46,195 nucleotides of DNA from a virus, in the IMG/VR virus record IMGVR_UViG_3300033993_001896, positions 1-46,195 of that record. The stretch is one strand, 5' to 3'. The notes beneath the pieces are model-generated. The model saw only the letters and a program-made list of their open reading frames with translations. It was not told the origin of the DNA and did not search any database. Both the position numbers and the translations under genes were made by a program. Positions within the stretch are counted from its first letter, which is position 1. The number at the start of each line of letters is the position of its first letter. Positions 1-46,195 of this stretch are shown in pieces.

Positions 1-74
1 GTTTTGCTCGTTGGCACCCTAGGCTGCCCACCCCCTACCCGGTCGTGCCGCGTTTTTGTGCAGACGCACGCGAT

Positions 75-389
75 TTAACCGGATCGAGACTCGGCGTTCG
101 TCTTCTTCTGATGACACGAGGCGCAACGACACGCCCCATTCTCTAGCACATACCGCAAGTCGGGCCGCACCTTCACCGGCACAACGTGATCAGCGTGGGC
201 CTCGCCCTTCGACCCACACACGCGCGAGCAGTCGCGGCAGATGTACCCGTCCCGCTCAAGCACTGCCTGCCGCCATGCCTTGTGGCGAGCCGAGCAGTAG
301 CCACGAGCGGCAGCGTTCGGCCTGGTCTCCAGCCGGCGGATCTTCGCGGTGCCGCGGGGCGGCTTCCACATCTCGATCCGCTGTGGCAT
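75..389 (-). CDS. HNH endonuclease (terminase-associated type)
   Basis: A 104-residue HNH nuclease. It has a Cys pair (CRDCSRVC, near residue 50), the HADHVVPV segment with the catalytic His-His, an ENGACRC stretch and a closing CASCHQKK, which together form a zinc-held beta-beta-alpha metal finger. In HK97-type cos phages such small HNH proteins lie next to the terminase genes and assist DNA cleavage during packaging. This gene is the last one before the left edge of the window and starts 2 bases after the preceding gene, so terminase genes would be expected just outside. The family call is firm. The packaging role is inferred from position. Confidence 0.88.
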   Translation of the reverse strand: MPQRIEMWKPPRGTAKIRRLETRPNAAARGYCSARHKAWRQAVLERDGYICRDCSRVCGSKGEAHADHVVPVKVRPDLRYVLENGACRCASCHQKKTNAESRSG

Positions 390-391
390 CT

Positions 392-748
392 CTAACTCTT
401 GAGGCTCACGATCGCCGCAGTCCCGGTCGAGTTCGTCGTGGCCGACACGACGCGGAGGAACGGCACTGCGAAGATCTCGTCAGGCAGAGCGTACATGCGA
501 CCATCTGCCGTCGATGGTGCGAGAGTGATGTCGGCTACGCTGCCGTCGCTCTTGTAGAGGCGGCGATACGGGCCGGTGTCGGTCGAGGCTCCCCACATCT
601 GGAGCGTGCTGGCGTTCGTGCTGACGGTGCCCATCTCGAGCACCGCCCCGGCGAAGTCCTCGATGCGAATAGTGTTCGCGGCTGCGGTGGCAGTCGTGAG
701 GGTGATGCTCACGTCACGCGAGCGTCGGCGAATCTTGATCTCTGACAT
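392..748 (-). CDS. Small beta-rich protein, possibly virion-associated
   Basis: A 118-residue protein rich in Thr, Ser, Val and Ala with alternating hydrophobic residues, as in an all-beta fold. It has no Cys, no membrane segment and no catalytic motif that I recognise. It follows a 122-base gap and leads directly into the HNH gene. A GGAGAG ribosome site lies just upstream of the ATG. The composition resembles phage decoration or fibre-accessory proteins, such as the one at 42621-43073, but I see no alignment strong enough to claim homology. Function unknown. Confidence 0.7.
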   Translation of the reverse strand: MSEIKIRRRSRDVSITLTTATAAANTIRIEDFAGAVLEMGTVSTNASTLQMWGASTDTGPYRRLYKSDGSVADITLAPSTADGRMYALPDEIFAVPFLRVVSATTNSTGTAAIVSLKS

Positions 749-870
749 GGGAGAGCTCCTAGTGGTGGCACTGGTCTAGCCAGCAACGCGGCCTGCTACC
801 CAAAGCGTAGGGCGGGCAGGCGGGAGGCTTGCAGCCCCGGGGCGACCGTGTCTCGCCGCTGTAGCGCACT

Positions 871-963
871 TCAGCCCGGACGCTTGGCGAGCCACTCGCC
901 ATAAAGCATCCCCAGGCAGAAGAACGCGGCAGAGCAGACGATAAGCAGCTTTGCCAATTCCAT
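871..963 (-). CDS. 30-residue single-span membrane peptide
   Basis: A very short reading frame whose ATG overlaps the stop codon of the DUF551 gene (TGATG at 961-965). It encodes MELAKLLIVCSAAFFC, then a glycine, GEWLAKRPG and a stop. Residues 3 to about 20 are a single hydrophobic helix, followed by a short basic tail, so it would sit in the inner membrane with its C terminus in the cytoplasm. The precise stop-start coupling and the clean helix argue that it is real. Its role is unknown; tiny membrane peptides in phages include lysis and inhibitor proteins. Confidence 0.55.
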   Translation of the reverse strand: MELAKLLIVCSAAFFCLGMLYGEWLAKRPG

Positions 964-1436
964 CACTTCACCTCTGGCGGCTCGGGGAGTGGCATCCAGT
1001 GCGTCACCGCCGAGCATGACACCCAGTCGTCCTCGTCTCGGAATTGCTGCGTGCCGTCAAAGTATTTGATTTCGACGTAGTGCTTCGGTCCTTCATGCCA
1101 ATTGCGGACCCGAATGGCAGCCAAGCAAACTCCCTCTGGCGGAAGCCGTTCGCTCACCGAAATCCAGCGGCGTTCGTCTCGAAGATGCTCGATCTCGTCT
1201 GCCGCTGCCATCACCACGCGATGCAGCAGCGAGGCCGAGTCCCCAGCCTCGGGAGCCACAGAAGAGAACCCGACGCCGCGAAGCACGGTCACAACGTCAG
1301 TAATGTCTTCCCCAGCCTGCATCGTATCGTCATATCCACGACGAGCCTTCGCCAAGTCTGCCAACTCGCAGGCCGCCGCAATGGCGTCATCGCCGCCAGA
1401 GCGGATTCGGATGTCGAGTTTTTTCATGTAGCCCAT
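963..1436 (-). CDS. DUF551 domain protein
   Basis: A 157-residue protein. The C-terminal half (about residue 90 onward) carries the DUF551 pattern: WISVSERLPPEG at the start, a middle beta segment, then VTHWMPLPEPPE at the end. DUF551 is a common phage and prophage domain with no known enzymatic role. The N-terminal half is helical and acidic and is not recognised. An in-frame second Met at residue 4 (MKKLDI) could be the true start. It couples by TGATG to the 30-residue membrane peptide downstream. Confidence 0.75.
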   Translation of the reverse strand: MGYMKKLDIRIRSGGDDAIAAACELADLAKARRGYDDTMQAGEDITDVVTVLRGVGFSSVAPEAGDSASLLHRVVMAAADEIEHLRDERRWISVSERLPPEGVCLAAIRVRNWHEGPKHYVEIKYFDGTQQFRDEDDWVSCSAVTHWMPLPEPPEVK

Positions 1437-1461
1437 GCGACTCTCCCTTCGCTCAGTAGCG

Positions 1462-1746
1462 TCACTGATCCATTCGTGGGCTGGGCTTTCTGAACGACTT
1501 CATGCTTTCGTTCGTAGCCCTTTCCGCTGCGGACTCGGTTTCGGCAAGAAACGATTCGGCTTCGCGGATTTCATGCCAGCGGCATTCATGCCATTCCATA
1601 TCGGCAGACTTTGCGTCTACGCCTGCCCGCTTGGGCGGCGGCTTGGGCATTCCGTTCTCCATGACATCTTTGAAATATCCCGTCATCCCTATGAGCAGGG
1701 ATCGCATACGAACTAGATCGTCGGCATCGTAGGTATCGGCAGCCAT
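1462..1746 (-). CDS. Hypothetical helical protein
   Basis: A 94-residue charged protein, largely helical, with a His/Trp-rich middle (EWHECRWHEI near residue 52). The start is well supported by GTAGGAGGACACC directly before the ATG, the strongest ribosome site in this part of the window. It is preceded by a 162-base non-coding leader that contains a G-run/C-run hairpin (1780-1800). No family recognised, no membrane span. It is probably a small accessory gene transcribed together with the DUF551 gene 25 bases downstream. Confidence 0.65.
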   Translation of the reverse strand: MAADTYDADDLVRMRSLLIGMTGYFKDVMENGMPKPPPKRAGVDAKSADMEWHECRWHEIREAESFLAETESAAERATNESMKSFRKPSPRMDQ

Positions 1747-1908
1747 AGTGGTGTCCTCCTACCTACCTATACGCCGCAGGGGGGTAGTTTGATAACCCCC
1801 GATTTTTCGTCCCTCTCTGATTTCAGTAGCGCACCCAGATCATATTAGAAAGTCACCGAAAAACGCTTGGTTTCCAATATGTTTGGGGCGTCCCGTGTAG
1901 TGAAACTG

Positions 1909-2124
1909 TCAGTCGGTGCCAGTTTCCAGCAGTTCATGCGGGATCATAGCCCGAATGAACTCTAGGGCGTGAACCTCGTCGGCGGCTGGCTGGCCGTACT
2001 TCAGTCGCTCGCGGCAGTGCTGTTCGATCTGCCACAGGACTGACAGCGCCTCGCCGCCCAGCCTCGCGGCATCGTACTCGCTCTGTTCGTCGGGCAATCG
2101 GTAGCGGAGCGTGACGGTCGGCAT
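1909..2124 (-). CDS. Small conserved-looking phage protein
   Basis: A 71-residue protein beginning MPTVTLRYRLP, followed by an acidic helix, a Cys-containing helix (IEQHCRERL) and a C-terminal helix. A short beta strand followed by helices, with a polar surface, looks like a small regulator or adaptor, but no family is assigned. It stands alone, with about 160 bases of structured non-coding sequence on its upstream side and a gap of about 160 bases downstream. Start and frame are plausible from codon pattern only. Confidence 0.6.
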   Translation of the reverse strand: MPTVTLRYRLPDEQSEYDAARLGGEALSVLWQIEQHCRERLKYGQPAADEVHALEFIRAMIPHELLETGTD

Positions 2125-2186
2125 GGCTCAGATTCTACCGCCCTGTCCATCGGGCGCAATGCCATCTAGTGTCCGGTTTCGCGGCC

Positions 2187-2232
2187 GTTGCAAAACCTCT
2201 GCCGGAATCGTTGCAAGTAGAGGTTTCGTAAC
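2187..2232. repeat. 14-bp inverted repeat in a structured gap
   Basis: GTTGCAAAACCTCT (2187-2200) faces AGAGGTTTCGTAAC (2219-2232). The arms pair with two mismatches across an 18-base spacer. CGTTGCAA occurs once in the left arm and again in the spacer. GC-rich CGGCCG blocks flank both sides (about 2183 and 2238). It fills much of the 157-base gap between the methyltransferase and the 71-residue gene. It could be a regulator site, recombination site or RNA structure; sequence alone does not decide. Confidence 0.5.
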
Positions 2233-2281
2233 AGTCGCGGCCGGTTGTTTGGCCGACTCAACTCTGGTGCTGTAGCGCAAC

Positions 2282-2785
2282 TCAAGCAACTCCCATGCAC
2301 GGGAGCTGCGTCTGGTATGCGGCCCACGCCCGGCCCACGCCTCCCGTGCCTGGAAAGATGTCATCAAACTCGTCGCCCGCCTGCATCCCGAGAACGTCAA
2401 ACAGCCAGAAGCAGAACGCCTCCGGCTTCGCCCCCGACAGCCCTTTCTTGAGCGTGATGTTGCAGCTCACCCAATCGCGGGCGGTCGGCTCGTCGCGGCC
2501 ACGCTTCCGGCCACCGCGAACTATCACAGGCTCCCAGGCGTAGGCCGGGTTTACGTTGGGCTTGAACGACGCGAAGGGCTTCACCCAGGCCATGACGCGA
2601 ACGTCTTCGGGGCACATGGGCAGGATGATCCGCAACGTAGGAGACGAGAGCGACAGCGCCCAAGCGTCGTAGCCATTGAGCTTGGCAATCAGCTCGGCGT
2701 GATCGACTTCGGCACATCGCGGATCGTGCGAGTAGTGCTTTTTTGCCTGCCCGATATACGGCGGATCGGCGTATGCGACTCTCAT
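2282..2785 (-). CDS. DPPY-type DNA methyltransferase (beta-class order)
   Basis: A 167-residue protein with the catalytic motif ADPPYIG at residues 6-12. Near the C terminus DIFPGTGGVG (about residues 142-151) matches the SAM-binding DxFxGxG motif. Motif IV first and motif I last is the beta-class order of N6-adenine or N4-cytosine DNA methyltransferases. It is short for the family, with little room for a target-recognition domain, so specificity may be simple. No restriction enzyme lies nearby, so it is probably an orphan enzyme that protects phage DNA. Methyltransferase call firm, target base unknown. Confidence 0.85.
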   Translation of the reverse strand: MRVAYADPPYIGQAKKHYSHDPRCAEVDHAELIAKLNGYDAWALSLSSPTLRIILPMCPEDVRVMAWVKPFASFKPNVNPAYAWEPVIVRGGRKRGRDEPTARDWVSCNITLKKGLSGAKPEAFCFWLFDVLGMQAGDEFDDIFPGTGGVGRAWAAYQTQLPCMGVA

Positions 2786-2855
2786 GCCCCGATGCTACGC
2801 GAGGCGTCCATATCTGAAATGCCCCTCACGACCGTCTCTAAGGTGAAGAGCGCAC

Positions 2856-3221
2856 CTACGGCGACGGCGGCACCGCCCACGCCGTAGACCACTCGGGACG
2901 CACGCCGCAGTCGATCTGCTTCCGCCACACCTCGCCGTTTACCGACGCCTCTAGCGTCATAACCCAGCCGTCAGGTTTTCCGTAGGTGTCGATCCGCAGG
3001 CGGGATCGCATGAGCGCAGGTAGGCCGCTCACGGTGGCCGGGTCTTGGCCGACAGGCACGGCCGACAGATTATCCGGCGCGGTCATCCCGGCAGGCGGCG
3101 AGGTGTGCGTCCAGAGCATCTGGTAATACACGCCATGATCCGAGAAGTAGGACTCTTGCTGCGCCGTCACAGACGGCAGGAGCGCGGCGAGCGTGGCGTC
3201 GATCTGCTCGGTGACGGTCAT
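2856..3221 (-). CDS. Hypothetical protein coupled to LamG gene
   Basis: A 121-residue protein that begins at the ATG overlapping the LamG stop (ATGA, 3218-3221). It has an N-terminal helix (MTVTEQIDATLAALLPSV), a Tyr/Trp-rich middle (YYQMLWTH) and a beta-rich C-terminal half. There are no membrane spans or catalytic motifs. Tight coupling to the LamG protein suggests a virion or tail-appendage accessory, such as a chaperone or adaptor. That is inference from position only; no family is recognised. Confidence 0.65.
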   Translation of the reverse strand: MTVTEQIDATLAALLPSVTAQQESYFSDHGVYYQMLWTHTSPPAGMTAPDNLSAVPVGQDPATVSGLPALMRSRLRIDTYGKPDGWVMTLEASVNGEVWRKQIDCGVRPEWSTAWAVPPSP

Positions 3222-3973
3222 ATTACGAGGCTCCTGCCGTTGCCCTTGTTCCAAAGCGCGGAAACCTCATTGGCAGATAGCGTGCGGTTCCATTTTCCAA
3301 GTTCGTCGATTTTGGCATCTGTCGTTTGAGTTGCCATTGAGTTTGTATTCGGAGTTCCGATTATCGTGTGTCGCGCGCCCGTCGCCCATGTGCCGGTGCG
3401 CGTGCCGGTGCCAATCAGGCTCCCGTCGCGGTAGTACGAGACAGTGGTGCCGCTATTCGTAAGAACGATGTGGTGCCATGTGTTTGCCAGCAACGCATTG
3501 AACTGCGCGAACGTGATGGTGTTTGCACCGTTGACGTTGAGATTCGTCGCGAAGCTGCTGAAAAACAACGCTACCGAAAATTCGCCAGCCGCAAAACTGC
3601 CGCTGCTGTCCACGTTGCGCGACAGTATCGTTGCGTTCGTTGCGGTTGTCGGCAGCGGGCCGGTCAGATTCAACCAAAACTGGAGCGACCAATCCCCCCC
3701 GCCGAACGCCAACAGCGAACTGGTGCTCCCGCCGAGAAGGTGCGTCTGGTTCGCTTTGATGAACTCGCGTGCGTTGCCGACCTTGCCGGTGGTGGACAGC
3801 ACAGAGTTGACACTTGTGAAGTTGAAACCGTTGCCGCTGTTGTCTGCTGCGGTCACGTTGCCGCTGGTCGCCGTCTCATCTAGCGGTAGATAAAGCGCGA
3901 GGCTCTGGCGCAGTTGGCCGGTGCTGATGCCGCCCGCGCGGGGGCGAAGCAGTCTCGGTGACATTGGGCTCAT
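3218..3973 (-). CDS. LamG/concanavalin A-like domain protein
   Basis: A 251-residue protein with the LamG (laminin G-like jelly roll) signature across most of its length. LYLPLDE opens the domain near residue 27. Then come GNGFNFT, WSLQFWLNLTG, WHHIVLTNSGTTVSYYRDG and finally KIDELGKWNRTLSANEVSALWN. These domains bind glycans or proteins, and in phages they often sit on tail fibres or capsid appendages that touch the host surface. The start may be the second Met (three codons in). It is cotranscribed with the gene at 2856-3221. Receptor binding is inferred. Confidence 0.82.
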   Translation of the reverse strand: MSPMSPRLLRPRAGGISTGQLRQSLALYLPLDETATSGNVTAADNSGNGFNFTSVNSVLSTTGKVGNAREFIKANQTHLLGGSTSSLLAFGGGDWSLQFWLNLTGPLPTTATNATILSRNVDSSGSFAAGEFSVALFFSSFATNLNVNGANTITFAQFNALLANTWHHIVLTNSGTTVSYYRDGSLIGTGTRTGTWATGARHTIIGTPNTNSMATQTTDAKIDELGKWNRTLSANEVSALWNKGNGRSLVI

Positions 3974-4003
3974 GGGAGTGCGCTACTGTAGGTGATGTAC
4001 GGA

Positions 4004-4261
4004 CTAACGCGGCTCGGTGCCGGAAACGATCGCGTGTCGGCGATCTGGTTGTAGTGCATAGAGCAAGCGGGTCTGCTCGTTCACCGCTTGGCTGATCTCG
4101 CGCTGGGTCTCTGCCAAGCTCTTCACGAAACTGCGGTGCTCCTCGACCAGGGGTAGGAGGACGTCGTGTCGCAGAATCCACCCGGCGGCGATCGCGACCA
4201 AAGTCGGGAAGCCCCAGCGTTCAATGATGCTGAACAACGTGCCTTTCACTTCGTCTGTCAT
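4004..4261 (-). CDS. Small membrane protein, holin-like
   Basis: An 85-residue protein starting at the ATG that overlaps the previous stop (ATGA). Residues about 10-34 form one hydrophobic segment (FSIIERWGFPTLVAIAAGWIL), followed by a long polar helix (SFVKSLAETQREISQAVNEQT) able to form a coiled coil. One N-terminal span with a charged cytoplasmic tail fits several small holin or spanin-like designs. It is the last gene of the coupled 6869-4004 cassette that contains a papain-like protease. Holin function is an inference. Confidence 0.6.
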   Translation of the reverse strand: MTDEVKGTLFSIIERWGFPTLVAIAAGWILRHDVLLPLVEEHRSFVKSLAETQREISQAVNEQTRLLYALQPDRRHAIVSGTEPR

Positions 4262-4617
4262 CGTGTCAACTCCGCCTGCATTGTGACAATCCAAACCCGG
4301 TTGCTTGCACGTTCCTGCCAGTAACGCAGGATGATTTGAATCACTGCCGAAGCGAGCATCTGAAGCAAAAACATCCATACGAAACCGTACTCCTGTGTGT
4401 CTTTGCCGCTCGCCAGTTGGTGTGCACGCTTCACCGACGCGAGGATCGACGCACACACCGCCTGCCGTGCGGCATCGTCCTGGCACGAGTTCATGTACTC
4501 AGGCTCCCAGTTCTCGATCGTCAGTTCCACGAGATCTTCGATCGTCTCGCGGCCCACCATGAACTTGCCGAGCGGAGCTCGTTGCCACACGTGGGCTTGC
4601 ATCTGCTCGAGGTTCAT
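4258..4617 (-). CDS. Membrane protein in putative lysis cassette
   Basis: A 119-residue protein. The N-terminal two thirds are amphipathic and acidic (VGRETIEDLVELTIENW). A single strong membrane helix follows near residues 78-100 (YGFVWMFLLQMLASAVIQIILRYW), then a short basic tail. It begins with an ATGA overlap on the lipoprotein gene and ends with an ATGA overlap on the next membrane gene, so the three are translated together. Its position suggests a holin or spanin partner. No family is recognised and the role is inferred. Confidence 0.62.
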   Translation of the reverse strand: MNLEQMQAHVWQRAPLGKFMVGRETIEDLVELTIENWEPEYMNSCQDDAARQAVCASILASVKRAHQLASGKDTQEYGFVWMFLLQMLASAVIQIILRYWQERASNRVWIVTMQAELTR

Positions 4618-4886
4618 ATATTGCCCGTCCCTTTGCAGTCTGGGCACTCGATCCGAATCCTGCCGTCGGTCGGCAAGAGCCCGGTGCCGCTGCACCGCGG
4701 GCACTTGCCCGGCGTGGGCTTCGGGGGAGCCGGCGGCGTCGGAGCCGGCGTGATCTGATGCGAGAGCAGTACCGCAGAGCGGGCCGCCTCGCACGCGAGA
4801 TCCGCCGTGATGGCGGCATCATTGACCGCCACGCCTGGCACGCAGCCGGCGAGCAGCACCGCGACAAGGATCAGAGAGCGAGTCAC
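4614..4886 (-). CDS. Lipoprotein with proline linker and DnaJ-like zinc finger
   Basis: A 90-residue protein. MTRSLILVAVLLAGC is a textbook lipoprotein signal with the lipidated Cys at residue 15. Residues 46-60 are proline-rich (ITPAPTPPAPPKPTPG). The tail has two CxxCxGTG repeats (C62/C65 and C81/C84), as in the DnaJ zinc finger, likely binding one zinc. The layout resembles a small outer-membrane spanin lipoprotein (Rz1-type) plus a metal knuckle. It overlaps the papain-like protease stop by ATGA. Lipidation is clear; a spanin role is inferred. Confidence 0.75.
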   Translation of the reverse strand: MTRSLILVAVLLAGCVPGVAVNDAAITADLACEAARSAVLLSHQITPAPTPPAPPKPTPGKCPRCSGTGLLPTDGRIRIECPDCKGTGNI

Positions 4887-5803
4887 AGCGTGCCCCCTGT
4901 CCAGTTCTCAATCTTGGTCGCCTTGAATCCCGAGTAGCCCGCATAGGTGTAGGTGTCCTCGCCGCGGCACATGCGGTCGATCACGTCCGCGTCGGCCCAG
5001 AACGAACACACGCGAACCGGCTCGGGGATGTTCGCGGGGTAGTGCTTGCCGACGGTGTTCGACGATCCCCAGGAGTTCACGATCAGAGCCCCGGGCCGCT
5101 TGCCCCAGCGAATCCCACAAATGCACATGGCGTGGGGCCACGTCCCGCCGGGCCGGCAGAACCCGTCCTCGTCGCGGCTCATACTGAAGCCCTGCATGGA
5201 GCAAACGCAAACCGCGTAGCCGTTGCTGACCGACTTTGCCACGTCCATGAACGAAGTGCAAAGCGTTGTCTCGGTTGCCCGGCGTTCCTTGGCGAACGGT
5301 TCGAGCACGTCGGGCAATCCGTTCCGCCCCCAATCGCGCTCACGCTGCGATGAGTGCGAGTCGAACCGCGTGCCGCCGTAGTCTTGGCCGTAGTGCAGGC
5401 ACCCGTAGTCGCGGATGCTTTTCGCAGCGTGGAAGCCGGTGCTCCCGTCGCCGCCGTTGTTCGTTCTTTGCCCGCGAGCCTCGACCCGCGATAGCCCATA
5501 CAGGCTCGCCTCGATCGTGCGACCGCCCCACACCTCGGCTTCCTTGCGGTAGACGATGTCGCAGGCGGCGAGGATGTCCACGCACAAAGCGGAAGCCCAG
5601 CCGACGCACGAGCCAACGCTGCCCTGCGAGCCACGCTGCCACGAGGGCATGAGCTTGAGGAGAGCCTCGTAGAGAAACACGTCAGTCTTCTCGTCAGTGA
5701 CGAGATCGGGTCCAGCCTGGGCCAGCGTCGGGCGGGCGAGCGTGGCGACGAACGCTGCCGCGCCGCTCGGGTCTGGATCGTAGCCGAACGCGCGGGGCTC
5801 CAT
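4883..5803 (-). CDS. Papain-like (C1-type) cysteine protease, candidate lysin
   Basis: A 306-residue protein with the full papain catalytic set: Gln60 and Cys66 in SQGSVGSCVGWAS, His224 in WPHAM and Asn243 in IVNSWGS. Order and spacing match the C1 family, where Gln forms the oxyanion hole and Cys-His-Asn perform hydrolysis. There is no signal peptide, as for lysins released through holins. It sits in the middle of a cassette of small membrane proteins and a lipoprotein. No lysozyme, amidase or transglycosylase gene was seen, so this protein may be the lytic enzyme. Fold call firm, role inferred. Confidence 0.82.
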   Translation of the reverse strand: MEPRAFGYDPDPSGAAAFVATLARPTLAQAGPDLVTDEKTDVFLYEALLKLMPSWQRGSQGSVGSCVGWASALCVDILAACDIVYRKEAEVWGGRTIEASLYGLSRVEARGQRTNNGGDGSTGFHAAKSIRDYGCLHYGQDYGGTRFDSHSSQRERDWGRNGLPDVLEPFAKERRATETTLCTSFMDVAKSVSNGYAVCVCSMQGFSMSRDEDGFCRPGGTWPHAMCICGIRWGKRPGALIVNSWGSSNTVGKHYPANIPEPVRVCSFWADADVIDRMCRGEDTYTYAGYSGFKATKIENWTGGTL

Positions 5804-5806
5804 CGG

Positions 5807-6289
5807 TCACCCCTGGTTCAAGCCTGCCCACGCGACCGCTCGCGCGGCGTCGGAATATGCCCGGCGAAGTTCCGGCGTCACGGGCACGACTTCGTTCCCG
5901 ACCGTCTCGCCGAGTACCGACTCGACCGCCTCGCGAAGCCCGGCGTACTTGCCCGCCTTGTTCCCGCCTAACCGCCGCCATGCGATGTCGAGAGCCAAGA
6001 CCGTGAACTGCCGCAGGCTCCGCGTGTCGGTGAACGCCACCTCCGGCGACACCGCGTCGCCGCTCACCACGATCGCCGCCTTCTCCCACGTCGAAGCCCA
6101 GATAGCCCGATCAACGGGCGAGGCGGATCGGAGGGCTTCGGCGACGCCGGCAACTTTGGCTTTCATCTCGGGGCTCGGCTCGGTGACAGTGACGGCGACG
6201 GGCGGCAGGCTCGGGAGCGTGAGCTTCGCCGGCAGCCCGAACACGGCGATGTAGGCGAGCGCGATGCCGGCGAGAATCCGAGCGTTCAT
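5807..6289 (-). CDS. Membrane-anchored or secreted protein in lysis cassette
   Basis: A 160-residue protein. Residues 5-20 (ILAGIALAYIAVFGLP) form a signal-anchor, followed by a Pro/Val linker (LPSLPPVAVTVTEPSP). The rest is helical with no Cys. A membrane anchor, a proline stretch and a helical outer domain would suit an inner-membrane spanin or an envelope protein. It starts by ATGA overlap on the preceding small membrane gene and ends 3 bases before the papain-like protease. No family recognised. Confidence 0.62.
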   Translation of the reverse strand: MNARILAGIALAYIAVFGLPAKLTLPSLPPVAVTVTEPSPEMKAKVAGVAEALRSASPVDRAIWASTWEKAAIVVSGDAVSPEVAFTDTRSLRQFTVLALDIAWRRLGGNKAGKYAGLREAVESVLGETVGNEVVPVTPELRRAYSDAARAVAWAGLNQG

Positions 6290-6564
6290 TTCGTCGCCTT
6301 GGTGTTTCCCAACATGACGTCGATCAACTGCTGGCAGAGGGCGACGCCTTCGACGCACCCGGTCGCCTTGAGCCTGGTCGCGAGGTCGAGCACGATGTGA
6401 AGATCCTTGCCCGTCACGCTCACGGCTTTGTCGCCGGGGGCTTCGGGGCGGCGGGCGGCGAGCGTCGCGCGGACGCCTTCCACCACGCGGGACACCGCGG
6501 GAGCAGCGAGGAGAGCCACTGCCGCCAATGCGGCAACGATGCGTACTGCGGCATCGAAACTCAC
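6286..6564 (-). CDS. Small membrane protein (GTG start)
   Basis: A 92-residue protein starting at a GTG that overlaps the previous stop (GTGA, 6561-6564) behind GAGGAGGCGAA. Residues 5-25 (AAVRIVAALAAVALLAAPAVS) are a strong Ala/Val/Leu membrane helix. Two Cys residues lie in the C-terminal helix. One span plus a charged cytoplasmic domain is compatible with a holin or a membrane anchor in this cassette. No family match is recognised. Confidence 0.6.
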   Translation of the reverse strand: MSFDAAVRIVAALAAVALLAAPAVSRVVEGVRATLAARRPEAPGDKAVSVTGKDLHIVLDLATRLKATGCVEGVALCQQLIDVMLGNTKATK

Positions 6565-6869
6565 TTCGCCTCCTCGGCCTTGAGCAGGCACCACCGCACG
6601 AGGGCTTCGCCTTGCGGCGTCTTCAGGATGTCGGCGAGCAGCCGCACGAGTTGATCGTCAACCTTGGCGGATGTTTTGCTGGCAACCCACTCCGCAGCGT
6701 CAGCCACGACGAGCGACTTCTTGTACGGGTCAACCGCGTTCACGAACGCCTGCCCGTAGGAGAGCAGCGGAGCCCACTGGGAGAGGAGCCGAAGCTGCTC
6801 CCACACGTTCAAGTTGTTCCCGTACTTGGCGTATTCGTCGGCGGTCGCGGTGTAGTTCGGCGTGCTCAT
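6561..6869 (-). CDS. First gene of the putative lysis cassette
   Basis: A 102-residue soluble helical protein with a strong ribosome site (TAAGGAGACATTCCC) before the ATG. It lacks a signal or membrane span. Tyr-rich start (PNYTATADEYAKYGNN), then amphipathic helices. It heads a run of seven genes joined by 4-base overlaps or gaps under 4 bases. A 19-bp element identical to one upstream of the capsid gene lies 32-50 bases before the start, so the two operons may share a late signal. Function unknown. Confidence 0.62.
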   Translation of the reverse strand: MSTPNYTATADEYAKYGNNLNVWEQLRLLSQWAPLLSYGQAFVNAVDPYKKSLVVADAAEWVASKTSAKVDDQLVRLLADILKTPQGEALVRWCLLKAEEAK

Positions 6870-6881
6870 GGGAATGTCTCC

Positions 6882-7127
6882 TTACCCTGAGTTTCCGCCT
6901 TCGCCCCCACCCCTTGCAGATTGCGGGTAAGCCTGTGAGTCTGCCCAATGATAGGCGATGTTGAACACGTGCCGCACGCAATCCTCGGCGTCGCGCCGGT
7001 CGATCATCCACGGCAGGGAGAACATCTCTTGATCGAGCACGTAGCCGTTGCCATCGCAGCGGTAGACGGCGATGTGGCGGCGGCCGATGTCGATGAGCAC
7101 CTTGCCATAGGGTGCGTCCTCTACCAT
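6882..7127 (-). CDS. Hypothetical 81-residue protein
   Basis: It starts at an ATG overlapping the stop of the upstream gene by 7 bases (ATGGTAG). The sequence alternates strands and turns (GKVLIDIGRRHIAVYRCDGNGYVLDQEMF) and ends in a Gly-rich tail. The C-terminal end contains the copy of the 19-bp repeat (6901-6919), so the last residues (ARGGGEGG) are dictated by that DNA element. No family recognised. Its close coupling to the 7121-7522 gene suggests they act together. Confidence 0.55.
   Translation of the reverse strand: MVEDAPYGKVLIDIGRRHIAVYRCDGNGYVLDQEMFSLPWMIDRRDAEDCVRHVFNIAYHWADSQAYPQSARGGGEGGNSG
6901..6919. repeat. 19-bp repeat, copy 1
   Basis: On the minus strand CTGCAAGGGGTGGGGGCGA, identical over 19 bases to 44558-44576. 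It lies 32-50 bases upstream of the start of the 6561-6869 gene, at the head of the putative lysis cassette. The other copy lies upstream of the major capsid gene. Two exact copies, both just before major late operons, suggest a shared late-transcription or processing signal. Confidence 0.6.
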
Positions 7128-7522
7128 TGCACGTCGCGGTTCAGGTCGTCCATGAACTCGCGAGCCTCCTCGGGCACGTCGATCTCCGAGAGACTGAACA
7201 GCGTCGGCTTCGTCACCTGTCGATCTGACCGCGTGCGATCGTCCCACGTGGCTTGAACGCACGTCACGCGGGCTGCGACATACGGAGCGAACGACAGGCT
7301 CGCCTCGCTGGCTGCGATCTCGGCAGCGGAGGGCGGCGGCCGGCGAGCCGGGCGGTGCCGCGTGCGGCGGTCGTGACGCGGGGCGAGCCCAGCCACGAGC
7401 TTCATGCGGATCAACTGATCCTTCGTGATCGACCAATACGAACAGATGGCGAACATCGAGCTCGCCGATTGCCACTGCACGCGAAGGGTGGCGAAGTCAA
7501 TCGCCGCTGTGTTGCCCGCCAT
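7121..7522 (-). CDS. Hypothetical protein upstream of lysis cassette
   Basis: A 133-residue protein with an N-terminal helical part (SYWSITKDQLIRMK may form a helix-turn-helix) followed by a very basic stretch (RHDRRTRHRPARR) and an acidic C-terminal tail (EEAREFMDDL). The basic block next to a possible HTH hints at nucleic-acid binding, but no family can be named. It overlaps the glycosyltransferase end at 7497 by 26 bases, which ties it to the glycan module transcript. Confidence 0.55.
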   Translation of the reverse strand: MAGNTAAIDFATLRVQWQSASSMFAICSYWSITKDQLIRMKLVAGLAPRHDRRTRHRPARRPPPSAAEIAASEASLSFAPYVAARVTCVQATWDDRTRSDRQVTKPTLFSLSEIDVPEEAREFMDDLNRDVQW

Positions 7523-8369
7523 GCTTCACCTCTTCAGGCAGCCAGAACGACACGCACCGACTCGACGGGTTCAGACCGAAACGCTTGCCAGTTCGCTCAG
7601 AGATCGAGCGATGGAACGTCACGTGCTCGCAATCACTCCCGCTGTACGTGCCGCCGAGATACGCGTCGCCGCGGTACAGGGCCAGTTGCCCGAACGCTGA
7701 ATTGAACTCGACCGGCGGCGAGCCCACCGGCGGATGCCACGCATGGAACCAGTTCTGATCCCGCTGCCGCCAGTGGTTCAGGCGGGCGGCGAACGCGTCA
7801 TAGTTGATCCGGCCGAGCGGCACCTCGGCCCACGAGTACGATGCGAGCCCGTACCACGAACGATCCCGCTCCATGTGAGCGATGCTGGTCGCCACGCCGT
7901 CAACGCTCCACCCTGCCCACGCGTCTGTATCAAACACGATCACGTAGTCGGGCGTCGCGCCGTGGCTCACCCACCTCTGGCACGCTTCTCGGTACTCTGC
8001 CAAGGCGATCGTCCGCTCGCGTGCGATCGTGTGATTGAGATGCGGGCGACCGTTGATGTTGATTGACACTTGCCGCTGCTGCCCGTCGTGCCACTGCGAG
8101 AGCACGCCTTGCGTCTCGTCGAGTGAGTCGTTCTCGTAGATGAAGGCACTCCACTCGCGAAACATCGAGCCCGTCGCCTCGACGAGCCCGAGCGTCTGCG
8201 GAAGAAACGGCATCGCGTTCCGGCAGATCGCCACCATCGCAACCGTGGCTTCGGCGGCACGCTCGCGCCCATAGGCCACGAGCTCGGCGTACTCCTCCGC
8301 GAACTCCGCGTCGGGCGGGAGCAGCACGTCGGGCCGGTGAGACTCGATCTCGTCAACTGTGATCCGCAC
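7497..8369 (-). CDS. Glycosyltransferase with DxD motif
   Basis: A 290-residue protein of a GT-A type fold. VAMVAICRNAMPFLPQTL is the N-terminal strand-loop-helix that opens many such enzymes, ENDSLDET follows, and VIVFDTDAWAGW carries the DTD metal/nucleotide-sugar site near residue 148. A later SGSDCEHVTFHRS segment could supply acceptor-site residues. It is the last gene of the glycan module and overlaps the preceding glycosyltransferase by 17 bases. Donor and acceptor are unknown. Confidence 0.8.
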   Translation of the reverse strand: MRITVDEIESHRPDVLLPPDAEFAEEYAELVAYGRERAAEATVAMVAICRNAMPFLPQTLGLVEATGSMFREWSAFIYENDSLDETQGVLSQWHDGQQRQVSININGRPHLNHTIARERTIALAEYREACQRWVSHGATPDYVIVFDTDAWAGWSVDGVATSIAHMERDRSWYGLASYSWAEVPLGRINYDAFAARLNHWRQRDQNWFHAWHPPVGSPPVEFNSAFGQLALYRGDAYLGGTYSGSDCEHVTFHRSISERTGKRFGLNPSSRCVSFWLPEEVKHGGQHSGD

Positions 8370-9063
8370 GATCGTCCTCCCGGGTCTGCACCCACGCGAG
8401 CACCGGGTCGCCGGCGAGATCGTCCGCCGTCACCGGCACGCGATGGTTCGCCGTGTGCCACTCTGCCGAGGGCACGTGTGTGCCACGCTCTGCCCCGATG
8501 TTCTGAATCCGGCTCACCGCGGGGAACGCTTCGTATCGCCCGGCACGCAGCACGTGATTCACGATCACATCCCAAGAGGGTTCGCTTCCCGCCCAGCCGG
8601 CGGCGAGCCCGGCCCAGCGATCCCGCCACGTCGCCCAGCCCCACGGGGTGAACCAGCGCCGCAGCCCGCACTCGCCGGGGCGACCGTTCGAAATCCGCTG
8701 GTAGCCTGAGACGTTCATCACGGCGGGGTTCTCCCGGTAGCGGTCGCGTGCCCAGGCGAACCACCGCAAGGCGTCGCGCGTCGGCACGGTGTCATCCTCG
8801 AGATGCACGTGGTACTCGACCGCCGGATCGGCGAACCCGTGAGCGAACGCTTTGCCGATGGCGAGGTTGCAACCCTGGCGGTCGGCGTACACATACGGCA
8901 CAAAGCCGTATCGAGCGGCGACGTTCGCTTGATCTTGCGTCTCGTCGCACGGATCGAGCAGCACCGTCACCTTGCAATCTGCGATGCCGTCGCATTGCGA
9001 AAGCGCATCAAGCGTCGAGGCGAGATACTCGGGGCGGTTGTACGCGGAGACGGTGATATTCAC
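8353..9063 (-). CDS. Family 2-like glycosyltransferase (GTG start)
   Basis: A 236-residue protein that starts at a GTG overlapping the RmlC stop (GTGA, 9060-9063). NITVSAYNRPEYLASTLDAL is the typical GT2 opening. YHVHLEDDTVPTRDALRW contains the metal-binding acidic cluster (EDD, near residue 90), and RWFTPWGWATWRDRW is a conserved aromatic segment seen in related sugar transferases. It would move a sugar from a nucleotide donor to a surface glycan. Family call strong, substrate unknown. Confidence 0.85.
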   Translation of the reverse strand: MNITVSAYNRPEYLASTLDALSQCDGIADCKVTVLLDPCDETQDQANVAARYGFVPYVYADRQGCNLAIGKAFAHGFADPAVEYHVHLEDDTVPTRDALRWFAWARDRYRENPAVMNVSGYQRISNGRPGECGLRRWFTPWGWATWRDRWAGLAAGWAGSEPSWDVIVNHVLRAGRYEAFPAVSRIQNIGAERGTHVPSAEWHTANHRVPVTADDLAGDPVLAWVQTREDDRADHS

Positions 9064-9596
9064 GCGAGCGGATTCCAGGCGGCGTCTTTCGCCGATGTGA
9101 TCACCGCGGGCACGGCGGGCCACACGATTCCTATACCCGGATCGTCAAACCTCGCGCCGGTCTCCGACTCAGGGTGATGCCCGGCGAACGCCACCGAGTA
9201 ACTGCACCGAGATGTCGGCGAGAGCGTCAGCATCCCGTGGGCGAAGCCTCGCGGAACGAACAGGAGATTTCGCCGCTCGTGCGAGAGCGTCACGCCGACC
9301 CACTGCCGATAGGTGGGCGAGTCGGGCCGCACGTCCACCGCTACATCGAACACTTCGCCGTAGTGGCACGCCACGAGCTTCGCCTGGGCATGCGGTGCCC
9401 GTTGCCAGTGCAGCCCGCGGAGCACGCCGCACGAACTCTCGACGAACTTGGTTGAGATCCACGCCCCGGGCAGCCCGGCGCTCGCGAACTGCCACGTGTG
9501 CCACGCTTCGCCGATCCAGCCGCGTTCATCGACGTGCGGCTCGATCACCGCCTCGATCACTTCGGGCAGCCGCGTCGGGCGGAAGTCGATGTTCAT
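9060..9596 (-). CDS. rmlC: dTDP-4-dehydrorhamnose 3,5-epimerase-like protein
   Basis: A 178-residue cupin matching RmlC throughout: DERGWIGEAW near the start, GVLRGLHWQ with the catalytic-region His, GEVFDVAVDVRPDSPTYRQW, LLFVPRGFAHGMLTLS and a C-terminal DPGIGIVWP. RmlC inverts C3 and C5 of dTDP-4-keto-6-deoxyglucose on the way to dTDP-rhamnose or a related sugar. Length is normal. RmlD is encoded three genes upstream, but RmlA and RmlB are absent from the window, so the host would have to supply the intermediate. It may make a variant sugar. Confidence 0.88.
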   Translation of the reverse strand: MNIDFRPTRLPEVIEAVIEPHVDERGWIGEAWHTWQFASAGLPGAWISTKFVESSCGVLRGLHWQRAPHAQAKLVACHYGEVFDVAVDVRPDSPTYRQWVGVTLSHERRNLLFVPRGFAHGMLTLSPTSRCSYSVAFAGHHPESETGARFDDPGIGIVWPAVPAVITSAKDAAWNPLA

Positions 9597-10978
9597 TTCG
9601 TGGGGAAGTTCGTCGGGGCTCCGGTCGCGCCCGAATACTCGTGGTACTTCGGGCGGTAGTTCTCACCCAGCCAGCCGACCGTCTGCTGGAGGATGCCGTC
9701 GTGGGCGGGCGAGCCGTCGTACAGATCGAAGTTGCCGAGCGTCTCGCCGTGCCCGGCGGCGACGAGTTCTTCCCAGAGTTCGGTTCCCGGGAAGGGAATG
9801 CAATCCGAGATCTGCCAGTGCACGCGGTTGCCGTGCTCCGCCCCGAGCCGCTCGAGCCCCTGGAGCAACTCTTGATCTCGCTGCCACGATCCCGGCTTTT
9901 CTCCGGGCAGGTTTCGCATCGTCGTGAAGTGAAACTCCATGCCGCTGTAACGTGTCACGAGATACTTCAGATTCTCGTATGCGACCTGAACGTCGAGCGA
10001 TTTCTTGACGTTGTCAGAGAGCGTTTGGTTAAACGTCTCCACACCGAACCGCATCCCGACGCAGCCGGCATCCACCATGCGGTCATAGAGTTCGGGCTTG
10101 CTGGTGTCGATCCTGCCCATCATCGTCCACGGCAGCGACAGATCCTTGAGCCCGGCGAGAATCTTCTCGATGCGACTCTTGCCGAGGTTCCACGTATCGT
10201 CGTCAAACAGGATGCTCCGCATCTCCTCGCCGAGCCACGCTTTTGCCTGACGCAATTCGTCAACCACCGCGTCGGCAGAGCGTGCCCGGTAGGTGCCGTT
10301 GTTCATCACGTTGGGCCACTGGCAATACGAGCACTTGAACGGACAGCCGCGCGAGGTCATCACCGTGAGCTGGATCTTCGGCGTCGGCATCGTCGGCTCG
10401 TAGTAGTTCACAAGCATGTCAGCCGGCGGTCGCCACGGCAGGAAGTTATTCCCGCCTGGCAGCGTGTCGATGTTCGTCAGGTGCTCGAAGCGGTAGATCG
10501 GCTTCGCCTGGTCGCCGCGCTGGCAGATGTCGAGCACGGGAATGTCGGGCTCGCCGATGACGCAGTGATCGACGTGCGGCTCGTTGATCCACCGCTCGGC
10601 ATACGCTTTCATGTGCGGACCGGTGTAGACGTTCCGACAGCCGAACGATTCCTTTGCCCACTTCGCGATCCCGTCGATGATGCCGACCGTCGGCGTTGCC
10701 ACGTCATAGACCACCACGTCGGGCTTGAACGACGCGAACGCCATGCGGGTGAAGTCGAGGCTCCAGTGCCGTTGCGCGACGCCGTCATAGAACGCGCAGT
10801 CGATGCCGTGGTGGGCCGTGTAAGTCATCGCCCACGAGAGCCAGAACGGAAACGGTGCGTAGCCTGAGAAGTGCGGGCCGGGATTCGTCCAGGGCCACCG
10901 GCTGCCAGCGTTCGGGCCGGTGTAGATTTCGCCGTTCTTCCATCGGATGTGCGGGATGTTTGCGAACAGCACCTTCAT
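9593..10978 (-). CDS. B12-binding-type radical SAM enzyme
   Basis: A 461-residue protein. The first 150 residues look like a Rossmann-type cobalamin-binding domain (MKVLFANIPH start, PDVVVYDVATPTVG). Then SRGCPFKCSYCQ gives C212, C216 and C219, the CxxxCxxC site for the 4Fe-4S cluster that cleaves SAM, followed by the barrel (RSILFDDDTWN, GRIDTSKPELYDRMVDAGC, GMRFGVET). Such enzymes methylate unactivated carbons or rebuild sugars and lipids. Its place between RmlC and a glycosyltransferase suggests a modified sugar. Substrate is inferred. Confidence 0.88.
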   Translation of the reverse strand: MKVLFANIPHIRWKNGEIYTGPNAGSRWPWTNPGPHFSGYAPFPFWLSWAMTYTAHHGIDCAFYDGVAQRHWSLDFTRMAFASFKPDVVVYDVATPTVGIIDGIAKWAKESFGCRNVYTGPHMKAYAERWINEPHVDHCVIGEPDIPVLDICQRGDQAKPIYRFEHLTNIDTLPGGNNFLPWRPPADMLVNYYEPTMPTPKIQLTVMTSRGCPFKCSYCQWPNVMNNGTYRARSADAVVDELRQAKAWLGEEMRSILFDDDTWNLGKSRIEKILAGLKDLSLPWTMMGRIDTSKPELYDRMVDAGCVGMRFGVETFNQTLSDNVKKSLDVQVAYENLKYLVTRYSGMEFHFTTMRNLPGEKPGSWQRDQELLQGLERLGAEHGNRVHWQISDCIPFPGTELWEELVAAGHGETLGNFDLYDGSPAHDGILQQTVGWLGENYRPKYHEYSGATGAPTNFPTK

Positions 10979-11862
10979 AGTTTCTTCTCCAGCCAATTCA
11001 CGAGCTCGGTCATCCGGTGGGCAAACGTGTGCCGCTCAAGCACGAGCCGCCGCCCGGCGTCGCGGTACGGTTGCGTCTCGTGCGGATGCTTCAGGAAATG
11101 TCCTACCACCCGCCGCAACTCCTCGCCGCCGTCAGTGAATGCGAGGCACCCGCCGAACTCCGCTTCGAGGTGCGGCGACCAATCGCTCACCATGAAGCCG
11201 CCGCAGGCGAGCGCACAGAAGATCCTGAAGTTGAACGAGCCGTACTCGAGGTGCTCGCGGAGGTGAGCATTCAAGCAGACGCCGGCGGCCGAGTACGCTG
11301 CCGCCTCCGCTTCGACCGAGCACTTCCCGCGACACACCGGATCGTTCCACGCCGCCGGGTTGCCGAACACGACGAGCCCCTGGTCGCGGCAGGCGAGGAT
11401 GTACCGCTCGGTAGTCTCGCGGTCGCGGATGTTGTTTCCGACGAACACCACGGGCCACGCCAGTTCCGCCGGTGGGCGGGGATAGAACACCTCGGGATCG
11501 ACCGCGAACTGGAGCACGAGACCGTCGCAACACCGATCACGCAGCCCCGGCGAGGGGAACACGAACGCGTCGAAGTGCGGGCGTGCCCTTGCGAACATCT
11601 CGACCGTGCCCGGCCACTCTGGTTCGGGGAAGACGTTCTGGATGTAGAGCACCTGCAGCCCGGTCGTGCCCTTGGCGAACGGCGTGAATGACACGCAGGC
11701 ATCGGCGGGTTCCAGCCCGTTGAGCTCGGCACGCTCCACCCGTGGATCGCGGGCGAGGTACCGCACCCACGCCCGGGCGACCATCTCGTCGCCCTGGACG
11801 TTCGCCCCGTTGTTATCGGTCGAGATCGACGAGACCGACGGCACGAGGATGTTGATCTTCAT
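10975..11862 (-). CDS. GT-B type glycosyltransferase (CgeB-like)
   Basis: A 295-residue protein with two Rossmann-like halves. The N-terminal part begins MKINILVPSVSSISTDN. The C-terminal half has VVFVGNNIRDRETTERYIL, then SFNFRIFCALACGGFMVSDW and the acidic LEAEFGGCLAFTDGGEELRRVV that closes the nucleotide-sugar site in CgeB/DUF3880-type transferases. It starts at the ATG overlapping the RmlD stop. It is a third glycosyltransferase of the glycan module. Family call good, sugar unknown. Confidence 0.8.
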   Translation of the reverse strand: MKINILVPSVSSISTDNNGANVQGDEMVARAWVRYLARDPRVERAELNGLEPADACVSFTPFAKGTTGLQVLYIQNVFPEPEWPGTVEMFARARPHFDAFVFPSPGLRDRCCDGLVLQFAVDPEVFYPRPPAELAWPVVFVGNNIRDRETTERYILACRDQGLVVFGNPAAWNDPVCRGKCSVEAEAAAYSAAGVCLNAHLREHLEYGSFNFRIFCALACGGFMVSDWSPHLEAEFGGCLAFTDGGEELRRVVGHFLKHPHETQPYRDAGRRLVLERHTFAHRMTELVNWLEKKL

Positions 11863-12575
11863 GCCGTCACCAGCGAAAGGTCGCGCGGCACGAGCGGGTT
11901 GTCGCACCGGCCGGGCACGATCCGCTCTTGGTCGATGCCGTGGATCGCGGCGATGTCGCGGAAGAGTTCCAGCCGGTTCACCCGGCGGCTGCCGGCGACG
12001 TGGATGATCCCACGCGTGTCACGCTCCAGAGCCTCTACGATGCCCTGTGCGAGGCGATCGACCGGCGTCGGCGTGTTGTGCCGGTCCTCCCACGCTTCGA
12101 CCGCCTGGCCTTCGGCAAGGCGTCTCGCGAGCCACATGATCCAAGGGCAGCCCGCCGCCATGAGATGTGAGGTTCGCACCACCAACGCCCGCGGGCACGC
12201 CGCGAGCACGGCATCCTCGCCGCGAACCTTCGACACCCCGTAAGCCGTCTTCGGGTTCGGCGTATCGCCCGGCCCGTACCCGCCACGCTGCCCGTCAAAC
12301 ACGTAGTCGGTGCTCACGTACACGAACACGCCGCCGGCTAGCCGGGCGAGCGTTGCCGCGTTCGCCAGGTTCTTCTCTGCCGCCATCCGCGGGTCGGCTT
12401 CGCATGCGGCGAGGTCTTTGGTGCCGCTCGCGAACACCACGACCGGCGCGGCTTGGATACGGCGCGGCGAGGCGAGAGCCTGGAGCACGCCGATGGGGCA
12501 GGCTTCCCAGCCGAGGGAGGCGTGGAGCGAGCGACCCACGAAGCCGCGCCCGATGACTAGGTTTTTCGGAGCCAT
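11859..12575 (-). CDS. rmlD: dTDP-4-dehydrorhamnose reductase-like protein
   Basis: A 238-residue short-chain reductase. GRGFVGRSL (9-17) is the NAD(P)H-binding loop, YVSTDYVFDG (86-95) is the RmlD hallmark, and Y112/K116 in KTAYGVSK are the catalytic pair. It reduces the 4-keto group of the dTDP-sugar made by RmlB and RmlC. At 238 residues it is shorter than the usual 280-300, with a trimmed C-terminal part. The first ATG (12575) overlaps the methyltransferase gene by 19 bases. Family call firm, exact sugar open. Confidence 0.85.
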   Translation of the reverse strand: MAPKNLVIGRGFVGRSLHASLGWEACPIGVLQALASPRRIQAAPVVVFASGTKDLAACEADPRMAAEKNLANAATLARLAGGVFVYVSTDYVFDGQRGGYGPGDTPNPKTAYGVSKVRGEDAVLAACPRALVVRTSHLMAAGCPWIMWLARRLAEGQAVEAWEDRHNTPTPVDRLAQGIVEALERDTRGIIHVAGSRRVNRLELFRDIAAIHGIDQERIVPGRCDNPLVPRDLSLVTA

Positions 12576-13186
12576 ATTGCCGCTCCGTTTCGCACGCGGT
12601 CGTCCTCCCACGCGAGCCGCCACTCGGGATCGAGTTTCAGTTCGGCGTGTGCCCGGCTGCACTTGTACGCGTGGTGCACGTCGTCGAGTATCAAGCACCG
12701 TGCGTGTGGCTTCGCCAGGCGGTAGTCATCGAAGCCCGCGAACTCGCACCCGTCAACGAGCACTGCGTCAAACTGCACATCGTCGAGGTGTTCGAGGAAC
12801 CCTTCGCGGGCGTCCTCGAGGAACGCCACCGTCTCCACCCACCACGACCGCACGAGCTCTTCGGGGAATCGCAGATGATTGTGTGGCGAATTCCACACTT
12901 CCTCAAACGTCGTTGGCGTGAGCGACGCCAGCGTGATCGACGAGCCGAACACCGGCTTGATGCACGGGTAGTCGCGCACGTTCTGAACCAACTGCACGTA
13001 CCGCGTGGCGTTCGCCTCCAAGCACACGAGCTTTGGATCTTGCGCGTGCGAGAGCGCCTCGATAAGCACTTGCGTGGAGCCGAGCCCATCCCACGCCCCG
13101 ATCTCGAGCACGTGCTCGAATCCCTGCTCGCGGATCGTGCGGATGATCGCCTGCCCGAAGGCGTCGTTGCGGGTGATCTCGGGCAT
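12557..13186 (-). CDS. SAM-dependent methyltransferase (class I)
   Basis: A 209-residue protein with the SAM-binding motif VLEIGAWDGLGST (near residue 26), a second acidic strand KLVCLEANATRY and the catalytic-side VQFDAVLVDGCEFAGFDDYRLAKPHARCLILDD. This matches methyltransferases that act on small molecules or sugars (Methyltransf_24-like). It begins by TGATG overlap on RusA and leads the glycan module, so sugar O-methylation is a fair guess. It has no DNA-methylase PP(Y/F) motif, so DNA is unlikely as substrate. Confidence 0.8.
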   Translation of the reverse strand: MPEITRNDAFGQAIIRTIREQGFEHVLEIGAWDGLGSTQVLIEALSHAQDPKLVCLEANATRYVQLVQNVRDYPCIKPVFGSSITLASLTPTTFEEVWNSPHNHLRFPEELVRSWWVETVAFLEDAREGFLEHLDDVQFDAVLVDGCEFAGFDDYRLAKPHARCLILDDVHHAYKCSRAHAELKLDPEWRLAWEDDRVRNGAAIWLRKT

Positions 13187-13593
13187 CAACTGATGCGGAT
13201 GGTAGTCCGCCCCTCCGTTCCGAAAGACTTCTCGACGATCACCTTCCCGACTTGCGTGTCGTCGATCCACGCCACGCCGTTCAACGAGTCCTCGATTCCC
13301 TTGAGCACGTTCGAGCAATCGGCACGCGGGAGCTTCGGGGCGTCGGGCTTCAGCCCTGCTTTGCGGTAGTGGCTCTTCGGGCGGGCGAACACGAGATCGA
13401 CGATCAGCGTGATCGGCACCGCATCGCTGGGCTCCGCCCCCGCGGCCCGGGCGGCAGCCGCAACCGCCGCCCGGTACGCGTGGATCGGATGATCACCCGG
13501 CGTGTAGGCCCGGCCGAAGCCACCGCGAGTGGAGATCCTCGCGCGGGGCTGCGGCACAGGGTCGCCTTCGACGCTGAAGGTGACGGTCTTCAT
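13186..13593 (-). CDS. rusA: RusA-family Holliday junction resolvase
   Basis: A 135-residue protein. TFSVEGDPVPQPRAR opens as in RusA, and PRADCSNVLKGIEDSLNGVAWIDDTQV contains the conserved DxDN-type acidic cluster and the DD pair that hold the catalytic metals. RusA cuts four-way DNA junctions and helps resolve replication or recombination intermediates before packaging. Length is typical. An ATG at 13593 is used. It ends by TGATG overlap on the methyltransferase gene, so it links the replication genes to the glycan module. Confidence 0.9.
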   Translation of the reverse strand: MKTVTFSVEGDPVPQPRARISTRGGFGRAYTPGDHPIHAYRAAVAAAARAAGAEPSDAVPITLIVDLVFARPKSHYRKAGLKPDAPKLPRADCSNVLKGIEDSLNGVAWIDDTQVGKVIVEKSFGTEGRTTIRIS

Positions 13594-13595
13594 GA

Positions 13596-13889
13596 CTAGC
13601 GGTAGCGAATCACCGCGTACCAGCGACGTGTCGCCGGCGAGTAGGCGACGCCTTCCTCGACGATCACCCGCTTCCCGAAGAAGCAGCAATTTTTTCTCGC
13701 CGCCTCGGGCGTGCTGCCCATGCCGATCCCTTCGGTCTGCCCGCACTGCGAATGCACGAGCGTGCCGCGGCGAGCGATGATCGTCGCGTGCTCCTGGGCA
13801 GAGATCACGGCGGGGCCACGAACGATCACCGTCTGAGCCTGGGCGGCCAGCGGCAGAAACAACACGACGAGCGCAAAGACAAACTTCAT
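13596..13889 (-). CDS. Small secreted Cys-containing protein
   Basis: A 97-residue protein with a clear signal peptide (MKFVFALVVLFLPLAAQA, cleavage expected after AQA). The mature part is about 79 residues with three Cys (one in HSQCGQ and a Cys pair in KNCCFF) and repeated beta strands. It is exported to the periplasm or surface. Small exported phage proteins act in exclusion, lysis inhibition or host-surface change. It lies next to another exported protein, the trypsin-like protease at 14329-15066, with a GNAT gene between. Function unknown. Confidence 0.68.
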   Translation of the reverse strand: MKFVFALVVLFLPLAAQAQTVIVRGPAVISAQEHATIIARRGTLVHSQCGQTEGIGMGSTPEAARKNCCFFGKRVIVEEGVAYSPATRRWYAVIRYR

Positions 13890-13891
13890 GG

Positions 13892-14302
13892 CTATCTCTC
13901 CTTGGGGGCTTCGGACCAATCTCCATATCGGTCCCTTCGGAACAGCCGCGTCTCGGCGAACCCGAGATCCCGAGTGAGCTCCGCACACTCAGGAGAAAAC
14001 ACGGCGATCGGTTGGTCGCGGCGGAGGTAGCCGCCGGCGATGAGCACGAGCGAGGCGATCCGGCACAACCCGCGCCGCCGCCACTCCTCGTGCGTGAATC
14101 CTTCGAGCGTTTGAAGCCCGCGCCACTGGTGCGAACACACCCAGGCGACCGGCTGCTCTTCGTAGACCACGACCATCGGCGTGAGCGACTTCGCCGCTTC
14201 GAGCTCCTGCGAGAACTCCGAGCGGTCGTGGCAGAGCTGGGCCGCGATGTAGGCGGCATCCTCGGGCTCCAAGCCCATCGGCGTGTCGGTCGAGATGATC
14301 AT
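13892..14302 (-). CDS. GNAT-like acetyltransferase
   Basis: A 136-residue protein. The core TPMVVVYEEQPVAWVCSHQW, then HEEWRRRGLCRIASLVL, matches the GNAT pattern of a central strand, an acetyl-CoA pyrophosphate loop (RRRGLC in place of Q/RxxGxG/A) and a helix. The C-terminal part has the usual VFSPECAELTRDLGF strand-helix. The loop is slightly degenerate, so activity is not certain. It starts at ATG 14302; a later Met (GLEPED) is possible. It sits between two secreted-protein genes. Substrate unknown. Confidence 0.6.
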   Translation of the reverse strand: MIISTDTPMGLEPEDAAYIAAQLCHDRSEFSQELEAAKSLTPMVVVYEEQPVAWVCSHQWRGLQTLEGFTHEEWRRRGLCRIASLVLIAGGYLRRDQPIAVFSPECAELTRDLGFAETRLFRRDRYGDWSEAPKER

Positions 14303-14328
14303 GCCGGCGAGTGTGCCGGGCTTGTCAA

Positions 14329-15066
14329 CTAATCGCCGCCGATGATCCCGGTGATCCACTCCCGGTGCAGGCTCACGCGGGTGTGCCCGCTTTCCTCGCC
14401 CGCCTTCGACTTGAGCGGCCCGCGATCCGCCGACGTGAAGGAGTTGATGCCGGCGAGTTTTCCGCCGACGAACAGCGGGCCACCCGAGTCACCGGGGGCG
14501 ATGCCGTACTCGAGCGGCGAAGACCCGCGCGAGATGAGGCACACGATCACGCCGCCCTCCAGCCGCGTGATGGTGTTCGTCCCGGCCCGGAGCTTGGCAT
14601 CCGCCGTGGTGTACCCCGTCGAGATCCTGCCCGTGATGCCGAAGCCGGCGATCTGGCAGAGGTCGCCCGCCTCTTCGCCGCCGTCGCACAGCGGCGGATA
14701 CCACGAGAGCCCGACCGGAGCAGCCGTCCGCAGCAACGCAATATCGTTCAGCCCCATCCGCCCCGGCTGCCACTCGTGATGCACGTAGATCGTCTCGACG
14801 CGGAGGTTCTGACCGTTGACCACGACCAGGCACGTGCCCGCCTCGCTCGCCACGTGGGCTGCCGTCAGCACCCAGCGGTCGGCAATCGCCACGCCCGTCG
14901 CGAAGTAGACCTGGCGATCTGAGGCTTCGAGCCCCGTCACAAACGCCGTGTATGGGGCGAAGCCGGCGGCGTAGTCGAGATAGCGGGAGTCGGGAATCGC
15001 ATCATCGGTCGTGCCCGCGAGCGCGGCCGTGGCTGCCAGCACGATCGAGATCGCGAGCGCCCGCAT
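14329..15066 (-). CDS. Secreted trypsin-like serine protease (S1)
   Basis: A 245-residue protein with a signal peptide (MRALAISIVLAATAALAG) and the complete chymotrypsin triad: His71 in LTAAHV, Asp108 in NDIAL and Ser194 in GDSGGPL. Three further Cys residues could form disulfides in the periplasm. Length is typical of the catalytic domain. S1 proteases are unusual in phages. It would be exported, so it could act on envelope proteins, a proteinaceous surface layer or competing phage receptors. Family call firm, biological role unknown. Confidence 0.9.
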   Translation of the reverse strand: MRALAISIVLAATAALAGTTDDAIPDSRYLDYAAGFAPYTAFVTGLEASDRQVYFATGVAIADRWVLTAAHVASEAGTCLVVVNGQNLRVETIYVHHEWQPGRMGLNDIALLRTAAPVGLSWYPPLCDGGEEAGDLCQIAGFGITGRISTGYTTADAKLRAGTNTITRLEGGVIVCLISRGSSPLEYGIAPGDSGGPLFVGGKLAGINSFTSADRGPLKSKAGEESGHTRVSLHREWITGIIGGD

Positions 15067-15102
15067 GCCTGCAATCTGCCACGACGGGCAAGCAGGCTTG
15101 CA

Positions 15103-21853: not shown

Positions 21854-24040
21854 TTACAGCCTCCCTACCGGCGGGAACAGCAACTTGATCTTCTTGGGAT
21901 CGCCCTTGAAGAAAACGAGAATCTTTTGCTCTCGCTTCGGGAACTTGCGGTAGTTCAGCGTTACCTTCGCATGAGCAAGCCTTGTGAACTCGCACTCGAG
22001 GTAAACGATCTTGTTGTAGATATGCAGCCCACGATCGCGGAAAAACAACTCGTGCTCCGCTTCGCACCCGTAGTACCCACCGTGCTTGTCGCGAGAGTCG
22101 CCGGTCATGACGACAAAGAAACGGTCGTCATCCAGCGCGTCGATCGCACGCTGATAGCCGGCGAATAGCATGTCGCGGAACTCCGCGTAGGTGGGCAGGC
22201 TGTTCAACTCGCCCGCAGGGGGGTTGCCGTCGTAGTCCAGGTACTCCTCGACTTGGTAATACGGCGGGCACGTGAAGCAAAGGTCGAACTTGCCTTCGGG
22301 CGTGTACTGGCTGCTGTCAGACTGAACCCACGTTGCCGATGACAACTGCGAGCAGATCGCATTATTGGCGTCGCACTGGTTCTTTCTGATCTCGCTGGCG
22401 ACGTACTCCAATCCATAGGACGCAGTAACAAAGCCGAACTGAACGCCGCCGCCGAATGGGTTGTAAACGCGGCGGCCGCCGCTCGGCATGAAAAACCGCA
22501 GGATCGTCTCGCATGCCACCGGGTCAAGAACAGAAGCGTTCCCGTTGAACGACTTACCGCGAACTTCCTTGACGCCGTCGCCCTCTATCACCCTCTCCGT
22601 TAGCACGACATTCGACATGCCGTTGCTTCCCTGCCAGCAGCCATCGCGCGTCGCATACGTGGCGTTGGCAACTCCGGCCGCCTTCCCGGCTTCGTTGATC
22701 TTGGCGTTCCACTCGCGCTTCATCTTCAGCCAGTCGGCCCGCGTCGTCGTCCAGGCGTTCGTCATGGTTGCGTGAGCCAACCGCTTGAGCCTGGCTTGCG
22801 GTTCAGTGCCATGAACCATGTAGCAGTAGCCGCTGAGTTCGAGGTACGTCCAAAAACCGCATCCCTCAAACACACTGGGGCGTTCCAGCTTGTGTTTTGT
22901 GCTGCACGTCAGAAACATCGGATAGCCGAATGTGTTCCTCTGCACGATCGCATCAACCATCATTTGATACTGCGCTTTGTTTTCGAGGCCCGGCACCATC
23001 GCGGACTGAAGTAAACAAAACTCCCCGGCTTCGTGATTGACTTGAAACGTGAAAAATCCGGTGAACGCTCCGTCCACGAGAAGCACGATTGCAGAATGAA
23101 TCTGCATGTTTTTGCGGGCCGCACGGTAGGCAACCTTGTCTTCGATCGCGAGCTTTGCGATTGCGTTTTGATATTCAGACCCGAGCACCTGTTCGACGTA
23201 TACGCATTCAACTGTCTCGCATGGCAAAAGAGTCTTCATCGCTTGCTGCCTTTCAAATGCTCCCAGGACTCCGCACTGGTCGGGGCACTGTTCGCAAGTG
23301 CCGATGTATGTCGAATGGTTTTCGATGCTGACCCACGCCCCGCCGCCTAGGTTTTTGTGACGCTCAATCAAGATGTCTCCGGCGATGACTCGCGGATCTG
23401 AGGCCGGTATTCGCAAGGGATTGTCAATTACTAACTCGCCAGCCGTTTCAAAAATTGAATCTTGAATTGCAGCCATGCGGCGACCCTCTTCTGTGTCGCC
23501 AAACTTGCACGAAACAACCCGAAGCAAAGACCGCATGCCAAAGTCAGTGGCTCGTCTCCACTCGCGAAGCCTGACGTGTAACTCCGCGGGCGTGTCTAGC
23601 GCGGAGACTGAAGTGTTCAGCACGACCCCAGCGGCGGCCATTCGCGCCATGTAATCATCGCTTGCTTTAATCCAGTGTTTAGTAACCACGACCGGCGTCT
23701 TTAGCTTTCCGAGCCACTCGCAAGCCTCTACGGTCAACTCCCAGTCGTGGCACGGGTCTCCCATGTTTCCGATGCGAAACCACGTCGCCGGATGAGCCAT
23801 CAGTTGACGCTCGATCACCGGCTTTTCGCGTTCGTCAATCTGCCTGCTGACGCTGGTAGGAAAATCAAAGCCGTACAGTTCAGCGGTTTTGTTGGCGTAA
23901 CAGTGCCCATAACATCCACCGTCTGGCCTGGCCTTCATGCCAAGCGTGCAGCCCTTGACGGTGTCGATGTCGATAACGCCCTTGCGATTACTCGACACCG
24001 TTAGTTTCGGCTTGTATCGCTCAACTAGAAGCCTTCGCAT
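21854..24040 (-). CDS. Radical-SAM-like / GNAT-like / DNA methyltransferase fusion
   Basis: A 728-residue multidomain protein. Residues 25-265: Cys-rich region with C31, C43 and C47 (GGCYGHCYAN), a strand-helix barrel (WFRIGNMGDPCHDWELTVEACEWL, TPVVVTKHW, NTSVSALDT) and a second cluster C249/C252/C256, like DUF5131-type radical SAM proteins. Residues 275-410 alternate strands and helices as in GNAT or Mom-like folds. Residues 500-715 form a methyltransferase with VYNPFGGG (motif I, 525-532) and CFTCPPYYQ (motif IV, 588-596). It may hypermodify phage DNA. Domains 1 and 3 are good, domain 2 tentative. Confidence 0.7.
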   Translation of the reverse strand: MRRLLVERYKPKLTVSSNRKGVIDIDTVKGCTLGMKARPDGGCYGHCYANKTAELYGFDFPTSVSRQIDEREKPVIERQLMAHPATWFRIGNMGDPCHDWELTVEACEWLGKLKTPVVVTKHWIKASDDYMARMAAAGVVLNTSVSALDTPAELHVRLREWRRATDFGMRSLLRVVSCKFGDTEEGRRMAAIQDSIFETAGELVIDNPLRIPASDPRVIAGDILIERHKNLGGGAWVSIENHSTYIGTCEQCPDQCGVLGAFERQQAMKTLLPCETVECVYVEQVLGSEYQNAIAKLAIEDKVAYRAARKNMQIHSAIVLLVDGAFTGFFTFQVNHEAGEFCLLQSAMVPGLENKAQYQMMVDAIVQRNTFGYPMFLTCSTKHKLERPSVFEGCGFWTYLELSGYCYMVHGTEPQARLKRLAHATMTNAWTTTRADWLKMKREWNAKINEAGKAAGVANATYATRDGCWQGSNGMSNVVLTERVIEGDGVKEVRGKSFNGNASVLDPVACETILRFFMPSGGRRVYNPFGGGVQFGFVTASYGLEYVASEIRKNQCDANNAICSQLSSATWVQSDSSQYTPEGKFDLCFTCPPYYQVEEYLDYDGNPPAGELNSLPTYAEFRDMLFAGYQRAIDALDDDRFFVVMTGDSRDKHGGYYGCEAEHELFFRDRGLHIYNKIVYLECEFTRLAHAKVTLNYRKFPKREQKILVFFKGDPKKIKLLFPPVGRL

Positions 24041-24405
24041 TACCACTCCCCCCCGTGCCGCGTGCGCATCCTGTCGATGTATTCCTCTTCCCGCCCCGCC
24101 TTGAACGCCGCTCTGGCTGCCTCGTTCCCGGGCCGCAGGAAGTCGCCGCCCGCGGGTGGCGTCCAATCGTCGGCGAAGTAGATCGAGGTGATCTTCGCCC
24201 CGCTTGCGTAGACGCGAGTGCGGTAGGTCTTGCCGTCGCGCGTCTCGCTCGTGTCGCTCACTAGGTCGCTCACCGTCGCCGGCGGTGGCGTCTCAAGCAC
24301 CTTCGCGATATCAGGCTCGAACGTCGCCCGGTCGGCAGCTTCGCGAGCCACTCGCTTGCGGAACTCGTCGATCGACTCAAAGTCGCGTCGGAATGTGTCC
24401 TTCAT
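24040..24405 (-). CDS. Hypothetical protein coupled to the fusion enzyme
   Basis: A 121-residue protein. An N-terminal helix (FESIDEFRKRVAREAADRATFEPDIAKVL) is followed by a beta-rich middle (GKTYRTRVYASGAKITSIYF) and a C-terminal helix (NEAARAAFKAGREEEYIDRM). AAGGAGGTGAGAG gives a strong ribosome site. Its stop shares one base with the start of the fusion gene (TAATG), so the two are made together and may interact. No family recognised. Confidence 0.7.
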   Translation of the reverse strand: MKDTFRRDFESIDEFRKRVAREAADRATFEPDIAKVLETPPPATVSDLVSDTSETRDGKTYRTRVYASGAKITSIYFADDWTPPAGGDFLRPGNEAARAAFKAGREEEYIDRMRTRHGGEW

Positions 24406-24454
24406 CTCTCACCTCCTTGTGTATTGGCCCCGTGAGGTGGGGCATCCCGCGAAG

Positions 24455-24613
24455 TCAGCCGGCGGCTGGAGGCTTGGGTTGCCGACCCTTCGCTGCGGTG
24501 GTTGGTTTCGCTACTCCCGCGGAGCGTCCGCCGCGTCGCGATGATCGACGCGACTGGCCCTGCGGCTGGGCCTTCTTCTTCAGTCCTTTCCATCCACAGT
24601 CGTGCCATGCCAT
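24455..24613 (-). CDS. Small basic Lys/Arg-rich protein (tentative)
   Basis: A 52-residue protein with a Trp-rich start (MAWHDCGWKGLKKK) and a highly basic tail (Arg, Lys, Ser, Gly, Pro). CAGGAGAGACACCT lies 7 bases before this ATG. The composition would suit nonspecific DNA or RNA binding. A competing frame (24402-24608) starts 5 bases later and ends by ATGA overlap on the next gene, but has a poorer ribosome-site spacing. Only one of the two is likely real, and I favour this one slightly. Confidence 0.45.
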   Translation of the reverse strand: MAWHDCGWKGLKKKAQPQGQSRRSSRRGGRSAGVAKPTTAAKGRQPKPPAAG

Positions 24614-24632
24614 AGGTGTCTCTCCTGTTGAA

Positions 24633-25121
24633 TCAGAACGGGATGTCGTCATCGGGCACGCTCGCCATGACCGCCCGCCTGGTCGCGGCCGTCGGGCTCG
24701 CCGCTCGTGCCGCCTTCGGCGTGGCGACCGCCGGCACGTACTTCTTCACGACCGCCGAGACCTTGCCGACCTTCGACGTGTAGTGAACGACATCGACCGT
24801 CACCTTCTGCCCGACGAGCTCGCTGGGCTCGAGATCGAGAGCGTCACCCGCCGGCACGATCGCGAGGGCGGCGGCGAACTGCCGAGCCCGCCACGCGAGG
24901 TGCTGCGGCAGATCGTCGAACACGAACTTGTGCCCGCCGTCGGTGCCCAGGCGGAGCTTGAGGCAAAGCCCCTCGGGGTTCTCATCCGAACGCTTGTATT
25001 CGTTCGGCCCTTCCTCCGCGTGCACGATCGTCAGCACGTGCGTGCCGGGCGGCACGAGCGGACGGTCGACCGTCTCGACCGGGGCGGGGGCGTTGTCATC
25101 TTGGGTCATATCGAATCGCAT
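24633..25121 (-). CDS. SSB-like ssDNA-binding protein
   Basis: A 162-residue protein. The body (GTHVLTIVHAEEG, LCLKLRLGTDGGHKFVFDDLP, ELVGQKVTVDVVHYTSKVGKVSAVVKKY) is an OB-like set of beta strands similar to phage DUF669-type proteins. The tail is Ala/Pro-rich and ends in the acidic tip DDDIPF, the hallmark by which SSB recruits partners. It lies next to the Sak4-like ATPase. Single-strand binding in replication or recombination is strongly suggested by the tail and context, not proven. Confidence 0.78.
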   Translation of the reverse strand: MRFDMTQDDNAPAPVETVDRPLVPPGTHVLTIVHAEEGPNEYKRSDENPEGLCLKLRLGTDGGHKFVFDDLPQHLAWRARQFAAALAIVPAGDALDLEPSELVGQKVTVDVVHYTSKVGKVSAVVKKYVPAVATPKAARAASPTAATRRAVMASVPDDDIPF

Positions 25122-25149
25122 GGGTCTTTCTCCTGGGGGTGTGGTGGGT

Positions 25150-26097
25150 CTACTTGTCGGACACTGCCGCCGGCTCAATCTCGTCGTGGCGGGCGTTGAT
25201 CTCGTCGGTGAGCGTTGACCACTCGTTGCCCGTGATCTTGTTCTCACTGACAAGGGCATCGAGGCGGTCGGTGATCGCCCCCAACTTCTTCACGGTTGTC
25301 GCCTTGGCGATCGTCTCGCGGATCGTCTCGACGAGCGGCGATGCCGCAGGCTCCTGGGCCGCGCCGCCAGCAAGCCAATCGGCGAACGCCTTGCCCGTCT
25401 CGACCGTCACAGGCTTCGGATCAGCCGAGAAGATCCCAGTGCGATCCTTGGAAGCGACGGCGAAGTGCCCGTCGTGGATGAGGTCGAGAACGGTGGTGAA
25501 TTCGTATTCGCAGCCGTCCCTCGACTCGATCTTCATCCCCAATTTCACCACCTTCTTCCGCCCGTGATCATCGACCTGGGCCGTCTCGGTTTTCGATCGC
25601 CCGGTGGCGATGATGTGGGCACTCGACCGCAGCATCCGGTCGATGAAAGCCCGGTGTCGGGGCGTGAGTTCAGACCACGCGGACCACGTGTTGCCCTTGA
25701 ACTTCGCTCGGGCGATCTCGTCGGAGAGCTCGAGCACGCCGCCTTTCCCGTTCCACTCGTGCGAAATCGAGTCGATGATGATGCAGTCGGCCCCAGCGGC
25801 CTCCGCTGCGTCGATCGCTTCGATGTACGCTTCTGGCGTGAACGGTGGCCGCAGGTCGATCACGTCGAAGTCGTGGAGCCGATCGTAGAGATCGCTCGAA
25901 CCCTGCTCGGTGTCGATGACGATCGTCCGCTTTGAGCCGAGACCCTTCGCGACAAGCAGCCCGCCGTAAGTCTTGCCGCTGCCGCTCGGCCCGGTGAGTA
26001 GAAGCCGCAGTTTCGTGGCGCTGCGTTTCGCCTTTCTGATGGCGATCACTCCGACCGCCACTGCCTGAAGGCAAACCATCCAAAATATCGCGCTCAT
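25150..26097 (-). CDS. Sak4-like RecA-fold ATPase / ssDNA-annealing protein
   Basis: A 315-residue protein with Walker A GPSGSGKT (36-43), Walker B DCIIIDSISHEW (104-115) and a conserved SKTETAQVDDHGRKKVVKLGMK sensor region, matching the AAA_24/Sak4 family. Sak4 proteins aid single-strand annealing and recombination and often lie beside SSB genes, as here. The N-terminal 20 residues (MSAIFWMVCLQAVAVGVIAI) are unusual; family members normally begin near RKAKRS, so a GTG start at residue 17 is possible. Function by family. Confidence 0.85.
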   Translation of the reverse strand: MSAIFWMVCLQAVAVGVIAIRKAKRSATKLRLLLTGPSGSGKTYGGLLVAKGLGSKRTIVIDTEQGSSDLYDRLHDFDVIDLRPPFTPEAYIEAIDAAEAAGADCIIIDSISHEWNGKGGVLELSDEIARAKFKGNTWSAWSELTPRHRAFIDRMLRSSAHIIATGRSKTETAQVDDHGRKKVVKLGMKIESRDGCEYEFTTVLDLIHDGHFAVASKDRTGIFSADPKPVTVETGKAFADWLAGGAAQEPAASPLVETIRETIAKATTVKKLGAITDRLDALVSENKITGNEWSTLTDEINARHDEIEPAAVSDK

Positions 26098-26208
26098 TGA
26101 ATCCCTTTCGTTTTCTGCCGTTCCGTTTGTGAAAAGCCGCTTCGCCATCCTGGCTCCGCGGCACGATGCGTCCTTGCGTTCGGCGTCTCCGACGCCTCTC
26201 CTGTTGGT

Positions 26209-26493
26209 CTAGAAGGGGCGGAATGAGTCGATGTGGGCCGCGATCACTTCCTGCCCGCCGCCGATCAAGTGGCACCGGATGAGGTACGTGTCGCCGTCCT
26301 GGGCCTCGATCACGTAGCCGCGGCGGGGCTCGCCGAGTTCGTCGGTGAACTCCACGTAATCGCCGACCGCGTGGGTGTCGTGGAGGCGACCGGCACGCAT
26401 GGTGGTCGTGGGCGGCGTCAGCGGGCGGCCGTAGAAGTCATTCATCGCCGCGGCGGCGGCGGCGTATTCGGCGGCGTGGGGATCAGCGATCAT
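26209..26493 (-). CDS. Small Tudor/SH3-like protein
   Basis: A 94-residue protein. An Ala-rich helix (AAEYAAAAAAMNDFYG) is followed by a compact beta unit (AVGDYVEFTDELGEPRRGYVIEAQDGDTYLIRCHL) that resembles a KOW/SH3-like barrel. A TTGACA-N16-TACATT promoter sits 55-82 bases upstream of the ATG, and GAAAGGAATCGA is the ribosome site. It may be the first gene of the recombination operon (SSB, Sak4, fusion). No specific function assigned. Confidence 0.65.
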   Translation of the reverse strand: MIADPHAAEYAAAAAAMNDFYGRPLTPPTTTMRAGRLHDTHAVGDYVEFTDELGEPRRGYVIEAQDGDTYLIRCHLIGGGQEVIAAHIDSFRPF

Positions 26494-26547
26494 CGTTCGA
26501 TTCCTTTCGAGTGATGGGGAACAAAGGTTCAGGTGTTGAGGGGCGGT

Positions 26548-26575
26548 AATGTATCGGGAGTGCGGGGGGTGTCAA
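26548..26575 (-). promoter_or_regulatory. Promoter TTGACA-N16-TACATT
   Basis: On the minus strand a perfect -35 TTGACA (26570-26575) is followed after 16 bases by TACATT (26548-26553). The start of transcription would fall about 50 bases before the ATG at 26493. This spacer lacks the GTTGCG operator seen in the other three early promoters, so it may be constitutive. The same -10 form TACNNT is used at all four sites. Confidence 0.7.
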
Positions 26576-26648
26576 GCATTTCCAGCAAGAAAATTTGACG
26601 CTTGAAAAGCAGGCTTTTTCGCTCGCATCGGTGGCGGCAACGCAACAT

Positions 26649-26676
26649 AAGGTAGCAGTATCGCAACTATTGTCAA
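26649..26676 (-). promoter_or_regulatory. Promoter with operator-like spacer
   Basis: TTGACA (26671-26676) and TACCTT (26649-26654) lie 16 bases apart. The spacer ATAGTTGCGATACTGC is nearly identical to the one at 27447-27474. The -35 box includes the TGA stop of the 47-residue gene, so this promoter was built over a gene end. It drives the same downstream gene as the promoter at 26548-26575. Confidence 0.65.
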
Positions 26677-26816
26677 CCAAAAATCTGCGCGGCGAGGCGG
26701 ATGCTCCAGTCAATGCCGGCCGCGATGTTCTGCGCGAGATCCGAGTCGGTGCCGAGCTCCTGGCCGACACGAACCCAGAGCAGCGTCTCGAGCAGGCGGT
26801 TCCATACGCGTTTCAT
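26673..26816 (-). CDS. 47-residue hypothetical protein
   Basis: It starts at the ATG overlapping the stop of the preceding small gene (ATGA, 26813-26816). Two amphipathic helices (VWNRLLETLLWVRVGQEL and DLAQNIAAGIDWSIRLAAQIF) have hydrophobic faces and basic ends, so a small helical-hairpin regulator is plausible. Its stop codon is part of the -35 box of the next promoter. No family is recognised; coupling and helix content argue it is real. Confidence 0.55.
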   Translation of the reverse strand: MKRVWNRLLETLLWVRVGQELGTDSDLAQNIAAGIDWSIRLAAQIFG

Positions 26817-26980
26817 TTGGCGGCCTCCATGGCGCGAAGGGTGTCGCGGGCCTCGTCCTTCGTGTCACAGACTGCGACGATCTCGGTCGTGCCGGTGACG
26901 GCGTCTCGGGCCTCGATCTCCCACCAACGGAAGCCTGGGGTGCGAGGGTCTTTGATCGTAATGATGCGGTAGGTGGTCAT
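26813..26980 (-). CDS. 55-residue hypothetical protein
   Basis: A small protein: MTTYRIITIKDP, then GFRWWEIEARDAVTG, EIVAVCDTKDEARDTLRAME and AAK. The strand-strand-helix pattern is compact and soluble. A GG-rich ribosome site (AGGAACCCC) precedes the ATG. It couples by ATGA to the 47-residue gene. The pair lies behind the promoter at 27447-27474 with the 128-residue zinc-knuckle gene. No family recognised. Confidence 0.6.
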   Translation of the reverse strand: MTTYRIITIKDPRTPGFRWWEIEARDAVTGTTEIVAVCDTKDEARDTLRAMEAAK

Positions 26981-27007
26981 GGGGTTCCTTTGGGGTGAGG
27001 AAGTTGA

Positions 27008-27394
27008 TCAGCCAGCGAGCACCGGCATTGCGATTTCAGCGTCGGGGGTGCCAGTTCCACTGCCGCTCCAAACGTGCACAACGCCGCGAGCGATATTGAA
27101 CGGGTAGCCGTAAATCGTCGCCCGGCGAATTTCGTGGTAGCCACCGCCAGCAGCTACCACCGAACGAATCCTGTCGATGTGCTTCGCAAACCGCGACAGG
27201 TACTTCACGTCGGTCGCAGTGCCGCGATCACCACGAACCTTGCTTGCGCAGATAACGCCCCAGCACTGAACGTCGCCAGCGTGATTTCCGTCGCAATCGA
27301 CCGGCATGACGTAGACGCGACGCTTGGGGCAGTTGGCACCGCAGTGCTCGCACTTGCCTTCTTCAGCCATCCCCACGACCTTGAAGCCACTCAT
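27008..27394 (-). CDS. Zinc-knuckle protein
   Basis: A 128-residue protein. KCEHCGANCPKR (near residue 16) is a CxxCxxxC knuckle, and VQCWGVICASK adds a further Cys pair, so one zinc site is likely. The remainder is a mixed alpha/beta segment (SRFAKHIDRIRSVVAAGGGYHEIRRA). The ATG at 27394 is preceded by GGAGACGAAACG. It is the first gene behind the operator-type promoter at 27447-27474, so it is likely an early protein. Function unknown. Confidence 0.68.
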   Translation of the reverse strand: MSGFKVVGMAEEGKCEHCGANCPKRRVYVMPVDCDGNHAGDVQCWGVICASKVRGDRGTATDVKYLSRFAKHIDRIRSVVAAGGGYHEIRRATIYGYPFNIARGVVHVWSGSGTGTPDAEIAMPVLAG

Positions 27395-27446
27395 CGTTTC
27401 GTCTCCCTTGCTTGCGGCTGCGAGTCTCAATCGCTCGCATGCCCAC

Positions 27447-27474
27447 ATAGTAGCAGTATCGCAACTACAGTCAA
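27447..27474 (-). promoter_or_regulatory. Early promoter with GTAG...CTAC operator
   Basis: TTGACT (27469-27474) and TACTAT (27447-27452) lie 16 bases apart. GTAGCAGTATCGCAACTAC (27450-27468, plus) occupies the spacer and -10 edge and is an imperfect palindrome with GTAG/CTAC ends. An almost identical sequence lies at 26652-26670. A repressor bound there would block the polymerase. It leads into the zinc-knuckle gene about 50 bases on. Confidence 0.72.
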
Positions 27475-27518
27475 GGGGACTTGAAAGATTTTTCAGAAAC
27501 AGGCTTTTCGCCCGAGAA

Positions 27519-27845
27519 TTAGCGGCTTTTATTCCGCTTCGCGGCAGGCCGCTTCTTGGCCGTTGGGGCCTTCCGGGCTGCCCTGGCGGGGGCGTGGATC
27601 GTCGCCCTAGTTGAGAGCGTCTCGCGGAGAGCTTCCGCCGATGCCCTGCTCACCATCCACGCCCGGCCGTTGACGAGCCAGCCGTCGAGACGCCCGCCCT
27701 GCGTGCGGTCTGCTGTGGGCTGATCCTTCTCGTCTCGCGGAAGGTGCTCGAGCAAGTCTCGGCGAATGTACTGCTCTGAGCAGCCGGCGAGTTTCGCGGC
27801 CTTTGCCACCGACAACCAATCGTCTTGCACTGCCATCAAGATCAT
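27519..27845 (-). CDS. HTH protein beside the integrase (excisionase/regulator)
   Basis: A 108-residue protein. DDWLSVAKAAKLAGCSEQYIRRDLLEHL is a MerR/excisionase-like helix-turn-helix, and GWLVNGRAWMVSRASAEALRETL follows. The C terminus is a histone-like basic tail (KAPTAKKRPAAKRNKSR). It is transcribed away from the integrase. Predicted transcription starts at or one base before ATG 27845, so the mRNA may be leaderless, as for lambda cI from PRM; ATG 27836 is an alternative. Excisionase or repressor are both possible. Confidence 0.72.
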   Translation of the reverse strand: MILMAVQDDWLSVAKAAKLAGCSEQYIRRDLLEHLPRDEKDQPTADRTQGGRLDGWLVNGRAWMVSRASAEALRETLSTRATIHAPARAARKAPTAKKRPAAKRNKSR

Positions 27846-27851
27846 GCCCCT

Positions 27852-27879
27852 ATCGTAATTGCGAAACCGCAACAGTCAA
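27852..27879 (-). promoter_or_regulatory. Promoter for the HTH gene with palindromic spacer
   Basis: TTGACT (27874-27879) and TACGAT (27852-27857) are 16 bases apart. The spacer holds the perfect palindrome TTGCG-GTTT-CGCAA. The -10 box ends 6 bases before ATG 27845, which puts the transcript start on or next to the start codon. The palindrome is a likely operator, possibly for autoregulation by the HTH protein. Confidence 0.7.
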
Positions 27880-28024
27880 ACCGCTGCCGCCCGCACGAAA
27901 CACGATTTCTTGCCAGCCGAATACCGCTCGCCGTAGGATGACTACTGAACGGAATCGGATTGGAGACGATGGGGACTCACGCTTGTACAGTATGGCATGA
28001 TGCCGCCAGCAAAAGGAGGCAATC

Positions 28025-28921
28025 ATGGACCGTCTGATCGACATCCTGAACGACGATTATTCGCTGCTTCGCGGGCTGAAGCCGAAGGCTCACCTACAGT
28101 TTCGGCTCTCAATCGAGAAGTTCCGCGACCACCTGGGGAGAGACCCAGTTGTGTCGGATCTGACCGGCGTGGCGGTGCAGCGTTTTCTTTCGGCGCGAAA
28201 AGCCAAGGTGTCGATCGCCACGACCGTCAAGGATCGCACGCATATCTGTGCCCTCTGGAATCACCTGTTCCGCCTGCGGCGAGTCGATGTCGCCCCTGCG
28301 GCAGTGCTGCCGCCCATGCGGGCTCCCAAACGCGTCCCGAAGGCGTACAAGGCCGACGAGGTGTCGGCCGTGATTCGGGCGGCGCTGGCCTATCCAGGGG
28401 GCGTAGCGGGCAAGCCAGCGAATATCTGGCACGCCTCGCTGATCCGGGCGGCTTTTGAGACGGCAGAACGCGTAGGAGCTCTGCTCGCCGTCGAGTGGCG
28501 GGATGTCGATCTCGACGAGCGGGTGATCCTTTTGCGGGCAGAGAACCGCAAAGGCGGGTATCGCGACCTACTGCGGCCGATCTCGTCTGAAACGGCCTCC
28601 TGGCTGCGTCAGTTGCGGCGTGGATCGCCAGACAAGGCGCTCGTGTGGGAATGGGACAGGGTGCCAGGGCACCTCTGGTATCACCTCCGGGCAATCTGCA
28701 AGCGGGCCGGCGTGCCAGCCAGGGGATACCACGGGTTTCGTAAGTCTGCGGCTTCGTACCTAGCCGCCGCCGGCGGGCTCGGGGAAGCCGCCTCGGCCCT
28801 CGGGCACGCGTCCCCCACCACGACTCAGACCCACTACATCGACCCTACAATCGCCAAGCCGACGCGGACGTTCGTGGATATGCTGCCGCGAATCGACCTC
28901 GAAGATTCGCCGTCTCAATGA
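28025..28921 (+). CDS. int: Tyrosine integrase
   Basis: A 298-residue recombinase and the only plus-strand gene. An N-terminal core-binding domain (about 10-95) is followed by the catalytic domain with R149 (ETAERVGALL), K176 (NRKGG), H236/R239 (HGFR), H261 (LGHAS) and Y271 (THYID). All catalytic residues are present, and length is typical. AAAAGGAGGCAATC is the ribosome site. It faces away from the HTH regulator and toward a hairpin. It should integrate the phage at a host site; the attachment core was not found. Confidence 0.93.
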   Translation: MDRLIDILNDDYSLLRGLKPKAHLQFRLSIEKFRDHLGRDPVVSDLTGVAVQRFLSARKAKVSIATTVKDRTHICALWNHLFRLRRVDVAPAAVLPPMRAPKRVPKAYKADEVSAVIRAALAYPGGVAGKPANIWHASLIRAAFETAERVGALLAVEWRDVDLDERVILLRAENRKGGYRDLLRPISSETASWLRQLRRGSPDKALVWEWDRVPGHLWYHLRAICKRAGVPARGYHGFRKSAASYLAAAGGLGEAASALGHASPTTTQTHYIDPTIAKPTRTFVDMLPRIDLEDSPSQ

Positions 28922-28932
28922 CGGCAAGCGGC

Positions 28933-28974
28933 GAGCGGCGGCTCGGGGAAAGGGATAAAACCCGGCCGCCGCTC
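28933..28974. terminator. Hairpin between convergent genes
   Basis: GAGCGGCGGC (28933-28942) plus CGGG pairs with CCCG plus GCCGCCGCTC (28965-28974) to give a 14-pair stem with one bulged base and a 13-base loop containing an A-run. It sits between the integrase stop (plus) and the stop of the 68-residue gene (minus). There is no T-tract, so termination strength is uncertain, but the place and stem strength suggest a two-way terminator. Confidence 0.6.
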
Positions 28975-29180
28975 TAGCCGCCGCCCGGCTCCGGTTGAAT
29001 GATGTTCTCTTTTGCCGCGATGATCGCCAGCAACCGCTCCCGCTCCTCGAGCAGCCGCCCGATCATGCGGGCTGCCGTGCCGTTGGTCGCGGTCCAGGCG
29101 TTCGCCGGCCCGTAGCGGCCGACGAACAGCCACGCCTCCTGGGCCTCGTCTTCGGAGTATGGAATCCGCTGGTCAGCCAT
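28974..29180 (-). CDS. 68-residue hypothetical protein
   Basis: A short helical protein (MADQRIPYSEDEAQEAW, then a helix RMIGRLLEERERLLAIIAAKENII with heptad-like hydrophobics, ending PEPGGG). The leucine-rich helix may dimerise. It overlaps the upstream MazG-like gene by 8 bases and ends at the bidirectional hairpin, so it is the last gene of the late-side transcript. No family recognised. Confidence 0.6.
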   Translation of the reverse strand: MADQRIPYSEDEAQEAWLFVGRYGPANAWTATNGTAARMIGRLLEERERLLAIIAAKENIIQPEPGGG

Positions 29181-29643
29181 CACGCTCCTCGCGATGAAGC
29201 AGGAGGGCGAGCAGCGAATAACTCGCGAGGTCGAAGAGATTGTCTTCAAGCGATTCGTTCTCCAGCCGCCCGGTGGCGTTGTACGCGGCGAGCCGCGTCA
29301 CCTTGTCGCTCAATCGAACCATCGCACCTTTCCACGACGGGATGCCCACGAACCGCGCCCCGTTGCGAATGTTCGCGAGCGGGTCTTCGCCACTCGGGCA
29401 CCCGTAGTCGCGGCTCTTGCGGCGGTGCATCTCTTTGAGCGCGTCGCACAGATCGAAGAACTGCTGCGAGGTGGGATGCACGTCGCTCGATGCGAGCAGC
29501 GAATCCCCGATCAGCGGCTTCGGCGAGTCTTCGTCTTGCGGATCGTACCACTGCTCAGTCGATCGGCCCGCGGCGACTGCGGCGATCCTCGTCCCGACGG
29601 CCTGGCGGAGTGCGGCGTTTGCTTCTTGGAATGTCGTTGTCAT
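29173..29643 (-). CDS. MazG/DUF1599-like all-alpha protein
   Basis: A 156-residue protein whose C-terminal half fits an all-alpha nucleotide-pyrophosphatase-like fold: a helix ending HRRKSRDYG, then WKGAMVRLSDKVTRL and ESLEDNLFDLASYSLLALLL, where the acidic residues (E, ED, D) would bind metal. DUF1599 (also called Nmad1) is linked to phage nucleotide modification. It begins by ATGA overlap on the phosphoesterase. It may cleave unusual nucleotides. Family call moderate. Confidence 0.68.
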   Translation of the reverse strand: MTTTFQEANAALRQAVGTRIAAVAAGRSTEQWYDPQDEDSPKPLIGDSLLASSDVHPTSQQFFDLCDALKEMHRRKSRDYGCPSGEDPLANIRNGARFVGIPSWKGAMVRLSDKVTRLAAYNATGRLENESLEDNLFDLASYSLLALLLHREERDG

Positions 29644-30833
29644 GGTCTTCCTTTCGTTGGTGTCGATACGTGCATTGCGGTGAGGCCACCCTCGGGCGCG
29701 TAGATGAAAGTCTCCATGCACTGTCTAGTGTTCAAGAACCCGTGCGAAGCGTGCCAATCGTCGGGAGCGCAGAGCGACGGGGCGACGCGAGTCAGCACGC
29801 CGTCAATCGTCTCGATCGGTCGGCTCCACTCTGCCGCCGATGAGTGATAGTGCCCGGTGTGCCATTCGCGATACGGGCACTGTGCCCACTCTGCCGCTGC
29901 CTCGATCGCCATGATCTGCGGCAATCGTTTCTTTGCCTTGTGGCCGTGGGCGAAGCCCAGCAAGTTCTTCCCGTGAGCGACGTACTTCCGCCCGGTGTAC
30001 CGCTCCTCAACTCTCACGCGGCGGTCGTTGCGGAACCGCTCGAGCAAGATGCGGTGGAAAGCCCACGATAGAGTCTCGTCATGGTTGCCATGTACGAGCA
30101 CGACGTCGGTGGGGCACGTAGCGGCCGATCGATCCACGATGCCGAGCAACACGTCGCTCCCGACTTGGATCATTTTCTGGAGCCTGCCGTCACGTTCGAG
30201 CGGCGTGCCGCTGCTCGTCTCGGCCCGCTCGGCTCGATCGTAGTGGAATAGGTCGCCGAGAAAGGCGATCGTGCGGCGTGTGGGATTGTGGGAATCGCCC
30301 ACCGCCAAGAGTTCGCCGGCGGCACCGTGCACGACACGCTCGGCGATCGACACGTCCCAGTCGCCCGCGCCAGTTGTCTGCCCCCAGGCGTAATTCCCGA
30401 AATGAGTGTCAGCCACGCACAGCACTTGCCAAAGGCCGTCTCGCTTCGGTGACTTTACGCTTTTGGTTAGCGGCTTCCGCAGGCTTTTCGTCGCCGCGTC
30501 GATCATCGCCTGCACCACCTCGACGGTCGTCGGCCCGCCCCGGGGCTTGAGCCGCACCCAAACGCGATGCAGTTCGGTGACGGTGGGCTCGCCGTTGGCG
30601 TCAGCGGTCGCCACCTCCCATTTCGTCGCCTCGCTGGCGGCGACTTCGTATCGCGTCATATCGGCTTCGATATGCCGTAGCAGATCATCGACCGTCTTGA
30701 TCCGCCGGCTCGTGCTGCGGGCTTCAAGCGTCTCGCCGTCCTGCCGCTGCGTCACCTGTTCGGCGTCGGCTGCCGGCGAGGGTGGCGGGAGCTTTGCGGC
30801 GACTTCTTGTTTCAGCGTCTGCCGTCCAGCCAT
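29640..30833 (-). CDS. Calcineurin-like metallophosphoesterase
   Basis: A 397-residue protein. An N-terminal part (1-130) is unknown. The catalytic part has the full set: D142-T-H144 (CVADTHFG), G193/D194 (FLGDLFHYD), GNHD (249-252), a later GH (FAHGHKA, 297-298) and GHYH (327-330), supplying two metal ions. Related phage proteins include SbcD-like nucleases and protein phosphatases. It overlaps the small upstream gene by 22 bases. The active site is complete, the substrate unknown. Confidence 0.88.
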   Translation of the reverse strand: MAGRQTLKQEVAAKLPPPSPAADAEQVTQRQDGETLEARSTSRRIKTVDDLLRHIEADMTRYEVAASEATKWEVATADANGEPTVTELHRVWVRLKPRGGPTTVEVVQAMIDAATKSLRKPLTKSVKSPKRDGLWQVLCVADTHFGNYAWGQTTGAGDWDVSIAERVVHGAAGELLAVGDSHNPTRRTIAFLGDLFHYDRAERAETSSGTPLERDGRLQKMIQVGSDVLLGIVDRSAATCPTDVVLVHGNHDETLSWAFHRILLERFRNDRRVRVEERYTGRKYVAHGKNLLGFAHGHKAKKRLPQIMAIEAAAEWAQCPYREWHTGHYHSSAAEWSRPIETIDGVLTRVAPSLCAPDDWHASHGFLNTRQCMETFIYAPEGGLTAMHVSTPTKGRP

Positions 30834-31063
30834 GCGAGCACTCCTTGAACGCCAGAGGTCTGCCATCCACGAGACTTGCACGCTTCGATGATCGCCCGCG
30901 CATAAGCCCGCTTCTGGTGCCGCTGCGGATCGAACGCCGACCGCACCGCGTCGAGCTCGTCCCTCGCGTCATCTGGTAGCCGCGAATACCACGTGCCGAA
31001 TCCCGGCTTGCGGTTCTGCGAGAGCGTCAGCACTTCATCAAGCAACGCTGGCTTCCTTGCCAT
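30812..31063 (-). CDS. Small helical protein, possible DNA-binding
   Basis: An 83-residue protein (PALLDEVLTLSQNRKPGFGTWYSRLPDDARDEL, then RAYARAIIEACKSRGWQTSGVQGVLAWLDGRR). The second half fits a helix-turn-helix with a final aromatic turn. It sits between the zincin and the phosphoesterase and overlaps the latter. A small regulator or adaptor is plausible, as some small terminase-like proteins look similar, but no family is assigned. Confidence 0.6.
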   Translation of the reverse strand: MARKPALLDEVLTLSQNRKPGFGTWYSRLPDDARDELDAVRSAFDPQRHQKRAYARAIIEACKSRGWQTSGVQGVLAWLDGRR

Positions 31064-31066
31064 CTG

Positions 31067-31348
31067 TCACTCCTTCGGCGTGATCGTGTAGAGCATCTTC
31101 AGAACGCGCCGCTGCACACGCGCGAGTTCGGTGATCGCTTCCTCGCTGATGTTCGGGCCGAGCGCCGCGTGGGCGAGCTCGTGGAGGATCGTCTCGACTC
31201 GACTCCAGCCGCGAGCGTTCTCGTCAATCAGAATCCGCGGCTTCGCGGCACCGTCGAAGAACGTCCAGCCGGCGGCGTCACCCGTCAATTTTGTGAACCG
31301 GAGGAGCCATTTCTTGCCTTCGATCGTGATGTGGTGGTCGCTGGGCAT
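31067..31348 (-). CDS. Zincin-like metalloprotease (HELAH)
   Basis: A 93-residue protein with HELAHAALG, a classic HExxH zinc motif, followed by NISEEAITELARV whose Glu can be the third ligand, as in ImmA/IrrE and SprT-like families. The N-terminal half gives beta strands (KKWLLRFTKLTG). It is small for a protease. ImmA-type enzymes often cleave repressors, so a switch role is possible. Its start overlaps the upstream gene by 71 bases, which is more than usual here. Confidence 0.72.
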   Translation of the reverse strand: MPSDHHITIEGKKWLLRFTKLTGDAAGWTFFDGAAKPRILIDENARGWSRVETILHELAHAALGPNISEEAITELARVQRRVLKMLYTITPKE

Positions 31349-31763
31349 TGGCGGCCGCTTCCTTTCGCCGGGCGTTGGCGATCGCGCGTTTCACGAGCAA
31401 CCTACCGGCGGCGTCAAGGAAGGGCAGGCCGCGAGCTTCGGCCTCTGCTCGCATCACCGCGACCACCTCGTCGATCCGCTCTGGCCGGCTGCACTCGTCG
31501 CAACCCCAAGCGTCCATCTCAGCCGCCTTGGCACGGCAGGCGCAAGTTGGCGTGGGCGAGATGCCGAATCGCTTTAAGAGCGCGGCAAGCTGGGTGCCGG
31601 GGCCGCGATCAATGAGGGACGCAATCCTAGATACCGCTGGGTGCGACTCATCTAACTCAACTGAATTGGAATTTCCACGCACGATTGCTTGGTCGATTTC
31701 GTGAACAGAAATCCCAGATCGTAACGCTAGCCTATGCAACTCAACCGGATTTATGCGAATCAC
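31278..31763 (-). CDS. Hypothetical protein with CxC...CxxC
   Basis: A 161-residue protein starting at a GTG that overlaps the previous stop (GTGA, 31760-31763). It has an N-terminal helical part and a middle zinc-like set (TPTCACRAKAAEMDAWGCDECSRPERIDEVV), followed by a helix and a basic tail. The C-terminal end overlaps the zincin gene. The Cys layout suggests one metal. It sits at the end of the tail-fibre run. Function unknown. Confidence 0.62.
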   Translation of the reverse strand: MIRINPVELHRLALRSGISVHEIDQAIVRGNSNSVELDESHPAVSRIASLIDRGPGTQLAALLKRFGISPTPTCACRAKAAEMDAWGCDECSRPERIDEVVAVMRAEAEARGLPFLDAAGRLLVKRAIANARRKEAAANAQRPPHHDRRQEMAPPVHKIDG

Positions 31764-32605
31764 GGCAAATTACTGGCCGCCGGGCCAAGCGGAGGAAATA
31801 AAAATTCATTCAACCCAACACTATAGATTCCAAGAATATCCATCTGGATTTCTTGGTATCGTTTTTTCAGAGTTGGGAACGGGTCGTAGTATGAATAAAC
31901 GTCGGCTTTTGCGTACAACCTTACAGGCCACGTCGTTCCTGTTCGACTTGTGCTGCTTACTGAAGCGCTACCGCTGCCGGACTGAGTCAGAGAAACACTC
32001 TGGCCGAGCACGTTTGTTGCCGAGAACGTGTATTCAGTGTTGTATTCACCACGTCCAAACGACCAAAACGTACTAAAAGTGTTTGTGATAGTTCCCGAAA
32101 AACTCTTATTGTACAAACAAGATTGAATGATTAGAGGGCAGCTAATTGCGCCCATTCGTAGCTTAAATGCTGCGGACGACTGGCGGCGAAACCCTGGGAG
32201 GGAGTTAATGGTGCATTCAAATCTAGTAAACGTAATTCGGTTGGTATCAAAGTCGGACCCCCAAACAGGAAACCACGGCCACGCAGTTCCGGGCGTCTGC
32301 GGGATTGAATCCTGGTAGTAGGTTACTTCCTCCGATGCGTAAACATCAGGACAAAATGACTGCGGCCCGCCTTGTGTCCGGCTCCTAAATGGCGAAACAA
32401 GGTAATTAACAGGCCCGGCGGAAGTCTGGTAGCCAGAGAAACCAGGGTGCGCAGTTAATCCATTTCCGGCCGGACGTTCAGGAAACGATCCATCCAGCCC
32501 GTCTACGATCGAATATGCCAGCACAACGCCGTCGGTGGGAGCTTGTGGCTCGCAAATTCCAGTTGACCCGCAACACGGCGAACATAAAGCACCAAGCATT
32601 GCCAT
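31760..32605 (-). CDS. Putative tail fibre / receptor-side protein
   Basis: A 281-residue protein with a Cys-rich start (MAMLGALCSPCCGSTGIC) and a beta-rich body (Ser/Thr/Tyr/Phe-heavy, repeated short strands such as SGSGSASVSSTSRTGTTW). The DNA is visibly more A/T-rich than its neighbours. It lies at the distal end of the tail operon. Composition and position fit a tail-tip or fibre protein, the type of gene that is swapped between phages. No family match. Tail role inferred. Confidence 0.65.
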   Translation of the reverse strand: MAMLGALCSPCCGSTGICEPQAPTDGVVLAYSIVDGLDGSFPERPAGNGLTAHPGFSGYQTSAGPVNYLVSPFRSRTQGGPQSFCPDVYASEEVTYYQDSIPQTPGTAWPWFPVWGSDFDTNRITFTRFECTINSLPGFRRQSSAAFKLRMGAISCPLIIQSCLYNKSFSGTITNTFSTFWSFGRGEYNTEYTFSATNVLGQSVSLTQSGSGSASVSSTSRTGTTWPVRLYAKADVYSYYDPFPTLKKRYQEIQMDILGIYSVGLNEFLFPPLGPAASNLP

Positions 32606-32606
32606 A

Positions 32607-32954
32607 TCAGCACTGTGCGGCGATGAGATACCACGCCGTCCCGTCTTTGGCTATTGCACAATTGCGGAAAGTGGAAGTTGCTGTCGTGCCGGTCAGGGCG
32701 GCAAAGAGATTGGTGGCCACAGCCGTGTTCGGCGTGGCCGTCTGATTGCGGAACGTCACCGTCTTCGTGGCGTTGATCGACCACGCGCCGGTGAACGTCG
32801 CTACGCGGAAGACCTTCTGCTTCCTCGCGTCGAACAGCGGCTCAAACGACAGCGGCCTCGCAGCCGGCGACGCGAGCTCCGCCGCACGCACCACGTTGGC
32901 GATCCGCTCGGCGCTCTCGCGTGTGAACTGCGTAGGGTCGCGTGGCCTCGTCAT
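32607..32954 (-). CDS. Tail-associated protein
   Basis: A 115-residue protein that starts at the ATG overlapping the upstream stop (ATGA, 32951-32954). After an N-terminal helical part (REPTQ-type segment ending ERIANVVRAAELASP), the C-terminal half (about 60-115) has a beta pattern (KTVTFRNQTATPNTAVATNLFAAL, then STFRNCAIAKDGTAWYLIAAQC) of the kind found in fibre accessory proteins. It leads directly into the A/T-rich fibre gene. Specific role unknown. Confidence 0.62.
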   Translation of the reverse strand: MTRPRDPTQFTRESAERIANVVRAAELASPAARPLSFEPLFDARKQKVFRVATFTGAWSINATKTVTFRNQTATPNTAVATNLFAALTGTTATSTFRNCAIAKDGTAWYLIAAQC

Positions 32955-33847
32955 GGAGGCGACCCGAAGAGCGTCGTGAAGTTGGTTCGCGGATTCACGC
33001 GGCGAGTAAGGATGGCAGGGTTGCCGGTGAGGTTCTGCATCCCGCTGCCGTTGAGTGCAATCGGATTCGGCGACGGCACCCACTCGGCGTTCTGAAAATC
33101 AAACACCATGCCGCGTCGCTTCTGGCCGCCGTCGATGAAGTTGAAGCCAACGTCGGGAATCAAGAGATTATGGCTCGACTGCCGGTAGAGCAGGCTCGCA
33201 GTCGAAGCGTAGTAGGAATACATGACATTGCTCACCATCTCAGTCGTGTAGGTCGCCTCAACCGCCGCGACCTTCACAGTGTCGATTCCGCAGCCGAGGA
33301 ACTCCGCATTGTTCAAGTGGTTCTGCGCAGCGAGCCAGAGGTTCGGGTACGTGGCGAAGTTCTGCTGAACCTTGATCCGCACCATCGACTCTACAGTCGT
33401 GAGCCCAGGGAAAAAATCAAACGCGGAGTTTGTGAGCGGCTTGTCGGGCGGGAACGACGCGTTCGCGTCGTAGTACGCGAGAGCCGGGATCTCGCCCGGC
33501 TGCGACTCAAACGACCACACGGCGGCGCGGGCCGCCGGGGCGAGGAGATCTTCGGCTCTCACGAATCCATACTCGCCGATCACTTCGAGTTTATAGGGAT
33601 CATCCTCGAATCGTTCGTTGACGATGATCTTCCGCAGCCCGAGTGCCGTGTGAACCGGGTGGAGCGCATTGAACGCGCCGCCGGCAGTCGCGGTGAGGAT
33701 CGTTGCAATGTCGGGCGGCCCGTTGTTCGTGAGTGTGTCGTCGCTTAGATTGCACACCCAGCGACGCCGAGCGGCCCCGCCGGTCGAGCCAACTTCGTTC
33801 TCAAACGTGCGGGCAAGTTCGCGAGTGGAGAGGATTGTGCCTGGCAT
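32951..33847 (-). CDS. Tail tip / virion structural protein
   Basis: A 298-residue protein directly after the tape-measure gene, the usual place of the distal tail or tail-hub protein. The sequence mixes beta strands (MVRIKVQQNFATYPNLW, AAVEATYTTEMVSNVMYSYYA) with aromatic residues and no membrane span. DGGQKRRGMVFDFQNAEW and GNPAILTRRVNP are near the end. I recognise no named family; structural role is inferred from synteny and length. Confidence 0.68.
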   Translation of the reverse strand: MPGTILSTRELARTFENEVGSTGGAARRRWVCNLSDDTLTNNGPPDIATILTATAGGAFNALHPVHTALGLRKIIVNERFEDDPYKLEVIGEYGFVRAEDLLAPAARAAVWSFESQPGEIPALAYYDANASFPPDKPLTNSAFDFFPGLTTVESMVRIKVQQNFATYPNLWLAAQNHLNNAEFLGCGIDTVKVAAVEATYTTEMVSNVMYSYYASTASLLYRQSSHNLLIPDVGFNFIDGGQKRRGMVFDFQNAEWVPSPNPIALNGSGMQNLTGNPAILTRRVNPRTNFTTLFGSPP

Positions 33848-33850
33848 AAA

Positions 33851-36800
33851 TCACCCGAGTGCCGCGCCGCCGACGATGGCGACGGGCGAGTTGAAGTAGT
33901 TTGATGCCGCTTGGCTGATGCCTTGCGCGATGAGGTTGAGTTGCTTCGTCTGAAGCCGCGACTCCACGAGCGCCGGGTCGATGCCCTGGCTCGCCACGTC
34001 GAGGAGGAGTTGCTGCCCTTCCGCCGTCCGAATATCCGCGGTGTTCGCAAGTTGGTTCGTCGGCGTGAGGAGTCTTTCCAACTTCGCCGCCTGCTCTGCG
34101 GCTGCTGCGGCGTTGGCGGCGAGGGCTTGGTTCGCCCCTGCGTATGTGTCGTTGAACGACTTCAAGAAGTTGTCGTTCTGTTGCGTGACGAGATTCTGAA
34201 ATTGCTGGGCCGAGTTCAGTCCAGTAAGGAACTGCTGGCCGATCTGGTTTTGCTGGCGAAGTCGCCCATCGGCGAGTTGCTGCTCCTGCCGCTGCACACG
34301 CTCCAGTTCTCTGACGCGCGTCGCACCCGCGCGAGCCCCGCGGAGGTCGCCCGCCTCGCGAGCCTCTTCTAACTTCTTTCGCTCCTCGATCAGTTTCGCT
34401 TCGATCGCCTGGACGTTGGTCGCGGCTTGTTTCTTCCGCTTCTCCAGTTCCTCAGTCGCCTTGAGTTCGGCCTGCTGCCGAGCGTCAACGCCGTTTCGCA
34501 GGAACTCCTCGACCCGGGCGGCAGCGTCGAGGCGTTGCTGGAAGATATCGCGTTGCTGGGCGACCTCGCGTTCGTAGGTCTCGCGGGTAAGGATGCCGTC
34601 TCGAACCTGCTCCTGCGCCCGGGCGATGCCTTCCTTGAGTTGCTGGGCAGCGATGGCACCAGCGTTTCCAAACTCTGCGGCCTTGTTAACGAGATCGACG
34701 ATGCCCTTGTTCGTCTCTTCAAATGTCTTTGAGAAGCTCGCTGAGAAACCTTGCTCGGCTGCCTGCTGCTGCTCTTCGAGCGACGCCTGCAACTGGTCAA
34801 TCTGAGCCCGGCGACTCAGGGCTGCGTCAGTCCGCGCCGCGTCTTGGGCATCGCGGGCGGCGTCGATCTCGCCTTGGACTCGGACTTGCTCTCGCTCCAG
34901 GGCAGCCAAGTCTTCGGCGATCTTTTGCTGTGCGTCGTTCGTCTTCAAGAGGTTGTCGATTCGCTTGCCGTCCTCGTCGGCTTGCTTTGTGGCAGCCTCG
35001 GCCGCATCTTGCCGCAGTGTGAGCTCCTGGTCGATCGACGTGTTCACGAACCGCTGGGCTTCCTCAATTCGCTTGATCTCCTCTTCAGTCATGTTCAGCG
35101 GATCGACCACTGAAGCGACCACCGCCTCAAACTGCCGCATTGCGTCAGTGATCCGGCTGCTCTCGACCGTGATGCCGTTAAAGAATGAGTCGAAGCGATC
35201 GCGAGTCTCTTCGATGTTTGTCTCAATCTGGAACTGCGGAGAACGCTCACGTTCAACCCGCGCCCGCAATGATTGCATGAACGTGGTTGCGGCCCCGGTC
35301 GCTGCCGCCTCTTGCTCCGCGGCGTTTCCAAAAACGGCCTGCGTGGTGCCGTCGATGATTTGTTGCCCGGCTGCCTCAAGTTCGGCAAGGTTTTGCTGGA
35401 GTTGATCGTTGGCGTTCGTTTGCAGATCCCGCCCAAAGTTTTCGAGGTCGGTGCTGACGTAACTGCCAATGCCTTCAAGCACTTTGCCCAAGGCAACCGC
35501 GATGCCGTTTCCGATAATCTGGAACGTGTTGAAGATCGCCTTGAACGTGCCACTCAAGGCATCAAGAACGCCGGTCACAGTCGTGAATGCGCTTCCTGCG
35601 TTTTCAAGTTGAACCGAGAATCCAGCGAACGATCCGACGAACTCATCGAAAATTCCTGCAAAATACTCGGCACCCTGAAGCAGCACTTCAGTGATCGAGT
35701 TGGCAATCCCCGTGCCGCCCGCGCCGCCGGATCCGTCGAACGCTTCGACAAACTTCAAAAACTCCTCGGTCACTGATGTAACCGCCGGGGCCAGGTTGCC
35801 GATCACTTGCCCGACGATGCCGCTGACGGTCGCAGAAACAAGATCGAAGGCGTCGTTCATACTTGTGACGTTGTCGATCTGCGTCTGATCCACGATCACG
35901 CCGAGCCGATCCGCACGATCGCGGAGCTCCTCAAGGCTCGCTGCTCCATCGCGGAACAGCGGAGCCAGTGCGGCACCCTGCTTGCCAAAGACTTCGACAG
36001 ATGCGGCAGCACGGTCGGCAGCCGTTGGCAGTTGAGAAATGGCCGCGCCGATTGCGCTGAATTGCTGCTCTGGGGCAAGTGCCCGCAACTCCGCGACCGA
36101 CAGCCCGATGCCGCGAAGTGACTTGTCGAACGCGTCGCCCGGGTTCGCCTTGCCGATGTTCACGCCCAGTTTCTGGACCGCCGACCCGAACGCCTCGGTG
36201 TCTACGCCGGCCAACTTTGCCGCAAGCGAGTAGCCTTGGAGAGCTTCGACGTTTATGCCTGTTCGCTGCGAGAAATCATCCAGCGTGTTCAGCGAGGCGT
36301 TCACCGAAGTCACGAGCGATGTGATTTGACTCGTCGCGCTCGTGAACGCGTTGCTCAACAGTTGGAACCCATCGACCAGCACTCGACCGATCTCAATGGC
36401 GGCGAGCACCGAGACCTTTTTGTTGAGACTGTCGATGCTCTTGTCGGTGTTCGTGGCCGACTTGCCGACGTTGTCGAGGTCGCTTTTCGCGCGGGCCGCT
36501 GCCCGGTTGAACTGCTCCTGGGAAAGCCGCCCGGCCTCAAGGTGCCCGCGAAGCTCTTGCACTTGTTGATCGTACCGCTCTTGCGGCGTGAGGTTGGCCT
36601 GGATGATGCGGGCCGCAGAAGCGAGGGCCGACGCGCGAGCCTGTTCCGCCTTGGCTGCCGCTGCGTTTGCGCCGCTGGCTTCGGCAGACGCGCGAGCGTA
36701 TGTGTCCTCCGAGATTGCGCCGGCCTCAAGAAGATTCGACAGGCGTTGCAGCGTCTCCGCTCGCCGGTCCTCTTCGGTTCGATACTGCTCGGTGACACGG

Positions 36801-37108
36801 GCACCTTCCGCGAACGTGTCCGCAAGGGCGGCAGCCTCGGCACGAATCGCCGCGAAGCCGTCGGCGAACTGCTGCCCGTTGATTGCCCTGTCTTCAAGGG
36901 CTCGCGTCAGCGCGTCAATCTCTGCTTGAAACCGCTGCTGCACTTCTGCCGCAGCGGCGCTCGACTGAGAGAATCTGTCGAAAACGCCGGTGACTTTCGC
37001 CGCTTCGCGATCGAGCCCCTGCAACGCCCTCTCGACGGTCGTGAGCTGGCGCGGGACGCCGCTCGCGTCCGCGTTGATCTTCAGCGCTAGCCCGAGGATC
37101 GTCGCCAT
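33851..37108 (-). CDS. Tail tape measure protein
   Basis: At 1085 residues it is the largest protein of the window. It begins one base after the chaperone fusion stop. Long Glu/Gln/Ala-rich coiled coils (repeated AEQQ, QIDQLQASLEEQQ, RELERVQRQEQQ) flank a central hydrophobic stretch near residues 440-560 rich in Gly, Ala and Phe. This is the tape-measure pattern, and length sets tail length (about 1.5 angstroms per residue, so near 160 nm). No lytic transglycosylase motif was seen. Call firm from size, composition and place. Confidence 0.9.
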   Translation of the reverse strand: MATILGLALKINADASGVPRQLTTVERALQGLDREAAKVTGVFDRFSQSSAAAAEVQQRFQAEIDALTRALEDRAINGQQFADGFAAIRAEAAALADTFAEGARVTEQYRTEEDRRAETLQRLSNLLEAGAISEDTYARASAEASGANAAAAKAEQARASALASAARIIQANLTPQERYDQQVQELRGHLEAGRLSQEQFNRAAARAKSDLDNVGKSATNTDKSIDSLNKKVSVLAAIEIGRVLVDGFQLLSNAFTSATSQITSLVTSVNASLNTLDDFSQRTGINVEALQGYSLAAKLAGVDTEAFGSAVQKLGVNIGKANPGDAFDKSLRGIGLSVAELRALAPEQQFSAIGAAISQLPTAADRAAASVEVFGKQGAALAPLFRDGAASLEELRDRADRLGVIVDQTQIDNVTSMNDAFDLVSATVSGIVGQVIGNLAPAVTSVTEEFLKFVEAFDGSGGAGGTGIANSITEVLLQGAEYFAGIFDEFVGSFAGFSVQLENAGSAFTTVTGVLDALSGTFKAIFNTFQIIGNGIAVALGKVLEGIGSYVSTDLENFGRDLQTNANDQLQQNLAELEAAGQQIIDGTTQAVFGNAAEQEAAATGAATTFMQSLRARVERERSPQFQIETNIEETRDRFDSFFNGITVESSRITDAMRQFEAVVASVVDPLNMTEEEIKRIEEAQRFVNTSIDQELTLRQDAAEAATKQADEDGKRIDNLLKTNDAQQKIAEDLAALEREQVRVQGEIDAARDAQDAARTDAALSRRAQIDQLQASLEEQQQAAEQGFSASFSKTFEETNKGIVDLVNKAAEFGNAGAIAAQQLKEGIARAQEQVRDGILTRETYEREVAQQRDIFQQRLDAAARVEEFLRNGVDARQQAELKATEELEKRKKQAATNVQAIEAKLIEERKKLEEAREAGDLRGARAGATRVRELERVQRQEQQLADGRLRQQNQIGQQFLTGLNSAQQFQNLVTQQNDNFLKSFNDTYAGANQALAANAAAAAEQAAKLERLLTPTNQLANTADIRTAEGQQLLLDVASQGIDPALVESRLQTKQLNLIAQGISQAASNYFNSPVAIVGGAALG

Positions 37109-37109
37109 C

Positions 37110-37762
37110 TCACTCCGCTCCGAGTTGCTGCATCAAGTCCATGAGGACGTCGCGGGCTTGAACCTCATGCTGCGGTGCCGGCTCGATCGGAATGAAGTCT
37201 GAAGGCTTCGGGGCTTTCCCTTTCGGCGCGTGCGGCGCGAGTAACGCCGACACGATCAAGCCCGTCTCTGCCCAAGGGTTTCCGATCGCTTCGTAGTACC
37301 GCGTATAAGCCATCCACTCCGCGAGTTCTTGTGAATCCATTCGTCGTGCTAGTTCACCGACCGTCATCTTTAGGTGTCCCGCCAGCCGGAACATGAACCG
37401 ACGAACTGGCGAGACGTTTAGCCTTTTCCCAGTTCTTCGACATCCGCCTCCGACATTGCGTTGTGGCGGATCGCCGCGTCGAACAGGCGAGCCATTACCG
37501 CACCGCTCTTCTGGCCGAGCTTCTCGATCTGCTCCTTCGTGAAGAGGAGGTCGCCCTTCTCGTCGCACAGAAGCCGCACGAGGTACTCGGTGCGAAAGTT
37601 CGCCACGCCGCTGTCCTTCTTGCCGATCCACATCCGCTCGTAGGCGTCGCGTTCCGCGACGCTCATCACACGGATGAACACCGAGCCGCCCCATTCCTTC
37701 ACCTTGACTTCCTTCAAGCCAAGGTCATCCGCCGCGAGAATCTGTTCAGCCGAGAGTGCCAT
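37110..37762 (-). CDS. Tail assembly chaperone fusion (GT) by -1 frameshift
   Basis: A 217-residue product expected when ribosomes slip back one base at the heptamer G_GGA_AAA (37424-37430) near the end of the shorter chaperone gene. Residues 1-113 equal the short product; the added 104 residues read RLNVSPVRRFMFRL... and include VGELARRMDSQELAEWMAYTRYYEAIGN, typical of GpT-like extensions. The stop lies one base before the tape measure, exactly as in lambda GT. The extension would contact the tape measure and tail tube. Frameshift inferred from sequence. Confidence 0.82.
37380..37430 (-). promoter_or_regulatory. Programmed -1 frameshift site
   Basis: Slippery heptamer GGGAAAA (37424-37430, read 0-frame CT G GGA AAA G) occurs two codons before the stop TAA. 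Twelve bases downstream CGCCAG (37406-37411) can pair with CTGGCG (37380-37385), forming a stem-loop that may stimulate slippage. Lambda uses G_GGA_AAG at the same place in gene G. Confidence 0.78.
37418..37762 (-). CDS. Tail assembly chaperone (short form, GpG-like)
   Basis: A 114-residue soluble helical protein: AEQILAADDLGLKEVKVKEWG, ERDAYERMWIGKKDSG, NFRTEYLVRLLCDEKGDLLFTKEQIEKLG. This looks like the GpG-like phage tail assembly chaperone family. It sits between the tail tube and the tape measure, as is usual in siphoviruses. Its C-terminal EELGKG holds the frameshift site, giving a longer form. It keeps the tape measure soluble until tail assembly. Starts at ATG 37762 directly after the previous gene. 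Confidence 0.82.
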   Translation of the reverse strand: MALSAEQILAADDLGLKEVKVKEWGGSVFIRVMSVAERDAYERMWIGKKDSGVANFRTEYLVRLLCDEKGDLLFTKEQIEKLGQKSGAVMARLFDAAIRHNAMSEADVEELGKG

Positions 37763-38083
37763 CTATTGCCTCACGAGTTTGAAAGTTGCGCCGTACCGGG
37801 CGATGTCGTTCACCCGACCCGTCAACGTGAGCGTCTGGCAGATCGCCTTGTGGGTCAGAGTGAGCCCGCCGCCAGACAACTGGAGCGTGCTCTGAATCCC
37901 ACAATTCGTAATGCCGATGCCCGCGGTGGCTAGGCACTTGATAGAAATAACGCCTGCGTCAACTGCAAACGTCGAATCGCGCCCGAGCGGGAGGCTGCCG
38001 CCGATGGTGGCGTCGATCTCGGTGACTTCACCGAGAGTGACGCTGTTCCAGATTGCGCTAACGCCCGTGCAATAAGTTGCCAT
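37763..38083 (-). CDS. Small beta-rich tail protein
   Basis: A 106-residue beta-rich protein (TEIDATIGGSLPLG, FAVDAGVISIKCLATAGIG, LTLTHKAICQTLTLTG) with three Cys and no helices of note. It lies between a tail tube-like gene and the chaperone, so it is probably a virion protein of the tube, end cap or decoration. The upstream Met (36 bases earlier in frame) is less likely because the ATG at 38083 fits the normal gene spacing. No family recognised. Confidence 0.62.
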   Translation of the reverse strand: MATYCTGVSAIWNSVTLGEVTEIDATIGGSLPLGRDSTFAVDAGVISIKCLATAGIGITNCGIQSTLQLSGGGLTLTHKAICQTLTLTGRVNDIARYGATFKLVRQ

Positions 38084-38104
38084 GACGGGCCTCCGCCACG
38101 GCAA

Positions 38105-38500
38105 CTAGACGCGGGCGACCCGCAGGGTGGCTTGACCACGGATCGCGTCGTTCAGGGCGAGCGTCAGCGTCGAGGCGTTCACCGTGTAGGCAAGGGCTGA
38201 GAACGAGCCGACCGCCGACCCACCCACCGTGATCGTGCACGTGCCGGTCGAAGCGTCGGCGATCACCACGTTGCCGAGGTAGTCGAATTGCACCGTGCGG
38301 CCAGTGTCGCTCGTCGAGCCTTGGAGCGGTCGGTCGATCGTGGCGATAGCGTTGCCGGTCGAGAGCCCGAGGTGGCTGATGTCGATCTTCTCGGCGTCAG
38401 CCTGGGGGTCGGTGTTCGAAATGACGATGTTCGTCGCCGAGTAGACCACGTTGCCGAGTCGAATGACGGTTCCGGTTCCGCTGTGCGGGGTGGTCGACAT
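38105..38500 (-). CDS. Probable major tail tube protein
   Basis: A 131-residue all-beta protein (GTGTVIRLGNVVYSATNIVIS, KIDISHLGLSTGN, TVQFDYLGNVVIADASTG, SAVGSFSALAYTVNASTLTLAL). It begins by TCG/Ser-Thr repeats and lacks Cys. Its place just before the chaperone and after the tail completion gene is that of the major tail protein in HK97-like and lambda-like phages, and the strand pattern and ASTGTCTITVGG motif are consistent. Named by position and fold impression, not by firm alignment. Confidence 0.72.
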   Translation of the reverse strand: MSTTPHSGTGTVIRLGNVVYSATNIVISNTDPQADAEKIDISHLGLSTGNAIATIDRPLQGSTSDTGRTVQFDYLGNVVIADASTGTCTITVGGSAVGSFSALAYTVNASTLTLALNDAIRGQATLRVARV

Positions 38501-38503
38501 TTT

Positions 38504-38923
38504 TTATTGCTCCTGCCAGAGGATCGAATACGTTTGTGAAACCGAGTAAAGCGGTGGTGCCTCGCCGCCGGCGAGTTGGGCGAACCCGTCTGCCTCGTTG
38601 TCGAGCGACGTGTTCTCGACTATTACCGATTCTGGCGACGTGCCCCCGTACCCATCCAGCGCCAGCCGGCACTTGTCGGCGAGATCCCTTACTGCCTCGT
38701 AACTCTCCGCGTAGAGGTCGAGGGCGAGGACCACGGTGGTCACGCCCGTCGGGCCGGAAAGACTCTGGGAACGCTGTACGGCACTGCGGCGGTAGGTGGC
38801 GAACGGCACCGCCGCGGAGGCGGGGGCGATCACCGGGAAGATCCGGGTGCCCAACAGATTCGCCACGTCGGCGTCGGCGACCAGGGCGGAACGAATCGCG
38901 GCTTCGGGGGAGCGGAGGGCCAT
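38504..38923 (-). CDS. Tail completion protein (DUF3168-like)
   Basis: A 139-residue protein. The start ALRSPEAAIRSALVADADVANLLGTRIFPVIAPASAAVPFATYRR fits the DUF3168 family, which is the phage tail terminator/tail completion protein. The later part has VVLALDLYAESYEAVRDLADKCRLAL as expected. It forms the ring that ends the tail at the neck. Length is usual. It lies three bases upstream of the tail tube gene. Confidence 0.85.
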   Translation of the reverse strand: MALRSPEAAIRSALVADADVANLLGTRIFPVIAPASAAVPFATYRRSAVQRSQSLSGPTGVTTVVLALDLYAESYEAVRDLADKCRLALDGYGGTSPESVIVENTSLDNEADGFAQLAGGEAPPLYSVSQTYSILWQEQ

Positions 38924-38962
38924 ATCCGCATCATGCGGCGTGGCCCCCGTTCCCTTGCAGGG

Positions 38963-39778
38963 TTAGCCCGGCCCGAGTGTGTCGGTGCCAGAGACGCTGC
39001 CGAGGTCGCGATACCGCAGAGCAGACCACGCCTCCGCGAGCGAGAGCCCGAGTTCCCGCTGAAGAATGGCGGCGATCTCTCCCTGCGTCTGGTCGAACGC
39101 GGTCTGCACGGGCGGGATGTTCTTGATGCCGCCAGCCGGCGAGGCTTCGATGATGAGCGGCTGGCCTTTCTTGGCCTTCTTGAAAAACGCGCGAGGGTAC
39201 GCCGGGTTCGTTTGCACACCGTCCCGGTCTTCGTTCCTCACGACCTGGAATGGCCCGAGGCGGTTGAACGAACTGGCGATCACGGCGTTCTGCCCGCTCA
39301 CCCAATGCACCACACCTTTGCCGCGAACCGTCTCCTGTTGCCCCAGGCGGGTGCGGGTGAACGGCGTCGTGGGGCTTTTTCGTTGATATGGCTTGTTCGA
39401 GATTCGCGTGAGCACGCGTCGCTTCGTCCCGAACTCGAGGAGCCACTGGTGGAAGGCTCGGTCTTTGCCGACACGCACGGTGCCGCCGGCTGCGGATGCC
39501 GTCGGGCTGTCGCCCGCCCGGGTGAAGCCAACGATGCCAACCGCGACGCCGCTCTGAGCGTACTTCACAACCTTCGACGTGACCGCCCGCTTCAGGTTGC
39601 CCGTCGGCCCGACGGGCGTGATCTCGCGGAGCTTGCGAGTCATCGGCTGGATCGCCTTCCGCACCGCGTCGCCGATGACTTCGGATGCCTGCCGCGGCGG
39701 CAGGAACTCCCGCAGCTTCTCGCGGAAGCCGCGCAACTCCTCCGTGTTGATATTCAACTGCACGCCGCCGACAGCCAT
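38963..39778 (-). CDS. HK97 gp10-like neck / tail component
   Basis: A 271-residue protein starting LNINTEELRGFREKLREFLPPRQASEVIGDAVRKAIQPMTRKLREITPVGPTGNLKRAV, the HK97-gp10 family pattern. That family contributes to the head-tail junction or minor tail. It is about twice the usual length (150 residues), with an added middle and C-terminal part (HQWLLEFGTKRR, SPAGGIKNIPP). It begins with a one-base overlap on the head closure gene. Family call strong, extra part unexplained. Confidence 0.85.
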   Translation of the reverse strand: MAVGGVQLNINTEELRGFREKLREFLPPRQASEVIGDAVRKAIQPMTRKLREITPVGPTGNLKRAVTSKVVKYAQSGVAVGIVGFTRAGDSPTASAAGGTVRVGKDRAFHQWLLEFGTKRRVLTRISNKPYQRKSPTTPFTRTRLGQQETVRGKGVVHWVSGQNAVIASSFNRLGPFQVVRNEDRDGVQTNPAYPRAFFKKAKKGQPLIIEASPAGGIKNIPPVQTAFDQTQGEIAAILQRELGLSLAEAWSALRYRDLGSVSGTDTLGPG

Positions 39779-40095
39779 CAGACGGTCTCCGAGCAGATCA
39801 GTTCGTGCTCACTCCGGTTCTCCCGCTCCAGCACCGAGATGATCTGAAGCGTTCGCCCACGCCACGAAATCCGCATCTGATTCGTGAGCCCGGTCAGATA
39901 CCGCATCCGTATCCGATGCGTGATCTCCGTTTGCTGGGTGTTCGCCAAGAGGAACTCCCGGGCCGTCACGCCCGTGACGCTCGCCCACACCTCTGCGAAT
40001 GACGAGTACGTGTACGTCGTCTCGCCCAGCCGGTTCCGCGATTCGGTCGGCTGCTCTACCGTGATCCGCTCGCGGAGTTGCCCGGCGTCGATCAT
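39778..40095 (-). CDS. Head closure / head-tail adaptor protein
   Basis: A 105-residue beta-barrel protein: MIDAGQLRERITVEQPTE and YTYSSFAEVWASVTGVTAREF, then RIRMRYLTGLTNQMRISWRGRTLQIISVLE. This is the phage H-T joining (gp16-like) family, which closes the portal and recruits tails. Length is typical. It begins by a 4-base overlap on the neighbour at 40092-40541. Confidence 0.9.
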   Translation of the reverse strand: MIDAGQLRERITVEQPTESRNRLGETTYTYSSFAEVWASVTGVTAREFLLANTQQTEITHRIRMRYLTGLTNQMRISWRGRTLQIISVLERENRSEHELICSETV

Positions 40096-40541
40096 GTGAC
40101 GGTGCCTTCCCCGATCACGACGAGATCGTAGGTCGCCCCGGTGGTGGTCTCGAAGAACAGCGACGACGGCGACGCTCCAGCCGCGGAGGGATCGACAAGC
40201 AGGAACACGCCGCCCGGCTTGACCACGCCAGAGAACGCACCCGTCAGCGTGATCGTGTGCGTCGCGTGCGTGTTCTTCACCATGATGACTTTCACTGCCG
40301 AGAACTGCACCAGGGCCGACGAGCCGTTACGGGTGTCGGAGATCGCCGATAAGAGCACGGTAAACGATCCCGATGCCGCCGTGCGGTTGTCGGAATACAC
40401 GACCTGGGCCTGGTTCGCTCCGGTGCCGTCGGCGAACTCGCGGAAGAAATCGTATTTCGTCAATCGCGAGTTCACGACGAGATCGCCCGTGCCCGTCTCG
40501 CGGGCCACGACCGACGCGAGCACTTCAGCGGTGAGGCTCAT
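40092..40541 (-). CDS. Virion-associated protein, paralog B
   Basis: A 149-residue protein. MSLTAEVLASVVARETGTGDLVV and DFFREFADGTGANQAQVVYSD at the start, and YDLVVIGEGTVT at the end, parallel those of its neighbour at 40538-41032, so the two are tandem copies that have diverged. Beta strands dominate. Both lie between the head-tail connector and the head closure protein, so they are probably minor virion proteins of the neck or decoration. Function unknown. Confidence 0.72.
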   Translation of the reverse strand: MSLTAEVLASVVARETGTGDLVVNSRLTKYDFFREFADGTGANQAQVVYSDNRTAASGSFTVLLSAISDTRNGSSALVQFSAVKVIMVKNTHATHTITLTGAFSGVVKPGGVFLLVDPSAAGASPSSLFFETTTGATYDLVVIGEGTVT

Positions 40542-41032
40542 GTGATTGTTCCCTCGCCGATGAGGACGATTTCGTAAGCGGCAGAGCTCAATGAACTTGA
40601 ATTGCTTACATACAGAGATCCGCCAGCGGTGGCGACACCGTCAGCAGAAACGTCGTAAAAAAAAGCAGACGCGCCTTCCTTGAGTGAAACTTCGCCAAGA
40701 CCAAACGGAGGGCCAGATAAGAAGTCTTGAAATGAAATCACAACCGTAACGCTTCCTGCATTCTTGAAAAAAACAGCCTTGATAGACGACAGGTTGACGC
40801 TTCCTCGTTCGTCAGCCAGCCCCGACATTCCTTGCAATGGATTGAGTAGCAAATTCTGTGAAGGCGATACGGTTCCTTTGTTGCTCCACACGACTTGTGC
40901 TTGCCGTGCCCCTGTGCCATCAGTGAACTCAATAAAGTCTTCCACCTTCGTCGTGCGAACATCCTTCGCGTAGTCGCCCGCGTCGGTCTCGTTCGCCACG
41001 AGCGAGAACAAGATATTGGCGTTCAGCGTCAC
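40538..41032 (-). CDS. Virion-associated protein, paralog A (GTG start)
   Basis: A 164-residue protein starting with a GTG that overlaps the connector stop (GTGA, 41029-41032). FIEFTDGTGARQAQVVWSN and YEIVLIGEGTIT match paralog B. Its codons are more A/T-rich than B's, so it may have been acquired later or drifted. It is slightly longer through an added middle and a Ser-rich loop (GGSLYVSNSSSLSS). Probably a minor virion protein. Function unknown. Confidence 0.72.
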   Translation of the reverse strand: MTLNANILFSLVANETDAGDYAKDVRTTKVEDFIEFTDGTGARQAQVVWSNKGTVSPSQNLLLNPLQGMSGLADERGSVNLSSIKAVFFKNAGSVTVVISFQDFLSGPPFGLGEVSLKEGASAFFYDVSADGVATAGGSLYVSNSSSLSSAAYEIVLIGEGTIT

Positions 41033-41613
41033 GAGTACGATCCCCACGAGACGGTATCGAGCAGCCGCTTCGCCCCGTCGGGCATCTGCCCGTCGCCGCG
41101 CTTTTCGTAGAGTTCGAGGATCGTCATCAGCACCGCCGACTTCACTCGCTGCGGCACATCGGCCGCCGCACCATAGCCAGCCCACCACGTGACGGTGATT
41201 GAGTTCGGATCGTCGAGGTTCGAGGGCCACGTGCCGCCGTACAGGTTTCGCAGCACGCCCGGCGTGGAGTTTCGATCCACGCGGTATTCGGTGGTCGAGA
41301 GCGTCGTGGTCTGCCCCGTCTGGTTGACGGTGTACGTGACCGTTACCGCCGTGGTCGTTCCGCTGTCGCTCATCGGCGGGCGCGGCAGTTCGATCTCGGG
41401 CGGGAACTGGTCGAGCGTCATCACGAGCCGCTGCGTCACGAGCGAGCGGTCGATGTAGTCTTCGACGAGCTCACGGGCGGCGACGATCAAATTCGTGAGC
41501 AGGGTATCGTCTGCCGTCGAATCGACGCGGCAGTGGGCTTTCGCTTCGGTCAGCGTCACGGGCTCTACCGCCGGGGCTGCCGTGCGGCGAAGACTGCGGT
41601 ATCGCTTGTTCAT
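41029..41613 (-). CDS. Head-tail connector protein
   Basis: A 194-residue protein with the connector pattern: VEPVTLTEAKAHCRVDSTADDTLLTNLIVAARELVEDYIDRSLVTQRLVMTLDQFP, then VLRNLYGGTWPS, ITVTWWAGYGAAADVPQRVKSAVLMTILELYEKRG. This is the gp6-like (HK97 gp6 / phage connector) family that docks under the portal. Length is typical. It begins by an ATGA overlap on the small 66-residue gene. Confidence 0.92.
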   Translation of the reverse strand: MNKRYRSLRRTAAPAVEPVTLTEAKAHCRVDSTADDTLLTNLIVAARELVEDYIDRSLVTQRLVMTLDQFPPEIELPRPPMSDSGTTTAVTVTYTVNQTGQTTTLSTTEYRVDRNSTPGVLRNLYGGTWPSNLDDPNSITVTWWAGYGAAADVPQRVKSAVLMTILELYEKRGDGQMPDGAKRLLDTVSWGSYS

Positions 41614-41810
41614 TTCTTTCGCCTCCGCGGCGTCACGTCCGCCGTCTCGACCACCGGCTCCACCGCAGCCGTCTCGATGAGCGACTGCTGCGAATCATCG
41701 ACTCGCGTCGCGTACTCCCAAGCGATCAGCGATTCCGCCTGCCGCTCGGGGAGTTCGACGATCTCGCCTTTCGTGTACGCACCGTACACCTTCGCCATTC
41801 TGATTTTCAT
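41610..41810 (-). CDS. 66-residue protein in head module
   Basis: A small protein: MKIRMAKVYGAYTKGEIVELPERQAESLIAWEYATRV, then an acidic stretch with a basic tail (TPRRRKK). It overlaps the glycosyltransferase stop by ATGA and the connector start by ATGA, so it is made in step with both. The N-terminal strand-turn-helix unit is common in small phage proteins placed before head-tail connectors. Role unknown. Confidence 0.68.
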   Translation of the reverse strand: MKIRMAKVYGAYTKGEIVELPERQAESLIAWEYATRVDDSQQSLIETAAVEPVVETADVTPRRRKK

Positions 41811-42550
41811 TCTTGAGGCACCCTCCATGCAGATTCGGGCGGCTTGCGCGTTTGCTGCCACTCGGTTGTGTATTGGTAGACCGGGGCACCAAAGTTTTTG
41901 CCGGGCCACGTGATCACATACTCGCCGTGACCGATCGCCACGCGCGGCGTCACGTAGAGGCGATTGCCGCTCGCCTTGAAGTTGGCCCAGAACGCGATGT
42001 CGGAGTCGCGCCGCCCGTCGCCCCACCCGCCGCTGGGATCTGGCGTCTCATAGAACCACGGCTTCGACATGCGCCGCAGGGCAGCGGTGGAGATTATCGT
42101 GCAGCCAAAATGGGCGGTGTCTACCTGTTGCACAGGCTTTCCGAACCATTCGATCGGTACTTCGGTGACGCCGCCTTCGGGCGGATTGTCGAGCGTGTCG
42201 AGCAAGGTCAACATCGGGCGACCGTCCTCGCGTTTCACCTGGAGCGGCGCGAGGGCGTCGCATTGGAACGTCATCGCCAGGGCGAAGAGGCATTCGATGT
42301 CAGACTTCGACACGAAGGAATCCATATCGAGCGTGATGATGTATTCCGTCGTGGGCTCAAAATTTTCAAGCATCCGGGTGACGACCTGTGACCAGTAGGC
42401 CCCTTGTCCAAGTGTCGGGCGAATGTGCAGCGGCATCATCGCTTCGATGAAGCCGAAGATGTTGATGAGCGGCCCGAAACGCGGGCCGGACAGGATCGCC
42501 TCGCACCGCACTTCGACCTTTGTATCGCCAACTTGAACCAGCATGGGCAC
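41807..42550 (-). CDS. Glycosyltransferase in head operon
   Basis: A 247-residue protein. YIITLDMDSFVSKSDIECLFALAM carries a DMD metal motif, and VDTAHFGCTIISTAALRRM, then DSDIAFWANFKASGNRLYVTPRVAIGHGEY, completes a GT-A-type enzyme. The start may be GTG 42550 or ATG 42544. It sits just after a strong terminator and before connector genes, an uncommon spot for a sugar enzyme. It may glycosylate capsid or tail proteins. Family call strong, target unknown. Confidence 0.82.
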   Translation of the reverse strand: MPMLVQVGDTKVEVRCEAILSGPRFGPLINIFGFIEAMMPLHIRPTLGQGAYWSQVVTRMLENFEPTTEYIITLDMDSFVSKSDIECLFALAMTFQCDALAPLQVKREDGRPMLTLLDTLDNPPEGGVTEVPIEWFGKPVQQVDTAHFGCTIISTAALRRMSKPWFYETPDPSGGWGDGRRDSDIAFWANFKASGNRLYVTPRVAIGHGEYVITWPGKNFGAPVYQYTTEWQQTRKPPESAWRVPQE

Positions 42551-42556
42551 CTCTCC

Positions 42557-42595
42557 AAAAGAAACGGCGGGCGTGACACGCTGCCACGCCCGCCG
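42557..42595 (-). terminator. Rho-independent terminator after decoration gene
   Basis: On the minus strand CGGCGGGCGTG pairs perfectly with CACGCCCGCCG (11 base pairs, 9-base loop) and is followed by TTTCTTTT. It lies between the decoration-like gene (stop 42621) and the glycosyltransferase (start 42550). It would let capsid mRNA exceed downstream genes, with partial read-through or a separate promoter. Confidence 0.85.
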
Positions 42596-42620
42596 CTTAG
42601 ATTGCCCGCAGTGTCAAGTT

Positions 42621-43073
42621 TCAGCCGACGGCCTGGGTCACAACACCCTTGGCAGCCGCGCCGGTCGGACCCGCCTCGCCCTTCGACAGGCGAGCCGTGG
42701 TCACAACGCCGCACGTGCTGGCAGGCGTCGCGTACACCGTGAGGTAGCGACGCTTGCCGCGGAGGTCGATGTCAAACCGGTGCGAGTAGCCCAGGGCCGA
42801 GACCGCGGTGTTGCCAGCAGCCACCGTGAAATCGGTGCCGCCGACAAACCCCGAGACGTTCGCCTGGCCGCTCGTGCCGGTCGTGTCGCTGTGGGCAACC
42901 CGGAGCACCGTAGCGGCGGTCGTGGGGTTGGCCGCAGCGGTGAACGGGCTGAACAGCACGTCGATCGACGCGTGGTTGTAGCCGAGGGTGTCGATCTCCA
43001 GCGAGGCCGTCTGGGCGCTCGTCACGGCGAGTGCGGCAGAACTGACGCTCTTCGTAGCAGCAACGTGATTCAT
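42621..43073 (-). CDS. Head decoration-like structural protein
   Basis: A 150-residue Ala/Thr/Ser-rich, beta-rich protein (ALAVTSAQTASLEIDTLGYNHASIDVLFSPFT, TDFTVAAGNTAVSALGYSHRFDIDLRGKRRYLTV). No Cys pairs, no membrane span; one Cys near the C terminus. It directly follows the major capsid gene, the usual place for a decoration or capsid-stabilising protein. It is 35 bases downstream of the capsid stop and just before a terminator. No named family recognised. Confidence 0.7.
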   Translation of the reverse strand: MNHVAATKSVSSAALAVTSAQTASLEIDTLGYNHASIDVLFSPFTAAANPTTAATVLRVAHSDTTGTSGQANVSGFVGGTDFTVAAGNTAVSALGYSHRFDIDLRGKRRYLTVYATPASTCGVVTTARLSKGEAGPTGAAAKGVVTQAVG

Positions 43074-43108
43074 GGGGTCAGAAACTCCTAGTGAGAGAGG
43101 TCAGAAGA

Positions 43109-44491
43109 TCAGCCGAACTTGAGGGCGACCACCGGGCCGGCCTTCGTGGTGGAGCCGAGATCGTGCACGACCATCGCGTTGCGAGTGGTCGCGAACGTGA
43201 GGGTCTGGTCGAGCTCGATATACCGCTCAGAAGCCGTGCGGATGTTGATCGCCCGACGCTCGCCGAAAGTGGCGGCTTGCGACAGGTCGCCGAACAGGGC
43301 GGCCACCTTGCCGGTCGTGCCGGTCAGGCCTGACTCCATGCTGTGCACGACGCGAACCGGGTAGCCCAGGAACGTCTCGCCGAAACCGGCAGCGACGTTG
43401 CTGGAGTTCGTGCCACCGGCACCGATGGTTGCACCCGACGAGCCGGGCAGCATGGCGAGCCGCAGCATCGCGGCACCCCAGCCGACCGGGCTCACGTAAA
43501 ACGCCGCATTCCGGCGGGCGTAGAGCGGGAGCTTCGCGATCAGGTCGGTGAAGTTCTTCAGCGACAGATCGTCAAAGGTGTCATTGCCGCTCGCCGTCAC
43601 GACCGAAGCCGAGTAGTCAGCCCTCAGAATCTTCGGGCAGATACCCTCAACTCCGTGGTAAGCCGAAGTGCCGTCACCGATGAAGCCCGAGTTGTCGAAG
43701 GCTTCACTGAAAGCCTGGGCCGTCTCGACTGCCATTGCATCAGCAAGGTCGATGATCGAGTCTTCGAGCAGCGAGTTCGGGACGCGGTTCGCCACGCCCC
43801 AGATCTTCGCGTTCAGTTCGATGTTGTCGAACGTCACGTCCGAAGCCGTCACCTCGACGTTTTCACCGACCGGGCGAGCGGCGAGGCCACCCGTCCGACG
43901 AGCGATCACGAGCGTGTCGGAATTCATGTTGACCCGGCGGGCGTACTGCGGAAACGCGCCGAACTCTTCGACAAGACGCACGATCTCGGTCGCATGTTCC
44001 GGGGCCAAGAGGACACCGCCGAGCGAGTTCACGCCAGAAGCCTGGACGCGAGTCTCGACGTTGTGATCCCTGCACCACCGGCGAGCCTCGGCATCGCCGA
44101 ACAGGAAGCCCTTCAGGGCCATACCGAAGCGGTAGGCCGTCTCGTTGTCGCGGAAGGCGCGGAGGTTGTGATTGGCCTTCGGGATCGCGTACTCGGTGCG
44201 CTTTTCCACGGCGGTCTCCTTGGTCTCGGGGGTGGCTTCGACAGCCTTCGCGGGAGCCGACCGCTCCAGAACGGAGCGAAGGTCGGCGTGCTTGGTCTGG
44301 ACTCGCTGGAGGAACTCGATCCGCTCGCGGAGCTTGTCGGCCTTGGCTTCGAGGGAACGGAGGGAAGCCTCCATCTCCTCGCTCATCGGCTCGGCTTCGG
44401 TGCCCTCGGGGGCGTCCTCGGTCATCGTCTCCATCTCGGCGACCACGGCCGCCAGTTCATCGAGCAGAGCCTTGAGCTTTTCGACAGCCAC
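43109..44491 (-). CDS. Major capsid protein (HK97 fold)
   Basis: A 460-residue protein. The first 90 residues are an acidic helical delta domain (LKALLDELAAVVAEMETM, LEAKADKLRERIEFL), removed by the prohead protease in HK97-type phages. The rest matches the capsid family: SLGGVLLAPEHATEIVRLVEEFG, GVANRVPNSLLEDSIIDLADAMAVETAQAFSEAF, FYVSPVGWGAAML, SERYIELDQTLTFATTRNAMVVHDLGS. It starts with GTG behind AGGAGA. Length fits. Confidence 0.94.
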   Translation of the reverse strand: MAVEKLKALLDELAAVVAEMETMTEDAPEGTEAEPMSEEMEASLRSLEAKADKLRERIEFLQRVQTKHADLRSVLERSAPAKAVEATPETKETAVEKRTEYAIPKANHNLRAFRDNETAYRFGMALKGFLFGDAEARRWCRDHNVETRVQASGVNSLGGVLLAPEHATEIVRLVEEFGAFPQYARRVNMNSDTLVIARRTGGLAARPVGENVEVTASDVTFDNIELNAKIWGVANRVPNSLLEDSIIDLADAMAVETAQAFSEAFDNSGFIGDGTSAYHGVEGICPKILRADYSASVVTASGNDTFDDLSLKNFTDLIAKLPLYARRNAAFYVSPVGWGAAMLRLAMLPGSSGATIGAGGTNSSNVAAGFGETFLGYPVRVVHSMESGLTGTTGKVAALFGDLSQAATFGERRAINIRTASERYIELDQTLTFATTRNAMVVHDLGSTTKAGPVVALKFG

Positions 44492-44557
44492 GAGAGCGTC
44501 TCCTGTGTTCGGGTCGCGTCGGCTACAGCCGTCGCTCTACCCTTGAACCTATGGAGA

Positions 44558-44576
44558 TCGCCCCCACCCCTTGCAG
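44558..44576. repeat. 19-bp repeat, copy 2
   Basis: On the minus strand CTGCAAGGGGTGGGGGCGA, identical to 6901-6919. Located 67-85 bases upstream of the capsid start. The local sequence can also fold with CCTTGC on its far side (hairpin 44561-44593). Related GCTGCAAGCC sites lie near 825-835 and 15095-15105, both in gaps before genes. Confidence 0.6.
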
Positions 44577-44605
44577 CACACGCAAGGCGGGGCAGTAAAG
44601 AAGGG

Positions 44606-44779
44606 CTAGGCTGCCGGCTTCGCACGCCGCACTTCGGCGGAGGGAAGAACGTGCTTGTCGGTGTTGCCGCACCGGCACCGCAAGTACCGAATCTGGTACT
44701 CGCCCTGGCGTTGACTCGACGCCACGAGGAGTTTTCCGATCTTGCAATTCGGGCACGAATCGCCGGACTTAGCGGCCAT
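44606..44779 (-). CDS. 57-residue zinc-ribbon protein
   Basis: A small basic protein not evident without checking the short frames: CPNCKIGKLL and LRCRCGNTDKHVLPS give four Cys (9, 12, 35 and 37) that can bind one zinc, with a beta hairpin between. It starts 11 bases before the protease gene ends, so it is coupled to it, and ends 114 bases before the capsid start. Zinc ribbons bind nucleic acids or proteins. Its place among head genes is unusual. Function unknown. Confidence 0.65.
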   Translation of the reverse strand: MAAKSGDSCPNCKIGKLLVASSQRQGEYQIRYLRCRCGNTDKHVLPSAEVRRAKPAA

Positions 44780-45434
44780 GAGACCTCAGATACTCGCGGA
44801 ACTCTGCGGTCTTCGCGGCCGACTGCACACGCTTGGCGACCACCGCCTCGCGCTGCTGGCGGAACTGTTCAAGCGAACGCTGCGCGACTTCGAGCCCGCC
44901 GTCGCCGTAGGCCGGGTACGTGCATGGGCCGACATCAAGAAGCGAATCGACCGAGCGAATCGTTCGCACGCTCTGCCCGTCCTCGATCGCCCACTCATCG
45001 CCGCCCTTCGCAACGGTGAACGCAAATGATGATCCGAGCACGATGCCGTCGCGAATGTTGTTCGCCAGATCCCGCCCGTATGTTGAGTCTGGCACTGGGA
45101 ACTCATACCGCAGCCCGACCTCGTCCACCGTGAGGGAGAGCGTTCGCGGATAGCGGGCGAGCGGGTAGTTCGAGTCGTGATTGAAGAGCGCCCGCGTTTC
45201 GAGCTTCTTCTTGCGGCCGCGTCGCTCCGAGACGAGTCCGAACGCGGCGGGGTCGATCCGCTCATAGAAGTCGCCGAGCAGGAGCGACCGCACACCGAAC
45301 CGGGCCGCGTAGCCCACGATGTATTCCTTCTCGTCTTCGCCTTCGATGCTTCGCTTCTCGACTGCGAGCATCGGCACGGCGGCGTCGGCGTTCTCTTCGA
45401 TCAACAGGCTGCGGCGTTCAACTGCGTTGCTCAT
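44769..45434 (-). CDS. HK97-family prohead protease
   Basis: A 221-residue protein: EDEKEYIVGYAARFGVRSLLLGDFYERIDPAAF, RALFNHDSNYPLARYPRTLSLTVDEVGLRYEFPVPDSTYGRDLANNIRDGIVLGSSFAFTV. The His (NHD) and Ser (GSS) are the catalytic pair of this herpes-type serine protease fold. It cuts scaffold and capsid delta domains during head maturation. GAGGAGAGAACG supports ATG 45434 over an upstream TTG. Confidence 0.92.
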   Translation of the reverse strand: MSNAVERRSLLIEENADAAVPMLAVEKRSIEGEDEKEYIVGYAARFGVRSLLLGDFYERIDPAAFGLVSERRGRKKKLETRALFNHDSNYPLARYPRTLSLTVDEVGLRYEFPVPDSTYGRDLANNIRDGIVLGSSFAFTVAKGGDEWAIEDGQSVRTIRSVDSLLDVGPCTYPAYGDGGLEVAQRSLEQFRQQREAVVAKRVQSAAKTAEFREYLRSHGR

Positions 45435-45512
45435 CGTTCTCTCCTCGTCTGCGGCGTTCATTTGTTTCACCAACTTGTTCGCCCAATCTTGCCCGGGGTC
45501 TCCGCCCCATAG

Positions 45513-45791
45513 TTAAAGCGCCCAGGCGATGCGGCCGGCCGACGGCCAACCTTCTTCGCCTGGGCGGTAGCCCTTTCCTTGCTTGTCGATTTCGTGCCTG
45601 TCGAAATACGCCTTCATGCGGCGAGCAGTCTCGGGCGAGATGTTCACGCCGTTCGACAAGTCGCGAGCGCGGGCCACGCCGACTGCGGTTCCGCCACGGT
45701 TGTGCTCGTCACGCCACGCAAGCCCCTTCGCGGCTTCGTCGCGGACGCCACCCGGCGGCGTGAAGTCGATGTGGTCATACTTAGCCGCCAC
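45513..45791 (-). CDS. Small helical protein of head module
   Basis: A 92-residue protein: DFTPPGGVRDEAAKGLAWRDEHNRGGTAVGVARARDLSNGVNISPETARRMKAYFDRHE, then PGEEGWPSAGRIAWAL. This domain is frequent in phages next to portal and protease genes and is sometimes fused to the protease; no biochemical role is known to me. It overlaps the upstream gene end by 11 bases. Confidence 0.78.
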   Translation of the reverse strand: MAAKYDHIDFTPPGGVRDEAAKGLAWRDEHNRGGTAVGVARARDLSNGVNISPETARRMKAYFDRHEIDKQGKGYRPGEEGWPSAGRIAWAL

Positions 45792-46195
45792 GCTTCCGCC
45801 CCTTTCGCTTCGGCTTGCTGTATGCCTTCTCCTCGACCGGCGGCGGCTCGGGCAGCGGGTCGATCTTCGTGAGCGTCGCCACCTTGTGCCCGACCTGCGT
45901 CTCGGTCGCCCGCCATCCGCCGCTCACCTCTTCGTACACCGTGATGAGTGCGGCAGGATCTTCCTCGGTCGCGTCGATCTTGAAGTCGGTGCCGGGGATG
46001 TCCAGCGTGCCGTAGTCCATCACATGGTCGATCCGCCCGCGAGCACGCCCGCCCGACGAATCCCACGACACGAAGTCACCTTCGGCCACGGCGGCGGGGG
46101 CGGCACGCTGCTCGTCGTTTTCGATGACGGGCGGTTCCGGCGGCACGGCGTCGCGCTGCCCGGATTGCGGCGGCAAAGCAATCGGCGTCGTGTTC
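45781..46195 (-). CDS. Partial gene at window edge (Tudor-like, DUF2945-type domain)
   Basis: The frame is open to the right edge, so the start lies outside. Visible part: a Pro/Glu-rich linker, then GDFVSWDSSGGRARGRIDHVMDYGTLDIPGTDFKIDATEEDPAALITVYEEV, a small beta-barrel unit resembling hypervirulence-associated TUDOR (DUF2945) domains, and a basic tail (KPKRKGRKRGG). Such domains occur between portal and protease genes, either alone or as the C terminus of the portal. It could be either here. Confidence 0.72.
   Translation of the reverse strand, partial: NTTPIALPPQSGQRDAVPPEPPVIENDEQRAAPAAVAEGDFVSWDSSGGRARGRIDHVMDYGTLDIPGTDFKIDATEEDPAALITVYEEVSGGWRATETQVGHKVATLTKIDPLPEPPPVEEKAYSKPKRKGRKRGG

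Follow-up and report, generated by a model that had tools for sequence, protein, structure and literature searches.

The gene described here encodes, in one chain, a radical SAM domain, a GNAT-fold domain and a predicted amino-directed SAM-dependent transferase, and together with its relatives it makes up a genuine phage system, which is widespread and conserved and whose predicted catalytic residues are invariant. We put the probability at about one half that the phage uses this protein to hypermodify bases, most likely those of DNA. That the three enzymes act in one pathway is highly probable.

A single reading frame joins three enzyme domains

The window, by which we mean the whole stretch of DNA analysed, is a virus record of 46,195 bases whose gene content (capsid, tape measure, DnaB-like helicase, sliding clamp, RusA and two integrases) is that of a tailed temperate phage. 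A first-pass annotation had placed a 728-residue gene at 21854-24040. These coordinates hold and the gene lies on the minus strand, which has 728 open codons from the ATG, whereas the plus-strand frame over the same interval contains many stops. The A of the ATG is also the final base of the TGA of an upstream 121-residue gene. The six cysteines singled out in that annotation (C31, C43, C47, C249, C252 and C256) and the CPPYY motif (residues 591-595) were likewise found at the residues it gave. The features discussed below are as follows.

21854..24040, minus strand: gene for the radical SAM-GNAT-transferase fusion (728 aa; ATG at 24040)
23246..24040, minus strand: radical-SAM-fold domain (type 1), a partial TIM barrel, residues 1-265 (AlphaFold2 and VIA-align)
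23900..23950, minus strand: C31-x11-C43-x3-C47, cysteines of the predicted [4Fe-4S]/SAM cluster, in the loop that follows strand 1 (invariant, 115/115)
23273..23296, minus strand: C249-x2-C252-x3-C256, predicted auxiliary cluster (invariant, 115/115)
22808..23215, minus strand: GNAT-fold domain without the acetyl-CoA loop, residues 276-411 (structural match and motif survey)
21902..22792, minus strand: linker and putative SAM-dependent amino-transferase/methyltransferase domain, residues 417-713 (structural match and PHROGs)
22445..22462, minus strand: motif I, NPFGGG (527-532), predicted SAM binding (123/123)
22256..22270, minus strand: motif IV, CPPYY (591-595), predicted catalytic (123/123)

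A first scan of IMG/VR returned 128 relatives of the fusion protein, and the loci of the best 80 of these were examined. Bacterial genomes contain a further six relatives (in Desulfobacterales, Smithella, Desulfobacula, Massilibacteroides and Riemerella), the Riemerella relative comprising the transferase part only. L018, L022 and the second ORF of L019 matched none of the three sequence sets and were excluded from the alignments. Purifying selection on the gene is strong in all three thirds when it is compared with its closest relatives: between the window and L002, dN/dS is 0.02 across the whole gene and 0.05, 0.00 and 0.01 in successive thirds, while for the comparison with L003 dS is saturated. 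The gene and its conserved residues lie far above chance expectation.

Sequence searches place only the C-terminal part of the protein in known families. Pfam gave no match over cut-off anywhere in the fusion protein, PHROGs match its last third alone, and all 25 cultured-phage matches are confined to the transferase part, with none to the GNAT part, the radical SAM domain or the separate type-1 protein. A sequence search of solved structures with the window protein gave two toxin matches only (E 0.5-0.6), which we take as chance matches of the cysteine region; the family profile gave one methylase (E 0.16), and the type-2 radical SAM proteins described below gave none. The predicted structure of the whole protein has a mean pLDDT of 84 and a pTM of 0.59, so the placement of the domains relative to one another is uncertain.

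Elsewhere in the window, tyrosine-integrase-like genes lie on opposite strands at 21030-22067 (minus), directly after the fusion gene, and at 28025-28921 (plus). The region 9593-12698 (minus) encodes another radical SAM protein, of 467 aa (PF04055, E 1e-11), whose neighbours are an RmlD-like gene and a glycosyltransferase gene. More glycosyltransferase-like ORFs follow at 7497-9123, so that the whole looks like a sugar cluster of an unusual kind for a phage.

The N-terminal domain is predicted to be a radical SAM barrel

Folded alone with AlphaFold2, residues 1-265 give a pLDDT of 92.6 and a pTM of 0.90, and all 50 of their best structural matches in VIA-align are radical SAM enzymes, which bears out the earlier suggestion that the first part is radical-SAM-like. 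The predicted structure is a (beta/alpha)6-type partial TIM barrel. Its top match is spore photoproduct lyase (4fhf; Z 12.9, 4.4 Å, 225 residues), with a Foldseek E of 5.5e-4 between the two, and TYW1 and RlmN are also within the structural matches. Spore photoproduct lyase acts on DNA, and we take this nearest radical SAM fold as pointing to a DNA target.

The cysteines that bind the cluster in radical SAM enzymes are usually spaced CX3CX2C, although other spacings are also known. In the window protein the three cluster cysteines are present after strand 1 but their spacing differs from the usual one; in 114 distinct type-1 relatives this first trio reads CX(9-25)CX3C, always ending CX3CY. 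These 114 sequences and the window make up the set of 115 in which both cysteine trios are invariant. By hmmscan the type-1 domain has no match to PF04055, whereas the type-2 partners do match, and DUF5131 (PF07505) is matched by 3 of 112 members with a best E of 0.001. The contig of the near relative L003 bears a radical SAM domain at both ends (L181 and L182), each 83% to the window, representing either end redundancy or a second copy.

The middle domain has a GNAT fold and lacks the acetyl-CoA loop

In the predicted structure residues 276-411 match many GNATs with Z 14-16 over about 130 residues, the best being 1xeb (Z 15.8, 2.2 Å, 130 residues). Of the two possibilities raised by the first-pass annotation for this unit, GNAT or Mom-like, the first therefore stands. 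Mom of phage Mu (PF25680) represents a GNAT-type fold in phage DNA modification, but it has no profile similarity to the middle domain (profile comparison probability 0.1%) and PF25680 is absent from the window, so the Mom alternative was rejected. Of the 19 records searched, 6 have separate Mom-family genes that score above cut-off, and the window has none; such genes lie at L003:358-1092, L005:10158-10832, L030:8478-9188, L054:6730-7341 and L071:17822-18496.

The acetyl-CoA pyrophosphate loop, Q/R-x-x-G-x-G/A, was found in 0 of 123 GNAT-transferase sequences. For this reason we class the domain as GNAT-fold rather than as an acetyltransferase, and acyl transfer by it is doubtful. Across the same 123 sequences residues 349-357 are variable while the EFCLLQS core is conserved, and E340, C342 to S346, Y358 and R306 to S316 (except isoleucine 314) are at least 98% constant. 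Judging from these alignments, the domain appears to have lost the acetyl-CoA loop and gained a different conserved core in its place. A GNAT paralogue that lies right after the GNAT-transferase gene in L019 (L019:5254-5871, cut by the contig end) is homologous to the window domain (hhalign probability 98.8%) and retains a canonical loop, KWKGNGLA, with a Pfam GNAT match just under cut-off (E 0.0023); the domain therefore probably derives from a true GNAT. Used as a query, the paralogue matched nothing but itself.

The C-terminal domain resembles phage ParB-methylases and tRNA methyltransferases

The last third has a predicted class I methyltransferase fold, as first proposed, with Trm11, TrmN and Trm14 nearest (Z 16-17) and aTrm11 the closest structural match (5e71; Z 17.1, 2.6 Å, 176 residues). 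Among the outcomes that the first-pass annotation had named as refuting it was a structure prediction lacking either a barrel with a cluster site or a methyltransferase fold; prediction found both the barrel, with its cluster-cysteine site, and the methyltransferase fold. Among PHROGs, phrog_12517 (E 7.5e-38) and phrog_498, a DNA methyltransferase (E 1.9e-35), match this part, and PADLOC models of type II methyltransferases resemble it. NPFGGGVQ and CPPYY are invariant in all 123 GNAT-transferase sequences. Motif I reads NPFGGG, the form in amino-directed methyltransferases being FxGxG, and motif IV has C where amino-directed methyltransferases have D, N or S, as is also the case in the sister ParB-methylases. 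From these models and motifs we predict that the domain is a SAM-dependent transferase acting on amino groups and that phage ParB-methylases are its relatives.

The ParB-methylases (phrog_498 and phrog_12517; Listeria phage B054 gp77 and Enterococcus phage phiFL3A gp36) have a homologous transferase domain and share the CPPY motif IV and a W-rich linker with the window protein. They differ in that their N-terminal domain is ParB and a radical SAM partner is absent, where the window protein has a GNAT fold, a radical SAM domain and motif I NPFGGG. We prefer DNA over RNA as the target because the transferase groups with these phage ParB-methylases, among them Bce_0392, described as an adenine methylase with a fused ParB domain that has nicking activity (PMC5512222).

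The nearest solved transferases are tRNA m2G methyltransferases, which act on tRNA, and an RNA target accordingly keeps some probability. The trio would then modify host or phage tRNA or rRNA in infection, like Trm11-, TYW1- or Elp3-like enzymes, a reading that draws on the best solved transferase matches (Trm11, TrmN and Trm14) and on the presence of TYW1 and RlmN among the radical SAM matches. Elp3 itself unites radical SAM and GNAT folds that act jointly on a nucleobase, a tRNA uridine, although it keeps acetyl-CoA binding, unlike the window domain, and has no methyltransferase domain. Elp3 is absent among the fold matches listed, and kinship is possible. No THUMP or other RNA-binding domain was found in the family scans, and the sister transferases bear ParB domains instead; we regard RNA hypermodification as a minority possibility.

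GNAT and class I methyltransferase folds handle many substrates, which leaves a slim chance that the target is a small molecule (a signalling compound, for example) or a protein rather than a nucleic acid. The homology to ParB-methylases speaks against this, as do the terminase or portal genes that adjoin the family genes in L020, L150 and L251, where no biosynthetic cluster was seen.

In a prophage-like locus of Riemerella (L087:5683-7323) the transferase is fused to a FemAB/LPG-synthase-like acyltransferase domain (a weak match, E 0.011), and no radical SAM gene was seen on this contig.

Radical SAM and GNAT-transferase proteins form a conserved system

The commonest form of the system is split, with a GNAT-transferase of ~463 residues and a separate radical SAM gene of ~275 residues. 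Among 122 distinct GNAT-transferases the type-1 radical SAM domain is fused in 43, encoded downstream in 50 and upstream in 15, a second kind of radical SAM protein (type 2) is encoded downstream in 10, and 4 have no radical SAM; this set mixes scans that include radical SAM patterns, which biases it towards presence, and L044 is counted as downstream. An unbiased count comes from the scan with patterns in the GNAT and transferase parts only, in which a radical SAM protein was present in 76 of 80 loci, or 64 of 67 distinct ORFs (best 80 of 251 relatives). Among control loci, which hold related ParB-type transferases, the count was 0 of 94. Scanning with the radical SAM profile gave a GNAT-transferase sequence in 72 of 80 loci (best 80 of 222 relatives), and some of the eight loci without one are cut by contig ends. 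Where a separate radical SAM gene lies downstream, its start overlaps the stop of the transferase gene by 1 or 4 bases in 56 of 61 cases when the start nearest the stop is chosen, a choice that favours overlaps. The radical SAM and GNAT-transferase proteins are a conserved system, not a one-off fusion, and the link of the GNAT-transferase unit to radical SAM proteins looks obligate.

The type-2 proteins have the canonical CX3CX2C motif and match Pfam Radical_SAM (PF04055, E 2.6e-11), weakly resemble the spore photoproduct lyase family and, when their profile is compared with that of type 1, reach only 53%. Mapped onto the tree, type 2 requires 10 changes, of which at least 6 are forced by supported branches, and fusion requires 13, of which 8 are forced. 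Since a different radical SAM protein repeatedly fills the same slot, the radical step itself appears to be required.

Two of the four cases without radical SAM, L020 and L086, are at contig ends, and a third, L019, encodes another CX3CX2C protein ~3 kb upstream of its GNAT-transferase. The L149/L150 lineage is a true exception, with a GNAT-transferase and no radical SAM gene in a 40.8-kb record. This lineage and the L087 prophage transferase, both without a radical SAM neighbour, would suit a phage DNA methyltransferase, its SAM motif and CPPY being intact, that makes a plain N-methyl product. In that case the other two parts would serve in regulation, on another substrate or as structure. 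The invariant cluster cysteines, the repeated replacement of the radical SAM protein and the fusion all argue that the radical step is needed, and we consider a plain methyl product unlikely.

The likeness of type 1, and more weakly of type 2, to spore photoproduct lyase raises the alternative of lesion repair of that type, with the linked methylase marking or protecting DNA. This would give no reason for the strict co-inheritance of transferase and GNAT fold. The lyase, for all that it is the best fold match, has 14% identity to the window domain and another cysteine spacing, and to our knowledge has neither a second three-cysteine site nor a transferase partner, unlike the window protein. 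A repair function is therefore very improbable.

The context of the gene also bears on its proposed partners. Apart from a very weak match in L003, the upstream 121-residue gene has a counterpart in L002 alone, the closest relative (59%), and a DUF1599-like gene recurs in five loci only, from about four records; since so few relatives carry them, neither is a conserved partner. Of the fused modification enzyme that the first-pass annotation envisaged, the three-part architecture has thus been upheld and is backed by gene context, while Mom and the partner genes have fallen away.

Several loci depart from the usual arrangement. Type-1 radical SAM genes without a GNAT-transferase lie beside ParB-like and PAPS-reductase-like genes in L249:4687-7352 and beside ParB-like and second radical SAM genes in L242:5860-9236, and L244 likewise has ParB-like genes near such a radical SAM gene. 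Type-2 genes without a GNAT-transferase adjoin ParB-like genes in L161:5989-8007 and L169:5980-7355, with a cytosine-methylase-like gene also adjoining in L161. In the Massilibacteroides genome an 88-residue type-2 remnant that has lost its middle follows an intact GNAT-transferase (L085:7569-7832). A 243-residue CX3CX2C protein with a C-terminal cysteine cluster and no family match is the one encoded upstream in L019 (L019:87-818); it may represent yet another type of radical SAM partner.

Sister transferases adjoin SAM decarboxylase and PLP enzymes

In Croceibacter phage P2559S and Pseudomonas phage ZRG1 a SAM decarboxylase gene overlaps the transferase gene, and on a Borrelia turcica plasmid one lies just before it. 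TIGR03330 matches these decarboxylases, above cut-off only for ZRG1. Such pairs are found at L255:3644-5285, L257:2482-4327 and L268:1512-3193 and among L273-L352. Spermidine was restored when an E. coli speD mutant received the P2559S enzyme, which is thus a genuine SAM decarboxylase (PMC9992855); a word search of that paper found no mention of methylases. An adjacent SAM decarboxylase suggests that the transferase draws on decarboxylated SAM and so adds aminopropyl groups to bases. As a partner of the radical SAM family, AdoMet decarboxylase was considered and rejected, with 0 of 31 records containing it and none in the fetched GNAT-transferase loci.

Our survey of motif I covered 71 distinct transferases, drawn from cultured phages and from a scan of the ZRG1 type (best 80 of 126 relatives), skipping 7 of 97 ORFs in which CPPY or the motif was missing and merging identical domains. 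A SAM decarboxylase is present in the fetched locus of 51 of 56 transferases with Asp in motif I (FxGD) and 0 of 15 with Gly (FxGG). Fisher's test gives p 1.7e-11 when shared ancestry is ignored; supported branches provide only 2 independent pairs, a number that gives a corrected test little power, and shared ancestry accounts for much of the association. The acidic residue could disfavour the carboxylate of SAM.

A fold-type-II PLP enzyme follows the transferase directly in Mycobacterium phage AlanGrant and Microcystis phage Mae-JY30, where the best NCBIfam models are ACC deaminase and serine/threonine dehydratase (below cut-off), and in Pam4_70 a PLP-like stretch is inserted within the transferase between motifs I and IV. 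The ACC-deaminase/dehydratase-like loci are L258:1406-2275, L259:3328-4038 and L266:1012-3501, and the Mae-JY30 enzyme is annotated as a DNA modification methylase.

Because sister transferases are paired with SAM decarboxylase or ACC-deaminase-like enzymes, the family may transfer more than methyl groups. Tentatively, and as a minority reading, the transferases could be in the main not methylases but a modular phage DNA aminoalkylation platform of which the window fusion is the radical SAM branch. Such enzymes would add 3-amino-3-carboxypropyl from SAM, or aminopropyl from decarboxylated SAM where a decarboxylase adjoins, and the radical SAM, GNAT-fold and ACC-deaminase-like PLP modules would be interchangeable enzymes that tailor the side chain.

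Discussion

Stepwise base hypermodification is the most likely function of the fusion protein, and we infer that its target is DNA and that its steps fall on one base. In the first step the C-terminal domain would flip a base out and move a SAM-derived alkyl group, either methyl or possibly the larger amino-acid chain of SAM, onto an exocyclic amine. The radical SAM domain would then cleave SAM via its predicted [4Fe-4S] cluster and abstract a hydrogen, either from the newly added group or from an adjacent base carbon, which would open the way to a new bond, and the GNAT-fold domain may finally bind a co-substrate or complete the side chain. The likely use would be escape from host restriction and CRISPR nucleases. 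The radical step has a precedent in wybutosine synthesis, where Trm5 methylates a guanine nitrogen and TYW1 then acts on that N-methyl group. Counting against base hypermodification of DNA are the kinship with tRNA m2G methyltransferases, the lost acetyl-CoA loop, the L149/L150 exception, the eight of 80 radical SAM loci that show no GNAT-transferase and the low pTM of the whole model.

Pseudomonas M6 and Salmonella ViI phages offer a comparison, in that radical SAM and acetyltransferase enzymes take part in their post-replicative hypermodification of thymidine. These pathways consist of separate genes and start from 5-hydroxymethyl-dU via a pyrophosphorylase, and we know of none in which a SAM transferase directed at amino groups is fused to the other enzymes. 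The separate pieces of the system are already known; a published description of their combination was not found. Our literature search, which did not reach most subscription journals, returned no description of the fusion or of phage DNA aminopropylation, and further papers were used for comparison (PMC10407285, PMC8670742, PMC10853773 and PMC7641849).

If base hypermodification of DNA is the correct reading, these phages would make a hypermodified base by a route that is widespread and so far undescribed, with transferase and radical SAM activities in one chain, and this would be a first DNA counterpart of the Trm5-TYW1 sequence of tRNA. A new nucleoside is then to be expected, and LC-MS or nanopore data would reveal it directly. 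The system would also be a new source of restriction-resistant DNA and of enzymes that functionalise C-H bonds on nucleic acids. For the wider family, the sister pairs with SAM decarboxylase sharpen the question of what the ParB-methylases do, and whether they may place aminopropyl groups on DNA.
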